Assembly: GCA_903892355.1 (NCBI GenBank)
Contig: CAITIE010000058.1
Location: 1-64,000, forward strand
Length of the DNA: 64,000 nt
Direction of reading: 5' to 3'
From: an uncultured Pirellula sp.
GTDB taxonomy: Bacteria > Planctomycetota > Planctomycetia > Pirellulales > Pirellulaceae
Both the position numbers and the translations under genes were made by a program. Shown piece after piece: positions 1 to 64,000 of this stretch. Position 1 is the stretch's first letter, and every line of letters begins with the position of its first letter. The notes beneath the pieces are model-generated. The model was not told where the DNA came from. It saw only the letters and a list, made by a program, of their open reading frames with translations, and did not search any database.

Positions 1-405
1 GCTGAGCCGCTCACGGATTTCAACGATACGACCTCGATCACCCACCATGGCGTCAATCTGGCTTTGGGTAGGCTGTCCCAAGAACTCATCGACCCGTTGA
101 CCAGGAAACAGACTCAGCCAACGCCTAGCAATTTCCTGATCGGACCACGTGGAAACCACATCCGGACGAGTGCGCAGGATGACATGCATGTGGTTGGAAA
201 GGATGGCATAGGTCAAGACATCCACCCCGAAGATGGAGGCGATGCACTCAAGCCGTTCACGGATCCATTCCCGACGGAACTCGTAGTTTTTTCCGCTTAC
301 CGGGTCCTCGCCAGCCAGAAACGCACGACGCACGCAGCGCTGAACGCAATGTACGATACAGACTTCATTCGGATCAAACAGTTCAGCACGCAGCGGTCTA
401 GGCAT
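1..405 (-). CDS. REP-associated HUH transposase (Y1_Tnp-like), partial
   Basis: The minus-strand frame is open from an ATG at 403-405 to the window edge, giving the first 135 residues with no stop; the C-terminus lies outside the window. The protein begins MPRPLRAELFDPNE and contains NHMHVILRT, the His-hydrophobic-His (HUH) metal-binding motif of single-strand transposases of the IS200/TnpA-REP group. The catalytic Tyr would lie in the missing part or further along. Such proteins are common in planctomycete genomes as domesticated or REP-mobilising transposases. Three copies of a short palindrome lie just upstream (458-562), as expected for a REP/RAYT pair. Family call from the motif and overall look; length and activity cannot be judged here. 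Confidence 0.8.
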   Translation of the reverse strand, partial: MPRPLRAELFDPNEVCIVHCVQRCVRRAFLAGEDPVSGKNYEFRREWIRERLECIASIFGVDVLTYAILSNHMHVILRTRPDVVSTWSDQEIARRWLSLFPGQRVDEFLGQPTQSQIDAMVGDRGRIVEIRERLS

Positions 406-430
406 TTGGCTTCTCCTGTGCCCTCAAATG

Positions 431-562
431 CTACCCAAACCACCCAGATTGTCAAGTAAGTGGGTGGCACTTATTTTGGCTTATTTTGGTCGCTACCTAA
501 ACCGCCCAGATTGTCAATCAAGTGGGTGGCACTTATTTTGATTAAGTGAGTGGGTGGCACTT
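431..562. repeat. Three REP-like palindromes in a 62-bp tandem array
   Basis: The hairpin sequence AAGTG-GGTGG-CACTT occurs at 458-472 and 520-534, with a third, slightly changed copy at 548-562. The first two sit in longer near-identical units beginning at 431 and 493 that share CCCAGATTGTCAA before the palindrome and ATTTTG after it. Each palindrome has a 5-bp stem and a 5-nt loop. Their position directly upstream of an HUH transposase fits REP elements recognised by that enzyme; the pairing is an inference. Confidence 0.75.
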
Positions 563-916
563 TTAGCTTGACCTTCTTGGGTGATCAGTAGTCCAATATC
601 TTGCACATCGGTAGTATACGTATGATCTCGTTCCGTTCTTTGTCGTCTTGAGCTTTTCCTCTCCAGTGACAACGTGACCACAGTGTCCACATCGAATCAA
701 CTGGCTGGCATAGACCAACTCGTGAGATCGATACTTCTGTTCTAATAAGCTAACTCTTACAAGGTCCCACGTCACTGGATCAACTAGAGCTTCGTGATGG
801 CCCTCGCACCAGTTGCCTTTGAAACGAACGAAGCCAATGTACGAGAGATCATGCAGAATCGCGTTGAGCTTTGACTTCGAGAAGTGCGGCTTTGAATCAG
901 CATAGAATACCCGCTC
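563..916 (-). pseudogene. Large serine recombinase remnant (recombinase plus zinc-ribbon part)
   Basis: This minus-strand reading encodes a piece matching the middle of large serine recombinases: a Recombinase-domain stretch (IGFVRFKGNWCEGHHEALVD) followed by a zinc beta-ribbon with CGHCGH and, about 25 residues on, YYRCARY. The N-terminal resolvase domain with the catalytic serine is absent, and the protein stops soon after the ribbon, without the usual C-terminal coiled coil. The frame stays open upstream to 988, but that part is antisense to the vapC remnant and does not resemble a recombinase. The homologous part therefore ends at about 916, where it abuts the VapC fragment. Read as a decayed, doubly truncated gene left by a mobile element. 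Confidence 0.7.
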
Positions 917-1205
917 CGTGGTTTTTTCTGAGTTGCTACATGGTGCCGAGAAGTACGGGAACCGACTCCAGCGATTGAATATCATCAAGTCATTGCTCGC
1001 ACCATTTCCATGCGTGCCCTTCGTTGAAGTCGACGCAACCTACAATGCGACCATCCGGCTTGACCTTGAACTCCAGGGCCAGGTTATCGGCCCTTACGAC
1101 CTACAAATGGCTTCCATCTGTCTTCGCTATGGCCTTGTTCTCGTAACAAACAATGCGTCGGAGTTCTCCAGATTTTCTGGCTTGAAAGTTCAGGACTGGA
1201 CCTAA
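912..1205 (+). pseudogene. VapC-type PIN toxin, N-terminus missing
   Basis: The readable part from the GTG at 918 is 95 residues and matches the C-terminal two thirds of VapC toxins: SELLHGAEK, then a block ending QGQVIGPYDLQMASI, then LVLVTNNASEFSRFSGL. PIN-domain ribonucleases of this family cleave tRNA or rRNA and need a cluster of acidic residues, the first of which lies in an N-terminal LLDTN-type strand. That strand is missing: similarity stops at the junction with the recombinase remnant at about 912-917. No antitoxin gene is visible on either side. The GTG at 918 could in principle start translation, but the product would lack a catalytic aspartate, so I treat it as a broken gene. Confidence 0.72.
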
Positions 1206-1309
1206 CCCACAGGGACATTCCTAACCGGAAAACTATCGGCGACTGGCAATCGGGGCTACAATTCGAGCGAATAGTCCTTTTTGAAACTTCCGTGAGACGA
1301 AAGTCGATC

Positions 1310-3814
1310 ATGCAGAATTGCCCTTCGCGTCAACAACTTTCACTCCTAGCAAACGAAAAGCTCGGACCGAATGAAGTCGCGAACCTCGAGACGCATATTA
1401 GTAGCTGTGTATCCTGCCAGCAAACGATCGCAGATTTCAAACCCGGTCAGACGCAGGTATGGACGGTGCCAACCGAAGTGGATGCAAAGTTAACGGACGA
1501 TCCGTTGCCCGCGGAGTTGCAGGACCATCCTCGATACAAGGTGCTGGGAGTGCTTGGTCGCGGCGGTATGGGGACCGTTTATCAAGCTGAGCATCGTCTG
1601 CTGGAACGCACCGTAGTATTGAAAGTCATTCGACCGAATTTGATCGATAACCCTACCGTTCTGCAACGATTCCAGCGTGAAGCTAGGCTGGCGGCTCGGT
1701 TGACGCATCCCAACATTGTGGCGGTCTACGAGGCCGAAGCGCTCGGCGCGACACAGCTGTTGGTCATGGAGTATATTTCAGGTGTCGACTTGGCGCAACT
1801 AGTTGCGCAGCGTGGGCTCTTGCCGGTCGTGGAATCGTGCGAATTGATTCGGCAGGCAGCACTCGGCCTTCAGCACGTGCACGAGCAAGGCTTAGTACAC
1901 CGCGACATCAAACCAGCGAATCTTCTCGTGTCCCATGCCGGTGTCTTGAAAATCCTCGATCTTGGCTTGGCTACTTTAAAGAACGACAAGAATACAAGTA
2001 GTGATTTGACCTCAGACGGCCAATTTCTTGGAACCGTTGATTTCGCTTCGCCGGAACAGTGGGAAAGCACTCGCGATATCGATATCCGCTCGGACATTTA
2101 CAGTTTGGGCTGCACTTTCTATTACTTGCTCGCCGGACAGTCACCGTTTCCGAGCAGTAAGTTCAGCACGATCATTCAACAGATGTGGGCCCACAGTCAG
2201 GCGCCGTTGCCCCCCATCCGCGAGATTCGCTCGGACGTTCCGCAAGAAATTGTTGCGATCGTCGAGCGCATGATGGCCAAGAAAGCGGAAGACCGGTTTG
2301 CCACCCCTGGGCAAGTTGCGGAGGCGCTCACGCCGTTTGTCACCGACTGTGATTTAGCGGAGTTCGTCCGTACCGCAAGGCGGACTACCACCTCGCGTCT
2401 TGATCTGTCACGGATCAGTTCTGTTGGGACTTCCAAGAACACGTTGCCGGCGAGTTCGGTCAAGGGCGTTTCGCGGCGCACTTTGGGGCTTGGGGCCGCG
2501 GCGATTGCCCTAAGTGTTCTGGCAGTATCGCTTCTGTTGGCGTTTTTTGGCGGACGCAAAGGAAAAACCGAGAGCGATCGCGGCGACATCACCTCCAACA
2601 ATCAACGCACGCCCCCCGTCGTGGCTCCCAGTGGTCCTCCTATCAAAGTCGGCGTGCTCCATTCTCAAACTGCTACGATGGCGATCAGCGAACGGCCGGT
2701 CATCGATGCCACTCTCCTAGCGATTGCGGAGCTTAATGAACGTGGCGGTGTGCTCGGCCGTCCCATCGAAGCGGTCGTTGAAGACGGTAAATCCGACTGG
2801 CCCACCTTTGCGGCTAAAGCGGAGAAACTCATCACGGACGACAAGGTGTGTGTGTTGTTCGGCTGCTGGACTTCTTCAAGTCGCAAAACAGTCCTGCCGG
2901 TCCTCAACAAGCATGACCACCTACTCTTTTATCCTGTGCAATACGAGGGACTGGAGGAGTCACCCAATATCGTCTACACCGGCGCAGTGCCCAACCAACA
3001 GATCATCCCCGCCGTGAAGTGGTGTACCTCGTTCCTTAAGAAAAAGAAGTTCTTTCTGGTTGGCTCTGACTACGTCTTTCCCCGTTGCGCCAATGCAATT
3101 ATTCGCGATGCGGTAGCGACCCTCGATGGCGAAATCATCGGCGAAGAGTATCTCTTGTTGGGTGACTCCGATGCCACCGAAATCGTGCGAAAGATTGTGG
3201 AGAGCCAGCCCGAGGTAATTTTGAACACGATCAACGGCGACAGCAACATCGCCTTCTTCCGATCGCTGCGGGCCGCAGGCGTATCGCCCAACGCGATTCC
3301 GACAATTTCTTTCAGTATCTCCGAGGAAGAGCTGAGTAATCTGAATTCGATGGATATAGTCGGTGATTACGCAGCTTGGAGTTACTTCCACACGGTGGAT
3401 CGACCGCAGAATCGCGCTTTCGTTGATCGCTTCCAGGCGCGGTACGGGAAACAACGATTGGTGTCTGACCCGATGGAAGCCGCCTACTGCGGTGTACATC
3501 TTTGGGCGAAGGCAGTCGAGGAGGCAGGTAGCGAGAACGTGGAAGCCGTGCGAAAGACGGTGAAGCACCAGGAATACGAAGCGCCGGGTGGTAAGGTGCA
3601 AGTGGATCCCAAAACTCAGCATACTTCCAAGTTTTTCCGCGTCGGCCAAATCACAGCCGAGGGGCGCTTTGAAATCGTCTTCAGTTCCGAAGGCCCCATT
3701 TCCCCGATGCCGTATCCTAACACGCGTAGCAAGGCGGACTGGGACGGCTTATTGTTGGACCTGAATCTCCGCTGGGGAGGTCGTTGGGCGAATCCCGGCA
3801 GGGAGTCGCGGTAG
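1310..3814 (+). CDS. Transmembrane Ser/Thr protein kinase with UrtA/AmiC-like sensor domain
   Basis: 834 residues from the ATG at 1310; an in-frame GTG at 1292 would add six residues. Order: a ZAS-like zinc motif HISSCVSC (29-36), typical of anti-sigma-type proteins; a Hanks-type kinase domain (about 76-340) with glycine loop GRGGMG, Lys105, catalytic HRDIKPAN (197-204), a DLG at 217 in place of DFG, and SPEQW; one membrane segment (about 393-413); then a C-terminal type-1 periplasmic-binding fold (about 446-800) resembling UrtA/AmiC urea or short-chain amide binding proteins (IKVGVLHS, RGGVLGRPIE, FGCWTSSSRK). This predicts a receptor kinase whose ligand domain lies outside the cytoplasm. 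Planctomycetes have many membrane kinases; the urea-type sensor fusion is unusual. No urea transporter or urease genes lie nearby, so the ligand is open. Confidence 0.9.
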   Translation: MQNCPSRQQLSLLANEKLGPNEVANLETHISSCVSCQQTIADFKPGQTQVWTVPTEVDAKLTDDPLPAELQDHPRYKVLGVLGRGGMGTVYQAEHRLLERTVVLKVIRPNLIDNPTVLQRFQREARLAARLTHPNIVAVYEAEALGATQLLVMEYISGVDLAQLVAQRGLLPVVESCELIRQAALGLQHVHEQGLVHRDIKPANLLVSHAGVLKILDLGLATLKNDKNTSSDLTSDGQFLGTVDFASPEQWESTRDIDIRSDIYSLGCTFYYLLAGQSPFPSSKFSTIIQQMWAHSQAPLPPIREIRSDVPQEIVAIVERMMAKKAEDRFATPGQVAEALTPFVTDCDLAEFVRTARRTTTSRLDLSRISSVGTSKNTLPASSVKGVSRRTLGLGAAAIALSVLAVSLLLAFFGGRKGKTESDRGDITSNNQRTPPVVAPSGPPIKVGVLHSQTATMAISERPVIDATLLAIAELNERGGVLGRPIEAVVEDGKSDWPTFAAKAEKLITDDKVCVLFGCWTSSSRKTVLPVLNKHDHLLFYPVQYEGLEESPNIVYTGAVPNQQIIPAVKWCTSFLKKKKFFLVGSDYVFPRCANAIIRDAVATLDGEIIGEEYLLLGDSDATEIVRKIVESQPEVILNTINGDSNIAFFRSLRAAGVSPNAIPTISFSISEEELSNLNSMDIVGDYAAWSYFHTVDRPQNRAFVDRFQARYGKQRLVSDPMEAAYCGVHLWAKAVEEAGSENVEAVRKTVKHQEYEAPGGKVQVDPKTQHTSKFFRVGQITAEGRFEIVFSSEGPISPMPYPNTRSKADWDGLLLDLNLRWGGRWANPGRESR

Positions 3815-4031
3815 CCCCCTGGTTGTTCGTCGACGGTTTTATTGAGCCGTTGCTACAACCGGTGCGATCGGAACCTTCGGGACCGTACGAGGCCAGTCTA
3901 GCGCTATTTTGACTGTCCATCGCTGAGTCCTTGAGGAAACAATGGGGATAGAAATTGAAGGGAGTATGATTTCAGCTATCCTAAGAAGTCTTACGCCAAT
4001 GTTTTTTGGGCAAGTTTGACGATAATCCGCG

Positions 4032-7000
4032 ATGGCCGACACCCCACGTTTCTCAAGCTATATCCTCAATCAATTGAGTGAGGCCATCGAGCGATTTGGT
4101 TTTGATGAGACCCGCATCAATCGTAAGCTAGTGATCGGTACTCTCGCCATACTTGCGCTAGGAATCCCAACCATCCATCTATTGCATTCATGGCAGATGA
4201 CAAAGGTTCATCGTGCGATGTTGCAGCGGGTCGATTCGCTCAGGGATGAAGGCAAAATTGGTCCTGCCATCGAATTGATGGACAAGTACCTTCGTTATAA
4301 ACCGGAAGATGCCGAGAAACGTGTGGACCTGGTCGAGCTCTTCCATCAGAAAGCCACGAGCCCGGCGGAGGTTTTGTCCTTAGTTACGCTTCAATACTCC
4401 ACGCTCGGACTTTGTGAGGCCAATGCGAAGCTTAACGATCGAATTGGGACATTACGACGAGATCTTACGGAACGGCTGATTCAAGTTGGGCGTTACGAAG
4501 ATGCCGTTGAACAAATTCACCTCGGAAGCAATTCCGCGTTGGATGCTTCCCTCGAAAAGCAACTCGCACGAAGCCGAATGGGATTGCTCCTGGCTAAGCG
4601 TTCCGATGTTGTCAGTAGATACTCTAAAACCTCCGATCCCGATTGGCTCAAGCAATTCGATGCAATGCATCCAGCCGACCTATTGGCTCGGTCTCTTATC
4701 GATATTCCTGGAGATCTGGAGTTGACGGAGTTGTTCGTGGAATTGTGCTTTGGGGATCAAGAGGCATTGAAAAACGCCCTCCTTGCGACGGATTCGATAA
4801 CAGACCTGCAAAATCGAGCCAAGAGGAAAGTTGAGGAGTCGCTATCGAAACAACCCGAATCCCCAGGGGCGTGGTTGCTGAATTTCCGTGTGATGGCGTT
4901 GCTTAACCAGGATCTCAGCCGGGCGGATGTTGAGATTGCAGTTCAACGTTTTCCGGACAATCCTCAGGTGCAGAAGGAAGCGGCCCTGTACTTTTTGCGG
5001 TTAGCTCTCAGCGAAAAAGAGAGGCCCGATTCACCATCCAATGATGCGTACCGAGAAAATGACTTAACGCGTGCCGAGGATATCCTTTCATCGCTAACGG
5101 CATCATCGAGATCGAAGGACGCGAGTTTGTATCTCGCGATGGGAGAAGTACTCGAGCAAAAGGGGAAGATCAAGGACGCGATACGGGTGTGGATGGACGG
5201 TACCCGTGTTTGTAGCGCGCCAACTTGGGAACTCTATGTTCGCATTGCCCAGAAGTATCTTCTGGACGGGGAGCTTCCTCAAGCCCGAGAGGCATTGCAA
5301 GGAATGGAGGAGGCGATTCGAAGGGAGTCGATCGCGTTTCCGGTTGCAATTCAAACCGAGGCACAGCGGTTTGCAAACCAGCAATGGGTCGCGTATTACC
5401 TGAAGGCGGGAGAGACTTCAAAAGTTGAGCGATTGTTGGAGGGATTGAGGGCCGGAATCGCTACGGGCTCGGCCACAACGCAGGCTAACCTGTATGAATA
5501 CCTCGGTGCCGTTTACTCGTCCTTAGGCCAATGGCAGAAAGCCGCGGAGGCTTTGGAAGACGCCGTAAGGCTACGCCCCGCAGATGATAAGACCCTCCGA
5601 AGCGCCTGCCAAGCATCGATTGAGGCTAAGCTTTATTCGCAAGCCCGCAAGCAAATCGAATCTATAACGGATAAGAGCTTTATGGATTGGGTTCGATTGG
5701 CCTCGGTGAGCCTTGAATTGCCAATCGCAGTCGGTGCAACGGGGGAATCGGATGTCCTCAAGGCCGAATCTTCACTCGCGAATGCTCGTGAACTAATGGC
5801 AAGCGATCCGAAGAGCCGCGAACGTGAATGGATGGTCGAATTGCTTGAATATGGGATCAAGCTTCGAACATCAAACAGCGAAGTTCAGCGTCATGTGATC
5901 GACGAGGCGTCGGCGAAGTTGGTTCAATTATGTGAAGCGAACCCAGGCAATTTAGGGATGTGGCAAGCGCATATATCGGCACTTCGCAAGTGGGGTAAAA
6001 CGAAGGAATCCGATGACCTACTGGTCGCATTCCAACAACGCCACCCCGACAGTACGTTAGCCATCACCTTTCGAGCCAACAAGCTCGCTGCCAATGGCGA
6101 GGAGGAAGAGGCACAGCGGATCTTGCTCGAAAATATAAAGAAAAATCCCGAAAACGACTTGGTGTTAGCGACGTTGTTTCAGGTGAAAGGGGACGGGGAC
6201 TCGCTCGCCAAAATCGTGGATGTCTGCGTGGAACTGTACAAAAACGATGTGCCGAAGTTGTTGACGATAGGACAAATGGCTTGCAGGATTCCTGCCCGTT
6301 GGAATTGGAGTTCTGGTAAAGGTCCAGGTGAAGAGAAAGCTATTGACCAACGATGGAACGCTACCGTACGAAAAATTGAAGATAGGATTCGGACCCTCGA
6401 GGGGGATTCAGGAACCGAATGGCGTATCCTGCGTGCCCGTCGCTTGTTGACTGCGTTGGACCTCAAGCAAACGACCGACCTACCCATCATTCGAGATCTA
6501 TCAACCTACATCATTGAGAAAAAACCAGGGTCACCGACGGGTTATGCGTTGGAAGGTGCGGTCCTGGAGCGAATGAACGAAGTGGATTCGGCGACCGCAA
6601 TGTATTTGAAGGCTGTGGGACTAGGGGAGCCGGACATGGGTGTCTATGAGCGTTTAACAGAATTGCTCTATGCCCAAGGTCGATTTGAAGATGCCCAGTT
6701 GGTAATGAACAAACTGGGTCGAGGACTAAGCCGTTCCGCGCGAATATCTTCGGTGGCATTGCGACTGGCTGCCAGCGAGAATGACCAGGATCTATCAACA
6801 TTGGCCAAAGAAGGAGTCGAGTTGCGTCCTGCCGATCCGATGGCGTGGGTGTGGTACGCGCAGGTCCTCGAATTGACCTCGCGAGGGGCTTCTCGAGAGG
6901 ACCGAAGCGAATCATTGGCGAATGCACGCCAAGCGTTGGAGCGCGCAGCAGCGATCGCGCCCTCGGACCTTCGTGTATTGAATGCTGAATACATTTTCTA

Positions 7001-8654
7001 CTCTCGCATTTCGGATCCCGCAAAACTGGATGCAACTATTGCTCGACTCAGCGGAGCAACCGCGGTGGATCCCGTGCAAAAAAACATCGCATTGGGTCGG
7101 ATGCAGCTGGGTCAAGGAAAATTGATGGACGCATTGGCTGCCTATCAAGCCGCCGAGGACCTTGGGGCGAAGCGGTCAGCGATAGCGATCCTGAAGGCGG
7201 AAGCGTTTCGCTCGCATCAGAAACTCGATTCGGCGGTCGATGGCCTCGAGGCCGCGGTGGAATTGGAGCCGCAGAATGGCCAATTGCGACGCTATTATGC
7301 GATGATACTCGGTTCGCGCGGTACCGTGGCGGATTGGGAGCGTATCGAACAGCTGCTCACAGCCTCTACATTCTCGAATTCCGTGGATGACAATAGACTC
7401 CTTGCAACTCTCTACATCCAGCGGGGATTACCTAGCGACTTGACCAAGGCTCGCCGCATTCTCGACAAGCTCGTCGTTGGCAAGTCGGGTAAATCCGACG
7501 AAGATAATTTTCGACTCGGTTTGTTATGCCAACGGAGCGCCCAGATTCAATTTGACCTCAAGAGGACCGTCGATGGAAATCGACTCCTCGAGGATGCCGA
7601 GCGTTATCTACAGCAAGCACTAGCAATCTCGCCGGAACGGGAGGATTATTTATATGCCTACGGGCGAGTGCTTCTGAAACGCAATCGGGTTCAAGATGCA
7701 CTGGCCCAAGCCGAGAAATTGTTGCGATTGGATCCCGATGCATTTACCTCCAATCTCTTGATGGCGAGTGCTCAAAAAGCAAATGGAAATAGCAGTGCAG
7801 CCACGGGAATGATCAAATCTTGGCAACTGCGATCACGTGAGAAAGCAGGCCAAACGAACGCCAAATCCATCGAGGTGCTCAGCAAATCAGTGCTCGGCTT
7901 TTTGACCATCCAAGATGTTGCTTCCTGCGATAGTGCGCTATTGGATCTGGAAGCATTGGACCCCAGAGCAGCGCTAATTGCACTGACTGTCATCACCAAA
8001 AATGAAGAGATCGAAACGCGATCTAGGGCCATCGACCTTCTTTTGAAACGCGGGATACGAGCTGGACCGGAGTCACCGATAGCCAGGGATATCGCTTTGG
8101 TTCTAGCTCAAGCATTGATCGAAGCTCCATTCAGCAACGAAATGCCATCTAGGCTTCGGCCTTTTCTTATCGAGGTACAAACAACGCAAGGTGACGCTCC
8201 CCGTTTGATGAAATTGATGGCGGAGTACTGGCTCGTAACCGGTGAACGGAGTAAATCTGTGGATGCCTACCGAAACGTTGTTCAATCGGGTACCAAGGAC
8301 CCAATCGTGCTGAATAATCTCGCGAATCTACTGAGTGAGTCCCCAGATGGCTTGGCGGAAGCACTTCAGACGATCGATCAAGCGATCTCTATCGCGGGGG
8401 AATTGCCTGACATTTTAGATTCCAAAGGAGCTATTTTGATGCGGATGGGTAAGCTAGAAGAGGCTGCCGGCATTTTCGAGAGAGCAGCCAAGATCGGCAC
8501 CAATCCCCTCTTCAGATTCCATTGGTACATCGCATTGATGCGGGCCGGTCGTACCGATTCAGCGTTGCGGATTAAAGAAGCGATTGATAAGTCCGCACTT
8601 CGCAGAATTCAGTTGTCGCCGGATGATGTCGAGGAGCTAGATAAGCTCCAATAA
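4032..8654 (+). CDS. Giant membrane-anchored TPR protein
   Basis: 1540 residues. A single hydrophobic segment near residues 34-51 (around LAILALGIPTIHLL) is preceded by a short N-terminal tail; the remainder is almost wholly alpha-helical with repeated tetratricopeptide signatures, e.g. LYEYLGAVYSSLGQWQKAAE and, near the end, DILDSKGAILMRMGKLEEAA. TPR solenoids serve as scaffolds, here probably exported or anchored by the N-terminal segment. It resembles the long TPR proteins seen in exopolysaccharide/PEP-CTERM loci, but no such genes are near. It follows the receptor kinase after 217 bp on the same strand, so co-expression is possible. No enzymatic motif seen. Confidence 0.85.
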   Translation: MADTPRFSSYILNQLSEAIERFGFDETRINRKLVIGTLAILALGIPTIHLLHSWQMTKVHRAMLQRVDSLRDEGKIGPAIELMDKYLRYKPEDAEKRVDLVELFHQKATSPAEVLSLVTLQYSTLGLCEANAKLNDRIGTLRRDLTERLIQVGRYEDAVEQIHLGSNSALDASLEKQLARSRMGLLLAKRSDVVSRYSKTSDPDWLKQFDAMHPADLLARSLIDIPGDLELTELFVELCFGDQEALKNALLATDSITDLQNRAKRKVEESLSKQPESPGAWLLNFRVMALLNQDLSRADVEIAVQRFPDNPQVQKEAALYFLRLALSEKERPDSPSNDAYRENDLTRAEDILSSLTASSRSKDASLYLAMGEVLEQKGKIKDAIRVWMDGTRVCSAPTWELYVRIAQKYLLDGELPQAREALQGMEEAIRRESIAFPVAIQTEAQRFANQQWVAYYLKAGETSKVERLLEGLRAGIATGSATTQANLYEYLGAVYSSLGQWQKAAEALEDAVRLRPADDKTLRSACQASIEAKLYSQARKQIESITDKSFMDWVRLASVSLELPIAVGATGESDVLKAESSLANARELMASDPKSREREWMVELLEYGIKLRTSNSEVQRHVIDEASAKLVQLCEANPGNLGMWQAHISALRKWGKTKESDDLLVAFQQRHPDSTLAITFRANKLAANGEEEEAQRILLENIKKNPENDLVLATLFQVKGDGDSLAKIVDVCVELYKNDVPKLLTIGQMACRIPARWNWSSGKGPGEEKAIDQRWNATVRKIEDRIRTLEGDSGTEWRILRARRLLTALDLKQTTDLPIIRDLSTYIIEKKPGSPTGYALEGAVLERMNEVDSATAMYLKAVGLGEPDMGVYERLTELLYAQGRFEDAQLVMNKLGRGLSRSARISSVALRLAASENDQDLSTLAKEGVELRPADPMAWVWYAQVLELTSRGASREDRSESLANARQALERAAAIAPSDLRVLNAEYIFYSRISDPAKLDATIARLSGATAVDPVQKNIALGRMQLGQGKLMDALAAYQAAEDLGAKRSAIAILKAEAFRSHQKLDSAVDGLEAAVELEPQNGQLRRYYAMILGSRGTVADWERIEQLLTASTFSNSVDDNRLLATLYIQRGLPSDLTKARRILDKLVVGKSGKSDEDNFRLGLLCQRSAQIQFDLKRTVDGNRLLEDAERYLQQALAISPEREDYLYAYGRVLLKRNRVQDALAQAEKLLRLDPDAFTSNLLMASAQKANGNSSAATGMIKSWQLRSREKAGQTNAKSIEVLSKSVLGFLTIQDVASCDSALLDLEALDPRAALIALTVITKNEEIETRSRAIDLLLKRGIRAGPESPIARDIALVLAQALIEAPFSNEMPSRLRPFLIEVQTTQGDAPRLMKLMAEYWLVTGERSKSVDAYRNVVQSGTKDPIVLNNLANLLSESPDGLAEALQTIDQAISIAGELPDILDSKGAILMRMGKLEEAAGIFERAAKIGTNPLFRFHWYIALMRAGRTDSALRIKEAIDKSALRRIQLSPDDVEELDKLQ

Positions 8655-8761
8655 CGCACTGCACGTTCAATGTTTTAGATACGCGTCAACATGAAGTACG
8701 ACGCGCTGCTTCATCGCGACCTATCGCGATTGAACGATGTCGTCGTTTATGACCCTACGGA

Positions 8762-10261
8762 TCAAAACAATTTTCTTTCGACACGAAAAACTGATGTTTG
8801 CCAAGGGACCAAATCCACAAAAAGCCCCCTTGCTACGAGATCCTCTCCATGCCACTCGTATTCTCGATCGTCGAAGTGATCATGAAGTTCCCAAAGACCG
8901 GTCCCTAATCCGGGGATACGCGACTCGAGCGTCGAGAGAGGAATATGGCATTGGCTCGCATGATGCGACCAATTGGTAACCACAATTAGTGAAGCCTCTT
9001 CGGGATGGGTCCATGCAAAGGCGATGACCGATTCAAGCGTGAGATTGCCGTCCCACGCTTGGCTGCAATCGAGCAGCGTCCAATCCCCCGTGCGTACAAC
9101 GTTTTGTCGGAGGATGCCGAGCAACCGGGTGTAGAAACATCTTGTTGCTTCCGAGTTTGGCTCGTCAGGCCCTCGGACCAAATGGGGAGATATCTTGATC
9201 CGACGCCCTTCTAACTGGCCTTGATGCATCAATCTCATGCCTGGCGACAAATACGCCATGGCTGCTGCAGATTGATGCTTGTCGAATGAGAACACGGTTG
9301 CTGCTCTAGGTTCGTCGTGATTCTCCAGAAAGCGGACCAGATGATTTTGGTAGTCGAGACCAGCGCGAAAATGCGAGCGGATGTCATTTGGCTCACCGTG
9401 CGCCAAGCGATCGTAAAGCCGCTTGTCATACGTGTAATCGAATCCTTGTTGTTGCAATTCCCATTCACGATCCCAATACACCTCGGCCATGAACACGAAT
9501 GACGGATTGTTTTCACGAACCGTATCGATCGTAGTAGGCCAAAATGGCTCCGCGTCGCGATTCCACGTATTCGAAAATACTTCAGGGAGGATGAGCATGG
9601 CCATATCGCAACGCACACCATCGCATTGCTTTGATAGGTTGATCAGTTCCCGTCTCATTGCGGCTTGAAGGTTTGGATTGGAGTAATCCAATTGCGTGGT
9701 ATCTGGCCATCCCGCAAAGTAAGGATCGCGTCCGTGCGCGAAAATGCGGCGTGTTTCCCCGTGCTGAAGCTCAAAGAAGTTTTCTGGGCTGTTTGCTCTG
9801 TCCGCTTCAGAGCCTTGGACAAAGTACTCGGGATGTTGCTCGAGCCACGGGTGATCAAGTCCCATGTGGTTTGGGACGAAATCAAGCATGAGCTTGATGC
9901 CATACTCTCGCATTCGATCTCGTAGACGGCCTAGTGCTTCATCGCCTCCTAGATCACGGTGCACGGTGTAGCTGGAAATGGCGAACCCCGAGCCCGCGAT
10001 ATCGGCTTCGGAGAGATCCGAAAGTGTCTCGCCAAATTCTCGCAACCACTCGGGATTCGTCCTTGAAACGCGACGTGACTCTGGGCCGGTTTGCCAAACG
10101 CTCAGCAACCAAACCCAGTCGAATCCGTCCTTCGCAATTTTTTCCAGATCCTCATTGGTGATGTCATCCAGCGTTACAGGACGCCCCATTTGTTGCTTTC
10201 GCGTTGTTAACCACACCCGTGTATTTAGCTGGAGCAACAATGGATAGCGGACGGTGTTCAT
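8762..10261 (-). CDS. GH13 alpha-amylase-family enzyme, cytoplasmic
   Basis: 499 residues without a signal peptide. It has the GH13 barrel motifs: DFVPNH (127-132), GVRCDMAML with the nucleophile Asp219, VFMAEVYW with the acid/base Glu260, and LENHDEPRA with the third carboxylate Asp316. The N-terminus (LNTRVWL) and the short C-terminal beta domain fit intracellular amylase-like or alpha-glucan/trehalose-metabolising members; the exact substrate cannot be read from sequence. It lies 56 bp downstream of pgi on the same strand, suggesting a role in storage glucan or disaccharide use that feeds glucose phosphates into glycolysis. Confidence 0.88.
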   Translation of the reverse strand: MNTVRYPLLLQLNTRVWLTTRKQQMGRPVTLDDITNEDLEKIAKDGFDWVWLLSVWQTGPESRRVSRTNPEWLREFGETLSDLSEADIAGSGFAISSYTVHRDLGGDEALGRLRDRMREYGIKLMLDFVPNHMGLDHPWLEQHPEYFVQGSEADRANSPENFFELQHGETRRIFAHGRDPYFAGWPDTTQLDYSNPNLQAAMRRELINLSKQCDGVRCDMAMLILPEVFSNTWNRDAEPFWPTTIDTVRENNPSFVFMAEVYWDREWELQQQGFDYTYDKRLYDRLAHGEPNDIRSHFRAGLDYQNHLVRFLENHDEPRAATVFSFDKHQSAAAMAYLSPGMRLMHQGQLEGRRIKISPHLVRGPDEPNSEATRCFYTRLLGILRQNVVRTGDWTLLDCSQAWDGNLTLESVIAFAWTHPEEASLIVVTNWSHHASQCHIPLSTLESRIPGLGTGLWELHDHFDDREYEWHGEDLVARGLFVDLVPWQTSVFRVERKLF

Positions 10262-10317
10262 AGCAGTATCAATTCATAGCAGTATCAGCAGGAAGCGATT
10301 GAGGTAAGTAAAAGCGT

Positions 10318-11952
10318 CTAGCGCATTTCGCGGTATTTGTGGATCAGGTTGTTGGTGGAGCTGTCGTGGCTCAGCTCAGGGATTGCGACAGACTCGAGTT
10401 CTGGCAGGATGCATTGCGCCAGGGCCTTGCCAAGCTCTACGCCCCACTGGTCGAATGGATTCACCCCCCAGATGGCACCTTGGGTGAAGACAATGTGCTC
10501 GTACAGCGCGACGAGAGCTCCAAGGATAGCTGGGGTCAATTGCTGAGCAAGGATTGTGTTGGACGGACGGTTCCCTTCGAAAACGCGGTGTGGAACGAGC
10601 CATTCCGGTGTCCCCTCCGCTGAAACTTGTTCGGCGGTTTTGCCAAAGGCGAGCGCCTCGGATTGCGCCAGCACATTAGCGATGAGAATATCATGATGTC
10701 GGCCCATGGGCGTCAGCGCCTGCGCAAAGGCGATGAAATCGCAGGGGATGAGCCGAGTACCTTGGTGGATCAACTGGTAGAAAGAATGCTGGCCATTGGT
10801 TCCTGGTTCTCCCCAGTAGATGGGCCCGGTGTGGTACGAAACCGGTTCGCCATCGAGGGTCACACTTTTTCCATTGCTCTCCATGGTGAGTTGCTGCAGG
10901 TAGGCGGGAAACCGTTTCAGGTAGTTTTCGTAGGGCAGTACAGCGATCGCATGGGAATCGAAGAAATTGGTGTACCAGATGGATAGCATCCCCATGATGA
11001 CAGGCAAATTACGATCGTGCGGGCACGTTCGATAATGCTCGTCCATTTGATGGAAGCCATCGAGCATCTCGTAGAAGTTGTCTGGACCGATGGCAATCAT
11101 GGTGGACAGCCCAATGGCTGAATCCATGGAATACCTTCCACCGACCCAATCCCAAAATCCGAACATATTCTCGGTATCGATTCCAAAACCCGATACTTTA
11201 TCACTGTTGGTGGAGACGGCCACGAAATGCTTTGCCACGGATGTACGATCACCGGCAAATGCGTTGACGAGCCAATCGCGCGCGCTCTGCGCATTGGTCA
11301 TTGTTTCGAGTGTGGTAAAGGTCTTTGACGACACGATGAACAGCGTTTCCGTTGGATCCAAGTCGCGAGTTGCTTCGGCCAAATCGATACCATCGACATT
11401 GGATACAAAGAGAAACGTCAGTTCGCGATCGCTGTAATGCCGAAGGGCTTCATAGGCCATGACCGGCCCCAGATCGGACCCGCCGATCCCTATATTCACT
11501 ACGTTTCGGATCCGCTTTCCAGTGTGTCCTTTCCAATCGCCGCTTCGAACGCGATTCGCGAAGGAAGCCATTTTGGTCAAAACCGCATGAACTTCAGGGA
11601 CGACATTCTTTCCATCGACGAGGATCGTGCTCCCTTCGGGAGCGCGTAACGCTGTATGGAGCACAGCGCGATTCTCCGTTGTGTTGATCTTGTCCCCGCG
11701 GAACATTGCGTCGATCTTGGCTTGCAATCCAGACTCGCGGGCCAACTGGCACAACAAACCCATCGTCTCATCGGTGATCCGGTTTTTGGAAAAGTCCAAA
11801 AACAATCCTGCCGCGTTGGCAGTCAATCGTTGCCCTCGGTCCACATCTTTGGAAAAAAGGGTGCGCAGATGCGTTTCACGCATCGCCGTTGCATGCGCTT
11901 CCAATAATTTCCAAGAGGGGTGATGGATTGGAAGATTCGCTCCCTTATGCAT
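10318..11952 (-). CDS. pgi: Glucose-6-phosphate isomerase
   Basis: 544 residues, the usual length for the bacterial enzyme that interconverts glucose 6-phosphate and fructose 6-phosphate in the cytoplasm. Recognisable family blocks include [15 protein letters not shown] (151-165), the phosphate-binding [10 protein letters not shown] (208-217), and the signature around [14 protein letters not shown]. The GH13 enzyme follows it directly on the same strand, so the two may be co-transcribed. The start ATG at 11952 gives a normal N-terminus. Confidence 0.97.
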
Positions 11953-12065
11953 TGCTATTCCTTTTGCCTATGCGTTTCCAACGCGGGTTATTCCTAATCG
12001 GACTCAATACGAATCTCGCGTCCACGATTGGTAGCCACGAGACACTGTTGGCAGCACCAGAAAAC

Positions 12066-13385
12066 TTACTTCTTGATTGGAAGTTGTCGGACTTGCTGGT
12101 CGAGTTCCAGAATGTTTTTGATAAGAATCGTCCCCGTTTTCTCGCCGAGCGAAACGCGTGAGACGTAGTCGTAGCGAGAAAAGCTGGAAAAATCAACTTC
12201 GGTAAGGATGTATCCGAAGGCATCGTTCGTTAGACCGAAAAGCAGGTTGTGCTCTCCAGACATTTTTCGTTTCAGATAAAAACCGATGTTCGGCAACGCT
12301 TCACCAGGGATCGTCGCAATGCGAGCCGGCCCGATTTGGATCAAATTGATCCGCGAAGAGATCGTACGGTTCTCGTTTCGCGGATAATTGAGCGGCGAGT
12401 ACTGCACGACACCCCACAAGGCATCCGAATCGACTGGAAATTCGACCATTCGATGCTCACACTGCAACGGAACCTCTGCCATCGGTTCCGCGGTGGAGAT
12501 TATCCGTAGAGCTTCATCGGCAAGTTTTTCGCCGATGCGAAGGCATTCACTCCATTCCCGCTTGTCGGTCCATCTGCCGGCAAGTGGGTCTGCGATTTTG
12601 GAAAGATCGCGGTTGTCGGCGGTGATCATCCCACCTTGAGCGCCGTTCATGAAGATGGTCATTCCGCCAACCTTGCTCTCGATCCGATCGCAGAGAGGCC
12701 CGATCAGATCCGGACTCATCGCTCCAACTTCGTTTCCGAGGACCTCGGGGTGAATCGCATAATTGACCAGGGTGGCAATAGTTTTTCCTTCAGTGTTTGT
12801 GAATTGAAGGATCCCAGCGCGCGGATCGTAGAGTTCAATGGCGTAGTAGTTGTAGGCGACTTGGCCTTCGACTTTACCTGTGGCGACACGCACGGTAGAC
12901 GCTTGCACTTTCGCAGCCGCTTCGTTGATCGCTTCGGCCATCAACTCACACACGCGATCGATGTACTTAAGGTCGCCAGTGTGACCACCTTTTCCGTCCG
13001 GAAACGCGTAGAAATCTGGGCCGCTGTGGGTGTGTGTGGCACCCACGACGATGTTTTGAAGCGGGATTTCTTTGACCATTTTAGAAACACGTTGAACCAG
13101 TACCGAAGGAAAGCCCAGTGCATCGACGCTCACGATAGCGGCCTTCGTTGCTCCTTGTTCCAGAACCACAGCCCTGACCGTCAATTCACCAAGCTTTTTC
13201 GTGGCGGGACGGGTGGGGCCCATTCCACCCGAGACCGGCAATAGGGGATCTGGTGTGATGATTCGGCTGGCAGCTCCAACCTTAAGTTGCTGCGAGTAGG
13301 CTCTAGGAACGCTCGTTCCAATAACGCATATCGCCAAAGCAATGAGCAACGGATGGCTCGAGGAACGGATTGCATGTCGGATCAT
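12066..13385 (-). CDS. Exported neutral/alkaline ceramidase-like protein
   Basis: 439 residues. An N-terminal signal peptide is clear (hydrophobic core PLLIALAICVIGTSV, likely cleavage after RAYSQ). The mature part resembles the N-terminal catalytic domain of neutral/alkaline non-lysosomal ceramidases, with a metal-binding GATHTHSGPD block, a further NYAIHPEVLG block and NGAQGG. True ceramidases are longer and carry a C-terminal immunoglobulin-like domain that is absent here; planctomycetes have many short members of unknown substrate. It is exported, so probably a hydrolase of an amide-containing envelope or environmental compound. The substrate is not established. Confidence 0.82.
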   Translation of the reverse strand: MIRHAIRSSSHPLLIALAICVIGTSVPRAYSQQLKVGAASRIITPDPLLPVSGGMGPTRPATKKLGELTVRAVVLEQGATKAAIVSVDALGFPSVLVQRVSKMVKEIPLQNIVVGATHTHSGPDFYAFPDGKGGHTGDLKYIDRVCELMAEAINEAAAKVQASTVRVATGKVEGQVAYNYYAIELYDPRAGILQFTNTEGKTIATLVNYAIHPEVLGNEVGAMSPDLIGPLCDRIESKVGGMTIFMNGAQGGMITADNRDLSKIADPLAGRWTDKREWSECLRIGEKLADEALRIISTAEPMAEVPLQCEHRMVEFPVDSDALWGVVQYSPLNYPRNENRTISSRINLIQIGPARIATIPGEALPNIGFYLKRKMSGEHNLLFGLTNDAFGYILTEVDFSSFSRYDYVSRVSLGEKTGTILIKNILELDQQVRQLPIKK

Positions 13386-13463
13386 GGAATCACCGTAGGA
13401 AAAATGAAATGGAGAGGGTATCTGTGAGATAAGTTATCAGCTTTCAAAAGCGATCATACCGAA

Positions 13464-14393
13464 TCAGCGCTTTACCTGCAGGTGCTGGTCGAACCAATTC
13501 GCGAACGAAATGATATCGAGAAACATGGTAGCCCAACCATGACTTCCACCGCGATGGACGACGACCTTGACATTGCGGTTGGCTTTTTGAGCGACTTGCT
13601 GAAACCGTAGGGATTGGTCTAGTGGAACCAAGGTATCCGCATCGCCGTGATAGATCAAAATAGGAGGAAGTTTTTCGTCCACATAGTAAATTGGTGAACA
13701 TTCTTTGCCGACGGCCTTCCATGCGTCCATATCTGTTGCCGCATCCCCGAACGCTTTCACAAAGCTTTTCGGTGGGCCGCCATCTCCCAGGTCCTCCGTG
13801 GAGCCCTTCAAGTCGAGAAGGTCCGTGACCGGGTAGAAGATTGCGGTTGCCTTGACGCTGCTGCTCATACGGTCAATCGGATCCTTGGAGTCACTAGGTC
13901 CTTCGCTTCCTCGAGTTGCCAGCATCAAACTGAGATGCCCACCGGCGCTCCCACCGGTGACACCGAGTTGGTCTGGATCGATCCCATACTCGTCCGCATG
14001 GTATTTGATAAATCGCACCCCTCGATTCACGTCATCGATGATCTCAGGGATCAGAGCATCGGGTTGTGACACATGGCACACGGCAAACACCGTGTAGCCT
14101 CGTCGAAGGAGTGGGGCAAGTATCCAGGGTTCCGTTTCCCCCGACTTCTTGGATTTCCAACCGCCACTAACCATGAATGCGACGCCAAGGCCGTTAGGCT
14201 TGGAAGGCTTGAAAACATCCATCGTAAGCTCGCGGCCATGCCTCGTCCCGTAAACGATGCCGTCGACGCGACTGTAGGTAGGATGGTAGTACCACCAGGC
14301 ATATCCAATCAACGAGGCGACGAAGAGCAATAATGCGATGGTGGCAATTGCGATTCGCTTCATCCATCGCTTGACGGGTAACGGTAAGGCCAT
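13464..14393 (-). CDS. Membrane-anchored alpha/beta hydrolase (esterase)
   Basis: 309 residues from the ATG at 14391-14393, chosen because it puts the hydrophobic anchor (IAIATIALLLFVASLIGYAW) right after a basic start; the frame stays open to a start at 14480 that would add 29 residues. Catalytic elements of carboxylesterases of the BD-FAE/hormone-sensitive lipase type are visible: nucleophile elbow GGSAGG, acid in HGDADTLVP, histidine in GGSHGW. The product is probably tethered to the membrane with the catalytic domain outside the cytoplasm. It follows the divergent alcohol dehydrogenase promoter region and runs towards the ceramidase-like gene. Confidence 0.85.
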   Translation of the reverse strand: MALPLPVKRWMKRIAIATIALLLFVASLIGYAWWYYHPTYSRVDGIVYGTRHGRELTMDVFKPSKPNGLGVAFMVSGGWKSKKSGETEPWILAPLLRRGYTVFAVCHVSQPDALIPEIIDDVNRGVRFIKYHADEYGIDPDQLGVTGGSAGGHLSLMLATRGSEGPSDSKDPIDRMSSSVKATAIFYPVTDLLDLKGSTEDLGDGGPPKSFVKAFGDAATDMDAWKAVGKECSPIYYVDEKLPPILIYHGDADTLVPLDQSLRFQQVAQKANRNVKVVVHRGGSHGWATMFLDIISFANWFDQHLQVKR

Positions 14394-14581
14394 ATTTCGA
14401 AAGAATGTTTTCGCAAACGAGTGGGAGGATAGCGACACGGTTTTCTGGACGCGTGCCGATTGGCTCGATGAAAAGTTCACGGTATTCTACCATAACCGAC
14501 GGGGGGATTTTCGGCAGCGGTTCGATTCGCTTCCCTTTGTAAGCTCGACCGGCTTTATCTTAATCCGCACAGAGAAGACGT

Positions 14582-15616
14582 ATGAAGGCCGCGATTTTTG
14601 ATCGATACCACGGACCGATTTTCGTTCGCGACGTCTCCGTCCCAGTCTTGCACGACGATTCAGTTCTAATCGCCGTCAAAGCATGTGGGATTTGCCGCAG
14701 CGATTGGCATGCGTGGATGGGGCACGACCCTGACGTACCATTGCCGCATGTCCCCGGCCATGAATTGGCGGGGGTGATCGCAAAAGTGGGCTCCGCGGTA
14801 TCGAATTGGTCGATCGGCAATCGGGTAACGGTTCCCTTTTGCTGTGGATGCGGATCTTGCGTGGAATGTCGACGAGGAAATTCGCACATCTGCGATTCGC
14901 ATACCCAACCCGGGTTCACGCATTGGGGAAGTTTTGCCGAGTTCGTCGAAATTCGTCATGCGGATATCAATTTGGTCGCGTTGCCTGAGTCGATCGATTT
15001 TGTCGCCGCAGCTAGTTTAGGCTGTCGGTTCATTACCGCATTTCGCGGGATCGTAGACCAAGGAAAACTGGCCGAAGGTGAGTGGCTGGCTATCCACGGC
15101 TGTGGAGGCGTCGGTCTGTCTGCCGTCTCGATCGCAAAGGCCACAGGTGCCAAGGTGATTGCGATCGATATACGCGCGGACAGACTTGCGATGGCCACAC
15201 GACTAGGAGCCGACGCCTGCATCGAAGGAGCAGGGGATGATGTGGTTCGTCGTGTTCGAGCTATCACGGGACGAGGTGCAGAGGTTTCGATCGACGCGCT
15301 CGGGCACCATCGTACGTGTTGGAACTCAATCGAATGCCTCGCGAAACGGGGGCGACACGTTCAAATTGGATTGATGCTGGGAGATCAATCCAACCCTGCG
15401 ATTCCGATGGCAACCGTGATCGCTAAGGAGCTGGAGATTTATGGAAGCCATGGAATGCAACCGACGCAATACCGTCGTATCTTCCAGTGGATGGAGCAGG
15501 GACTCGTCAATCCGCGGGCGCTGGTTACCGACACGGTCGATTTGGAAGCGGGTACTAAACTGCTGATGGAATTTGATCGATTTCCAAATGCTGGTATGAC
15601 CGTGATCGAGTTTTAA
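14582..15616 (+). CDS. Zinc-dependent alcohol dehydrogenase
   Basis: 344 residues, the standard length of medium-chain zinc dehydrogenases that oxidise alcohols or polyols with NAD(P). Catalytic zinc ligands are in ACGICRSD (Cys38) and PGHELAG (His60-Glu61). The structural zinc site has Cys90, Cys93, Cys96 and Cys104 (CGSCVEC, then HIC). The Rossmann nucleotide-binding loop reads HGCGGVGLSAV. It is the only plus-strand gene in this stretch and is divergent from the esterase, with 101-188 bp between the starts depending on the esterase start. Substrate not determinable from sequence. Confidence 0.92.
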   Translation: MKAAIFDRYHGPIFVRDVSVPVLHDDSVLIAVKACGICRSDWHAWMGHDPDVPLPHVPGHELAGVIAKVGSAVSNWSIGNRVTVPFCCGCGSCVECRRGNSHICDSHTQPGFTHWGSFAEFVEIRHADINLVALPESIDFVAAASLGCRFITAFRGIVDQGKLAEGEWLAIHGCGGVGLSAVSIAKATGAKVIAIDIRADRLAMATRLGADACIEGAGDDVVRRVRAITGRGAEVSIDALGHHRTCWNSIECLAKRGRHVQIGLMLGDQSNPAIPMATVIAKELEIYGSHGMQPTQYRRIFQWMEQGLVNPRALVTDTVDLEAGTKLLMEFDRFPNAGMTVIEF

Positions 15617-15692
15617 TTGCCAGAGATGAGTTGCCGGTTTCCTTCAGGACACGCTTTGGAACTATACAGCGAGTCGGCTTCTGTGGAGCATT

Positions 15693-16379
15693 CTACTTCT
15701 TGGGAGCAATCGTCGAGTTCAACTCGCGAATCCTGAGATCCTTGTAACGCACAATCGATTTGGCGCCGCCATGGATCTGGACCGCAATGATGCCGGAGGT
15801 ATCGATATTCGGGTCCTCTTCGATGTAATCCACAGTCTGAATGTCATTGAGCCAGAGCTGGATTCGTTTCCCCTCGGCGCGGACGCGATAGGTATTCCAC
15901 TGTCCCACCGGCTTGATCGCCTTTGCCAGCGTTTGGTCGTCAGGCTTTGCTAGGATCTTGTTGCGGCGGCTCTCATCGTACAACGCTCCGTCAAACCCAG
16001 CACCGAGGTCTGCTTGATACCCCGAAACTTCGTGATGGTTGGGGATGCGCTTTGTCCGGAACTGGACGCCGCCATTGACGAACCCCTCGGTCCCCTCGAG
16101 TTTCCACTGGAGTGTCAACTCGAAATCACTGTAAGGCTTGGTGGTGGCCAGGAAGTCGTTCTTTTCTTGTTGCGTGGACAGCGACCCCGCCGTTAGCGCA
16201 CTATCCTCGATTCGCCAAACGGATTTCGTGTCCCCTTCCCAGCCATCAAACGACTTCCCATCAAAAAGCGGCTTGATCGACGATTCACTGGTCGCATCCT
16301 GCGATAGGCAAAGGTTCGTCAACGAGGTGACGACCAAGCTGCTCAACAAGAGTCCAAAACGGAAGTGTCTAAGGTTCAT
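15693..16379 (-). CDS. Exported DUF1080 protein (3-keto-disaccharide hydrolase-like)
   Basis: 228 residues from the ATG at 16377-16379, chosen because it begins a clean signal peptide (LRHFRFGLLLSSLVVTSL); the open frame continues 29 codons upstream without signal-like sequence. The mature protein opens with IKPLFDGKSFDGWEGD, the hallmark of DUF1080, a concanavalin-like jelly-roll domain, and includes GGVQFRT and AVQIHGG. Members have been linked to hydrolysis of 3-keto-glycosides and to carbohydrate binding. It is one of two DUF1080 genes in the window, the other at 44566-45282. It follows the exported amylase on the same strand, so sugar use is a sensible setting. Confidence 0.87.
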   Translation of the reverse strand: MNLRHFRFGLLLSSLVVTSLTNLCLSQDATSESSIKPLFDGKSFDGWEGDTKSVWRIEDSALTAGSLSTQQEKNDFLATTKPYSDFELTLQWKLEGTEGFVNGGVQFRTKRIPNHHEVSGYQADLGAGFDGALYDESRRNKILAKPDDQTLAKAIKPVGQWNTYRVRAEGKRIQLWLNDIQTVDYIEEDPNIDTSGIIAVQIHGGAKSIVRYKDLRIRELNSTIAPKK

Positions 16380-16514
16380 GGTGAGGAATCTCCAGTTATT
16401 TCCTTCGGTTTTATGGGTGGAAAACATCCGCGCATGAGCATCGCCTGTGGCTGGGTACGGATACAACGTAAATCGGTTTAGCGATGAAATTTCCCCAGGC
16501 GCCCATTTGCAAAA

Positions 16515-18467
16515 TTACTGAGGTAGGACGTAAATTGAGGCAGTGCGGCCTGGAAGCGACACAGTTGCGACACCCGCGGCAACAACGAGCGCGGGTGCAC
16601 CCTCGAGCTCATCGTCGCACTGAAAGTTCCAGCCTTTGTTGAGAGCTTCGATGGGAAGAGACTTCACGGAAAATTTGCAGTCCGCCGCTTCGGCGGCGTT
16701 GTTGAACACCATGACAGTCACTTCTCCCGGAACGACCCTTGCATAAGCGTATTGCTGCTCTGCGTCGAGGAGGTCATACGAACGACCACGGCGCAGCGAT
16801 TCCAGCTCTTGCCTCAGTTTTCCTAACCTTGCCGTGTGATTCCACATACGGTTCTCTTCAGGGGTGCGGCCGGAAGCGTCGAAGGCATTTCTCGTGTCGC
16901 TGGGAAAGCCACCTGGAAAATCGCGACGATTATCAGGATCGTTTCCGCCTCGCATGGCGAGTTCGTCTCCGTAATAGATCAATGGAGTCCCGCGACTGGT
17001 GGCGATCAACGTGAGCGCCATCATCAATCCTTCCACGGTAGCACCTTCTTCGCTCATGAACCGCTGCATGTCGTGAACACCGGCGAAGGTCGTGAGCGCG
17101 TTCGGGTCTGAGTAGAGCCAATCACGAGCGAACATTTGGTGGATTTCACGGATGCTATTTCCTTTGGCGAAAACCTTTCGGAGCGGCCCGTACAGACCGA
17201 AATCGAAAAGGGATTGGATTCCAGTATCAATGCCATCGTGGCCACTTCGACCCGCTTGATAATACGAAAGGAGTGCTGGGTCCGAGTCGAACAACTCTCC
17301 GAGAATCACCGTCGTCGGAAATTCCTTTTTAATGGCAGTTGTCCATGCTCTCCAAAACGTACGTGGCACATGAGGGAGCGTATCCATTCGAATCGCATCG
17401 AATTGCGCTGTTGCTAGCCACCACAACGAATTTTGAATCAGGTAACGAGCGACTTCGGGGTCCTGTTGGTTGAAATCGGGGAGGATATCGATGAACCAAC
17501 CATCGAGGTTTTGTTGTTGGGTTTGGGGGGTGGCGCGAGGGTTCATCGCTGTCCACTTCTGCCAGTTATTGGCAATGTGGTTTTCGAAGGAGCCATTCCA
17601 CCACGTAGGAGTCGGGGGATCTTTCGCCCATCGATGGTATGGGCCGGTGTGATTGGCTACTTGGTCCTGAATTACTTTCATACCCTGATCGTGGGCAGCT
17701 AGCACAAATCGCTTCAGGTCCTCGAGTGATCCCAAATGCTCATCGACCCCATACATATCGATGGCACCATAACCGTGGTAACCTGTAGTTGGTTCTTTGA
17801 CGTTTTTCTCGTTCGGGTAGGCTTCCAGAAAATCAAGGCCATCGTTGTTGTCGTAGATCGGCGTTGTCCAGATGGCCGTCATTCCTAATTCACTTAAGTA
17901 AGGCAATCGGCTTTCCAAGCCTCGCAGGTCTCCCCCGTGGTAATGTCTCGGCTTCGTACGATCGTAAATCCCTTTTGATTTCTCCGGACGATTGGTCGAT
18001 GCGTCTCCATCACAGAAACGATCAGGCATCACGAAATAGATAAAATCGTCGGAGTTAAATCCTTTCGGCGAGTAGCGAGGGCGTTCGAGAACCTCGAACT
18101 CGATCGTGTTCGTAACCCCATCGGTTCGTCGTACGATAATTGGATAGCTTTTGGCTTCGCATTCGGGGGTGATTTCGAGATCCACAAACAGATAATGACC
18201 GTTCGAACTCACTCTGTAGTTGTAGGCCTTCAGGGATTCCGTGCCGGTTTCAATGGTTACGCCAGGAGTGAATCCAGTTCCCGTGAGGAGTAGGCGTATC
18301 GGTGAAAGGGTCGATTCTTTCCACCACGATGGAGGCTCAACCCTTTCCACGCTCAGCAGCGACCCAGTAGCGTTTTCCGAGAGCGCAGGTTTGTCTTGAC
18401 CAAACGTTGCCAGAACAAAACTTAGCAACAATGAGAGGGTGCCGAGAGGCAGAGCGAGTGTCCGCAT
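16515..18467 (-). CDS. Exported GH13 alpha-amylase / cyclomaltodextrinase-like enzyme
   Basis: 650 residues with a signal peptide (LALPLGTLSLLLSFVLATFG). Residues about 30-130 form an N-terminal beta domain of the cyclomaltodextrinase-N or IPT/TIG type (LTGTGFTPGVTIETG). The catalytic barrel follows, with DQVANHTGP (268-276), DAIRMDTL with nucleophile Asp362, ILGELFD with Glu391 as acid/base, and GVHDMQRF with Asp466. The layout fits extracytoplasmic maltodextrin- or cyclodextrin-hydrolysing enzymes. Together with the cytoplasmic GH13 enzyme and pgi it suggests alpha-glucan degradation outside the cytoplasm and further processing inside. Confidence 0.9.
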   Translation of the reverse strand: MRTLALPLGTLSLLLSFVLATFGQDKPALSENATGSLLSVERVEPPSWWKESTLSPIRLLLTGTGFTPGVTIETGTESLKAYNYRVSSNGHYLFVDLEITPECEAKSYPIIVRRTDGVTNTIEFEVLERPRYSPKGFNSDDFIYFVMPDRFCDGDASTNRPEKSKGIYDRTKPRHYHGGDLRGLESRLPYLSELGMTAIWTTPIYDNNDGLDFLEAYPNEKNVKEPTTGYHGYGAIDMYGVDEHLGSLEDLKRFVLAAHDQGMKVIQDQVANHTGPYHRWAKDPPTPTWWNGSFENHIANNWQKWTAMNPRATPQTQQQNLDGWFIDILPDFNQQDPEVARYLIQNSLWWLATAQFDAIRMDTLPHVPRTFWRAWTTAIKKEFPTTVILGELFDSDPALLSYYQAGRSGHDGIDTGIQSLFDFGLYGPLRKVFAKGNSIREIHQMFARDWLYSDPNALTTFAGVHDMQRFMSEEGATVEGLMMALTLIATSRGTPLIYYGDELAMRGGNDPDNRRDFPGGFPSDTRNAFDASGRTPEENRMWNHTARLGKLRQELESLRRGRSYDLLDAEQQYAYARVVPGEVTVMVFNNAAEAADCKFSVKSLPIEALNKGWNFQCDDELEGAPALVVAAGVATVSLPGRTASIYVLPQ

Positions 18468-18681
18468 GGGAGTGTTGATTCAATAAACAAAGAGTTCGTG
18501 TCTGCGGCGATAGTGCATGCGACTAATCCAACGATAGTAGAAACAAACTCGTCCGTGAACGGTATGGGCGTGAATTGTCCATCGGATTTTCGAGTTTGAG
18601 CGGGCTTGGAAGCCCTCAACGCCTGCCGATGGGTGTGCGAATCGCTATTTGCCCAAGAATCGTTACTTGATCGGAGTGTAG

Positions 18682-19626
18682 CTACTTGATCGAAGGGTTC
18701 CGGTTCCGGTAGCGTTGTTCGATGACTACCCACTCGAACTTTCCGTTTTTGCTCGGTCGGCATTCAAAGATGGTTTTCGCGATGTCCGCGACCCGGAAAT
18801 CCTTGCTCCGTTTTTCGAGGTAGTGTGCCTTTTCGGCGATAGCAATCGCATCTTCAGTTTCTTTGGGAATGAATTTCAGGACGGTTCGATCTTTGAGGTT
18901 GACGCCAGCGGATTGGAGAAAGGACTTGTCGTATTGAGCCAAGGCGTTGTTGGTCAGGTACGTGAAAAAGAGTCGCTTTTCTTGCTCGCGCGTGCCGGAT
19001 CTTTTGGTGGGAGATTTGGAAAGATTGTTCGCATAGTCGATGGTGGTTATACCACCACCGATCACAGCCAATTCAATTCCGAACGCATCCAACTGGGTTG
19101 CGTAGGCTTTTTTATCTCTGGCGGTGAACTTGAGTTCCCAGCGTTCACCTCGGTGGACGCCGTCAACCCCTTCGCCTTCGGGTCCAGGTGGACGACTGTC
19201 CCCTTTTCCCGTTCCATCACCGCTCATGGAGGTCGCGGAAGCGATGGTATCCATCGATGCGGCGATAGCGCTGATCGCATCGGTTACCATTTGGATCGTC
19301 TGCTCGACCGCTGGTTCGTTCAGTTGCTCAACTTCGTCCGCTCCGGGCGGATCGAAATCGCGTTCGAAGCCTGCCGCGTTATCGCCCCGACCAGCGATTT
19401 GCTCCACTTCGAGAATCATTTCTTGGGGGCGTTTCCAGTTCATTTGGAGCAGGAACAGGAGGAACAGCATGGCAACAGCCATGCCGAGCATGACTGCGGT
19501 ACTGACGAGGATGCTCGATACTTGCTCCACCCGGTTGGTCTTCATGGACGTTTCGTCGATGTGAAGAAAACCATCCTTCGAGTTTTCCTGCGAGGCTTTT
19601 GCATTAGTGCTCTTCGAAGTGCTCAT
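18682..19626 (-). CDS. Single-pass membrane protein of unknown function
   Basis: 314 residues from the ATG at 19624-19626; an in-frame start at 19689 is possible. A cytoplasmic tail of about 40 residues precedes one strong hydrophobic segment (LVSTAVMLGMAVAMLFLLFLL). After it come an acidic/proline-rich linker, a Gly/Pro-rich stretch (GDGTGKGDSRPPGPEGEG) and a C-terminal domain with KFIPKETEDAIAIAE and IFECRPSKNGKFEWVVIE. I do not recognise the family; the C-terminal part recalls proteins found beside ExbB/ExbD-type or squalene-cyclase-like genes in planctomycetes. It lies just downstream of the squalene-cyclase-like gene on the same strand (95 bp), so the two may work together. Confidence 0.75.
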   Translation of the reverse strand: MSTSKSTNAKASQENSKDGFLHIDETSMKTNRVEQVSSILVSTAVMLGMAVAMLFLLFLLQMNWKRPQEMILEVEQIAGRGDNAAGFERDFDPPGADEVEQLNEPAVEQTIQMVTDAISAIAASMDTIASATSMSGDGTGKGDSRPPGPEGEGVDGVHRGERWELKFTARDKKAYATQLDAFGIELAVIGGGITTIDYANNLSKSPTKRSGTREQEKRLFFTYLTNNALAQYDKSFLQSAGVNLKDRTVLKFIPKETEDAIAIAEKAHYLEKRSKDFRVADIAKTIFECRPSKNGKFEWVVIEQRYRNRNPSIK

Positions 19627-19721
19627 GGGTTCGCCTAGTAGGGACTTTGTGAGGTAAGAGGGAGACTTTTCATGATGTAGACCGAGCAAATCGGCTGAAA
19701 CTCGATCAATCGACGAATAGA

Positions 19722-21419
19722 TCAGTCGACGAATATGTAATCGGGACGAAACTCAAGGAACCAAGTTTTCCATTCCCGCTGGGCCTTGATTTTATCTTGT
19801 TTCGAGATGCTACCTTCTTTAGGAAGGTGGTATTTGTTCAGGTTGCGAGAGATCAGGCGAAGGGAGGTTTCGGCGTTTCGGCATACGATTTGATCGGGGT
19901 CGCTGAGTGCGAAAACCAATTCCGGTACCATTTCCAGGTCATCGCTCCGTCCGAGAACTTTGGATGCAACGCGTCGAGCTTGCCAGTCTTTGGATCGGAG
20001 CAATCGAGCAAAGCGATTGAGCTCATCCTTCCTGCGGGCGGGGTCCGAGGAGAACATGATTTTTTCGGCGACGAGCTTGTCGTCACCCTGGGAGGCTTTA
20101 TCGTCCTCGAGCATTTTGAGTGCATCGTCGATGCTCGTGGCTTCGGTCTTCGACATGGGCTTGCCGTTGACCATGGTGACGGTCCTCAGATCTTTAGGTA
20201 ATTCCGCCCAACCACGGACAACCCCTTCCTTCATTTCACCGATTGCTTTTTGGGTGCTTCGGATTAGGAATAGCACGGCAAAGCACGTCGAGGTTTGGGG
20301 GCCGAGCACGATGTCGGTGTCTCCCGAGTCACCTCCCCCCCACGACCCGTCTTTGGCTTGAGCGGCGATGAGACGTTCCACCTCGGCGTTGTACCAAGGT
20401 GGACTTTTGCTCTGCTTTCGGTTGGCGATTTCGAGGAAGGATTCGAAACGTTCCAAGCTATACAGGTAGTAGTAATGCCAAGTCGTACGGGAGTACGGGT
20501 TTTTTTGGTTGTACATCAACCCCAATTTGACCGACGCGTCCAATCGATTCCGATCGATGTTGACTCCCCGGGTTTTTTTCTCGCTCTCAGGTATCACCCG
20601 TTTGAACGCGGGCGGGATCAATCCGTCCTCTTCGTCGGCTTCGGCGAGTCGATTTCGGAAGACACCTAAAGTATCGCCGGCGATCAAGACGCTGGACAAA
20701 CCAGCAGCAGTCAGTGAGCTAGTCGTGCCGAAATTGGTGCTCGGGCCTGGATCGTACTGATAAGGCCAACCTCCGATGGCGGCGGACTGCGGGTCCTTGA
20801 TCTGCGATTCGTAAAGGTATTGCAGGACGCGGGCGACTCGGTCATCTGGAACTTCAATACCTAGCTGGCTCATTGTCCAAAACGCCAGAAGCACGTACTG
20901 TGTTTGCGAGATATCGCTGCTGGTCGGTTTATGCGAACCGTCGATGTAGCCGAAGCCACCAGTGGTTTGTTGGATTCTTACAAGGAAATCGCGAGCTTTC
21001 ACAAGCTGCGGGCCGTACTCATCAACGCTGACCGATGCCAACAGCATGCAGCAAACAGCGACGTGATATACGGCTTTGTCTTCGAAGCCACCGCTGGCGG
21101 CGGTTACCGTGTCGAGGTAATTCTTGGCAAGCCCTATCCCTTTGGCGACGACGGGGTGAGCGGGATCCCCTTCGACCTTGTAGATCGTGTAAGCCCCGAG
21201 GACTTCGGTGCCGATTCCCGCATGGGTTGAGGTTCCTTTGAGCTCGACCTTGGACAAATACTGAATAGCCCGTTCAACCATCCCCTGCACCACAGGGTGA
21301 TCGGGGTAATAATTCTCTGCATAACCCCTACCAACGGTAGCCATAGAACAGCACGCAATCGCCATCGCAAAAACGATAGTCTTGGCACTGGCGAGTCGGT
21401 TTTTCCGTGAGAGCAGCAT
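19722..21419 (-). CDS. Exported prenyltransferase/squalene-cyclase-repeat protein
   Basis: 565 residues with a signal peptide (IVFAMAIACCSMATVGRGYA). The body consists of alpha/alpha repeats resembling squalene-hopene cyclase and prenyltransferase beta-subunit barrels, including SGGFEDKAVYHVAVCCMLL, GGFGYIDGSHKP and KDGSWGGGDSGDTDIV. The catalytic DxDD of true squalene-hopene cyclases is not seen, and secretion also argues against cyclase activity. A C-terminal HEAT-like region (ASKVLGRSDDLEMVPELVFA) follows. Planctomycetes carry many such exported barrel proteins, probably binding or scaffolding rather than making hopanoids. The gene is upstream of the single-pass membrane protein and likely co-transcribed. 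Confidence 0.83.
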   Translation of the reverse strand: MLLSRKNRLASAKTIVFAMAIACCSMATVGRGYAENYYPDHPVVQGMVERAIQYLSKVELKGTSTHAGIGTEVLGAYTIYKVEGDPAHPVVAKGIGLAKNYLDTVTAASGGFEDKAVYHVAVCCMLLASVSVDEYGPQLVKARDFLVRIQQTTGGFGYIDGSHKPTSSDISQTQYVLLAFWTMSQLGIEVPDDRVARVLQYLYESQIKDPQSAAIGGWPYQYDPGPSTNFGTTSSLTAAGLSSVLIAGDTLGVFRNRLAEADEEDGLIPPAFKRVIPESEKKTRGVNIDRNRLDASVKLGLMYNQKNPYSRTTWHYYYLYSLERFESFLEIANRKQSKSPPWYNAEVERLIAAQAKDGSWGGGDSGDTDIVLGPQTSTCFAVLFLIRSTQKAIGEMKEGVVRGWAELPKDLRTVTMVNGKPMSKTEATSIDDALKMLEDDKASQGDDKLVAEKIMFSSDPARRKDELNRFARLLRSKDWQARRVASKVLGRSDDLEMVPELVFALSDPDQIVCRNAETSLRLISRNLNKYHLPKEGSISKQDKIKAQREWKTWFLEFRPDYIFVD

Positions 21420-21538
21420 AGAAATCGCTTGAAAAGTGGGGACTGAAAAGGCACTTCCGTTTAGTTTACCCTTTTGGTTGGGAGAGAACTACTGCGGACA
21501 CGCCAGGAATATGGGCAAGGACTTGCGTCTGAGGTCAA

Positions 21539-21567
21539 TTGACAAAAGTGGAGAACGATTCTAAATT
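21539..21567 (+). promoter_or_regulatory. Sigma-70 promoter of tRNA-Phe
   Basis: A perfect -35 box TTGACA (21539-21544) and a -10 box TAAATT (21562-21567) are separated by 17 bp. The predicted start lies near 21574, about 50 nt before the tRNA. Housekeeping promoter read directly from the sequence. Confidence 0.7.
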
Positions 21568-21623
21568 TCCTAACGCGTTGGCCGAGGTGGCACCAATTTG
21601 GGTGTAAACTGGCTAGTCGTGTT

Positions 21624-21696
21624 GGTCAGGTAGCTCAGTAGGTAGAGCAATGGACTGAAAATCCATGTGTCGCCGGTTCGATCCCGGCCCTGACCA
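21624..21696 (+). tRNA. tRNA-Phe (GAA)
   Basis: A complete cloverleaf of 73 nt. The acceptor stem pairs GGTCAGG (21624-21630) with CCTGACC (21689-21695). The D-stem is GCTC/GAGC. The anticodon stem ATGGA/TCCAT encloses loop CTGAAAA with anticodon GAA at 21657-21659. The T-arm is GCCGG-TTCGATC-CCGGC. The discriminator base is A at 21696, and CCA is not encoded. A strong promoter lies upstream and a decayed integrase directly downstream, which suggests that the 3' end has served as an attachment site. Confidence 0.97.
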
Positions 21697-21733
21697 CTCA
21701 GGATTCTCAAGCGATTCGTTAGGATTGTGATTC

Positions 21734-21775
21734 CTAGCCCTGTGGCTAGTGAGCCGTTTGTGAGGTTGCAAACGG
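21734..21775 (+). terminator. Two hairpins after tRNA-Phe, possible terminator/processing site
   Basis: CTAGCC-CTGT-GGCTAG at 21734-21749 and CCGTTTG-8 nt-CAAACGG at 21754-21775 form two consecutive perfect stems shortly after the tRNA. No long T-tract follows, so they may guide 3' processing or termination, or be remains of an att region. Confidence 0.4.
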
Positions 21776-21790
21776 AGTAGTCTACTTACC

Positions 21791-22333
21791 TTGCTACCGC
21801 TATACCGCTGCGCACAGTGCAAAAAGGCATCTGTAGCGGGTTTCCCACTGCACGAAGCGAGCGGTGAGGCAGTCGTTAAAATCAATGGAATGAACCGCTA
21901 CTTAGGTAGATGCGGTTCACCGGAGTCGAAGGAAAAATACCATCGACTCGTCGCCGAAAGCATTGTTTGCACCAACTTCGGCATCAGGAAAGACAGCATT
22001 CTCGTGGCTGAGGTGGTGGATAAGTTCTTGGAGCATGCCTAAGAATACTACGTCGATGGGAAAGAGCACACGCGAAATATCTACGCTCCCTGTCCACTCA
22101 TGGACCTGTATGCGTCTCTGAACGTCGTCGATTTTGGCATTCCTGAATTGGAAGTGGTTCGCAATTGGTGGATCGAAAGGAAATGCTTCCGCAATCGCAT
22201 CAACAAGATGGTCAGGCGATCGATGATGCGAGTTTTGGGTGAAGCGACTCGGATCTCCGAGGCCGGCCGGGTTCTGGCTAGCAAAGCCGGTCGCGGGTCG
22301 TCCGGTACAATCTCTCCGGTACAATCTCGTTGA
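21791..22333 (+). pseudogene. Tyrosine integrase remnant (N-terminal part, in-frame stop)
   Basis: Reading from 21791, the frame encodes HEASGEAVVKINGMNRYLG, then GSPESKEKYHRLVAE, which matches the start of planctomycete phage-type integrases. A TAA at 22040-22042 interrupts the frame. After it the same frame continues with EYYVDGKEHTRN, then LMDLYASLNVVDFG, VVRNWW and RNRINKMVRR, the usual SAM-like core-binding region. Similarity fades at about 22290 and the catalytic Arg-His-Arg-Tyr domain is missing. The gene sits 95 bp from the 3' end of tRNA-Phe, the classic place for an integrase of an element inserted in a tRNA. Read as the fossil of an integrative element; family call from pattern memory, not a search. 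Confidence 0.7.
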
Positions 22334-22423
22334 ACTCGACTTTGCTGATTCCGTGATTGTGCTTGCCTAAACCATCTGTTAATTTCGGCCAGATCCGTTA
22401 CTGAACCCCTTGAGGATCTCATA

Positions 22424-22448
22424 AAAACTCTCCACTCCGTGGAGTTTT
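22424..22448 (+). promoter_or_regulatory. Leader hairpin just before the SulP-carbonic anhydrase ribosome site
   Basis: AAAACTC (22424-22430) pairs with GAGTTTT (22442-22448). Inside, CAC (22433-22435) pairs with GTG (22439-22441) around a TCC loop, with a TC bulge. The hairpin ends directly before the Shine-Dalgarno GGAG at 22449-22452 (6 nt from the ATG at 22459). It could modulate translation or act as a short attenuator. Confidence 0.45.
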
Positions 22449-22458
22449 GGAGTTGGAC

Positions 22459-24732
22459 ATGGTTGAAATCACTAACACTCTAAAATTGCCGGTTGAGTAT
22501 GAGCCGACCTCGAAAAATCGGATTGGGCTGTACCTCAAGGACCTCATTGCTGGACTGATTGTCTTTCTCGTTGCTCTTCCGTTGTGCCTTGGCATCTCGC
22601 TTGCCTCGGGCGCTCCTATCTTTTCGGGGCTGCTATCTGGATGTATTGGCGGAATCGTGGTCGGCTTTCTCAGCGGTTCGAGGACCAGCGTCAGTGGTCC
22701 AGCTGCTGGATTGACGGCGATAGTCGCCGCACAAATCGAGAATCTTGGAGCCTTCCCCACGTTCCTGTTGGCTGTTCTGATCGCGGGTGTTCTTCAAATC
22801 ATTTTGGGGGTTGTCCGTGCAGGATCTTTGTCTTCGTATTTCCCAACGAGTGTGATTCAGGGTCTGCTCGCTGCGATCGGTGTGATCCTGATCCTAAAAC
22901 AACTCCCTCACCTTTTGGGGCACGATACCGATCCCGAAGGGGAAATGGCATTTGATCAGCCTGATCATGAAAACACATTCACTGAGATCGGAAAACTGTT
23001 TTTTGGCGAGATCCACTTTGGTGCGATTGCTGTCGGTTTGCTCTCGCTCGGATTACTTCTCATGTGGGATCGAAATAAAAAACTAAAACAATCGCCGATA
23101 CCGGCTCCCCTTATTGTTGTGTTGATCGGGATCGGAATGAAATTACTTATGGATCGGCTCGGTGGCAGCTGGGAGATAGAGGCATCGCACTTGGTGCAGG
23201 TGCCAACCGAATTCGCTGAGATCCGCGATTCTCTCCAGTTCCCTGACTGGTCGCAATTGACAAACTTGAAGGTATACATCGCTGGTGGCATCATTTGTAG
23301 CGTAGCAACGCTTGAAACGCTCTTGAATCTTGAAGCCGTTGACAAGTTAGATCCTCGGAAACGCTCTTCGCCTCCTAATCGCGAATTAGTAGCCCAAGGT
23401 ATTGGAAATATGCTTTGCGGAGCGACAGGTGGCATCCCGATTACGTCGGTAATTGTCCGATCCTCGGTGAACATAAATGCAGGTGCGACCACCAAGATAT
23501 CGGCTATATTTCATGGAGTACTTCTAGCGATCTGTGTACTCGCCATTCCAACATGGTTGAATGAAATCCCCCTGGCTGCATTGGCCGCCATTCTGTTGCA
23601 CACAGGCCTAAAGCTCTTTCACCCGAGTCTCATACTTCGAATGTGGAGGGATGGTATCTATCAATTCGCTCCCTTTGTCGCAACGCTCATTAGCATCGTA
23701 TTGACCGACTTGATCATCGGTGTCGCTATCGGATTGGCCATCAGTATTGGATTCATATTGATGAGCAATATGAAACGCCCCGTCATGATTATTGACGAGC
23801 AACGCTTCGGAGAAAAAATCACACACGTACAGCTAGCAAATCAAGTAAGCTTCCTGAATCGAGCTAGTCTGCAAAATCTCCTCGATACAACCCCGGCCGG
23901 TTCACATTTAGTTTTCGATGCAACACAAACGAATTTTATCGATCCCGATATCTTGGTTTTGCTCAGAGAATTTCATGAAATTACCGGCCCAACCCGAGGA
24001 ATCAAGGTCAGTATGGTCGGGTTCGAGGACCGCATGGGGATCAAGGACCATATTCTCTATGCTGAGTATTCAACAAAGGAAATTCAACAAAAGTTGTCGC
24101 CGGATGACGTGATCAAGATCTTACTGAGTGGAAATGAGCGATTTCTGTCAGGACAACGGCTCGTGCGCGATTTGAACTATCAAATCGGCGAATCGGCATC
24201 GGGTCAGTTTCCTTTGGCGATCATCTTAGGGTGTATCGATTCTAGAGCACCCGCCGAAATTGTTTTCGATGTCGGGTTAGGGGAGGTTTTTAGTACTCGA
24301 ATTGCCGGAAATGTCGTCCGTTCGAAAGTATTAGGAAGTCTTGAGTACGCATGTGCTGTCGCCGGTGCGAAGGTTATCTTGGTCATGGGGCATACTCGGT
24401 GCGGTGCTGTGACTACGGCCGTCAACCTTGCTTCACAAGGCAGGCATAGTTGCGCAGATGTAGGTTGCGAGCACCTCGATCTTATCATCGATGCGATCCA
24501 ACAGAATTTAAGTAAAGACGAATTGCTCGGTTGGGGGAAAAAATCAGACGAAGAGCGGCAAGTTATCATCGAGACTATTGCTCGTCGAAACGCAATTCAG
24601 TCCGCTCAGCAGATCTACTCCGAAAGTGCCACTTTGAAAAAGCTCGCTGATTGTAAGAAGATTGCGATCGTGGCTTCTCTCTACAACGTTGATACTGGCA
24701 GATTGGAGATTCTTGATCGAACCAGTGGTTAA
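22459..24732 (+). CDS. SulP-family anion transporter fused to beta-carbonic anhydrase
   Basis: 757 residues from the ATG at 22459, chosen because GGAG lies 6 nt upstream; an upstream TTG at 22447 is less likely. Residues about 20-435 form a SulP transporter with roughly ten or more membrane segments (DLIAGLIVFLVALPLCLGIS; SGPAAGLTAIVAA; GATGGIPITSVIVRSS). A STAS-like domain follows (about 440-545), then a beta-carbonic anhydrase (about 550-750) with zinc ligands in CIDSRAP (Cys592, Asp594, Arg596) and HTRCGAV (His645, Cys648). Known SulP-CA fusions are thought to couple bicarbonate uptake with CO2/HCO3- interconversion at the inner membrane. The N-terminal tail is cytoplasmic. Confidence 0.93.
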   Translation: MVEITNTLKLPVEYEPTSKNRIGLYLKDLIAGLIVFLVALPLCLGISLASGAPIFSGLLSGCIGGIVVGFLSGSRTSVSGPAAGLTAIVAAQIENLGAFPTFLLAVLIAGVLQIILGVVRAGSLSSYFPTSVIQGLLAAIGVILILKQLPHLLGHDTDPEGEMAFDQPDHENTFTEIGKLFFGEIHFGAIAVGLLSLGLLLMWDRNKKLKQSPIPAPLIVVLIGIGMKLLMDRLGGSWEIEASHLVQVPTEFAEIRDSLQFPDWSQLTNLKVYIAGGIICSVATLETLLNLEAVDKLDPRKRSSPPNRELVAQGIGNMLCGATGGIPITSVIVRSSVNINAGATTKISAIFHGVLLAICVLAIPTWLNEIPLAALAAILLHTGLKLFHPSLILRMWRDGIYQFAPFVATLISIVLTDLIIGVAIGLAISIGFILMSNMKRPVMIIDEQRFGEKITHVQLANQVSFLNRASLQNLLDTTPAGSHLVFDATQTNFIDPDILVLLREFHEITGPTRGIKVSMVGFEDRMGIKDHILYAEYSTKEIQQKLSPDDVIKILLSGNERFLSGQRLVRDLNYQIGESASGQFPLAIILGCIDSRAPAEIVFDVGLGEVFSTRIAGNVVRSKVLGSLEYACAVAGAKVILVMGHTRCGAVTTAVNLASQGRHSCADVGCEHLDLIIDAIQQNLSKDELLGWGKKSDEERQVIIETIARRNAIQSAQQIYSESATLKKLADCKKIAIVASLYNVDTGRLEILDRTSG

Positions 24733-24739
24733 CTTCTGT

Positions 24740-24747
24740 TTTTTTTG
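24740..24747 (+). terminator. T-tract after the SulP-carbonic anhydrase gene
   Basis: Eight consecutive T begin 8 bases after the stop codon. Only a weak 4-bp stem (AACC-AGT-GGTT) precedes it, overlapping the stop, so intrinsic termination is possible but not strong. Confidence 0.3.
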
Positions 24748-24888
24748 GCCCATTACCTATAGTTTCAACAGGATGTCCACCTAGGTACGGTCCGATTCCA
24801 TCGAGCCACAGGCTAGAATGCCCGGGGGGACTCCGATAGCTACCGACCACGACACGCAGGCAGCGGTTATCGACGTCTCGAGAACGGG

Positions 24889-25956
24889 CTAGCTGCCGAT
24901 CGCATAAACCTCAACCCGTCCAAAATCTGGGAACTTGCCTTCAGCGTCTTTACCCGGTTGGCCTTGGCCACCCACCACGACCAACTCCCCTTTGGAATTA
25001 AAGAGCATTTGCGTGATGCGAAAACCTGATTTGATCGATCCCAGTCGTTCGCCGCTGGCGAGATCGAAAAGGGCTGCATTCCAGTCACCTCCTCGCAATC
25101 GTCCTCCCATGACAAAGCTCTCTCTTGCAGGATGAAGCACTAATGCCTCCATGAGCCCTTCTCCCGATTGCTTCTCCAACGTCTGTGCGGTCATTTTCGC
25201 TTCGCGCCAATTCCATCGCTGCCATAACTGCCTTCCGTTGCCCGCCATCGGGTCTCGCATGTCTCCCATGCCACATACGATGATGTCGTTATTATCAGGG
25301 GAGAACTCCATGGCAAAAATCCCGCCCAAATAGCAATGACTTTTGATAATCCCCCAACTCGTGAAATCCTTAGATTGGAACGAGCCCACTTGTTTTCCTG
25401 ACGCGACTTCCCAAACACGTACCTCGCCCATCAGATTGCCAGCTGCAACCCATTGGCTATCGTGGCTGAATACGACGGATTGCACGGATGGCACATGCGG
25501 TAATGCATGCACCAGTTGCCCGTCGGACGCGTTGAGCACTTTCACCGAGGGTTCTGTTTCACCGGCCGGTGAATACTTGTAATCCCCAGCCATGTATTGG
25601 CCGGTTACGCTGGCCAGATATCGCTGGTCCGGTGATAACGCCATATCCCAGGACCAAAAACCATGAACCTTCTCCTCGCGAAGGAGCCCATTGTCCACTG
25701 CCGAATGCCATTTCAATTTGCCATCGTATCCCGCGGTGACAATCGCTTGCTGCTGTGCCAGGTAGACCGCAGAACTCACGTAGCTTTCATGGGTGCCGAT
25801 CCGTTGGTGCCTCTTAGCCCCGATCTCCACCCGATAAACGCCATCCATGCAAGCTGCGATCAACTCGTTCTCATCCTGGAGCAAACAAGCACCTAGGATC
25901 GCCGTGGGGAGCTTGAAATCGTGGGTCCGCGTAAGCGTTTTCTGCATGATCGTCAT
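24889..25956 (-). CDS. WD40-repeat protein
   Basis: 355 residues with several WD40-type blades: VSSAVYLAQQQAIVTAGYDG, then SVVFSHDSQWVAAGNLMGEVRVWEV, and FAMEFSPDNNDIIVCGMGD. It has no signal peptide. WD40 propellers act as binding platforms. The start at 25956 is only 2 bp after the DUF1501 stop, so it is the third gene of the DUF1549-DUF1501-WD40 operon, an arrangement common in planctomycetes. The role of such sets is unproven; surface polysaccharide handling has been proposed for the family. Confidence 0.87.
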   Translation of the reverse strand: MTIMQKTLTRTHDFKLPTAILGACLLQDENELIAACMDGVYRVEIGAKRHQRIGTHESYVSSAVYLAQQQAIVTAGYDGKLKWHSAVDNGLLREEKVHGFWSWDMALSPDQRYLASVTGQYMAGDYKYSPAGETEPSVKVLNASDGQLVHALPHVPSVQSVVFSHDSQWVAAGNLMGEVRVWEVASGKQVGSFQSKDFTSWGIIKSHCYLGGIFAMEFSPDNNDIIVCGMGDMRDPMAGNGRQLWQRWNWREAKMTAQTLEKQSGEGLMEALVLHPARESFVMGGRLRGGDWNAALFDLASGERLGSIKSGFRITQMLFNSKGELVVVGGQGQPGKDAEGKFPDFGRVEVYAIGS

Positions 25957-25958
25957 CG

Positions 25959-27308
25959 TTAACCGAGCAAGATTTCTTGGATAGGCTGTGCGTCGCCCTC
26001 GACCCGATGAAACGTGGGCAAGTCCGGCAAATCGTACTGTTCTTTCGGATCGATGCCGAGCGCTTTGAAGATGGTCGCGAACAGTCGGCGATTGTCGATT
26101 GCATTCTGTGTGACCTCGAACCCCAGAGGATCCGTTTCACCCACCACCACACCGCCACGAATCCCACCACCCGCCATCGCCAAACTCCACGCTTTGGAAT
26201 AGTGATCTCGTCCGCGAGCTTCATTCAGCCACGGCGTTCTGCCAAACTCTCCCATCGCGATCACAAGGGTATCCTGCAGCATACCGCGTTGCTCCAAATC
26301 GGTGATCAACTGGAAGAGTACATTGTCCAGCTCAGGCACGAGCATCTGGTGCATTTCGTGTTGGAAGACATGATTATCCCAAGGCATTCCATTGGCTACC
26401 ATGACAAACGTCGATCCATTTTCAATCAGATGGCGTGCTTGGAGAGCATGTTGTGCAAATGCACCCAATCCATAGCGTTGACGATCGGCTTGAGAGAGTT
26501 TTTCCAAATCGAAAAGCGGCGCGCAGCTCATCAGTCCTTGGACTCTCTCAAAGGCTGCGTTGTACCCCGCGGCAGCTTCGCTCCGCCGATCGTTCTCAAA
26601 CTTCCGGCTCAAAAACTTGCGGAGTGATTCGCGATCTTCATGATCCATTTCCGACAACGCTTCCGGGCGCAGGATATCAGGGATGGAGTATTCGCCTCCT
26701 GAACGCACAGGGCCGTACTGGGCACCGAGCCACCCCGCCCAGTTTCCCGCTTTGAACGATTTGAACTCGTTTCCTTCAGGACACGGATCGAGCAGGACAA
26801 ACTGAGGAACGGGACTTTCCAATTGACCAAGTTGCTGAGCGACTACCGAACCCAAAATAGGACGGGTAAAGGGTGGCCTCGGTTTTTCTCCGCGCGTCAG
26901 AACATCGACACCTTGGAAATGCTCGTTGGGCTCGGTACTCATCGACCGGACCACCGCCAATTTATCCATGATGGTCGCGCATCGAGGCATCAACTGACTG
27001 ATCTGAATACCTGGAATCGACGTTGAGATCGCACCAAAAGGGCCACCGGTGATGGTACCAGGCTTGGGATCCCACATTTCAAATTGGCTCGGAGCTCCGC
27101 ACAGCCACAGCAGGATGCATTTTTTTCCTTGCTTTTTGGTCTCTTCTGCCAACGCTGGAATCGAAAACAGCCCATTGAAACTTGCAACGGACGCCAAACC
27201 CGATGCCATGGAGCCTTGCAAGAACAACCGACGATGGACTCGGTGCTCAGGGCTCCCGCACTCGTGCCGCCCCCGACCATTTGTCTCAGTGTGTTTCACC
27301 ACGCGCAT
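25959..27308 (-). CDS. DUF1501 protein, Tat-type leader
   Basis: 449 residues. Near the N-terminus HRRLFLQGS followed by a hydrophobic stretch (MASGLASVASFNGLFSIPALA) looks like a twin-arginine signal. The body has DUF1501 features: LLWLCGAPSQFEMWDPKP at the start, NHVFQHEMHQMLVPELDN region, GEFGRTPW and [20 protein letters not shown] near the C-terminus. DUF1501 belongs to the alkaline phosphatase-like/sulfatase superfamily and is greatly expanded in planctomycetes. Its start is 5 bp after the DUF1549 stop, so the genes are translationally close. Substrate unknown. Confidence 0.92.
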   Translation of the reverse strand: MRVVKHTETNGRGRHECGSPEHRVHRRLFLQGSMASGLASVASFNGLFSIPALAEETKKQGKKCILLWLCGAPSQFEMWDPKPGTITGGPFGAISTSIPGIQISQLMPRCATIMDKLAVVRSMSTEPNEHFQGVDVLTRGEKPRPPFTRPILGSVVAQQLGQLESPVPQFVLLDPCPEGNEFKSFKAGNWAGWLGAQYGPVRSGGEYSIPDILRPEALSEMDHEDRESLRKFLSRKFENDRRSEAAAGYNAAFERVQGLMSCAPLFDLEKLSQADRQRYGLGAFAQHALQARHLIENGSTFVMVANGMPWDNHVFQHEMHQMLVPELDNVLFQLITDLEQRGMLQDTLVIAMGEFGRTPWLNEARGRDHYSKAWSLAMAGGGIRGGVVVGETDPLGFEVTQNAIDNRRLFATIFKALGIDPKEQYDLPDLPTFHRVEGDAQPIQEILLG

Positions 27309-27313
27309 GTCTC

Positions 27314-28957
27314 TCAGTGATTGAAGCGAAATTCAGCGGAGGTCAAAACCGCCCAGACGACATTCTGCCAGCGTGAGATTTTTCCTTCAAAACTGTCGGC
27401 GGTGCCGGAGCGTTGGATAAATTCCAAGACAGCCTCGGACTCGGCGTCATCGGGGTGTCGACCAAGAATCGCAATAAACAGGTCGTCAATCGCCCCCTTG
27501 GGATCGGCCTGCAACGCTAGCCTCGCGATCAGCCCATCCTTCTGGCTCCCCTCAAGGATCACTTGATGCATTTTCGGGTTGTTCGCTAAAAAGAGTGTGT
27601 CACCCACATCGGTGACAATCGTTTCCGGCATGACATCTGGCATCCGTTCCCTTAACTCGGGCAACATGGGATGGTCATTCTCCACTCTCTGCTGGAGTGC
27701 GATCTGAATCGAGCGAGCGAGTTGCTCAGCCGTAAGCGATCGTTCGATCGACCATGCAAACAAAGCAGGGTCATCAACACCTTGCGGGCGTATGGAACTC
27801 AATTGATAAGCTCGACTCGCTACGATTCCTCGGACCAAGTTGCGAACATCATACCCTGAGGCGATGAAATCGTTCGCCAACCCATCGAGCAATTCGGGGT
27901 GCGACGGATCATGCATCGAATCCATTTGGTCGAAGGGATGAACGATGCCTCGCCCCATCAACTGCGCCCAAACCCGATTGACGAAAGCCTTCGCAAACAT
28001 TGGGTGTCCTGAAAGAATCTCATCGACAAACTTCGTTCGCCGAGAGAATTTAGGAACGCGAGGTTCATTGGGAGGTAAAGGTGCTTGGTACAATTCATCG
28101 ATATCTTCCTGCTTCGCATCTTTTTCCGGGCGGGGTTCTTCGACGGTTTTGGAAGCATAAAAGGTGAGGATATTCGGAGAGCTCGCCCCATGAATATTGG
28201 CGAACTCGGAAAAGCCACCGATGGCGGATTCGCTGATTCGCGGCCCAGCGTCGGTCTTTTGATTTTTGCTCCGATTGAAGAACGCGACGAGGCCCCAATA
28301 ATGCTGTTGACGTATTTCCGATGCGATCATGTGATCGTGGCACTGAGCGCAATCGATCCGGATGCCGAAAAACGCAGGTGCCACCGCTTCCGCGATCGCT
28401 TGAGCATTGTCTTGACGTTCGAAGAGATACCACACCGCCCCAGCTTGATCGGGCGAATCTGGGCGAGCCAACAAAATCTCGCGGGCTACTTGATCCCAAG
28501 GACGGTTGTTGCGAAAAACATTTTCGAGGTAAGGGCGCCACAGTTTCTGGCGTTCGGCAACTTTCCCCCTGTTGCCTCGCCCCATTAAGATCGAATCAAA
28601 CGTGTCGGTAAAGTTTTGGACATAGTCTTCGCTCGCGAGCAATCGATCGATGCAGGCCAATCGCTTGTCGGGCGATACATCCTCGATAAAACTAACGCGT
28701 TCGGCAACGGTAGGGATGCGACCAGCGAGATCGAGATAGACTCGACGGACAAATTCCTCGTCAGAGCACAACGAGGCCGGTTCGATGCCGTGTTTGGAGT
28801 AGCCTGCTGCGATCTCTCGATCAATGCGGACCGCCATATCAGTACTGCCGGCCGTCACTTCGGATTCCTGCGCGTGTGCGCACTGAGGAACCAGCAACCC
28901 TGCTGTGAAGACCAGAGCGAGGAACGGTAATGACTCGAAAGTCCGGCGTTGAGGCAT
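27314..28957 (-). CDS. Exported DUF1549/DUF1553 protein (PSD1-type, no cytochrome motif)
   Basis: 547 residues with a signal peptide (SLPFLALVFTAGLLVPQCAHA). DUF1549 is seen in EEFVRRVYLDLAGRIPTVAE and a CAQCHDH motif (ICxxCH type) in the middle; DUF1553 follows with FVNRVWAQLMGRGIVHP and SYRAYQLSS-like sequence (ASRAYQLSS). It lacks the N-terminal planctomycete cytochrome domain present in the homologue at 52617-55679. The CAQCH could bind haem c or a metal. First gene of the operon with DUF1501 and WD40. DUF1549/1553-DUF1501 pairs are nearly always neighbours; their biochemical role is not settled. Confidence 0.9.
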   Translation of the reverse strand: MPQRRTFESLPFLALVFTAGLLVPQCAHAQESEVTAGSTDMAVRIDREIAAGYSKHGIEPASLCSDEEFVRRVYLDLAGRIPTVAERVSFIEDVSPDKRLACIDRLLASEDYVQNFTDTFDSILMGRGNRGKVAERQKLWRPYLENVFRNNRPWDQVAREILLARPDSPDQAGAVWYLFERQDNAQAIAEAVAPAFFGIRIDCAQCHDHMIASEIRQQHYWGLVAFFNRSKNQKTDAGPRISESAIGGFSEFANIHGASSPNILTFYASKTVEEPRPEKDAKQEDIDELYQAPLPPNEPRVPKFSRRTKFVDEILSGHPMFAKAFVNRVWAQLMGRGIVHPFDQMDSMHDPSHPELLDGLANDFIASGYDVRNLVRGIVASRAYQLSSIRPQGVDDPALFAWSIERSLTAEQLARSIQIALQQRVENDHPMLPELRERMPDVMPETIVTDVGDTLFLANNPKMHQVILEGSQKDGLIARLALQADPKGAIDDLFIAILGRHPDDAESEAVLEFIQRSGTADSFEGKISRWQNVVWAVLTSAEFRFNH

Positions 28958-29052
28958 GAACGCAATGAATGGTAGGGGGGAAAGGCAGGACCGATGAGCG
29001 GTCCCTTAGATTACTCGAAGGAACCGATCCTGTCAGCTTCGAACATCTCCGC

Positions 29053-29901
29053 TTATCCGAGGGCCTTCTCAAAAAGTGCCAGCAATCGGGCCCATGCTTT
29101 CTCTGCTTGTTCCTGATTGTGGACTCGCGTGTCGGGAGGGCACCAGCCATGCCCAGCAGGATAGACCTCAATTTCGGCGGGCAATTTCGCTTGGGCAAAG
29201 GCTTCCTTGAGGACTTTCTTCGAATCAGGATCGCGTTGATCGTCATTTTCGGCAACGGCGACGAGAAACGATGCTTTCATCTTGGGGATGAGCAAGTGTG
29301 GGCTTTCCGGATCTTTGGTAACCAGCCCACCGCCGTGAAACGAACCTCCGGCACCGATCCGATCAGGAACAGATGCGGCCGTTCGCATCACAATCGGGCC
29401 ACCCATGCAGTAACCAATCGTTCCCATTTTTTTGTTCTTGTCGACCTGTGGCTGAGCATCTAGCCAAGCTACGAATGCCTTGGCATCGGTTTCGTTGGTC
29501 TTCGCGTTCAACGAACGAGCGAGAGGTACTACCTCTTGGATAGGGGTGTTGGCGCCGTTGGCAGCGGTTGGCGATTTCATCGTGCGATAGAAAGGATTGA
29601 CCACAAGAACGCTGTAGCCAGCTTCCGCAAGACGCTTGCCCATCTGCTTCATGGCCGGACGCAACCCAAAGATATCTGGCCACACGATCACAGCCGCATG
29701 AGCGCCAACGGCGGGACTCACAAAATAGGCATCGCACTCCCCGTCAGGAGTTTTGATGCTGACATCGTTTTCCTGAACCTCCGCCGCATTAGCGCTTCGA
29801 GGAAACATAAATGCTGCGCCAACTCCCAGAGCCGCCAACGCTCCGATATCTCGGCGGGAATACTTTTTGAGGTCTTCTTCGAAATGGTCTTTATCGCACA
29901 T
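29053..29901 (-). CDS. Exported dienelactone hydrolase family protein
   Basis: 282 residues. SRRDIGALAALGVGAAFMF near the N-terminus is a twin-arginine type leader. The alpha/beta-hydrolase body has the dienelactone hydrolase nucleophile elbow GYCMGG with Cys165, the acid in the AENDDQRDP region and the histidine in PAGHGWCP. Classical members hydrolyse dienelactone in the cytoplasm; exported planctomycete paralogues have unknown substrates. It lies upstream of the DUF1549 gene on the same strand with 95 bp between them, so it may have its own promoter or lead that operon. Confidence 0.9.
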   Translation of the reverse strand: MCDKDHFEEDLKKYSRRDIGALAALGVGAAFMFPRSANAAEVQENDVSIKTPDGECDAYFVSPAVGAHAAVIVWPDIFGLRPAMKQMGKRLAEAGYSVLVVNPFYRTMKSPTAANGANTPIQEVVPLARSLNAKTNETDAKAFVAWLDAQPQVDKNKKMGTIGYCMGGPIVMRTAASVPDRIGAGGSFHGGGLVTKDPESPHLLIPKMKASFLVAVAENDDQRDPDSKKVLKEAFAQAKLPAEIEVYPAGHGWCPPDTRVHNQEQAEKAWARLLALFEKALG

Positions 29902-30335
29902 GCTATGTCTCTCACCATTGGTAAGTTAAATTCTGCGGGCACTAGGAATGCAACCGGTATGGACAATGAAAAACAGGCCATAATCATCCCACACTAGAAT
30001 CATCCGACACTGGGCCGCATTATAGCAATGCAGACGCCCGCCGAACCGTAGAGCCGGTATCAAATCCAGGCTATGCCCAGGCCCCTTCTCCCTTCGTATG
30101 CCGCAAAAAACAGGGGGATTCATCACTAGCAGTTTTCCCAAGGAACAAGCCAACGAGCATCGCGGGCGTGCCATTTACGTCCTATTTGTGAATTTCTCAA
30201 GAACGAATCGCACGTGCGCCCCCGTCGAGGCGTTTCTAGGCCTAGTCATCCAACAGATTGCAATTGGGAGCGAGAGAAACAATACTGGGCATGACGTCTT
30301 TGTAAGGTTCCTCGCAGAATTATCGAAATGATGCC
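29902..30335. other. 434-bp intergenic region between divergent genes
   Basis: This gap separates the start of the dienelactone hydrolase gene from the start of the NfeD-flotillin operon, so it must hold both promoters. A 16-bp tandem repeat with two mismatches is at 29982-30013 (AATCATCCCACACTAG unit). A 10-bp perfect palindrome CTAGGCCTAG is at 30236-30245. Two short overlapping open frames look non-coding. No clear -35/-10 pair was identified. Confidence 0.5.
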
Positions 30336-31058
30336 GTGATTGAACTGATTCATCCTTTAATCTCTGGTCCAGTACTGCCAGCCACCGTTCTTCTCGGGCT
30401 GGTGCTCGCTTGGAGTCTCTTCACGATCCTGGTCGGTTACGGCATGGACATGCATGGCGACTGGCCATTCCATTTTCATAATCCACTGTCGAGTTGGTTC
30501 CCGGGGCATGGGGACGCCGGTGCTGACCACCCGATCTTCCATGCGCTCGGCGATGCATTGGGTTCGGTCGTGCTTACCCCGACCAAATGGCTCAATCTAC
30601 GAAGTGTCCCGTTGATTCTCTGGGTGGGTATCTTTGCGTTAACCTGGTGGACGGCATCCGTTATCTGGTGGCAGGCCCTCGATGATTGGCTTGCACCGAA
30701 TCCAGGCGCATGGTCAACCACGATGATGATCGTCCGGAACATCGTGTGCGCTTTGTTCTTAACAAAACTGCTTACCAATCCCATGCAGGGTTGGTTCCAA
30801 AACACTCCTTCCATCGACTCCAAAATGATCGTCGGCTCCGAAGCGGAGATTTGCTCCCTCGACGCGACGCCTGAGCACGGCCAAGCCAAATTCAAGACCG
30901 ACGCCGCGCCCTTGCTGCTCAACGTCCGCACCGATGGACCACACTTGCCCAAGGGAACTCGGGTCTGGATTACCTACTACGACCGTGAGCGACGAATTTA
31001 TCTAGTCTCACCAACGACAACATCTACTCACTCCCACTCTGACGGAATTTCATCATGA
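30336..31058 (+). CDS. NfeD/YqiJ-like membrane protein (flotillin partner)
   Basis: 240 residues from a GTG; the ATGs just upstream run into a stop at once, so GTG 30336 is the best start. Three hydrophobic segments are visible (about 11-33 LPATVLLGLVLAWSLFTILV, 87-110 VPLILWVGIFALTWWTASVI, and 127-145). A C-terminal soluble part of OB-fold type follows (IVGSEAEICSLDATPEHGQA, GTRVWITYYDRE). This matches the E. coli YqiJ arrangement, in which an NfeD-like OB-fold membrane protein is encoded next to flotillin. Its stop overlaps the flotillin start (ATGA at 31055-31058), which supports a complex of the two. First gene of a four-gene operon. Confidence 0.85.
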   Translation: MIELIHPLISGPVLPATVLLGLVLAWSLFTILVGYGMDMHGDWPFHFHNPLSSWFPGHGDAGADHPIFHALGDALGSVVLTPTKWLNLRSVPLILWVGIFALTWWTASVIWWQALDDWLAPNPGAWSTTMMIVRNIVCALFLTKLLTNPMQGWFQNTPSIDSKMIVGSEAEICSLDATPEHGQAKFKTDAAPLLLNVRTDGPHLPKGTRVWITYYDRERRIYLVSPTTTSTHSHSDGISS

Positions 31059-33073
31059 ACGCAATGTTGGCCGCAGTCACCGCTTCCCAATTGGGTCTAG
31101 GAGCTTTGATCTTATTCGGTTCTCTCCTTTTAATCGGAACCGCATTCATCGTCATCGCAGGTAAGTTCTACGTGAAGGTTGGTCCTGACGAAGCGATCGT
31201 GAAGACCGGGATGGGTGGCATGTCGGTCATCATCGATGGCGGTGCATTGATTTGGCCAGTGATTCACCGCTACGAAAAAATGGACTTGACCTTGAAGAGT
31301 TTCGAGATCGCTCGGGAAGGATCCGAGGGGTTGATCTGCAAGGACAACATTCGAGCCGACATTAAGACAGCCTTCTTCATCCGGGTCGACAAGACCGAAG
31401 AGGAAATCAAGGAAGTCGCACAATCGATCGGTTGCAAGCGGGCGAGTCAAGTCGAGACGCTCCGAGAATTGTTTGACGCAAAATTCTCGGAGGCACTGAA
31501 GACGGTTGGCAAGCAGTTCGAATTCGTCGAACTTTATGACAAACGGGACAAGTTCAAGAACGAGATTCTCAAGGTCATCGGGACCGATTTGAACGGATAC
31601 CGTTTGGATGACTGTGCGATCGACTACCTCGAGCAGACTCGGTTGGAGCTGCTCAATCCCAACAACATCCTGGACGCCGAGGGTATCAAGAAGATTACGG
31701 AACTGACCTCCACCGAGAAGATTAAGGAAAACCACTTTACCCGCGAACGGGAAAAGACCCTTAAGAAGCAAGACGTCGAAGCTCAGGAAGCGATCCTGGA
31801 GCTCGAACGCCAACGGATCGAGGCCACGGAACGCCAGAAGCGAGAGGTCGCGGAAATCCAAGCCCGTGAAAACGCTTCGGCGGCGAAAGTTCAAGAAGAA
31901 AATCGGCTCTCCGCGGAGCGAGCGAAGATCGCCGTCGACGAAGAAATCGGCATAGCAAACCAGAACAAGGAGCGAACGATCCTGGTCGCACAGCGGAACA
32001 AAGAACGCACCGACGCCGTGGAGCTCGAACGCATCAACCGAGATAAAACGCTGGAAGCCACCGAGCGGGAGCGGGTCGTAGGGCTGGCTGTTGTTGAAAA
32101 GGAAAAGGCACTCGAGTTGGAGCGGCGGAATATTCAGGAAGTGATTCGCGAGCGAGTCATCGTCGAAAGGTCTGTGGTCGAGGAACAGCAAAAGATCAAA
32201 GATACTGAGGCATTCGCGAATGCAGAACGGACCAAAAAGGTAGAAATCACGGCTGCGGAAACGGCGGCCGAGCAATCGCTCGTGAAAGAAATCAAAGCGG
32301 CCGAGGCGGCTCGCAAGGCTGCTGAAAGTACGGCTGCGATGATTCGCATCCAAGCCGAAGCGCATCGGGACGAAGCGGAGCAAAAGTCCGCCGCGACAAA
32401 ACTGTTGGCCGCTGCGACTAGCGCTGAGCATGCCGCAAAGGGGTTAGCGGAAGCCCAAGTATCGCAAGCGAAAGCTGCTGCAACCCAGGAACAAGGACTC
32501 GCAGAAGCTCGCGTTCTTCGGGAAAAATTTACGGCAGAAGCTCAAGGAATCACCGAGAAAGCGAACGCCATGAAGGAACTCGACTCGGTCGGTAAAGACC
32601 ACGAAGAGTTCAAGCTCACACTCGAAAAGGAAAAGCAAATCGAACTGGCTGCGATCAGCGCGCAGCAGATGATAGCGAACAGCCAAGCTGCCGTTTTGGG
32701 AGAAGCGCTCAAAACCGCCAAGATCGATATCGTCGGCGGAGACGGCGAGTTCTTCGAGCAGATCTCCTCGGCGGTCAAGGGTGGCAAAGCGATCGATCGC
32801 TTCGTCTTGAGCTCCAAGGTTGCGACCGATATCAAGGATACATTCTTCACGGGCAATCCAGATCATTTCAAGGAGCAACTGGACCGGATTCTGGGGCAGT
32901 TGCACTTGAACTCCGGCGAGATCAAGGACCTGAGTGTCGCTGCGTTGGTTGCGAAACTGCTCGCGGGAGGAGATGCTGCTGGGATGCACACGCAGTTGGC
33001 GACCCTACTCGGGCTCGCGAGTTCGCTCGATATCGCCAACAAGCCGGTCGGAAATTTCCTTACCAAGAAATAA
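31055..33073 (+). CDS. Flotillin-like SPFH protein
   Basis: 672 residues. An N-terminal membrane segment (about 14-36) is followed by the SPFH domain (about 40-225; KFYVKVGPDEAIVKTGMGG, then FEIAREGSEGLICKDNIRADI). A long Ala/Glu/Lys-rich coiled coil runs from about 225 to 540, and a C-terminal helical region includes GGDGEFFEQISSAVKGG. This is the YqiK/flotillin type, which forms large membrane rings or rafts. Overlap with the NfeD-like gene upstream and a 15-bp gap to the AAA+ ATPase downstream indicate one transcript. Expected to sit at the inner membrane with the coiled coil in the cytoplasm or outside it, depending on topology. Confidence 0.93.
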   Translation: MNAMLAAVTASQLGLGALILFGSLLLIGTAFIVIAGKFYVKVGPDEAIVKTGMGGMSVIIDGGALIWPVIHRYEKMDLTLKSFEIAREGSEGLICKDNIRADIKTAFFIRVDKTEEEIKEVAQSIGCKRASQVETLRELFDAKFSEALKTVGKQFEFVELYDKRDKFKNEILKVIGTDLNGYRLDDCAIDYLEQTRLELLNPNNILDAEGIKKITELTSTEKIKENHFTREREKTLKKQDVEAQEAILELERQRIEATERQKREVAEIQARENASAAKVQEENRLSAERAKIAVDEEIGIANQNKERTILVAQRNKERTDAVELERINRDKTLEATERERVVGLAVVEKEKALELERRNIQEVIRERVIVERSVVEEQQKIKDTEAFANAERTKKVEITAAETAAEQSLVKEIKAAEAARKAAESTAAMIRIQAEAHRDEAEQKSAATKLLAAATSAEHAAKGLAEAQVSQAKAAATQEQGLAEARVLREKFTAEAQGITEKANAMKELDSVGKDHEEFKLTLEKEKQIELAAISAQQMIANSQAAVLGEALKTAKIDIVGGDGEFFEQISSAVKGGKAIDRFVLSSKVATDIKDTFFTGNPDHFKEQLDRILGQLHLNSGEIKDLSVAALVAKLLAGGDAAGMHTQLATLLGLASSLDIANKPVGNFLTKK

Positions 33074-33088
33074 TCCTAGGCGAACACC

Positions 33089-36000
33089 ATGACCACCAAT
33101 GCCCTTGCATCTGGTACGTACGAAGTCCTGCGCAATCGCCTACGTGAATCAGCAGGCGAATTGAGAACGCGATTCGCAAAATTGAATGCAGCCCGCGCGG
33201 CTGTTTTCGGGAATGTTGAGACACGGTTGTTGGCGACGACGCATGTAACGACAGATCACAATTGCGTTCCTCGCGATATCTTCTCGACGAAACAACACGT
33301 GTTGCTCGGCTACAACGTGCAATTTGGATTGAAGACCGAGATCGCACCTGAGGATGTCCTTTCCATCTATCGATTCGATGGAGAGCATGCCAAGCAGGAT
33401 TCGCTCAACAGTATCCTTAGCAGTGCGTTCCAACGGGACTTTCAAGAACTCTACCGATACTATCGAAACGCCACATTTTCCAGATTCGTGTGCAATGGAC
33501 CGAATCTTTATATGGTGTTTCAAATCGGAAAGACCACCACTAGCTTCAAGGCCTTTAAGTGGGCCGTGGACGGTGAGACTCTTCATTATATCGATAATCG
33601 AAGTGAGTCCGAAGTTCGCCAGCCGCCGCAACACGAATTCCAATGGAAGCGAGCCACGCGCGATCATCATCGACCTGGCAGGCACCCTCACATCTCGATC
33701 GAGGATCATGTTTTCGTAGAGTGTGTCCATGGCGATTTGACCATCAAGGTCGAGGATAACACCGAAGATGGGCTCGGTATCTATCGAGAGCCTGTCGACA
33801 GCCCCGACCAGACGCTCGACGATGCGGAAACCCTCTATGCGATCCTTGGGAATCTCATACTGCTCAAGATTCGTCCCTACCAAGAGCGAGATTTTAGATA
33901 CCTCGTTTTCAGTACGAAGCGCTCAACGGTGGAACGCCTGGATTCGATCGGCCAATCCTGCGTTTTGCTCCCGGACGATCACGGCATCATCTTTCCAAAT
34001 GGTTTCGTCCTGCAAACAGGCCAATCCCGGCTTTTCGATCACAAACTCAATAATCTCACCTTTGAGCGGATGATTCGGTCCCCCAACGGCGAGGACTATC
34101 TGTACCTGTTCGTCAATCAAGACGCCGGCGCGTACTTGCAATTGCGCTACAACCTGATTCGACAGGAAGTCGACACACCTCTTCTATGCCATGGCCAAGC
34201 CTTCTTTGAGAACGGGCACATGCTGAGCATGCGCGCTGGCGAGACAGCCCAAAAGCACCACGCCATCCAAATTTGGCAAACCCCATTTACGGGAACCGAC
34301 TTTCGTCCCACCGTCCAATCGGACACTCTCCTCTTCAAAATTGGGAATCGAGATCTCGTTCGAGGGATGGCCGAATGCCAAGAGTTGCTAACTCTTATCG
34401 ACAAGGATGAATCGTACGCAGATCTATACGCGGATCTCGGTAAGCGAGCCACCAACCTTCTCGACTCCTATTTTTGGCTCGATCGAGAAGAAGCCTTTCA
34501 ATTATCGGTTCCGATCGAACAAATCCGAGAAGCGGCGAACGCTGCAGTGGATGAATTTGAGAAGGTCGTCCGGGTTCGCAATGAAACCAACACTGCATTA
34601 GAACGCACCGACAAGGAAAGTATCGAATTGCTCAAGGCCTTCGAGCGAACTCGGTTCGACAAGGTCGAGGATTTCGTTCAGCAATTAGCCTCCATCCGCG
34701 CGCAGCGTGGCAAGGTCATCCAACTACGGGAATTGCGGTACATCGATAACGATCGAGTCGCTGGCATCGAGACGCAAATGGTCGAAGCCGCTGAGCGACT
34801 GGGGGTTCGATGTGTTCAGTTTCTGCTCGATCCTGCGTCGTTAACTCCCTATGCCAAACGAATCGAGGCGTTGGAGGCGCAGATCCCGAAGGTCGAATCG
34901 TCATCGGCCGCCAAGAAGCTTGAAGGGCAGCTCTCCGAGATCGGTGCCGACCTGGAGTTGCTCATCGAGACCGTATCTCAGCTAAAGATCGAGGATCTGT
35001 CGCAACGAACCAATATCGTAGATCGGATCGGCAATTGCCTCGCACTGTTGAATCGAATCCGATCGTCCCTCAAAACGCGGCTGAGATCGCTGACCACGGG
35101 GGAACTCGAATCCGACTTTGCGTCCCAATCCAAACTTCTCGATCAAGCGGCCGTAAGTGGCCTGGATTCATCGAATTCGCTGGAACAGGTGGATTCCGGC
35201 TTAACCCGTATCCTGCTGCAGATCGAGGAGCTCGAAGGACGTTATGCCGACTCGCAAGAGCTGTTGCTGCGGCTCACGGAAAAGAGGCAAGCACTTTGCG
35301 ATCTGTTTGAATCCAAACGCCAGCAATTGGTGGAGCAACAGACCCAAAGGGCGAATACGCTCGTTGCTGCTGCCAACCGTATCTTGGACGGCATTACCTC
35401 GCGATCCTTGAGAATCGAATCACCCACAGAGCTGCTGGCCTATTTTGCGTCGGACCTCATGGTCGAAAAGGTTCGGAAGATCGCAGGGCAACTCAAAGAG
35501 CTCGGAGACTCGGTCCGTCGCGATGATGTTCTGTCACGTTTGAAGGCGATCTCGGACGACTCGATACGCCAACAGCGCGATCGACGGGAATTGCTCAGCG
35601 ATGGCAATTCCGCGATCCGGCTTGGGCAACACTCGTTTAGCGTCAATCAGCAACCCATCGAGTTGACCACCGTCGTTCGAAACGACTCTTTGAATCTGCA
35701 TCTAACGGGAACTCAATTTTTCCAACCCCTCACCGACCCCTCGCTCGATGCCGCAAGAGATTTGTGGGAACAGCCACTTCCGAGCGAATCGAAGCAAGTG
35801 TATCGCGGGGAATACCTCGCCTATTGCCTGTTCCATGAATTGACAGAGACGCCACCGCGTCGTCGGGTCGGTTCTGCGACATCGCCACTAGCAGCGGATT
35901 TCAATGCAGCCCCCCCCATCCTGCGCTCCGCTGAATACTTGAGTTTGGATGCATCCCAGAAAGCGGATTGGGTCCGAGAGCGTATGCAGAGTCGCTATGC

Positions 36001-38371
36001 CGAAGGATACGTACGGGGGGTTCACGACCACGATGCTGCAAAAATATTGACAGGTCTCTTAATGGCCCGCCAATCGCTTGGCCTGCACGCCGCACCACCG
36101 CGTCTGAGAAGTATTAGCTGGTATTTGTGGAACCATCACGTCCCATCCAAAGATCGCTCGTCCATCGAGCAATGGATTCGGTCGCTATCCACCGTCGATA
36201 GACTCTTGCCAAACGGGATGCCCAATCACGAAAGTATCAACAAGGTAGCGCAGCAATTGCGAGCCTGCGACAGTCCTCTACGGCAACGCTTGCCGGTGTC
36301 TCAAGCGGCCGCTTTCCTGGTGTCGGTGTTGCGTGACACAGCCCCTACAAACCACCAGCCAGCATCCCCAGGCCGCCCTGGGTACAGGATTGCAAAACGC
36401 ACCAAGGAACTACTTCATGGCATGCAACACCACATGCCAGACGAGCGTTGGAATGGGTTGCTACAAACCATCCGTACTCATTTGAGCAATCCCGATGAAG
36501 CTTGGTCGGTGGCGATCAAAGCGGTGGATGCCTATTTCGAGAACCTAACTAAACATAACGCACAGCAGAATCCGCTCGATCCGAACACCGACTACCGAGA
36601 AGAACTCGCCTTAGCTTTAGTGTCGCTTCATTACCCGCACGATGCCGGAGAGGTTGATCCATCGCATCCGGCGATCCCAATCGTCACCGTCTTTGAACTC
36701 GCTGGCGATCACCCCAACATCGTCAATCGTGAATTGGCCGTCAATTTTCATCGCTTCATGAAACGACTGAGAACGCATGCGAAGCAAATCGTCCCGCGAT
36801 GGACGGAACTGCAAGCCGCAAAACGACGGCTTGTCGAGCAAGCGGAGCGCAAGATCAAAGCCCATGAGTTCAAAGCTCGGGTTCTCACGAGTTTTGTACG
36901 CAATCAGCTGATCGACGAAGTCTACTTGCCAAGGATCGGCGATAACTTTGCCAAGCAAATTGGCACGATGGGTGAAAACCAACGGACGGATCGGATGGGA
37001 TTGCTTCTTTTAGTGAGTCCACCTGGCTACGGAAAAACCACGTTGATGGAGTACGTCGCCAATCGTCTCGGATTGGTCTTTATCAAGGTGAATGGTCCCG
37101 CGTTAGGGCATGGGGTAACCTCGCTCGATCCCAGTGAAGCAACCAATGCTGCATCGCGCGAAGAGGTACAGCGCATCAACATGGCGCTCGAGATGGGTGA
37201 CAACGTCATGTTGTATCTGGATGACATCCAGCACTGCAATGTCGAGTTACTTCAAAAGTTCATTCCTCTCTGCGATGCGACTCGCCGGATCGAAGGCGTT
37301 TGGAACGGGCAGTCCAAGACCTACGACCTACGCGGTCGCAAGTTCGCGGTCGTGATGGCAGGGAACCCATACACCGAAACGGGGGAGCGGTTTCAGATTC
37401 CAGACATGCTCGCGAACCGAGCCGACGTGTACAACCTAGGTGAGATTGTCGGAAACAGCAGAGAATCCTTCGAGCAATCCTACCTCGAAAACTGTCTAAC
37501 CAGCAACCCGGTATTGCAACCGTTGGCGCGATGCTCCAATGCCGATCAGCGCACGGTGCTCCAAGCCGCGAAGCGGGGCATCATCGAAGGCCTGGAGTTG
37601 GAGAGCAATCTTTCGGCAGACGCAGTGCGCGAAATGATTGCGATTCTCACGAAGCTCCATCGAGTCCGCGATGTCGTTCTGATCATGAACCAAGCGTACA
37701 TCCATAGTGCGGCTCAAGCGGACGACTATCGGACCGAGCCACCTTTTAAACTCCAAGGAAGCTATCGGAACATGAATCGTATCGCCGAGAAAGTTGTCAC
37801 CGTGATGAACGACGACGAGCTGCAGCGATTGATTTTGACGTGTTACCAGCAAGATGCACAAACTCTTTCGCGCGATGGAGAATCGAACTTATTGAAGATG
37901 CGCGATTTACTGGGGATCCTTACCGAAGAGGAAACCAGTCGATGGAAATCGATCAAGAAAACCTTTGTCGAAAAGAGCCGGATGCGAGGCCTATCGGGCG
38001 ACGACTCCACATCGCAGTTCCTTACTTCCTTCCTCGGCATCCAAGACGGATTGGATTCGATCCGCGGTGCCGTCGAGGCCGCTTCCGCGCATCGCCAATC
38101 TGAGCCTACGATGCCTCAACTGGAATCGAAAGTGATCGTACAGCACGCGGTACCGCGCGTCATGACCGAATTGATTCGCAGTCAGTTCCAACTGCTCTAC
38201 GACGGATTGCGTCCCGTCCTCGAGGGTGTCTCCCAGCAAACCACGACGTCGGAGCGGCTTAACACCGCGATTCGAGAGCTGATGACCCGATACCATGCAA
38301 TGGAAGCCGCATCGCAAATTACCCCTGAACCGCCTGTTGATGAAACACAGGCCGATGGAACCAACCATTGA
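33089..38371 (+). CDS. 1760-residue AAA+ ATPase of the flotillin operon (DUF3686-like)
   Basis: The protein has a large N-terminal region (about 60-430) that resembles DUF3686, found in proteins usually labelled DNA repair ATPase. A helical coiled-coil region follows (about 460-870, e.g. RNETNTALERTDKESIELL), then a linker. The C-terminal AAA+ domain begins near 1295 with Walker A SPPGYGKT (Lys1316, Thr1317), Walker B MLYLDDIQ (Asp1378-Asp1379) and the sensor-1 region VVMAGNPYTETGE. The DNA-repair label is inherited annotation; nothing in the sequence shows nuclease or DNA-binding activity. Its operon mates are NfeD-like, flotillin and a small membrane protein, so a membrane-tethered remodelling ATPase is the better hypothesis. 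Confidence 0.85.
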   Translation: MTTNALASGTYEVLRNRLRESAGELRTRFAKLNAARAAVFGNVETRLLATTHVTTDHNCVPRDIFSTKQHVLLGYNVQFGLKTEIAPEDVLSIYRFDGEHAKQDSLNSILSSAFQRDFQELYRYYRNATFSRFVCNGPNLYMVFQIGKTTTSFKAFKWAVDGETLHYIDNRSESEVRQPPQHEFQWKRATRDHHRPGRHPHISIEDHVFVECVHGDLTIKVEDNTEDGLGIYREPVDSPDQTLDDAETLYAILGNLILLKIRPYQERDFRYLVFSTKRSTVERLDSIGQSCVLLPDDHGIIFPNGFVLQTGQSRLFDHKLNNLTFERMIRSPNGEDYLYLFVNQDAGAYLQLRYNLIRQEVDTPLLCHGQAFFENGHMLSMRAGETAQKHHAIQIWQTPFTGTDFRPTVQSDTLLFKIGNRDLVRGMAECQELLTLIDKDESYADLYADLGKRATNLLDSYFWLDREEAFQLSVPIEQIREAANAAVDEFEKVVRVRNETNTALERTDKESIELLKAFERTRFDKVEDFVQQLASIRAQRGKVIQLRELRYIDNDRVAGIETQMVEAAERLGVRCVQFLLDPASLTPYAKRIEALEAQIPKVESSSAAKKLEGQLSEIGADLELLIETVSQLKIEDLSQRTNIVDRIGNCLALLNRIRSSLKTRLRSLTTGELESDFASQSKLLDQAAVSGLDSSNSLEQVDSGLTRILLQIEELEGRYADSQELLLRLTEKRQALCDLFESKRQQLVEQQTQRANTLVAAANRILDGITSRSLRIESPTELLAYFASDLMVEKVRKIAGQLKELGDSVRRDDVLSRLKAISDDSIRQQRDRRELLSDGNSAIRLGQHSFSVNQQPIELTTVVRNDSLNLHLTGTQFFQPLTDPSLDAARDLWEQPLPSESKQVYRGEYLAYCLFHELTETPPRRRVGSATSPLAADFNAAPPILRSAEYLSLDASQKADWVRERMQSRYAEGYVRGVHDHDAAKILTGLLMARQSLGLHAAPPRLRSISWYLWNHHVPSKDRSSIEQWIRSLSTVDRLLPNGMPNHESINKVAQQLRACDSPLRQRLPVSQAAAFLVSVLRDTAPTNHQPASPGRPGYRIAKRTKELLHGMQHHMPDERWNGLLQTIRTHLSNPDEAWSVAIKAVDAYFENLTKHNAQQNPLDPNTDYREELALALVSLHYPHDAGEVDPSHPAIPIVTVFELAGDHPNIVNRELAVNFHRFMKRLRTHAKQIVPRWTELQAAKRRLVEQAERKIKAHEFKARVLTSFVRNQLIDEVYLPRIGDNFAKQIGTMGENQRTDRMGLLLLVSPPGYGKTTLMEYVANRLGLVFIKVNGPALGHGVTSLDPSEATNAASREEVQRINMALEMGDNVMLYLDDIQHCNVELLQKFIPLCDATRRIEGVWNGQSKTYDLRGRKFAVVMAGNPYTETGERFQIPDMLANRADVYNLGEIVGNSRESFEQSYLENCLTSNPVLQPLARCSNADQRTVLQAAKRGIIEGLELESNLSADAVREMIAILTKLHRVRDVVLIMNQAYIHSAAQADDYRTEPPFKLQGSYRNMNRIAEKVVTVMNDDELQRLILTCYQQDAQTLSRDGESNLLKMRDLLGILTEEETSRWKSIKKTFVEKSRMRGLSGDDSTSQFLTSFLGIQDGLDSIRGAVEAASAHRQSEPTMPQLESKVIVQHAVPRVMTELIRSQFQLLYDGLRPVLEGVSQQTTTSERLNTAIRELMTRYHAMEAASQITPEPPVDETQADGTNH

Positions 38372-38434
38372 TGATAAACTGCCGAGTTGCGGAGTCCATC
38401 TTTCAAATCACTGCCTAAAGGAGATGACAATTTC

Positions 38435-39172
38435 ATGGTTTCCAATTTGGTGATTCCGCCGAACTGGTCTTCATTTCCCGAGGAGTTTCGACAGCGACTC
38501 GGAAGCACGGTTGGACGTCAACGGCTCATGCAATCGGAAGGTAGCATCTTGATTGTTGCACATTGGGTGCCTGAACACGACGAGGCTGGACGCCGGGGGA
38601 TTCTGTTTTGGCGTGATGGGTCAGGGGAATGGCGAGCGAGCAACGGGGATCCTGGCAAAGGAGCGCTGGGCATGCATCTCAACCGCTATGCGAAGCGTCT
38701 CGATGAATATGAAAGCGCGGAGGCAAAAGCCGTTAAGGCCGACCAGTACCTTTCCCTGCTCGAAGGCTTGGCCCCCGTCGTTCGTTCCAGCCGCAACCTA
38801 CTGGAGACGCTGGAAGAAGCCAGGAAAGCGATCCCGGACGATCGAACCCTCATCGACCATCGAGATCGAGCGTACGATCTTTCGAGACAAGCTGACTTGC
38901 TCTACGAATCGGCCAAAAACGCGCTCGATGTGGCCGTTGTTCGTCGTGCCGACGAACAAGCGCAGACAAGTCAAAAGATGATGCTAGCGGCCCATCGATT
39001 GAATATCCTTGCCGCGTTGTTTTTTCCCTTCGCGACGCTGGGTGCGGTGTTCGGCACCACGCTCACCGACAACTGGACGTGGGCGCACTCCGCCATCCCG
39101 TTCTTGCTCTACATCCTCGTGGGTGGTCTCACAGGTCTGTTGCTGACACGATTTGTGTCCCGTCCCGGTTAG
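38435..39172 (+). CDS. Two-segment membrane protein ending the flotillin operon (CorA-like C-terminus)
   Basis: 245 residues from the ATG at 38435, chosen for the upstream AAGGAG at 38418-38423; an earlier in-frame start at 38387 is possible. A soluble N-terminal domain (VIPPNWSSFPEEFRQRLGS, then ILFWRDGSGEWRASNGDPGKG) leads into a helical region. Two C-terminal membrane segments follow (ILAALFFPFATLGAVFG and SAIPFLLYILVGGLTGLLLT). The HRLNILAALFFP-FGTTL pattern recalls the CorA ion-channel end, where GMN would be expected, but GMN is absent. I do not recognise the N-terminal domain. It begins 63 bp after the ATPase stop on the same strand and is probably its membrane partner. Confidence 0.75.
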   Translation: MVSNLVIPPNWSSFPEEFRQRLGSTVGRQRLMQSEGSILIVAHWVPEHDEAGRRGILFWRDGSGEWRASNGDPGKGALGMHLNRYAKRLDEYESAEAKAVKADQYLSLLEGLAPVVRSSRNLLETLEEARKAIPDDRTLIDHRDRAYDLSRQADLLYESAKNALDVAVVRRADEQAQTSQKMMLAAHRLNILAALFFPFATLGAVFGTTLTDNWTWAHSAIPFLLYILVGGLTGLLLTRFVSRPG

Positions 39173-39684
39173 CTCGGGGATTTTGGGATGGGCGGCGAAG
39201 GGTGCGTAAACGAGGCTCTTGACTCTTTGCAACAGGTCGCGCTCTCCGTTTTCCTGATCGAACTCGAAATTGCCCAAGGGCGATCGCAGTGATTCTTAAT
39301 TTCGGTAATGTCTGATTTTTAGCGTCATGGATGGAGGGGCGCGGCACCTAGAACCTTGGCTGGCGGTTGTTGTGCAGCTGTGGCGAATCACTTTGGATTC
39401 GCCGAGCATCCACGGCATGCCCCTTCGAGTTGTTGCATGTCGGTCCCCATGAGAGCCTCCACTCTGCTTAGGAAGTGTTAGGAACGCGATGCCCAAAGCA
39501 ATCTGGTATCATTTGGTCAACGGATCGGCGATCCTGACGGCTTTGCACCAACAAATGGGTAGCACGTCGGCCATTTCTAGGGCACCAACATACCGCCGCT
39601 ACAATCCCTGGAACGGCAATAGCCTGATCGCGACGCACGACTGATGGTATTGCAAGCAAACTGTAACCACGGCACAACCACCAA
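39173..39684. other. 512-bp stretch without a credible gene
   Basis: Open frames here are short, on both strands and without recognisable motifs. A perfect 8-bp inverted repeat (GGCGAATC-6 nt-GATTCGCC) lies at 39382-39403; no T-tract follows. The region should contain the end of the flotillin operon transcript and the promoter of the ketosynthase operon starting at 39685. Confidence 0.5.
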
Positions 39685-40542
39685 ATGATGAGACGATTTC
39701 CCCACATCCCCGATCCGATCAACGATCTCTTTGACAAAGAGAAGTATCGTTGGGATTACATCTACTTAAGACCGATCATCATTTTCGTCTACTTCTTTTA
39801 TAGATGCCTAGTGTTTCCATTGAAATTCCTGGTACATCGCTTCACGTTGGGCTGTGAAGGATATCTCGTCGATCGAACGTTGTCTTTCGGGATGAAGTAT
39901 CTCGCACGAACCGAAGCGGTTGAGTTGCTCGTTCGCCATATACAGATCGAACCATTGATCTACCGGCACTTGCTATCGACGTGCGCTCACACTCCCGAAA
40001 GTCCTCCACCGAGATTTAATGGGATCGACGCTAATTTCGATGTCGACTGTATACGCGATGTGTACCGCAACAATATGACTATCGGGCACGATCAACTCTC
40101 CTACGAGTTTGGCGACCGATTTGAAAAGCATTGTTTTCTGGAAAATCTATCACAAATCCGAGAGCGAGTTCCCCAAGACCATAATCAATTCAGCAAGAAG
40201 GCAATTGACGAAAATCGCCGGTATTCATTCCAATTATTGGGTCCAACTAATGTTTCGATCATGATTGTCTTCGTGATCACTATCTTTGCCGACCTAAGGA
40301 CTGCGATGAGGGCATTGAACTCGTTCGGCTCCGATTCGATCGTCTTATGGTGCCTGAAGCATATTTATGCCAACAACACCGAGGCGTTGGTAGACCTCGA
40401 TTTTTTCATGCAGTCAGAAACAAACAGGGGACATTTCGGTAGCAGCCCATTTTTCTCCAACCCCAATCAGTATCTCTACTACCACATTGTGTTCGATGAA
40501 TGTGTCTACGACATGCTTAGGACCATCAAACCCCGCCAATAG
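39685..40542 (+). CDS. Unrecognised membrane-associated protein, first gene of ketosynthase operon
   Basis: 285 residues. There is a hydrophobic stretch near the N-terminus (about 25-52, YLRPIIIFVYFFYRCLVF) and a second near residues 193-207 (SIMIVFVITIFADL). Between them lies a polar region rich in Asp, His and Glu (NNMTIGHDQLSYEFGDRFEK, then HNQFSKKAIDENRRYS). I do not recognise the family. A short gap (68 bp) separates it from the FabH-like gene. The charged patch between hydrophobic stretches is compatible with a membrane-associated oxidoreductase or acyltransferase, but no known catalytic motif can be claimed. Confidence 0.75.
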   Translation: MMRRFPHIPDPINDLFDKEKYRWDYIYLRPIIIFVYFFYRCLVFPLKFLVHRFTLGCEGYLVDRTLSFGMKYLARTEAVELLVRHIQIEPLIYRHLLSTCAHTPESPPPRFNGIDANFDVDCIRDVYRNNMTIGHDQLSYEFGDRFEKHCFLENLSQIRERVPQDHNQFSKKAIDENRRYSFQLLGPTNVSIMIVFVITIFADLRTAMRALNSFGSDSIVLWCLKHIYANNTEALVDLDFFMQSETNRGHFGSSPFFSNPNQYLYYHIVFDECVYDMLRTIKPRQ

Positions 40543-40610
40543 TATTCGCATGAAATTTCCACCTGTTAGCACTCAATCCTGAACCAAATACGAAATCCAA
40601 GGGTATCAGA

Positions 40611-41717
40611 ATGTCCACCTTCATAACGGGTACCGGATCATTTTTACCTGGTCCACCGATAGACAACAACTCGATCGAGAAATACTTAGGAATCATCGAA
40701 GGGGAGCAATCGGTGAGACGTCAAGTTCTTGGCGTGAATGGGATACGTACGCGTCACTACGCTTTGGATACGGACCAGAACGAAACGTTCGACGTTTACC
40801 AGCTTGGAGTTTTGGCTGCTCAAAACTGCTTGAAGGGCTCAGCGTCAATCGCTCCGATCAGTTATCTCTCGGCAGGAACAACCCATGCTCCCTATTCCGG
40901 ACCTGGAATTGCTTCGATTGTGCATTCGCAACTTGCACAACAAGGAATCTTACTGGAGCCAGTCGAGGTGAATTCGAACTCGGGGATTTGCACGTCGTCG
41001 GCGACTGGCGTGATCAATGCATTTCGGGCTATTCAGTCCGGCGTTCATCAGTCGGCGCTATGCATCGGCGCTGAGCAATCGACCCAAGCACTTAAGTCCA
41101 CGGCTTTTCGCATCATCAAAGATACCGAAACTATGGAACGGGATCTGAAGAGGTCACAGTGGTTCATGTCGGTGTTTCTCAGGTTCATGCTCTCCGATGG
41201 AGCAGGCGCCTGGCTTCTTGAGTCCCAAGCTCGAGAGGATCGCACGTGCTTTAAAATCAACTGGACTTTTTCACGCTCTTATGCCTCTGAAGCGCCGTTG
41301 TGCATGCACTATGACAATCGTTCTGCCCGTCTGAGCCAGGATGTTGATATCCTATCGAAGCACTTGTTCGTCTTTGCGAGAAGGTTCGTTACGGAATGCT
41401 TCGAGATGCACCAGGAGAAGCTTGACAACTATCAGATTATCCTTCCACACCTGTCGTCATATTTCTTCCAAAGAAAAATGGAGCGATTGTTAACGCAGCT
41501 GTGTGGTGACAAGGGTACTCAACCTAGTACGTGGACGAATCTAGCCACGGCAGGCAACACTGGTGCTGCGAGTATTTTCGTGATGCTGGACCAATTCGTT
41601 CGTACACAGCAATCGAAGGCTGGCGATCGTTTGCTATTGTTCATACCCGAATCCGGTCAATTCAACTTCGTCATGATTAGCCTTACGCAAGTTAATAGCA
41701 TCCAACCTACCGACTAA
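40611..41717 (+). CDS. FabH-like ketosynthase (KAS III family)
   Basis: 368 residues with the thiolase-fold triad of KAS III: Cys127 in SNSGICTSSATG, His280 in IILPHLSSYF and Asn316 in LATAGNTGAASIF. KAS III enzymes join an acyl-CoA or acyl group to malonyl-ACP; relatives outside fatty-acid synthesis make quinolones, olefins or other small products. The usual housekeeping fab genes are absent here, and the sequence around Cys127 is diverged, so a specialised role is more likely than primary fatty-acid initiation. It stands between an unknown membrane-associated protein and a flavin monooxygenase 5 bp downstream. Confidence 0.88.
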   Translation: MSTFITGTGSFLPGPPIDNNSIEKYLGIIEGEQSVRRQVLGVNGIRTRHYALDTDQNETFDVYQLGVLAAQNCLKGSASIAPISYLSAGTTHAPYSGPGIASIVHSQLAQQGILLEPVEVNSNSGICTSSATGVINAFRAIQSGVHQSALCIGAEQSTQALKSTAFRIIKDTETMERDLKRSQWFMSVFLRFMLSDGAGAWLLESQAREDRTCFKINWTFSRSYASEAPLCMHYDNRSARLSQDVDILSKHLFVFARRFVTECFEMHQEKLDNYQIILPHLSSYFFQRKMERLLTQLCGDKGTQPSTWTNLATAGNTGAASIFVMLDQFVRTQQSKAGDRLLLFIPESGQFNFVMISLTQVNSIQPTD

Positions 41718-41722
41718 TACCT

Positions 41723-43363
41723 ATGTCAAAGAAACTTGTCATCGTTGGATGCGGCAGCAGCGGCCTGATTACGCTCAAGTACGCATTGGACGAACTTCGC
41801 GATTGGGAGATCATTGCGTATGAGGCCTCCAGTAAGATCACAGGATGTTGGGGAAGGCCCCCAAGTGGTTTTGTCTCGACATCAACAAAGTACACGACAC
41901 AATTCGCCTGTTATCCCTTGTACGACGCCGGCGTCCGTCGAGACCTTTCGTCGGCATCTCCGTCTTTTCAATATCCAGAGTTTTTCTGCGACGGGGAATA
42001 CGGCGAATACCTCGAGAAATTCGCGAACCACTTCGGCCTCAAGAAGTTCATCTGTCTGAACACGAAGGTTTCGCAACTTCGAAGGAACAGCGATGGGAGG
42101 TGGGATTTGCAATTGTCGCATGTATCTCCGCCCGACGTTCGACGCGATCAAGGGAGCACGGAAGAATCGATTGTTTGTGATGCAGTAGTCATCTGCACGG
42201 GTTTAGCCGACGCGCCGAAACCGCTCAAGGCGGAAGCGAAAGTCTTGACTCGACTTGATTTTGGAGACTCAATCCGAAATCAAAAAGTTGTCGTAGTAGG
42301 AGGGGGGGAATCTGCAGTGGATGTTGCTCGAAGATTGGCGGGCCCATCGCTCAACAACCAAGTGTGGCTTTCTGTCCGTACGGGAATTCGGGTCAGCCCG
42401 AGATACCATCCGATTCGTGGCGTCCCCTCAGACTTTCTTCGCAATCGATTGCTCTTATCGTTTGACGCTGGGCTACGAAATGTTGTTGGTCAACGGTTCG
42501 TCGAGTATCGAATGCGTTGTCGCAAGGTACTGCAGCGGTTATTCCCAGCCAATCAAAAACTTCGCAGTTCCACACATGAAGTGAACCAGCATGTCCGTGA
42601 CCGATGGGCCTTGCGTTTGACAGAGTCCGCAAAGGACAGCCTCTTCAACATGTACCACAACAAAAGCGACGACTTTCTTGGGGATGTCGCGGAGGGCCGA
42701 ATCCGTATTATCGGAGGAAATAGCGACCCTTCGTACCGAAGGTTCTACGCGTTCGGATCTAGCGACGTAATGAATATTGATCCAGACTTGATCGTGCCAG
42801 CAATCGGATACGCATCGCAGCTAAAGGCATTGACCAACGATGAAATTGCCTTTCGGGATTTCTATTTGGGTATTCGACATATCGAGTATGCCAGCCTATT
42901 CCTCGTTGGGATGACACGCCCCATCATTGGAAACATTCCATCCATTAGTGAGATGCAGGCTCGTTATATCGTTTTCCATTTAGCCAAACAACCTGCGGAT
43001 ACTTCAGTTATCAAAAAGATCCATCATCGCAATCGCATCGAATTGGAACGCCGTTTTGCAAACCTAGACACCACCAACGTCTATCCAGTTGAAATGTTTC
43101 CTTACTGCGATCAACTCGCACGTGAGATGGGGTGTTTTCCAAGCTTGCGAAAACTTCGATCACCAATCCAATACATCCGGACAGCGTTAAGCCCAGCCAC
43201 CACAATGCACTACTTTAACGATAGGGAGATGCCAAGCAATTCCTCGCCCATCTTCAGCCCGTTGCTCATAACGCTCCTACTGCTCCTCTTGAAGCCGTTG
43301 GACGTGGTGGTTCGAGCATGTCGACATTGTTCGAAAATTTCTCAAATCCGGTTGAAGCGTTGA
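41723..43363 (+). CDS. Flavin-containing monooxygenase-like protein with C-terminal membrane anchor
   Basis: 546 residues with two dinucleotide-binding loops: FAD at GCGSSG (9-14) and NADPH at GGGESAVDVARRL starting near 193. CTG at 158-160 and a late IVPAIGYAS match the ATG-type motif of class B flavoprotein monooxygenases. Such enzymes use NADPH and O2 to oxygenate ketones, amines or thiols. Near the C-terminus FSPLLITLLLLLLKPLDVVV forms a membrane anchor, unusual for bacterial members. Starting 5 bp after the ketosynthase stop, it is almost certainly translationally coupled. An oxidation of the ketosynthase product at the membrane is a reasonable inference. Confidence 0.85.
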   Translation: MSKKLVIVGCGSSGLITLKYALDELRDWEIIAYEASSKITGCWGRPPSGFVSTSTKYTTQFACYPLYDAGVRRDLSSASPSFQYPEFFCDGEYGEYLEKFANHFGLKKFICLNTKVSQLRRNSDGRWDLQLSHVSPPDVRRDQGSTEESIVCDAVVICTGLADAPKPLKAEAKVLTRLDFGDSIRNQKVVVVGGGESAVDVARRLAGPSLNNQVWLSVRTGIRVSPRYHPIRGVPSDFLRNRLLLSFDAGLRNVVGQRFVEYRMRCRKVLQRLFPANQKLRSSTHEVNQHVRDRWALRLTESAKDSLFNMYHNKSDDFLGDVAEGRIRIIGGNSDPSYRRFYAFGSSDVMNIDPDLIVPAIGYASQLKALTNDEIAFRDFYLGIRHIEYASLFLVGMTRPIIGNIPSISEMQARYIVFHLAKQPADTSVIKKIHHRNRIELERRFANLDTTNVYPVEMFPYCDQLAREMGCFPSLRKLRSPIQYIRTALSPATTMHYFNDREMPSNSSPIFSPLLITLLLLLLKPLDVVVRACRHCSKISQIRLKR

Positions 43364-43434
43364 GCGAAGCTTTGGTACTAACGTTTAGCCATGTCTTTTG
43401 GGATAACGATGCTCGTGCGTACAACTATATGATT

Positions 43435-44451
43435 TCATTCCGCCACGTTGAGCCATTCCGCAACCTGTTCTGCAAAATAAGTCAAGATGCAGCTTGCTCC
43501 GGCGCGGCGGAATGCCATCATGCTTTCGAGCACGCATTCTTTTTCGTTTAGAGCACCGGCGCTAGACGCCATCTTGAGCATCGCATACTCGCCGGATACT
43601 TGATAGACCGCCACTGGGATCGAGAACGAATCGTGCAATCGGCGGACAATATCCAGGTATGGCATGCCAGGTTTCACCATCACGATATCAGCACCTTCTT
43701 GAATATCGAGAGCAACTTCTCGGATCGCTTCGTCGGTGTTGGCTGGATTCATCTGGTACGTTTTCTTCGAGGCACCACCTAGGTTTTTTGCGGACCCGAC
43801 GGCATCTCGGAATGGTCCGTAAAAGGCCGAGGCGTATTTCGCAGCGTAACTCATGATGGTTACGTGCTGAAACCCTGCGTCATCGAGCGCCTTGCGAATC
43901 GCGCCGATGCGTCCATCCATCATGTCCGATGGTGCAATTACCGTCGCCCCTGCGCGGGCTTGGTTGATCGCTTGTTCGCATAAGATACTGACCGTCTCGT
44001 CATTTGCGACGTAGTTGTCGATGATGACTCCGTCATGACCGTGCGAGGTGTATGGATCGAGAGCAACGTCGCAAACGATGCCCAGTTTGTCGCCACATCG
44101 CTCGCGGATGGCTCGCGTTGCACGGCAGATCAAATTCTCAGAATCGATGGCATGCCGACCATCTTCGGATTTTAAGCCCGGTGGTGTGACCGGGAAAATC
44201 GCAATCCCGCCGATCCCGAGCGATGCTGCTCGTTCCGCAGCTTCGGCTGCTAAGTCAACGCTCATGCGTTCGACCCCAGGCATGGTTTTGATCGGCTCGG
44301 TGGACCCTTTGCCATCGATTACAAAGATCGGCCAAATGAGATTGGCGGACGAAAGGTGGGTCTCTTGGACCATTTGCCTCACCCAATCCCATCGCCTTAA
44401 TCGTCGAAGTCGGGTCGCGGGGAAAGAGCCGAATGAAGACAATGGTTGCAT
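43435..44451 (-). CDS. hemB: Delta-aminolevulinic acid dehydratase (porphobilinogen synthase)
   Basis: 338 residues, normal for HemB, which condenses two molecules of 5-aminolevulinate into porphobilinogen in haem synthesis. The metal/substrate loop reads VALDPYTSHGHDG, lacking the three cysteines of zinc-type enzymes, so it belongs to the Mg/K-dependent type. The Schiff-base lysines are in MSYAAKYASAFYGPFRDA and IVMVKPGMPYLD. It faces the ketosynthase operon tail-to-tail and the DUF1080 gene head-to-head. Standalone gene. Confidence 0.97.
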   Translation of the reverse strand: MQPLSSFGSFPATRLRRLRRWDWVRQMVQETHLSSANLIWPIFVIDGKGSTEPIKTMPGVERMSVDLAAEAAERAASLGIGGIAIFPVTPPGLKSEDGRHAIDSENLICRATRAIRERCGDKLGIVCDVALDPYTSHGHDGVIIDNYVANDETVSILCEQAINQARAGATVIAPSDMMDGRIGAIRKALDDAGFQHVTIMSYAAKYASAFYGPFRDAVGSAKNLGGASKKTYQMNPANTDEAIREVALDIQEGADIVMVKPGMPYLDIVRRLHDSFSIPVAVYQVSGEYAMLKMASSAGALNEKECVLESMMAFRRAGASCILTYFAEQVAEWLNVAE

Positions 44452-44565
44452 GGGCTGGGACCAAGGTAGCGAGGGAAAGAGCCGGACGGTAAACTAGGAG
44501 TCAGGGCGACCGCCCTCAGACCCGACGCTATTTTAGCTCAATTCCTTCCAATCCGAGAGGCACCT

Positions 44566-45282
44566 ATGTTCCGTAAACCGATCCATTCTTTCTTGGCATT
44601 CGCCCTAGTGAGCAGTGCGTCGTTGCTATCCGTTGCGGAGAACTTGGGTCAAGACGCCTCAAAATCGCCGGTCGTGCGCAATGAAAACCCGAACGGGCTA
44701 CCTGTTCCGAGCGGAGACGGCTGGGTTTCGCTCTTCAACGGAACCAATTTCGACGGTTGGCAACAAAAAAACGGTTGGGCTGTTTATCGCGTCGATCAAG
44801 GAACAGTCCACGGACTTACCTCCAAAAACAGTCCTAATTCATTCCTTTGCACGACAAAAGATTACTCCGATTTTGAATTGAAGTTCGAAGTCAAAGTACA
44901 CAATGAATTGAACTCAGGAGTGCAGATCCGGTCCAAGAGTCTAACTGACAAGGACAATGGCCGAGTGCATGGCCCTCAAGTTGAAATCGAAGCAAGCCCT
45001 GGCGAAGCTGGATATGTGTATGGTGAAGCCACTGGCCGCAATTGGATCTCGCCGACACAACCACCCCACTCGCATCTCAAAAACAATGAATGGAACCAAT
45101 ACCACATCCGGGCCAAGGGCAAGAGGATCCAAACGTGGATAAACGGAAAACTGATCGAAGACATGACCGACCCGCTCTCGCACGACTCCGGATTCATCGG
45201 CCTTCAAGTTCACGGGATCGGACCCGATCAGGGCCCGTTCGACGTCCAGTGGCGGAATATTGAAATCCGTGAACTGAAGTAA
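44566..45282 (+). CDS. Exported DUF1080 protein
   Basis: 238 residues with a signal peptide (SFLAFALVSSASLLSVAENL). The mature part opens with WVSLFNGTNFDGWQQKNG, the DUF1080 hallmark, and contains NSGVQIRSKSL and IGLQVHGIG. Same family as the protein at 15693-16379 but more divergent, with a histidine-containing insert (PPHSHLKNNEWN). Proposed functions are binding or hydrolysis of modified glycosides outside the cytoplasm. It is divergent from hemB with 114 bp between starts and precedes the cytochrome c gene after 158 bp. Confidence 0.88.
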   Translation: MFRKPIHSFLAFALVSSASLLSVAENLGQDASKSPVVRNENPNGLPVPSGDGWVSLFNGTNFDGWQQKNGWAVYRVDQGTVHGLTSKNSPNSFLCTTKDYSDFELKFEVKVHNELNSGVQIRSKSLTDKDNGRVHGPQVEIEASPGEAGYVYGEATGRNWISPTQPPHSHLKNNEWNQYHIRAKGKRIQTWINGKLIEDMTDPLSHDSGFIGLQVHGIGPDQGPFDVQWRNIEIRELK

Positions 45283-45440
45283 CCGACGTAACAAAACGAA
45301 GTAATTGGGGGTAACTCCATCGCTCGGGTTTGAACAGGTTTTCATCAAGAACTAATTACCAATAACTAGATGGTCATGGACGTGCGGATAGTGAGTCACG
45401 CTGCAGTCCACGACCCCAATCACGATCGCTAGCAATTCGT

Positions 45441-46694
45441 ATGAAGAAATCCATGAATCACCGTGCGTTTGCACTCGCGACCGGTCTATGCACCATCGCA
45501 GCCACTACGATGGGCTGCCGAGATGCGAACTCGGTTCCGGTGGCTTCTCACGAACCGAATTACCTCTTCTCAAAAGCGATGGAAATCAAAGAGGAGGTGG
45601 AACTCAATGAGTCACTGTTCCAAACGAAGGATCTGCTTACTGAGTGGTTTGGGACACCGGACAATCCGAAGATTCCGGAGTTGCTCAAGGACGGAGATTA
45701 CGCGGACCTCTTCAGCGAAGAGAATTTGAAACTCGCTGCTGGCACTGCGACCAATCCGGGATTGTACGCGTCGCAGCAGTGCGTGTCGTGCCACGGCCCT
45801 ACAGGCCAAGGCCGCGGTCCGGTGGCAGCCAGCCAAGATCCCTATCCTCGCGATTTCCGCGCGGGGATTTTCAAATTCAAAGGCACCCCACTCGCTGCCA
45901 AACCTCGCAAGGAAGATATCGCACGCGTTCTGAAGCAGGGCCTATCCGGGACTCAGATGCCGATCTTCGACAAGCTCTCGGACCAACAGATCAGTGCGTT
46001 AGTCGATTACGTCGTTTTCTTAAGTATCCGTGGGGATGTTGAAAGACGACTGCTTCGTAACGCTTCTTCCAACGATGGGAAGCTGGACGAAATCAAGGAC
46101 GCCGCGGAAGAGGCGTTGACCCAAATCGCAGACCGTTGGGTAGCTGCCGAAGATTCTTTTGAGGAGTTTCCCGATCCCGAGATTCCACTCGTAGGTGCGG
46201 TCGCATCCGACGACGCAGCCCTCGCGCAATCCATCGAGAAAGGAAAAGAGCTTTTCCGAACCACCAACTGCGCGCAATGCCACGGTCTCGAAGCCAATGG
46301 TATAGGCACGAAACCACCGGACTACGACAATTGGACTAAGGAATGGACCGTCGATATCAACATCGCACCGACCAACGTCGATGAGTTGGTACCACTGATG
46401 GCGTTAGGGGGAATGAAACCGCAAATCATCAAGCCTCGAAATATCGTCGAAGGCCATCTGCGAGGAGGCCGCTCACCAATGGATATCTATCGTCGCATTC
46501 GGTATGGAATCCCAGGTGGTCCGATGCCCGCTGCCGCGATCGTGCAATCGCGCGATGAGCAAGGTTTGCTCGAGGAAGACCTCTGGCATTTGGTCAATTA
46601 CGTGCTATCCATCGCTCGAGTCCCCCCGCCGCCTGTTTCTGCTCAACCTGACGGCCAGACCGAAGGGCAAAAAGTAGCCCAATCCACTCCTTGA
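45441..46694 (+). CDS. Di-haem cytochrome c lipoprotein
   Basis: 417 residues. The leader ends at Cys26 in ATTMGC, a lipobox-like site, so it is probably a lipoprotein anchored at the outer face of the inner membrane. Two class I haem sites are clear: CVSCH (Cys115, Cys118, His119) and CAQCH (Cys278, Cys281, His282). Distal Met ligands may be in GTQMPIFDKL and MPAAAIV. The double cytochrome c fold suggests electron transfer to or from a membrane complex. The genes of an oxidase or quinol complex are not in this window. A sigma-factor gene follows after 73 bp. Confidence 0.9.
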   Translation: MKKSMNHRAFALATGLCTIAATTMGCRDANSVPVASHEPNYLFSKAMEIKEEVELNESLFQTKDLLTEWFGTPDNPKIPELLKDGDYADLFSEENLKLAAGTATNPGLYASQQCVSCHGPTGQGRGPVAASQDPYPRDFRAGIFKFKGTPLAAKPRKEDIARVLKQGLSGTQMPIFDKLSDQQISALVDYVVFLSIRGDVERRLLRNASSNDGKLDEIKDAAEEALTQIADRWVAAEDSFEEFPDPEIPLVGAVASDDAALAQSIEKGKELFRTTNCAQCHGLEANGIGTKPPDYDNWTKEWTVDINIAPTNVDELVPLMALGGMKPQIIKPRNIVEGHLRGGRSPMDIYRRIRYGIPGGPMPAAAIVQSRDEQGLLEEDLWHLVNYVLSIARVPPPPVSAQPDGQTEGQKVAQSTP

Positions 46695-46767
46695 TCATGA
46701 CTCGTCATTGTCCAGGATTGCGTCCCAGTCGATCGACAAAAAACCGAATTTCCAGACACCGCAACCG

Positions 46768-47400
46768 ATGCTACATGATTCCAAAGACAAGCTGATTGCG
46801 GCGAAGGCAGGCGACGAAGCGGCCAAAGGCGAATTGTTGAATCGATTTCGCCCCTACCTTAATGTCATCGCTCATCGACTCCTCGACAACCGCATCCAAG
46901 GTCGACTCGATCACGCCGACGTGGTCCAGGTTACCTACCTTGAGGCCTCACGCGACTTCGGCGATTTCAATGGCGAGTCTGTCGAATCGCTGTTGGCTTG
47001 GTTGCGCAACATTTTGAAGAACAACGTCGCAACGGCGCATCAGGAACATCTCGCAACACAGAAACGCTCTGCGAGGCGGGAGGTCGATCTAGGAGCCAAA
47101 GGGAAAACCGATGATAGCGCACCGGGAATCGAGAACATCCTCCCATCCGAGGCGTCATCCCCGAGCCAGCGCATCATGAAGAGCGAAGCTGCAGCAGTGC
47201 TCGCGCTGTGCCTGGAAAAAATTCCCGACACGCAGCGAGAAGCGATCCGGATGAGGTACTTGGAAGGCATGTCCCTCAAAGACATCTCAGATCGGATGGG
47301 CAAATCAGAAATGGCCGTCGCAGGATTATTAAAGCGTGGGCTGCAGGGACTTCGAGAGGCGATGCAAGCGTTGCAGTCAAGCCTCAGTTCGTTGATGTAG
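46768..47400 (+). CDS. Sigma-70 family (ECF-like) RNA polymerase sigma factor
   Basis: 210 residues from the ATG at 46768, chosen because the upstream TTG at 46708 would add 20 residues with no family likeness. Region 2 is seen in HADVVQVTYLEASRDFGDF; region 4 is a helix-turn-helix in EGMSLKDISDRMGKSEMAVAG preceded by IPDTQREAIRMRYL. The 50-residue charged linker between them is typical of planctomycete ECF-type factors. No anti-sigma gene is adjacent. It is downstream of the cytochrome gene and convergent with rpsA. Confidence 0.92.
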   Translation: MLHDSKDKLIAAKAGDEAAKGELLNRFRPYLNVIAHRLLDNRIQGRLDHADVVQVTYLEASRDFGDFNGESVESLLAWLRNILKNNVATAHQEHLATQKRSARREVDLGAKGKTDDSAPGIENILPSEASSPSQRIMKSEAAAVLALCLEKIPDTQREAIRMRYLEGMSLKDISDRMGKSEMAVAGLLKRGLQGLREAMQALQSSLSSLM

Positions 47401-47412
47401 ACCACGCCGATC

Positions 47413-47459
47413 GTTGCGGCAGCAAGGATCGCTGCGGCAGCAAGGATTGTTGCCGCAAC
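47413..47459. terminator. Bidirectional hairpin between sigma factor and rpsA, with nested tandem repeat
   Basis: Perfect 9-bp arms GTTGCGGCA (47413-47421) and TGCCGCAAC (47451-47459) enclose a loop that holds part of an 18-bp tandem repeat (TGCGGCAGCAAGGAT units, starting near 47415 and 47433). Placed between convergent genes, it can serve as terminator on both strands, but it lacks a clear T-tract on either side. Confidence 0.5.
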
Positions 47460-47532
47460 TCAGCCATTCCTGGTGCGTCGCGGACATCCATACTAACGCG
47501 GGGATCTTAGGTTCGGTTGCGATCGGTTGAAC

Positions 47533-49212
47533 TTAGAGTTTCAAGCCGAACAGTTCCCCGCCGTTCGAACCGGTTCCACCTCGAAGTTGCCCCTGATATT
47601 TCTTTACAGCGACCTCTCGCTTGACCTCCTCGGGTTCCGGAGCGGCGGCGGTTTTCGAACCTTCCGGTTTGGCTTGCGTGGCCTTCAGCGACAGGCCGAT
47701 CCTTTGAGCATTGCGATCTACCGTCAGGATTTTGACTTCGACTTCTTGGCCTTCTTGGATGACCTGGGAGACGTTGTTGACCCGGCGATGCGCGAGTTCC
47801 GAAATATGAATCAGTCCTTCGATGCCGGTAGCGAGCTTGACAAAAGCACCGAAATTCGCGAGCCGTGAAACGGTACCGCGTACTGTTGATCCTGCTGGAA
47901 AGCGGGCTTCGGCATCGTTCCATGGGTCGTCTTGAAGCGATCGGTAGGACAGAGAGATCTTGCCGGTCTTTGGATCGAATTTTTCAATTCGAACCTGCAC
48001 TTTATCTCCCTCTTTGATCACCTCACTCGGGTGTTTAATCTTTTCCCACGACAATTGGCTGACGTGGATCAACCCATCGAGGCCACCGATGTCGACGAAG
48101 GCTCCGAAATCCATAACCTTGCGAACGACACCGTCGCAAAGTTGGCCGATTTCGAGGCTTGCCAACCGCTCGGCTTTCTTTGCCTGTTTCTCCCGCTCCA
48201 GGACGGCGCGGTGGGACAATACCAAATTACCTCGGCGAGGATTTGATTCGGTAATGATGCACAAGAGCTTTTGGCCGATGTAGTCGGCGGCCGACTCGAT
48301 GCGAAACTCCGACAATTGGCTGATAGGGATGAAGCCGCGAATATTGCCAACCTTGCACTCGACCCCTCCGGTGTTCGCACTCTCGATCTTGGCTTCTACG
48401 ACGGCTCCTTCCTCGAGATCGCCCCAGTCGGATGCCGAGATGGCTTCGCCGGGGATCGCCAATTCGTAGAGCCCTTCGTCGGCGTTGAAGGAGCGGATTA
48501 CGATGTCGATGGATTGCCCTTCGGTTGGCATATCGGTGAACTGCAGCAACGGGACCACCCCTTCGTTGGGACCACCGAGGCTGACGAAGACGTTCTGGTT
48601 GTGAATCTTGATCACACGAGCTTGGTAGCGTCCACCGGTTTCGAGGCCGACACCCACTCGACCGGTTTTCTCACCGATCATCAAGCTATTCAAATCGGCG
48701 CCCGCGAGTGCTGCTTCGAGTTCGGAGTCCTCGCTCGAGTCGCGATTCCTCAGGTTAGGGACTGGAACCTTCGGAGCTACGGGGGCGGAGTCCTTGTTCG
48801 ATCGGTATCGCGGCGCGAGTGCTTCGGCGTCGATTTTCTCTGGCGTTGTAGTCAAGTCGACGGTGTCACCGGTCGTTCCTGCGGCGGCTGGATCTCCTGG
48901 TGCTCCTTGTGGGCCTTTCGGGCCAGGCCCTTTGGGTGAGCCACCGCGTCGTTTCTTGTCACGATGCTCCCGATCCCCCATCGGTTTTTGTGATTGTTCC
49001 TGGACCATTCGCATCCGACGAAGACTCTCAAGATTGATCGGGCCGCCAGCCGCTCGCGGTTCCGTGCTGGTGGCACCCGATTGCACGACGGAGCCTGCAG
49101 ACGCAGCATCCAGAGCGGAGTCTGAGGAAGGATTCTCCAAAGGGGCATCGCCTGTGGCTGGAACAGTCGGCGAAAGTCCTTGAGTGTTTCCGGAATCGAG
49201 AGGATCAACCAT
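47533..49212 (-). CDS. rpsA: 30S ribosomal protein S1 with long low-complexity N-terminus
   Basis: 559 residues from the ATG at 49210-49212; the open frame continues upstream but without family likeness. Four S1 RNA-binding domains are visible: about 194-254, 268-335, 356-425 (GVVRKVMDFGAFVDIGGLDG) and 440-512 (GTVSRLANFGAFVKLATGIE). The first 190 residues are low-complexity and acidic/proline-rich, including a short collagen-like GXY run (GPKGPQGAPGDP at 98-109). E. coli S1 has six domains; four-domain S1 is usual in several other phyla. Binds mRNA and the 30S subunit for initiation. Confidence 0.92.
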   Translation of the reverse strand: MVDPLDSGNTQGLSPTVPATGDAPLENPSSDSALDAASAGSVVQSGATSTEPRAAGGPINLESLRRMRMVQEQSQKPMGDREHRDKKRRGGSPKGPGPKGPQGAPGDPAAAGTTGDTVDLTTTPEKIDAEALAPRYRSNKDSAPVAPKVPVPNLRNRDSSEDSELEAALAGADLNSLMIGEKTGRVGVGLETGGRYQARVIKIHNQNVFVSLGGPNEGVVPLLQFTDMPTEGQSIDIVIRSFNADEGLYELAIPGEAISASDWGDLEEGAVVEAKIESANTGGVECKVGNIRGFIPISQLSEFRIESAADYIGQKLLCIITESNPRRGNLVLSHRAVLEREKQAKKAERLASLEIGQLCDGVVRKVMDFGAFVDIGGLDGLIHVSQLSWEKIKHPSEVIKEGDKVQVRIEKFDPKTGKISLSYRSLQDDPWNDAEARFPAGSTVRGTVSRLANFGAFVKLATGIEGLIHISELAHRRVNNVSQVIQEGQEVEVKILTVDRNAQRIGLSLKATQAKPEGSKTAAAPEPEEVKREVAVKKYQGQLRGGTGSNGGELFGLKL

Positions 49213-49676
49213 GAGCGATAACCAAGTGAGGGCTATGTGGAAATTGAGGGAGAAAACGTATGTGTAGTGTAACAATGGCCAATGAAGTTGCCAGCCGTTT
49301 CCGACGATGCACATTCATGCCAAAACAGAAGTATCGGACGCCATCATCCAATAAAAATGTAGCTATTCGCCAGCAATCACCGCCTTGTCTTCCCACTAAA
49401 TACGCCCTTTTCAGTCTGCAACATGGGCTAGGCACTCGTCTGTAGCAAATGCGCCGGTTGTCCGACTGGGTTGGCTGATTAGGCTTTTTGTCGCGAATGG
49501 GATGACCCCGGTTACAGGAACGCACCGCTCGGATATCCTTTTGAGTGGGGTGGGTTCCAGGAATCCTAGGTTCTGGAACCAGTCGTTAGACCGGCCCTGA
49601 TGAACTCCGATAATACAATGCCGGCTAAACCATACTCCCCTTCCCGTGGACCAGACACCTATCCAAAGAAACCTTA
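49213..49676. other. 464-bp region between divergent rpsA and TerC gene
   Basis: It must hold promoters of both genes. A strong dyad lies at 49553-49580: 8-bp perfect arms GGTTCCAG / CTGGAACC around a 12-nt spacer, about 97 bp upstream of the TerC start. A TAATAC at about 49610 could be a -10 box, but no good -35 partner is seen. TerC homologues in other bacteria can be controlled by manganese or pH riboswitches; I do not see the known riboswitch sequence here. Confidence 0.5.
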
Positions 49677-50783
49677 ATGCAGATCCCCTTCCTATCCTTC
49701 CCCCTCGCCCTGAACTTGTTTGGGCAAAGTGTCGAATCCGCCGACCTGATCGTGGTCGGACTGTTGATACTTCTGGAGGGATTGCTTTCGATCGACAACG
49801 CGCTCGTGCTGGGGATGTTGGCGAAGCGATTGCCCAAGCACATGCGTTCGCGTGCGCTGTCGTACGGGCTGATCGGTGCCTTCGTATTTCGCGTAATCGC
49901 GATTTTGACCTCGGCGTATCTGCTCCAATGGACCTTCGTCAAATTCATCGGTGGAGCGTATTTGGTGTATATAGCAGTCAAGCACCTCTTCCTCGATGAA
50001 GCGGACGGCAATGAAGAAAAAGTGGTGCTCGACGACGAAGGTCAACCAGCGTTGGTCGATGCGACCACGGGTGAAAAGCTCGATATCGATCGGGAAAATA
50101 TCGAGATCGAACAACGGGTTCCGATCGCTGCTGCATTGGTGACTGAGGAACCCGAACAATCCAACGCGATGCCTCTGATGCCGAGCGAATCCGCGGTTTG
50201 CGATGTACCAGCTCGCAACCAAGCCCTGTTCTGGCGAACGGTACTGGTCATCGAGTTGACCGATATTGCGTTTGCTGTCGATTCGATTCTTGCCGCGATG
50301 GCTCTCGCAGGCTCCAGGCAAGATAAGCTGTGGGTTGTGGTTACCGGTGGGATCCTCGGCGTGGTGCTGATGCGATTCGCGGCTGCCCTCTTCGTCAAGC
50401 TTCTCGAGAAGTATCCCCGCTTTGAAACTTCAGCGTACCTGCTGGTCGTGATCATCGGCTTGAAGCTGCTTGCCGACTGGGCATTCAATAGCGATTGGAG
50501 CTTTGGTGCAGCGGATTGGCTCGGCAGCTGGAAAGAATTTTGGAGTGGGGTCGAGCAATTCCGTTTATCTTGCGTCCACGCGTACGAACAATGGTTGGAT
50601 ACCTCATGGCCTTTCGGTCGAAGCGAGGATGTCCATGTCGAAGGGATCAAGCACATTCCGCACCTACTGAACTTCCATGATTTCCGTCGACCTGAATGCT
50701 CAGGTTTCTGGATCATCATGATGTCATGCTTCCTCTATGGATTCATGCCCCGGAAGAACGATTCCAAGAGTTCCAGCACCTAG
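49677..50783 (+). CDS. TerC-family integral membrane protein
   Basis: 368 residues with seven to nine membrane segments. The TerC hallmarks are LLEGLLSIDNALVLGMLA at about 32-49 and, in the second half, VIELTDIAFAVDSILAAMAL; both acidic residues of the SIDN/AVDS motifs are present and are thought to bind metal. A charged loop of about 90 residues (around 118-190) separates the two halves. Family members export manganese (Alx, MeeF/MeeY) or act in tellurite resistance; no ter cluster is nearby, so metal export is the more likely role. It is 33 bp upstream of ispD. Confidence 0.92.
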   Translation: MQIPFLSFPLALNLFGQSVESADLIVVGLLILLEGLLSIDNALVLGMLAKRLPKHMRSRALSYGLIGAFVFRVIAILTSAYLLQWTFVKFIGGAYLVYIAVKHLFLDEADGNEEKVVLDDEGQPALVDATTGEKLDIDRENIEIEQRVPIAAALVTEEPEQSNAMPLMPSESAVCDVPARNQALFWRTVLVIELTDIAFAVDSILAAMALAGSRQDKLWVVVTGGILGVVLMRFAAALFVKLLEKYPRFETSAYLLVVIIGLKLLADWAFNSDWSFGAADWLGSWKEFWSGVEQFRLSCVHAYEQWLDTSWPFGRSEDVHVEGIKHIPHLLNFHDFRRPECSGFWIIMMSCFLYGFMPRKNDSKSSST

Positions 50784-50816
50784 GCACCGTTCCACCTTTT
50801 CTGTAGCAGAAAATCC

Positions 50817-51527
50817 ATGAAAGACGTTGCTATCATTTTGGCTGCTGCCGGCAAAAGCACCCGATTCAACGACCCCTTTCAGAAAAAAGTCTACACGACG
50901 ATTCAGGGCAAGCCGGTCTGGCAATACAGCGCGCAGCTATTCGCCGATCATCCACGTGTGGCCCAGATCATCATGACTATCGCGTTCGAAGACAAAACGA
51001 TGGTTCAGGAGAAATTCGCCGGCAATCTGACGATGCTCGGCGTTGAGGTCGTGATTGGTGGAGATGAACGGTATCAAAGTGTGCGCAACGCGCTCGAGAG
51101 AATAAAGCCGGGGATTCGCCTCGTGGGAATTCACGATGCAGCACGACCATGCTTGAGCAAACAATCGCTCAACCAAGTCATCGAAATGGCGGATCGAACG
51201 GGGGCAGCTATCCTCGCATCCCCGATCCGCGCCACCGTGAAACGCATCGATCCTAAATCACAAACCATCGCCGACACCATTTCCAGAGAGGGGCTTTGGC
51301 AAGCTCAAACACCTCAAGTGTTTCGCACCGAGCACCTGCAGAAAGCCTACTCAAAAATCCAAGGCGCACCGACCGACGATTCGCAACTCGTCGAAGCCCT
51401 CGGGATCTCCGTATCTGCCGTCGAAGGTCCCGAGACCAACCTTAAAATCACGACTAAAGACGATTTACGGACTGCCGAATCGCTCCTCAAAACACCCCAA
51501 CGTTCCCGAGACAACCCGTTCTTCTGA
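50817..51527 (+). CDS. ispD: 2-C-methyl-D-erythritol 4-phosphate cytidylyltransferase
   Basis: 236 residues, the usual length of IspD, which transfers CMP from CTP to methylerythritol phosphate in the MEP isoprenoid pathway. The nucleotide loop reads LAAAGKSTRF; further family blocks are HDAARPCLS and TVKRID, and WQAQTPQVF. It lies 33 bp after the TerC-family gene and may be co-transcribed with it. The normal partner ispF is not in the window. Confidence 0.95.
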   Translation: MKDVAIILAAAGKSTRFNDPFQKKVYTTIQGKPVWQYSAQLFADHPRVAQIIMTIAFEDKTMVQEKFAGNLTMLGVEVVIGGDERYQSVRNALERIKPGIRLVGIHDAARPCLSKQSLNQVIEMADRTGAAILASPIRATVKRIDPKSQTIADTISREGLWQAQTPQVFRTEHLQKAYSKIQGAPTDDSQLVEALGISVSAVEGPETNLKITTKDDLRTAESLLKTPQRSRDNPFF

Positions 51528-51911
51528 CGTTGTATCCCCCACCACACCCTTGCAATTGTCCAATGGTGGCACTTCGATGAAGAGGGCTTGGGGCATGCGT
51601 TGTGGCTCGCGTTAACCAACAAAATGGGGAGCCGGGAGGTTATCTGGTAGGGGGCAGTCGCGGCACCACCGGCTCAAGGCCGATTGAGGCATTACATTCT
51701 GATTGGAAATTCTGATTGGAAAACTCAACGCCATTCTGCAATCTCGCTGCCTCCCAGCGGGATCAACCTGCCCGGTTCATGGCGAACTCGCATCGAAAAT
51801 CTGCTGAAACATGGAACGACTATAGACAACCTGCTTGATTGTATACAATCTGCTTGATTTAATTTGGGGGTGGGAAGTCGGCTGACAGCAGTACAAGGTT
51901 CGCATATTTAC
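51528..51911. other. 384-bp region upstream of the GntR regulator
   Basis: No gene seen. It contains a perfect 13-bp tandem duplication (ATTCTGATTGGAA) at 51696-51721 and, near the regulator, the operator described separately. Confidence 0.6.
51826..51859 (+). promoter_or_regulatory. GntR-type operator with flanking direct repeats
   Basis: ATTGTATACAAT at 51838-51849 is a perfect 12-bp palindrome with the TTGTATACAA core typical of FadR/FCD-type GntR regulators. Two 15-bp repeats ACAACCTGCTTGATT (51826-51840) and ACAATCTGCTTGATT (51845-51859), one mismatch, lie 19 bp apart, about two helical turns. The site is 63 bp before the regulator start and probably an autoregulatory operator. Confidence 0.65.
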
Positions 51912-52607
51912 ATGCCAAAAGAAAGCACCTCAACGACTCGAGAGCCGAATCGGCCTCGTATCGTCGAAGGGATCCTAGAAGGAATCTTCAGCGGTAAATA
52001 CTCGCCAGGTGATCGGCTTGTCTCGAGCTCCCTGGCCAAGGAGTTCGGCGTTAGCCAAACACCGATTCGCGAAGCGCTCGGGACCCTCTCTGGTATGGGG
52101 GTTCTTTCGGTCAAGCCGAACTGTGGCGCGGTTGTACGGCGATTCGCTCCTCGCGAGGTGAGGGATATCTGCCAAGTCCGCTGCGCTTTGGAATGCTTAG
52201 CGATCACCACCGCTTGCGGGCGAATCCCTTTAAAATCTCTCGAGTCGCTGCACAATGAACTAACGAAGCAGTCCAAGCTCCGAGGAACCATCGGAAGGCA
52301 AGCGATCGAGGATGTCAAACGTACGGATACCCAATTGCATGATTTGGTTCGACAGCACACTCGCAATCGATTCCTAACCGACGAACTCGAGCGAATCATG
52401 ATCTTGGTCAGGGCTATCCGAGATGCCGCCTGGAATCGTCTGTTGGAAACCAAAAGCCCTGACCTCGTCTTCGTGATCCAAGAAGCTAAAGAACATTTGG
52501 CCATCGTTGACGCATTGATCCTCAATGATGCGAAACTTGCAAAGCGCGCGTTGTACGATCATCTTCGCAGCGGTACGCGATACATCGTACGAGCGGTGGA
52601 AGACTAG
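51912..52607 (+). CDS. GntR family regulator, FCD type
   Basis: 231 residues from the ATG at 51912; a longer form from 51864 is possible. The winged helix-turn-helix is near the N-terminus (SSSLAKEFGVSQTPIREALG, then LSVKPNCGAVVRRF). An FCD ligand-binding domain follows (EVRDICQVRCALECLA; TDTQLHDLVRQHTRN; EHLAIVDALILNDAKLAKRAL), which usually binds a carboxylate effector with a metal. It precedes the DUF1549/DUF1501 genes by only 9 bp and probably controls them together with itself through the upstream palindrome. Confidence 0.9.
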   Translation: MPKESTSTTREPNRPRIVEGILEGIFSGKYSPGDRLVSSSLAKEFGVSQTPIREALGTLSGMGVLSVKPNCGAVVRRFAPREVRDICQVRCALECLAITTACGRIPLKSLESLHNELTKQSKLRGTIGRQAIEDVKRTDTQLHDLVRQHTRNRFLTDELERIMILVRAIRDAAWNRLLETKSPDLVFVIQEAKEHLAIVDALILNDAKLAKRALYDHLRSGTRYIVRAVED

Positions 52608-52616
52608 GACACCAAA

Positions 52617-55600
52617 ATGAAATCCCATGATCGCGACATACTTCCAAAAACTGTCGTCAACACGAACCTCAAGCAACCTATGAGATACCACGCCCGAAAA
52701 ACCCCGATGTTTCCGATAGCGTCTTTGGTTGTTGTCGTTGCGTTTCTATTGCCATGCGACACCGTATCCGCGACCGAACCCAACGCCGATAACGCCATCG
52801 ATTTCGGACTCCAAATCCGCCCGATCCTCGCGGAGCACTGCTTCCATTGCCACGGTCCCGATGCTGCTCACCGGGAAGCCAACCTCCGGCTCGACGACGA
52901 GGAATCCGCGAAATCCATCGACGGTCGTAGTCATGGCCTTGCAGCGATTGCCCCGTCGAGCCTCGATAATAGCGAACTCTGGAGTCGAATCCATTCCACC
53001 GATCCCGATGAAGTGATGCCCCCACCCTCGGCTCGCAAAGTACTCACCGATGCGCAAAAGCAACTTCTCAGACGTTGGATCGAATCGGGAGCAACTTGGG
53101 GTACGCACTGGTCGTTAGCTCCGCTAACCACTGCCCCGAAGCCGACCACCTCGAGCAATCCCTGGGCAAAAACTCCGATCGACGCATGGGTTCTGAAAGG
53201 CCTTGAGCAAAACCAATTGCAGCCCTCATCGCCTGCTGATGACTATACCCTCGCTCGCCGTTTGCACCTGGACTTGATAGGTTTACCACCCTCACCATCC
53301 CGATTAAAGCTCTTTGTCGAGTCAGCTCGCATCGATCGCGAAGATGCTATCCGCGATTTGGTCGATGAGCTCCTCTCTCGTCCCGCCTTCGGCGAGCATT
53401 GGGCACGACTGTGGCTTGATCTCGCACGATACGCGGACACCAAGGGCTATGAGAAAGATTTACCTCGCGAGATGTGGCCGTACCGCGATTGGGTCATTCA
53501 AGCGTTTAATAGCGACATGCCGTTCGACCAATTCACCATCGAACAAATCGCCGGCGATCTTCTTGAGAACGCAACGCAAAGCCAGAAGATCGCAACTGCG
53601 TTTCACCGAACCACTCTGGCCAACGACGAAGGTGGAACCGACGATGAAGAGTACCGCGTCTCAGCCGTGAAAGATCGTGTCGATACCACGATCCAGGTCT
53701 GGATGGGGTTCACGATGGGGTGTGCGAAATGCCATTCCCACAAATACGATCCGATTTCGATGGAAGATTACTATCGCTTCTATGCAATCTTCAATCAAAC
53801 CGAAGACGCGGACCGATACGATGACGAACCGAAATTCGCGATTCCCTCTTTTACCCAGCAATCCGAACTCGCAAAGCTTATCAACGAGAAGACTCGCACT
53901 TCGGAGTCCCTAGAGGCGGCTCGAAAGCAAGTGGTGGCGGAGATTGAAAAATTCTGGAGTCTTGCCAAACCGACAGCCGCAACGGCCGAAAGCAATGCGC
54001 CGCTGATCATCGACGAGGATCTGAGTGTGCGAGCCGCAGTGGATCGCCCTGAACGCGATACGTATGTGATCGATTTGCATTTGCCAGCCGGAACGTATCG
54101 CCATCTGCGCCTCGATGCGCTCCACGCCAAAGCGAACCCATCCGATGCCAACGCTAGGCTCGGAATCAATGCTGCAGATCCGAATTTTGTCATCACCGAT
54201 TTGAAATTTAGTCTCATTCCGACGGGCGAGAAATCGGAGCCAAAGCCGATCGCCATTGCAAGTGCCAAGGCGAGTTTTGAGCAAAATGGCTGGTCGATTC
54301 AAGGAGCCTTTGATGAGGATCCGAAATCGGGCTGGGCGATTTCGCCACGCCAATCCCAAGAGCATTGGGGGATCTTCCACCTTAAACAACCTATGATCGT
54401 TGAACAGGACTCGGTGCTGCGCGCAACGATTGCTCAGCAATACGGGAACCGTTTGCTCCTTCACCGTGTTCGTATGCATTTAAGCTCTGAGGAAAAATCA
54501 CCACTGTTTGCTGACGATCATCCTTCGGTTAAGGAGATCGCCGTACGATCCCAAGAACTCGACAAGCGAATTGGAATGCTTCGCGACTCCATTCCGAAAC
54601 TTCCGATACTCAAAGAACTGCCGAGTTCGAGTCGGCGTGTTACCAAGATCCACCAACGCGGAAGTTTTCTTGATCCGGGCGCGGAGGTTTCTTCAAAACT
54701 GCCCGAACTCTTCACACCCACGCTGGAGCCAAAAGCACCAGATCGATTGGCTGCATCCCAATGGCTTGTGGATCCCGCCAACCCGCTGACTCCTAGGGTC
54801 ATGGCAAACCGAATCTGGAGCCAACTCTTCGGGCGGGGGCTAGTAGAGACGGAGGAGGATTTCGGTGCCCAAGGCTCCCTGCCAACCCATCCGGAACTGC
54901 TTGATTGGCTAGCGATGGAATACCGCGACACGCATCGATGGTCACTGAAGAAACTATTGCGAACGATCGTGCTCTCAAACACCTACCAACAGTCGTACAT
55001 ACTCGATGATGCACGACGCGCCGTCGATCCTCGCAATGACTGGCTCAGTCGGTCGTCTCGATTCCGGCTCTCCGCCGAAGTTATCCGAGACCAAGCTCTA
55101 GCTATTTCGGGGCTTCTTTCGCAAAAACTCGGGGGACCACCCGTGATGCCCCCTCAGCCCGATGGCTTGTGGCGTTCAACGTATTCGAGTGCAAAATGGA
55201 TTACCAGTCCCAGCGAGGACCGTTTTCGCCGTGGTATCTATACCTATTGGAAGAGGACGACTCCCTACCCGTCGATGGAAACATTTGACGCGACTACCCG
55301 AGAGGTCTGCCAGATTCGACGCATCTCTACCAACACCCCGCTTCAAGCCTTAGTAACGTTGAACGACCCTGTTTACGTGGAGGCTTCGATTGCGATGGCA
55401 ATCCGTTGGTACCAACTCGGAAGTGATGAAGAGACGAGACTGCGAAACGGTTTTCAAGAAGCGCTCGCTCGCCCGATCGACCAGGGGGAAATCCTTCAAC
55501 TGCAAAACTTAATTCATCGAGCTCGGATCCACTACCAAAACCATCCTGAGGCGGCTACGGAGTTTCTGTCGGGGTATCCGCTAGCTATCGACAAGTCACT

Positions 55601-55679
55601 CACAAGCGTTGAGTTAGCGGCGTGGGCGAGCGTCACCAGCGCTGTATTGAGCCTCGATGAACTCCTCATGCGTCCATAA
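52617..55679 (+). CDS. Exported planctomycete cytochrome C / DUF1549 / DUF1553 protein
   Basis: 1020 residues. The first ATG at 52617 has AGGA a few bases upstream; an ATG at 52680 would give a shorter leader before the hydrophobic core FPIASLVVVVAFLLP. Order: planctomycete cytochrome C domain with CFHCH (Cys75, Cys78, His79) and MPPPSARKVL; DUF1549 (LARRLHLDLIGLPPSP; WARLWLDLARYADTKGYEKD; GCAKCHSHKYDPIS); an insert of beta character (about 440-640, discoidin-like); and DUF1553 (VMANRIWSQLFGRGLVETEEDFG; SNTYQQS; TNTPLQALVTLNDPV). Full-length version of the family seen at 27314-28957. First of three structural genes behind the GntR regulator. Confidence 0.92.
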   Translation: MKSHDRDILPKTVVNTNLKQPMRYHARKTPMFPIASLVVVVAFLLPCDTVSATEPNADNAIDFGLQIRPILAEHCFHCHGPDAAHREANLRLDDEESAKSIDGRSHGLAAIAPSSLDNSELWSRIHSTDPDEVMPPPSARKVLTDAQKQLLRRWIESGATWGTHWSLAPLTTAPKPTTSSNPWAKTPIDAWVLKGLEQNQLQPSSPADDYTLARRLHLDLIGLPPSPSRLKLFVESARIDREDAIRDLVDELLSRPAFGEHWARLWLDLARYADTKGYEKDLPREMWPYRDWVIQAFNSDMPFDQFTIEQIAGDLLENATQSQKIATAFHRTTLANDEGGTDDEEYRVSAVKDRVDTTIQVWMGFTMGCAKCHSHKYDPISMEDYYRFYAIFNQTEDADRYDDEPKFAIPSFTQQSELAKLINEKTRTSESLEAARKQVVAEIEKFWSLAKPTAATAESNAPLIIDEDLSVRAAVDRPERDTYVIDLHLPAGTYRHLRLDALHAKANPSDANARLGINAADPNFVITDLKFSLIPTGEKSEPKPIAIASAKASFEQNGWSIQGAFDEDPKSGWAISPRQSQEHWGIFHLKQPMIVEQDSVLRATIAQQYGNRLLLHRVRMHLSSEEKSPLFADDHPSVKEIAVRSQELDKRIGMLRDSIPKLPILKELPSSSRRVTKIHQRGSFLDPGAEVSSKLPELFTPTLEPKAPDRLAASQWLVDPANPLTPRVMANRIWSQLFGRGLVETEEDFGAQGSLPTHPELLDWLAMEYRDTHRWSLKKLLRTIVLSNTYQQSYILDDARRAVDPRNDWLSRSSRFRLSAEVIRDQALAISGLLSQKLGGPPVMPPQPDGLWRSTYSSAKWITSPSEDRFRRGIYTYWKRTTPYPSMETFDATTREVCQIRRISTNTPLQALVTLNDPVYVEASIAMAIRWYQLGSDEETRLRNGFQEALARPIDQGEILQLQNLIHRARIHYQNHPEAATEFLSGYPLAIDKSLTSVELAAWASVTSAVLSLDELLMRP

Positions 55680-55752
55680 TCCCGGGTGGGCAACATCAAT
55701 TATCGCGCGTCAGTCCGCAATCAATTAACCTTCGCCTCGGTAATAGAACATC

Positions 55753-57273
55753 ATGAACCCATTCCTTAGTATCCAGCAGCATACTCGGCGGCATTTCCTC
55801 AGCCGGTCGGGGATTGGTATCGGAGCGATGGCGCTGGCTGCCATGAATCGTTCCAAATCGTTTTCGGCGTCAGAATCCGGTAGCACCGGTCCGCTGGCTC
55901 CCAAAACTCCACCTCTGCCCGCGAAAGCAAAGCATGTGATTTATCTTCATATGGCGGGTTCTCCATCCCAATTGGAGCTATTCGACTACAAGCCAGAACT
56001 CAACAAATACAACGGTCAGCCGTGCCCCAAGGAATACCTCGAAGGCAAACGATTCGCGTTCATCAAAGGTGTCCCCAAGATGCTCGCTCCGATGTTTTCG
56101 TTTGCGCAGCACGGGCAAAGTGGTCAATGGATCTCGGAGTTGCTCCCCAACCTCGCAACGTGCGCCGATGACATCGCAGTGATTCGATCCATGCGAACCG
56201 ATCAGTTCAATCATTCTCCAGCACAACTGTTGGTTCATACCGGACAGCCACGGTTGGGTTATCCTTCGCTAGGAGCGTGGACTACTTACGGGCTCGGCTC
56301 TGAAAATGAGAATTTGCCTGGGTTCGTGGTTCTCCTGTCGGGTGGTAAAACCCCGGATGCTGGGAAAAGCCTTTGGGGAAGTGGTTTTTTGCCATCGGTG
56401 TATCAAGGAGTCCAATGCCGGACCGGCGGCGATCCAGTCTTTTACCTTTCCAACCCGAAAGGGGTCGACCGCGCGCTGCGGCGCGATGTTCTCTCAACAT
56501 TGCGAGAGATGAACCAAGCTCAATTCGAGAGACTCGGTGATCCTGAAACTCTGACCCGTATCGAGCAATTCGAACTAGCCTACCGAATGCAGTTAGCCGT
56601 CCCTGAAGTGATGGATTTATCGACGGAGCCACAACACATTCTCGACATGTACGGCGCTAAGCCGGGGTTCGTGTCCAAGGCCGAATCGGAAACCGATCCT
56701 CGTATATTTTATAAGGGAGATGATCCGACCTTTGCCAACAATTGCCTCCTCGCGAGGCGGTTGGTCGAATCCGGTGTGCGTTTCGTTCAGGTCTACGACT
56801 GGGGCTGGGATCACCACGGTTCCTCGCCGGGCGAATCGATCGACGAGACGTTACCTATCAAGTGCCAACAGATCGATCGAGCGATTGCGGGTTTACTTAA
56901 GGATTTGAAGCAACGAGGCTTGCTCGATTCCACGCTCATCATTTTTGGTGGTGAATTCGGTCGCACGCCCATGTCCCAAAACAATGTACGGGATACACCG
57001 TCAAAAGGCTTCTTTGGCCGAGACCACCATCCATACGCTTACTCCATGCTGATGGCCGGTGGCGGAATTCGCGGGGGAACTTCCTACGGCCAAACGGATG
57101 AGATAGGTTATTATGTAGGCGAGGATCCGGTCACGCCGAGAGATTTACAAGCGACGATCCTGCATCTGCTCGGCTTTGATCCCTATCGATTCGGCTACGA
57201 TTACCAAGGACTTTTCAACCGATTGATCGGGCCTACCGACGAAGGAAAAGTCATCCGCGGTCTCCTCGCCTAA
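55753..57273 (+). CDS. DUF1501 protein, Tat-exported (first of two)
   Basis: 506 residues. [20 protein letters not shown] at the N-terminus is a twin-arginine leader. DUF1501 signatures are [17 protein letters not shown]-like ([16 protein letters not shown]), [33 protein letters not shown] and [20 protein letters not shown]. The sequence is closely related to the next gene and to that at 25959-27308. It lies 73 bp after the DUF1549 stop and 46 bp before the second DUF1501 start. Role in the pair with DUF1549 unproven. Confidence 0.92.
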
Positions 57274-57319
57274 CCGTTTGCAATTCATACCGCCAACCTC
57301 TAGAAAAATCTCATCCGCC

Positions 57320-58762
57320 ATGTCCAGCATCGACACCGATCTACGCAATGCGCGCGCTACACTGTTGAAGCGGCGTTGGTTTATGAAGGAATGTGGCGTT
57401 GGCTTGGCTGGCATCGCCGCGATGGAGATTCTCTCTGGGCAGAATCCAGCACAATCTGCATTGCATCTGGACGAACAAAAACTCAGCCCCAAGCAGCCAC
57501 ACTTCACGCCCAAGGTGAAACGGGTGGTGTACATTTTCCAAGCCGGGGCGCCTAGCCAGTTGGAGCTGTACGATCCCAAGCCCGAGCTCGCCAAAAGGAA
57601 CGGCCAATTACCCCCTCAGGAGTTGCTCAAAGGCTATCGGGCTGCCTTCATCAATCCGAACTCCGCACTTCTCGGTCCCAAGTATCAGTTCTCTCCGCGC
57701 GGACAATGTGGCATGGAGCTCAGCGAGATACTCCCTCATATCGGAGAAATCGCCGATGACATCTGCTTGATTCGCTCCATGCAAAGCGACGCTGTTAATC
57801 ATGCCCCAGCGCAAATCTTGATGAATACAGGCTCCGAACAGTTCGGACGACCAAGCCTGGGTAGTTGGACCCTTTATGGACTCGGCTCCGAAGCGAGCGA
57901 TCTACCAGGTTTCGTGGTACTCACCAGTGCCAAGGGGACCAGTGGCGGTGCCAGCAATTACGGTTGCGGGTTCCTGCCCACGACATATGCCGGGATTCCC
58001 TTCCGCAGCGCAGGAGATCCGGTGCTCTACATCTCGAATCCAAAAGGAATCGATAACGAAATTCAACGCGAATCGATCGACACTCTCAGTCAATTGAATC
58101 GAATCGCCGACGAGCAGATAGGCGACCCTGAAATCGCGGCTCGTATCCAAAGTTATGAACTCGCTTACAAACTGCAGACGAGCGCGCCGGAGTTGATGGA
58201 TCTCGCGAGCGAATCCAAGGAAACCCTTGATCTCTATGGTGTCAAAGATGCAAAAGAAAGTAGCTTCGCCCGCAATTGCTTGCTCGCACGGCGTTTGCTC
58301 CAACGCGGTGTCCGCTTTGTTCAGTTATTCCATGAGGCGTGGGACCAGCATGGGAACCTGACCGCAGACGTTAAGAATAACGCAAATACCACGGATAAAC
58401 CGAGCGCTGCGTTGATCAAAGACCTCAAGCGTTTGGGCATGTTGGAGGATACGCTTGTTATTTGGGGTGGGGAGTTTGGGCGGACTCCGATGGTCCAAGG
58501 TGGCAACGATGGACGCGATCACCACAATCGGGCCTTCAGCGTATGGATGGCTGGTGGAGGATTGAAGAAGGGGCATGTGCATGGCGGATCCGATGAACTC
58601 GGGTTCAATGCGGTTCAGAACCCCGTGCACGTGCACGATCTCAACGCCACGATTCTGCATTTGCTCGGCTTCGACCACACGAAGCTGACGTTCCGTTTCC
58701 AAGGTCGCGATTATCGATTGACCGACGTTCACGGAAACGTTGTCCAACCCATTCTCGCTTGA
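57320..58762 (+). CDS. DUF1501 protein (second of two)
   Basis: 480 residues from the ATG at 57320; an in-frame TTG at 57278 is less likely. The N-terminus has LKRRWFMKECGVGLAGIAAM, a possible twin-arginine-like leader with an imperfect RRxFxK motif. Body motifs match the previous gene: [62 protein letters not shown]. The paralogue is a tandem duplication by appearance. Ends the GntR-DUF1549-DUF1501-DUF1501 run; a gap and a minus-strand gene follow. Confidence 0.9.
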   Translation: MSSIDTDLRNARATLLKRRWFMKECGVGLAGIAAMEILSGQNPAQSALHLDEQKLSPKQPHFTPKVKRVVYIFQAGAPSQLELYDPKPELAKRNGQLPPQELLKGYRAAFINPNSALLGPKYQFSPRGQCGMELSEILPHIGEIADDICLIRSMQSDAVNHAPAQILMNTGSEQFGRPSLGSWTLYGLGSEASDLPGFVVLTSAKGTSGGASNYGCGFLPTTYAGIPFRSAGDPVLYISNPKGIDNEIQRESIDTLSQLNRIADEQIGDPEIAARIQSYELAYKLQTSAPELMDLASESKETLDLYGVKDAKESSFARNCLLARRLLQRGVRFVQLFHEAWDQHGNLTADVKNNANTTDKPSAALIKDLKRLGMLEDTLVIWGGEFGRTPMVQGGNDGRDHHNRAFSVWMAGGGLKKGHVHGGSDELGFNAVQNPVHVHDLNATILHLLGFDHTKLTFRFQGRDYRLTDVHGNVVQPILA

Positions 58763-58871
58763 CGACCGTACTGCGTCATGGTGGCAGCACGCCGCCAGCC
58801 GGATCCAGACATTGGGCGACGCGCCATCGGCCCGGCGTTAGACAGCTTCCATCCGCATCCACCTTAACCGT

Positions 58872-60713
58872 TCATCCCACCGAGGTTTTGGTCTCCAGGT
58901 TGACGAGAAATTCCGCGGCTTCCAGGACGGGGTCCTCGTAGTGCAATTGAATCACTCCAAGTCTCTTCAATTCCTCAACTTTGCTCAGCTCCGACGCATA
59001 GACATTTTCTGCCAATCCATTGAGCCTCGCAGCTCGTTGGTACCAACTCATCACGAGCATCGCGAACACTAAAACGGGGACCAAGGAGATAAAGGTTGAG
59101 GTGAACAGCATTCCGGGACTTGGGTGCGGGAAGGACTCAACCACCGTCGACGCATCGGTCCAAGCGCGGTAACTGGCATAAAAATACTGCCGGTAAATCG
59201 AAATAATGGGACCAGCCATCAACCCCCAAAAGATTAGCGTTCCCAGGGCACCAAGCACCAACAGTGCCACTCGCGACGCCCGGTTCTTTTCTAACGTGAA
59301 ATCGAACACCTCGCGTGCTTGCAACTGCAATTCATCCACACCGGCTAAGCGAACACGCAATTCGCCATCGACCGAGCGTCCTTCGTGATGATCTCCTCGG
59401 ATGCGATCGATCGTGCGATAAAACTGCTGTTGGGCTGGCTGCAGTCGATCTTGGATTTGACGGTTCAGCTGATCCCGAATTCCTTCCTGAAGGCCTTGGT
59501 TGGCCTCCCGCGAACTCGCGAGATTCTTTGCCCAGGCGGCAAAGGTACCAAAAATCGATGGGATGCTTCCGGTCATCGAAAGTAAAAGTCGATCCCATGC
59601 GCCATGCGTGAACCCGAGAATATTCAGCAACGTTCGATAGGGAAACCAGAATAATCCAGTACCCCCGATGACATCTGCTCGAATGCGATCGCGTATCGCC
59701 GTCTTGAGGACTTGCTTGGATCCTAATACCGTTTCAATGGCATGGCTCGGCAGCGCGTCGGCTGCCGCATGCAATTTACGCACCGCTTGCGCTAACTGTG
59801 GAACTTGGGCGTCGACCAGTTGGGAAACCCGATGCCTCAGCCGATCGTTCAGCGACGCCAATCGATTTGCTTTCGTTGAGGAAATAGCATCGATCGACTC
59901 CCTGGACAATCGCTCCTTCAGATCCGATCGCAGCCTTTCCCCTATTCGCTCTTCATCTCCGTCCGCTTCAAAATCGGCGACGATGATGGGATCTAAAAAT
60001 CGAGTATTGGGTGCGCTCGCCGTCAATGCCGCACGATACCATTCCAAATCACCGCGTAGAGATTCACTGAGTCGCTCGTCGTTAATGACGGCATCTCCAC
60101 TCATGGTCTTACCTCTCGATGAGGGTCCCGTCGGGATTTCCTTCAAGGGAACACAGGTGATTACAGGAATACAAACAGCTCCATCGGTCAACGCAGCCAA
60201 CTGCGAATGGATAGCGCTGCGCAATTGGTCGCGACGAGCGACAAGCAACTTCATCGGCGAAAAGCTGAGTGAGTCGCGAGCAATTGCGGCGGCAGCTGGA
60301 TCATCGTCGGTGTAACCCGGTGTATCGATCAACAAATACGGTCGTCCCAACTCAAGCATGCGGTGTGCTGGGCAAGGCACGTAAACCTCTTTTGACGGAT
60401 CTAGGGCTTCGGGTGGAACGGGTCCAATCCAATGCAACTGAGTCGTCGCTTCGTTGGACAGCACGCCGCTTGGAAGCGATTCAGCGACGCGTTCATCGAG
60501 CAGCATTTGCCTCGCCACCCACGTTTTGCCTTGACCTTTTGCACCTACGATCGCAAAACTCGGTAGTGCGATGCCTCGTCCGCTCAATATATCGTTGGCT
60601 TGTCGCCGGTATTCCTCACACCACTGCACGATGGTATGGCACGTCGACTGCTGGCCCAGCAACCGGAGCGCTGCACCTTCGATACGATCTGCGATGGCTA
60701 ATGACTCATTCAT
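58872..60713 (-). CDS. Dynamin-like GTPase, second of overlapping pair
   Basis: 613 residues. P-loop GAKGQGKT (57-64) and G3 motif LLIDTPGYTDDD (Asp130) are clear; the switch II follows as expected. No good NKxD (G4) is seen; the region ITCVPLKEIP may replace it. A helical middle leads to membrane segments (VALLVLGALGTLIFWGLMAGPI near 475 and MLFTSTFISLVPVLVFAMLVM near 525), with a short helical tail. The arrangement recalls bacterial dynamin-like proteins, which often come in neighbouring pairs and act on membranes. The start overlaps the stop of the first GTPase (ATGA at 60710-60713). Alternative: another membrane-bound P-loop GTPase. Confidence 0.8.
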   Translation of the reverse strand: MNESLAIADRIEGAALRLLGQQSTCHTIVQWCEEYRRQANDILSGRGIALPSFAIVGAKGQGKTWVARQMLLDERVAESLPSGVLSNEATTQLHWIGPVPPEALDPSKEVYVPCPAHRMLELGRPYLLIDTPGYTDDDPAAAAIARDSLSFSPMKLLVARRDQLRSAIHSQLAALTDGAVCIPVITCVPLKEIPTGPSSRGKTMSGDAVINDERLSESLRGDLEWYRAALTASAPNTRFLDPIIVADFEADGDEERIGERLRSDLKERLSRESIDAISSTKANRLASLNDRLRHRVSQLVDAQVPQLAQAVRKLHAAADALPSHAIETVLGSKQVLKTAIRDRIRADVIGGTGLFWFPYRTLLNILGFTHGAWDRLLLSMTGSIPSIFGTFAAWAKNLASSREANQGLQEGIRDQLNRQIQDRLQPAQQQFYRTIDRIRGDHHEGRSVDGELRVRLAGVDELQLQAREVFDFTLEKNRASRVALLVLGALGTLIFWGLMAGPIISIYRQYFYASYRAWTDASTVVESFPHPSPGMLFTSTFISLVPVLVFAMLVMSWYQRAARLNGLAENVYASELSKVEELKRLGVIQLHYEDPVLEAAEFLVNLETKTSVG

Positions 60714-63016
60714 GATCTTTGCGCACGCTCCATAGCCGTCAATTGCGATTGAATCTGCTTTAAGACTGATTCATCAAGAACGAAGGGCGTAAGTGTCGGC
60801 CCAGGCAGCTCGCGCCCTAACTGTTTCTTGACCTGAAGCTGGCTTTGCGTCAACTCACGACTCACTCCGGCCAGCGAAACTTTGTGTGGATTGGTAGACG
60901 CGGTGCGTTCGAAGCCTAGTTCATCGATCACCAGGGAGACTAAATCCGACAACTGCTGCCATGCCGATTCGGTTTCAGCAATTTGCGGCATGGAGTCGGC
61001 GTTCGCCATTACCAATCCGACACCCGCAGCACCTGCGACGAGGAGTTCCTTCAACGAGGCAAAAACGAGTACCGCGGAACCGCCAAAATCCAGCGGCACC
61101 ATGATCACTGCCAACAGGGGAGCGAACAGAATACCCGCGGGTGCGATGCCGCTTAGTAAGCGTTTCCCCATCGGCATCTCGGCCCATAATCGCCGTGTTA
61201 ACGCGTCGACTTGGTCTTGATCCAAACGGGTGCGGCTCTCTTGCTGAAACCGATCGATTGCGCGTTGGCATGCATCTCGAACTGCTTCTCGTCTCGATTC
61301 GGACTCGTCCAGTTGAAAAACGCCAGTAATATCTCGCTGAGCGAGCCGATCGCAAAGCGCATTGGCCGTGACCACGTGACCATTCTCACCTCGCTTGAAT
61401 CGTCCACGAATCCAGTCTCCTACCGCATTCGAACCATCGGAGACCCAACCTGGGACGCGAAACCAGGAAGTTGCATGCGTGACAGAATCCTTGCCAGCTT
61501 GTGCAAGTCGTTGTACCCACCGCCCCGGTTTCGCCCACCAAGGCGCAGTCCGCTCGAGCGATTCAGCAATTTGCTCAACGACCTGTCGAGATGCTTGAAG
61601 GCGGATCCGAGGTTGTGTCGCCGAAGAATTTGGGTCGATCGAAAAATCCAAACACGCGTCCGCGATCGTCCGCATTGCCAACTGATTTTCGTGCCGCTTC
61701 TTCTCATTCCACGTCCGTAATTCTGAAATTCCAGCATGGATCGTGCTTGCCAAACGGGTCGTTGCAGAACGTATGGAATCCTCTAACAAATCATTTGCTT
61801 GCAATTGGCGGCCCAGTCGGATCAGCCAATCCCGATCAGGGATTCGCTCGGGAGGTTGCGCACGCCCTTCTTCATCAACTCGAAAAAACAATGGGAGTGG
61901 CGGGTTTAGGGCATTCGCTAACTCAGAAGGCGGGGACGGAAGTTTATCGCGATCCTTCGGGCCTTCGAAATGGTATGCCATGTACACCCTGCGGAGGCCA
62001 GAGGAAGCGTAGAGGTGATGGACTTCTTTCGTGATCTGCTCGACAAGGTATTTTCGTGGAACTCGGTTTACAGCCATGATCCGCTGGACATGCGGCATCT
62101 GACGTTCAAGCAGTCGTAATAACTTGCTCACTGTTTGATCATGCATCGAGTTTGCGGGAAGCACGACAATCGAGGCCGAGCATATTCTTGCTGCGCGAGT
62201 TAGAACGGAAAAACGGCTATTGGCAACGACGGTCGAGGCTTCATCATAACGTGTCGATTGGACGGGAACGTCGATGCCCCGATCCATCAGTCCTGTCTGA
62301 ACATCGGGACAGTCCATGAGCGCGATTCCGAGTCGATCCAAGCTCGGATCGAATGCAACCAAAGGAACCTCTATAGGATTCCGTTGCTCCGTCTCCCCAC
62401 TGGAAGTCTTCACCAACCGAGGTGACATATCGTTGTACTGGAGACTTGCCAACTCGTAATCCTCTGCAAGGGATTCACACTCGCATCCGAAGATTATCGT
62501 CAAACGTTCGCGGATGAACTCCCAAAAACGTTCGTGCGTCTTCCACGATTCCGGAAGCCAAAGCACAAATCGGTGCGTACCTTCGGAGTTCGCGGCGCCG
62601 ATGAGCACCCGCGAGCGATAATCGTCGGGTCGACGGGTTGCGTCCATTCCCCCGGAACTCAGGAACGTGGCCACCAAGGAACTCTTGCCTGCGTTGAGCA
62701 TCCCGAGAACTGCGACGATCGGGCAGGCGGGCGCCGTCGACAGAACGCGAGCTTGTTCCAACGCCTCCGACAATTCCTTGGCCAACGTCGAGTCGCTCAG
62801 TGCATTCCTCGAGACGCGGGAGCCGTTCTCGGATTCCCGCAACAAATCGAGGATACTCGATTTTGGCACAGCTGCATCCGACCTCACGACCGAGGTTCCT
62901 CGGACCAAAACGTCCAAATCGGATACTAGTTGCGGTAACGTACTGTCCACGGGAATGCTTTTGGCAGCGAAATCGCTGGAAACTTGAATCGATTGACAAA
63001 ACGGCTGATTCGCCAA
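60710..63016 (-). CDS. Dynamin-like GTPase, first of overlapping pair
   Basis: 768 residues. G1 is GMLNAGKSS (105-113), the form typical of dynamin-like and Era-type GTPases; G3 reads ALMDCPDVQTG, with DCPD where DxPG is expected. A possible G4 is MAVNRVPRKYL. Long helical regions follow. A hydrophobic segment near residues 640-690 (GIAPAGILFAPLLAVIMVPL; ELLVAGAAGVGLVM) may insert into the membrane. The coupling overlap with the second GTPase suggests a heteromeric complex, as known for paired bacterial dynamins. Confidence 0.8.
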   Translation of the reverse strand: MANQPFCQSIQVSSDFAAKSIPVDSTLPQLVSDLDVLVRGTSVVRSDAAVPKSSILDLLRESENGSRVSRNALSDSTLAKELSEALEQARVLSTAPACPIVAVLGMLNAGKSSLVATFLSSGGMDATRRPDDYRSRVLIGAANSEGTHRFVLWLPESWKTHERFWEFIRERLTIIFGCECESLAEDYELASLQYNDMSPRLVKTSSGETEQRNPIEVPLVAFDPSLDRLGIALMDCPDVQTGLMDRGIDVPVQSTRYDEASTVVANSRFSVLTRAARICSASIVVLPANSMHDQTVSKLLRLLERQMPHVQRIMAVNRVPRKYLVEQITKEVHHLYASSGLRRVYMAYHFEGPKDRDKLPSPPSELANALNPPLPLFFRVDEEGRAQPPERIPDRDWLIRLGRQLQANDLLEDSIRSATTRLASTIHAGISELRTWNEKKRHENQLAMRTIADACLDFSIDPNSSATQPRIRLQASRQVVEQIAESLERTAPWWAKPGRWVQRLAQAGKDSVTHATSWFRVPGWVSDGSNAVGDWIRGRFKRGENGHVVTANALCDRLAQRDITGVFQLDESESRREAVRDACQRAIDRFQQESRTRLDQDQVDALTRRLWAEMPMGKRLLSGIAPAGILFAPLLAVIMVPLDFGGSAVLVFASLKELLVAGAAGVGLVMANADSMPQIAETESAWQQLSDLVSLVIDELGFERTASTNPHKVSLAGVSRELTQSQLQVKKQLGRELPGPTLTPFVLDESVLKQIQSQLTAMERAQRS

Positions 63017-63076
63017 TAGTAGAGCATCTCTACGAACGAACTAACAGATTGAATCGCCGTAACAGTTGAAACAACA

Positions 63077-63601
63077 ATGGCAACAGGGATCACTCTAAAC
63101 CGCAAAACACTCACAGCCCTCATTCTACTGAGTGTTTTGATACCGGTTGGCTACGGATTGGGTTTAGCCGCTTGGATGAAACCGATGCCCGAGCCGCATC
63201 TGGACGCTCAAGTCCGCTTGGATGCCATGTGGGTGGGCACGGAATCGGACGCCGCAAACCGCCGGTTAATCCCATCGATCACGGTCAAAAACCCGACGGA
63301 CAAGCCGTGGAAGAATGTATCGATTGGGTTAAATGAGCAGTTCTACGCATCCGAACCCAAAGGTGTCACCCCTGGGGGAACGTTGTCTATCCCTCTCGAG
63401 GCGTTTGTCGCCCGGAACGGTAGCGTTAAGTTTCCAGTCGGAAACCGGCAAATCAAGCATGTGATTGTGTTTGGGCAAATACCCACAGGAGCCCGAGCCG
63501 TTGCAGAATTTGACATGATCAAACGCCAGCAGGAAGCGAGCAACGGCAAAACAAGTGAGCCGAGCGACGAGATTCCCTGGGTTTCCCCAGATCACTTGTA
63601 G
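63077..63601 (+). CDS. Small N-terminally anchored protein of unknown function
   Basis: 174 residues. An N-terminal hydrophobic segment (ALILLSVLIPVGYGLGLAAW) anchors the protein; the mature part is mainly beta (IPSITVKNPTDKPWKNVSIG, then KFPVGNRQIKHVIVFGQIP) and resembles a small immunoglobulin-like or DUF-type domain. I do not recognise it. It is divergent from the GTPase pair, with 60 bp between the starts, so the two transcripts share a promoter region. Confidence 0.75.
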   Translation: MATGITLNRKTLTALILLSVLIPVGYGLGLAAWMKPMPEPHLDAQVRLDAMWVGTESDAANRRLIPSITVKNPTDKPWKNVSIGLNEQFYASEPKGVTPGGTLSIPLEAFVARNGSVKFPVGNRQIKHVIVFGQIPTGARAVAEFDMIKRQQEASNGKTSEPSDEIPWVSPDHL

Positions 63602-63635
63602 CGGCCGGCTCTCACGGCATTCGTCGGCAACTTCA

Positions 63636-64000
63636 TCAGTCTGGCCAAACCATGACTTCGGTCACACCGCTCTTGGCTGGCAGTTTATGTTCGAATACGA
63701 TTCGAAGTCGATCGCTAGTGACCGGTTCAAATCTCGCTTCATTCCACTGACTACCACGCGGCTCGACCGGTTGATGCACTTCATCGCGAACCCTTTGCCA
63801 TTCGCTATCGACCCAGACTTCGATCGCGTAGGATTTTGGGGCTTGAACGCCGCCGCGATCATCGTAGATGGCGAGTTCGACGCGTGAAAAGCGGGTGGGC
63901 TTTTCGAACTGAATCTGCAACCAATCGGTATTGTCGGGTGACTCGTAGCTCGTCCACCGATTCACCGGATTAGGAACAAATACCGTCTTCCCGTCGTTCG
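63636..64000 (-). CDS. C-terminal F5/8 type C (discoidin) domain of a truncated protein
   Basis: The minus-strand frame is open from the window edge to a stop at 63636, giving about 120 residues; the N-terminus lies outside the window. Sequence such as TVFVPNPVNRWTSYESPDNT, then WLQIQFEKPTRFSRVELAIYDD and GGVQAPKSYAIEVW, is a discoidin carbohydrate-binding jelly roll, here the last domain of a longer protein. A GH127-like or other glycosidase could precede it, but the catalytic part is not visible. Confidence 0.8.
   Translation of the reverse strand, partial: NDGKTVFVPNPVNRWTSYESPDNTDWLQIQFEKPTRFSRVELAIYDDRGGVQAPKSYAIEVWVDSEWQRVRDEVHQPVEPRGSQWNEARFEPVTSDRLRIVFEHKLPAKSGVTEVMVWPD

Follow-up and report, generated by a model that had tools for sequence, protein, structure and literature searches.

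Organization of the locus

The window analyzed here is a 64,000-nucleotide stretch from an uncultured Pirellula sp. (Planctomycetota; assembly GCA_903892355.1, contig CAITIE010000058.1, positions 1 to 64,000). At positions 39685-43363 it contains three genes on the forward strand, which encode a DUF6999-like protein of a membrane-associated subtype at the edge of PF22523 (gene 1, 39685..40542, 285 aa), an StlD/DarB-like beta-ketoacyl synthase III (gene 2, 40611..41717, 368 aa, with Cys127, His280 and Asn316) and an FMO-superfamily flavoprotein with a C-terminal hydrophobic segment at residues 512-530 (gene 3, 41723..43363, 546 aa). The ORF coordinates agree with a previous sequence-only reading of this DNA, which described three genes separated by 68 bp (genes 1 and 2) and 5 bp (genes 2 and 3). 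Gene 1 may instead start at 39688, since the second ATG is the start in several homologues.

Among the neighbors scanned, a 261-aa ORF without a match over the cut-off and a DUF3686/AAA protein lie upstream, and hemB (opposite strand), a 3-keto-disaccharide hydrolase and a cytochrome c protein follow downstream. The sequence-only reading had claimed that carrier protein, reductase and tailoring genes were missing, and nothing among these neighbors was identified as a carrier protein, reductase or cluster gene; judged by eye, none of the 18 ORFs of at least 60 aa over 39100-43500 looked like a carrier protein. The proposal of a compact ketosynthase-monooxygenase operon drawing on primary acyl groups fits these results. 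A promoter/terminator scan found nothing exceeding shuffles.

The StlD/DarB-like ketosynthase

The gene 2 product had been considered a diverged KAS III enzyme with an intact Cys-His-Asn triad. The triad (C127, H280 and N316) was invariant in all 12 aligned sequences; judged by its sequence, however, the ketosynthase is StlD/DarB-like and not a generic KAS III. Its best PDB match was StlD (5gk0, 2.1e-46), far ahead of the first non-StlD match (8.4e-08), and it matched NCBIfam NF005293 (StlD/DarB) at 3.5e-76. It also carries the family residues E119, L190, R191, S195, S282, S283, P346 and E347, which were found in at least 14 of 15 window-type rows and at least 13 of 14 other StlD/DarB-like rows, but in none of the four FabH-like rows, as assigned by Pfam.

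The enzyme is nevertheless divergent. Its NF005293 score of 256.7 bits was below the cut-off of 450, which was passed by L072 (515.5) and L073 (507.7) and also failed by L074 (369.5), L075 (402.4), L080 (372.1) and L081 (381.9). Window-type ketosynthases have P94, M186 and Q350 where the other StlD/DarB-like rows have D (14/14), E (13/14) and R (14/14), and StlD itself has D, E and R at these positions as read from the alignment. In addition, a tree gave them a long stem of 2.4 changes per site; its deep forks were weak, one FabH-like row had a very long branch, and the ketosynthase L008 (interrupted by a stop within the range used) and a number of near-copies had been omitted. On the basis of the low score, the long stem and the three replacements, the enzyme may make something other than a cyclohexanedione. 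A single clade of all DUF6999-linked ketosynthases was not rejected by the AU test (p 0.451), which does not by itself demonstrate monophyly.

The FMO-like flavoprotein

The gene 3 protein matched PF00743 (1.4e-24) and, in the PDB, ancestral FMO2 (6sem, 4.4e-17), and contains two Rossmann motifs (GxGxxG at residue 9 and GGGES at 193). Its best 19-residue Kyte-Doolittle segment, 512-530, had a value of 2.06. The classical FMO fingerprint is FxGxxxHxxx(Y/F), and FxGxxxH was missing in all seven FMO-like proteins examined. The sequence-only reading had suggested a membrane-anchored flavin monooxygenase; the protein is FMO-like, lacks the classical fingerprint and has the hydrophobic segment near its C-terminus. 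The top Foldseek matches of its structural model (mean pLDDT 56.5) were FMOs, in agreement with the sequence, and did not distinguish the reaction type; Baeyer-Villiger enzymes appeared among the lower matches of this low-confidence model.

These features bear on a possible, though not likely, alternative in which the ketosynthase has drifted to a head-to-head Claisen condensation that yields a long-chain ketone, beta-keto lipid or pyrone and no cyclohexanedione, and the FMO-like enzyme then carries out a Baeyer-Villiger reaction or hydroxylation. Such a drift would be in line with the long stem, the replacement of D, E and R at 94, 186 and 350 and the score under the StlD/DarB cut-off, and the lower Foldseek matches could reflect the Baeyer-Villiger step. 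However, StlD is the nearest solved relative by a wide margin, the family residues are retained, and the best FMO matches are ancestral mammalian-type FMOs instead of Baeyer-Villiger enzymes.

The DUF6999-like protein

The first protein, previously regarded as impossible to place, could be assigned to the edge of DUF6999 (PF22523), with an E-value of 5.1e-07 and 29.4 bits against a cut-off of 27. The same gene scored 24.1 bits, below 27, in the whole-genome PF22523 search. All 11 rows of alignment A1 matched DUF6999 at E 0.01, with L036 scoring 16.1 bits (under the cut-off), and the orthologue L066 had no match at 0.01. When the window subtype was compared with canonical DUF6999 by hhalign, the probability was 6.1 (E 0.0061). 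Membership in DUF6999 is therefore borderline, considering the genome-search score, L066 and the hhalign probability.

An alignment of both subtypes (30 sequences minus seven near-copies or partial rows) contained 13 columns identical in 23 rows, ten of which were H, D, N, E or R; R84, H85, H135, D136, N212, D217, N247, H250, H267 and E272 were identical in 23/23 rows. These shared residues suggest that the DUF6999-like protein is an enzyme and, given the composition of the invariant columns, we propose that it is possibly metal-dependent. Neither profile nor single-sequence search found a PDB relative up to E 10, and the AlphaFold2 model from 11 rows (mean pLDDT 41.1) was unusable. A divergent haem-oxygenase-like oxidase (PF14518) was also considered and rejected (hhalign probability 0.4).

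Alternatively, this protein might be a non-enzymatic membrane scaffold, exporter-like protein or carrier that holds the ketosynthase at the membrane, which we regard as unlikely. Two 19-residue Kyte-Doolittle segments of the window protein, 31-49 (1.96) and 184-202 (2.09), and the best values of 10 orthologues (1.84-2.52) are consistent with such a role, as is the lack of an enzyme family or solved relative in our searches. On the other hand, canonical DUF6999 proteins are less hydrophobic (1.19-1.76, n=7), and the residues common to both subtypes are mostly of the kinds listed above.

Distribution and conservation of the operon

Among the 297 genomes sampled from the class, 13 contained the window-type ketosynthase. 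Gene 1 was present at the locus in 12 of these 13, the locus of the remaining genome ending at a contig end, and the DUF-KS-FMO order was kept in 11 of 12 loci examined on genome contigs, which bears out the expectation that the three genes would be found together elsewhere. The ketosynthase and FMO genes overlapped by 4 bp in six of ten loci measured. The operon was also detected in one Lentisphaerales genome (1 of 288 genomes of that phylum). Its occurrence across sampled genomes is patchy, spanning families and one other phylum. A PF22523 profile search at E 0.001 overlooked four operon genes of genus g61; silence of this model therefore carries little weight, and an orthologue search was used instead.

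Comparison with L033 gave dN/dS values of 0.11, 0.15 and 0.19 for genes 1, 2 and 3. The nearer L032 gave 0.16 and 0.12 for the first two and 0.91 for the FMO gene, the last from very few changes, and dS was saturated with L034. Because the genes recur together and show dN/dS of 0.11-0.19 against L033, their grouping is not due to chance. That the locus is decaying or selfish and at present functionless in the window's species appears most improbable: the patchy distribution, a gene 1 reduced to 42 codons in G088, a 0.93-kb insertion inside the FMO gene of G033, the FMO value against L032 and the somewhat low G+C (0.47-0.51) would agree with it, but the three window genes are all intact and the L033 values argue against it.

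A P450 orthologue was found in 9 of 16 genomes with a window-type ketosynthase. In the window's own genome, the sole match (30-31 percent, in a frame with a stop) was not accepted as an orthologue. Since a P450 is part of the system in many of the relatives, the window holds a minimal form. Candidate DarA, defined by position and a flavodoxin-like start without a family model, was absent from the window's own genome and occurred in two of 297 genomes, neither carrying the window-type ketosynthase; as a control, the search recovered a candidate DarA in G124 at 58 percent.

Canonical DUF6999 beside other ketosynthases

Canonical DUF6999 adjoined an StlD/DarB-like ketosynthase in eight of 297 genomes, other than those with the window-type operon, and a PF14518 (haem-oxygenase-like) domain was fused or adjacent in the loci checked. 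The same three components were found on a Pseudoalteromonas plasmid. No description of this cluster was found in the literature searched. Based on the two separate gene arrangements, proteins of the DUF6999 type appear to associate repeatedly with StlD/DarB-like ketosynthases. A family whose name carries no function is thereby tied to a defined enzyme class, so that its function becomes testable with two or three genes.

Proposed pathway and comparison with known systems

We tentatively favor, at a chance somewhat short of even, a minimal specialized-lipid pathway in which two acyl units are condensed, the head group is tailored and DarA is replaced. It is supported by the closeness of the ketosynthase to StlD, its retained family residues, the recurrence of the gene grouping, the canonical DUF6999 loci, the P450 orthologues and the lack of a candidate DarA; counting against it are the divergence of the ketosynthase, the borderline DUF6999 placement, the missing FMO fingerprint and the FMO dN/dS of 0.91 against L032. 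DarB and StlD join two acyl units that fatty-acid metabolism supplies as thioesters, according to a passage of PMC5515871. The window ketosynthase would likewise combine two such thioesters, giving either a 1,3-cyclohexanedione with two alkyl chains or a similar condensed 1,3-diketone. The two-chain head group of this product would then be oxidized, aromatized or otherwise tailored by the FMO-like enzyme and the DUF6999-like protein, which are both probably membrane-located and would stand in for DarA, and the P450 of relatives that have one would add further oxidation. The sequence-only reading had raised the possibility of an oxidized lipid or signal molecule; no member of the operon family was found to have any described chemistry. 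It is more doubtful that DUF6999 represents an undescribed metal-dependent family serving StlD/DarB-type ketosynthases, which in Planctomycetota and Lentisphaerota, acting alongside the FMO-like enzyme (and a P450), would yield a new class of oxidized two-chain lipid or signal, replacing DarA. The operon points to an uncharacterized small lipid pathway in Planctomycetota.

In Planctomycetota alkylresorcinol synthesis, as outlined in part of PMC10896814, a type III PKS extends an acyl unit with malonyl-CoA to give a lipid with one long alkyl chain. Those clusters, from the same phylum, also concern a phenolic lipid fed by fatty-acyl units, but their assembly is unrelated and their chain single. 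"Resorcinol" clusters are given as counts or predictions in the relevant passages of two species descriptions (PMC7717058, PMC13241502). The DarA-DarB system makes dialkylresorcinol and the flexirubin head group (Fuchs 2013, as cited in passages of PMC3992019 and PMC8406957). It is likewise compact, with an StlD/DarB-like ketosynthase fed by primary acyl units; the window operon differs in having DUF6999-like and FMO-like proteins (plus a P450 in relatives) instead of a candidate DarA, and a ketosynthase below the family cut-off that lacks three conserved charged residues. StlD, which belongs to the isopropylstilbene pathway of Photorhabdus, is the nearest solved ketosynthase and has the triad and family residues in common with the window enzyme, but the three charged positions are switched in the latter and its partner genes in Photorhabdus presumably differ from those of the operon. 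Finally, the cluster of ketosynthase, PF14518 and DUF6999 in planctomycetes and Pseudoalteromonas resembles the operon in placing an StlD/DarB-like ketosynthase beside a DUF6999 protein, whereas it has a haem-oxygenase-like domain instead of the FMO and a canonical, less hydrophobic DUF6999.

Organization and distribution of the operon

The operon consists of three ORFs placed head to tail on the same strand: ORF 1 (39685-40542), encoding a DUF6999-like protein (protein 1), ORF 2 (40611-41717), encoding a StlD/DarB-like ketosynthase (KS), and ORF 3 (41723-43363), encoding an FMO-like flavoprotein. The gaps of 68 bp after ORF 1 and 5 bp after the KS ORF bear out the compact layout described for 39685-43363 in the sequence-only reading. 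The window represents bases 1-64000 of contig C58 (76,310 bases), from a genome of 6.18 Mb (158 contigs, 96.9% complete); the closest named relative found was an uncultured Pirellula MAG, with a KS identity of 97%. The operon is preceded by a 261-aa ORF and by the gene for a large DUF3686/AAA protein; on the downstream side, a convergent hemB comes first and is followed by genes for a 3-keto-disaccharide hydrolase and for a cytochrome c protein. The G+C content at 40001-43000 was 0.47-0.51, compared with 0.51-0.57 for most 1-kb steps of the window; low values also occurred at 23-25 kb (0.475-0.498), and thus the dip is not unique to the operon.

Joint occurrence of the three genes elsewhere, which the sequence-only reading had left to a neighbourhood search, was observed at 11 of 12 contig loci and in 12 of the 13 KS genomes among 297 genomes of the class, counts that are not independent because the genomes are related by common ancestry. 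The contig loci came from a scan of further genome contigs that revealed 12 relatives of the KS: the order was DUF-KS-FMO in 11 (L038 and L042 being cut by a contig end), and L043 begins inside the KS gene. When the 297 genomes were searched with the KS, 42 gave some match, 13 of them at E-values of 1.6e-119 or lower and the remaining ones at 2.3e-40 or worse. Eight of these 13 genomes had the order DUF-KS-FMO and four (G016, G051, G090 and G227) KS-FMO-P450-DUF; in G284, a contig end adjoins the KS. The locus and genome sets overlap, since L036, L037 and L039 are in genomes G298, G297 and G299, respectively. The KS and FMO genes overlap by 4 bp at 6 of 10 loci measured. Locus L037 belongs to a Lentisphaerales MAG, the only one among 288 genomes of its phylum in which the KS was found.

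Orthologues of protein 1 were identified in 13 of the 297 genomes, namely 12 of the 13 KS genomes and G088. Compared with G049, the gene in G088 is reduced to its first 42 codons (locus L102, 7846-7971) and the other operon genes are gone, a natural deletion of the operon. Searches with the KS and protein 1 also found the operon missing from three genomes (G027, G031 and G083) of genus g3 in the window's family; the operon is therefore accessory. In four genomes of one genus (L060-L063), it is followed by other-strand genes, encoding in L060 a methyltransferase, a radical SAM/DUF3641 protein, a DUF2064-glycosyltransferase and a fatty-acid hydroxylase, a set resembling an arsenosugar-lipid cluster.

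Ketosynthase and proposed chemistry

StlD/DarB (NF005293) was the top NCBIfam match of the KS (3.5e-76, 256.7 bits), and its cut-off of 450 was not reached. The best PDB matches were two StlD sequences (5gk0, 2.1e-46), the following match being at 8.4e-08. The Cys-His-Asn residues noticed earlier are indeed intact, C127, H280 and N316 being invariant in 12 of 12 sequences aligned. We compared the window type with 14 other StlD/DarB-like rows and 4 FabH-like rows. The family-distinguishing residues E119, L190, R191, S195, S282, S283, P346 and E347 were retained, whereas P94, M186 and Q350 took the place of D (14/14), E (13/14) and R (14/14) in the other StlD/DarB-like rows; by our own reading of the PDB-search alignment, StlD also has D, E and R there. 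Six more columns, all uncharged, were switched. In a 33-row tree, all 15 window-type KS formed a single clade (100/100), whose stem measured 2.4 changes per site; the deeper forks were weakly supported.

DarB is reported to form 4-carboxy-2,5-dialkylcyclohexane-1,3-diones from two activated acyl units, and StlD likewise condenses two such units into an isopropyl-styryl analogue (PMC5515871). By analogy, the window KS would probably join two primary acyl units, and the FMO-like and DUF6999-like proteins would probably tailor its product. Given that the NF005293 score is sub-threshold and that D, E and R are replaced, the KS may instead catalyse another condensation. No description of the operon was found in the literature searched (mostly open-access), including the available parts of PMC10896814, PMC3992019, PMC7717058, PMC13241502, PMC8406957 and PMC5515871.

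DUF6999-like protein

Protein 1, which the sequence-only reading could not place, matched Pfam DUF6999 (PF22523) at 5.1e-07 and 29.4 bits (cut-off 27), and 11 of 11 rows of its alignment matched at E 0.01. This placement is borderline, because a whole-genome PF22523 search gave protein 1 only 24.1 bits, orthologue L036 scored 16.1 bits, orthologue L066 was not matched at 0.01, and hhalign of window-type against canonical DUF6999 returned a probability of 6.1 (E 0.0061). The link is supported by the same kind of partner gene and by 13 columns identical across both subtypes in 23 of 23 rows (drawn from 30 sequences). In 10 of these columns (R84, H85, H135, D136, N212, D217, N247, H250, H267 and E272 in protein 1), the residue is H, D, N, E or R. 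Canonical L074 shared 15-20% identity with window-type rows. The suggested membrane association is consistent with the best hydrophobic segment (2.09 in the window, 1.84-2.52 in 10 orthologues; 1.19-1.76 in seven canonical proteins). AlphaFold2 gave no usable structure for protein 1. In searches of mostly open-access papers, the term DUF6999 was unmatched and PF22523 was not mentioned among the matches listed.

In 8 of the 297 genomes, canonical DUF6999 adjoins a StlD/DarB-like KS whose open reading frame spans 626-673 aa. A Pfam scan detected a C-terminal haem-oxygenase-like domain (PF14518) in two of these frames and two further ones align with it, the check covering four of the eight. On a Pseudoalteromonas plasmid, a KS, a gene with the annotation "iron-containing redox enzyme" and DUF6999 lie side by side; the redox enzyme had no Pfam match at 0.01 and was 43-46% identical to the fused domain. 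PF22523 also matched in Caulobacter vibrioides in a profile search.

FMO-like protein and P450

Protein 3 was FMO-like in Pfam, its best solved match being ancestral FMO2 (4.4e-17), and contains both Rossmann motifs; the FMO fingerprint was absent from all seven proteins of this type examined. As to the membrane anchor of the earlier description, the C-terminal hydrophobic segments (2.06 in the window, 1.27-2.79 in six orthologues) make it likely in most of these proteins and doubtful in L034. Between the window (41723-43250) and the Pirellula MAG (L032), the FMO gene had very few synonymous differences (dS 0.013, dN 0.012), compared with dS of 0.09-0.23 for the DUF, KS and hemB genes, which suggests either recent recombination or the presence of a patch common to both MAGs. 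At L067 (G033), a 0.93-kb insertion (~8150-9080) interrupts the FMO gene and carries a 283-aa ORF that matched no Pfam family at 0.001.

A P450 gene lies within or adjoining the operon at 11 loci, three of them covered by a Pfam scan, and the haem-binding motif was present in 10 of 10 P450s inspected. Orthologues (2.5e-156 or better) occurred in 9 of 16 genomes with the KS, eight of them at the locus; that of G298 is on a separate contig, 14 kb of which contained no KS, DUF or FMO. Genome searches found no orthologue in the window's genus (two genomes) or in genus g61 (five), and G000 and G148 had a distant P450 only.

Comparison with DarAB-type loci

Two genomes, G061 and G124, had a KS above the StlD/DarB cut-off. 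Its neighbour is a flavodoxin-like protein, which we take by position for a candidate DarA; no family model gives it a name, and it was found in no other of the 297 genomes (control: G124 recovered at 58%). These loci place a candidate DarA beside the KS, whereas the window-type operon has DUF6999-like and FMO-like proteins without one. Two Streptomyces plasmids (L081 and L091) carry a StlD/DarB-like KS, an acyl carrier protein and a relative of the candidate DarA, together with an FAD-dependent monooxygenase or oxidoreductase, an SCP2 protein and a P450.
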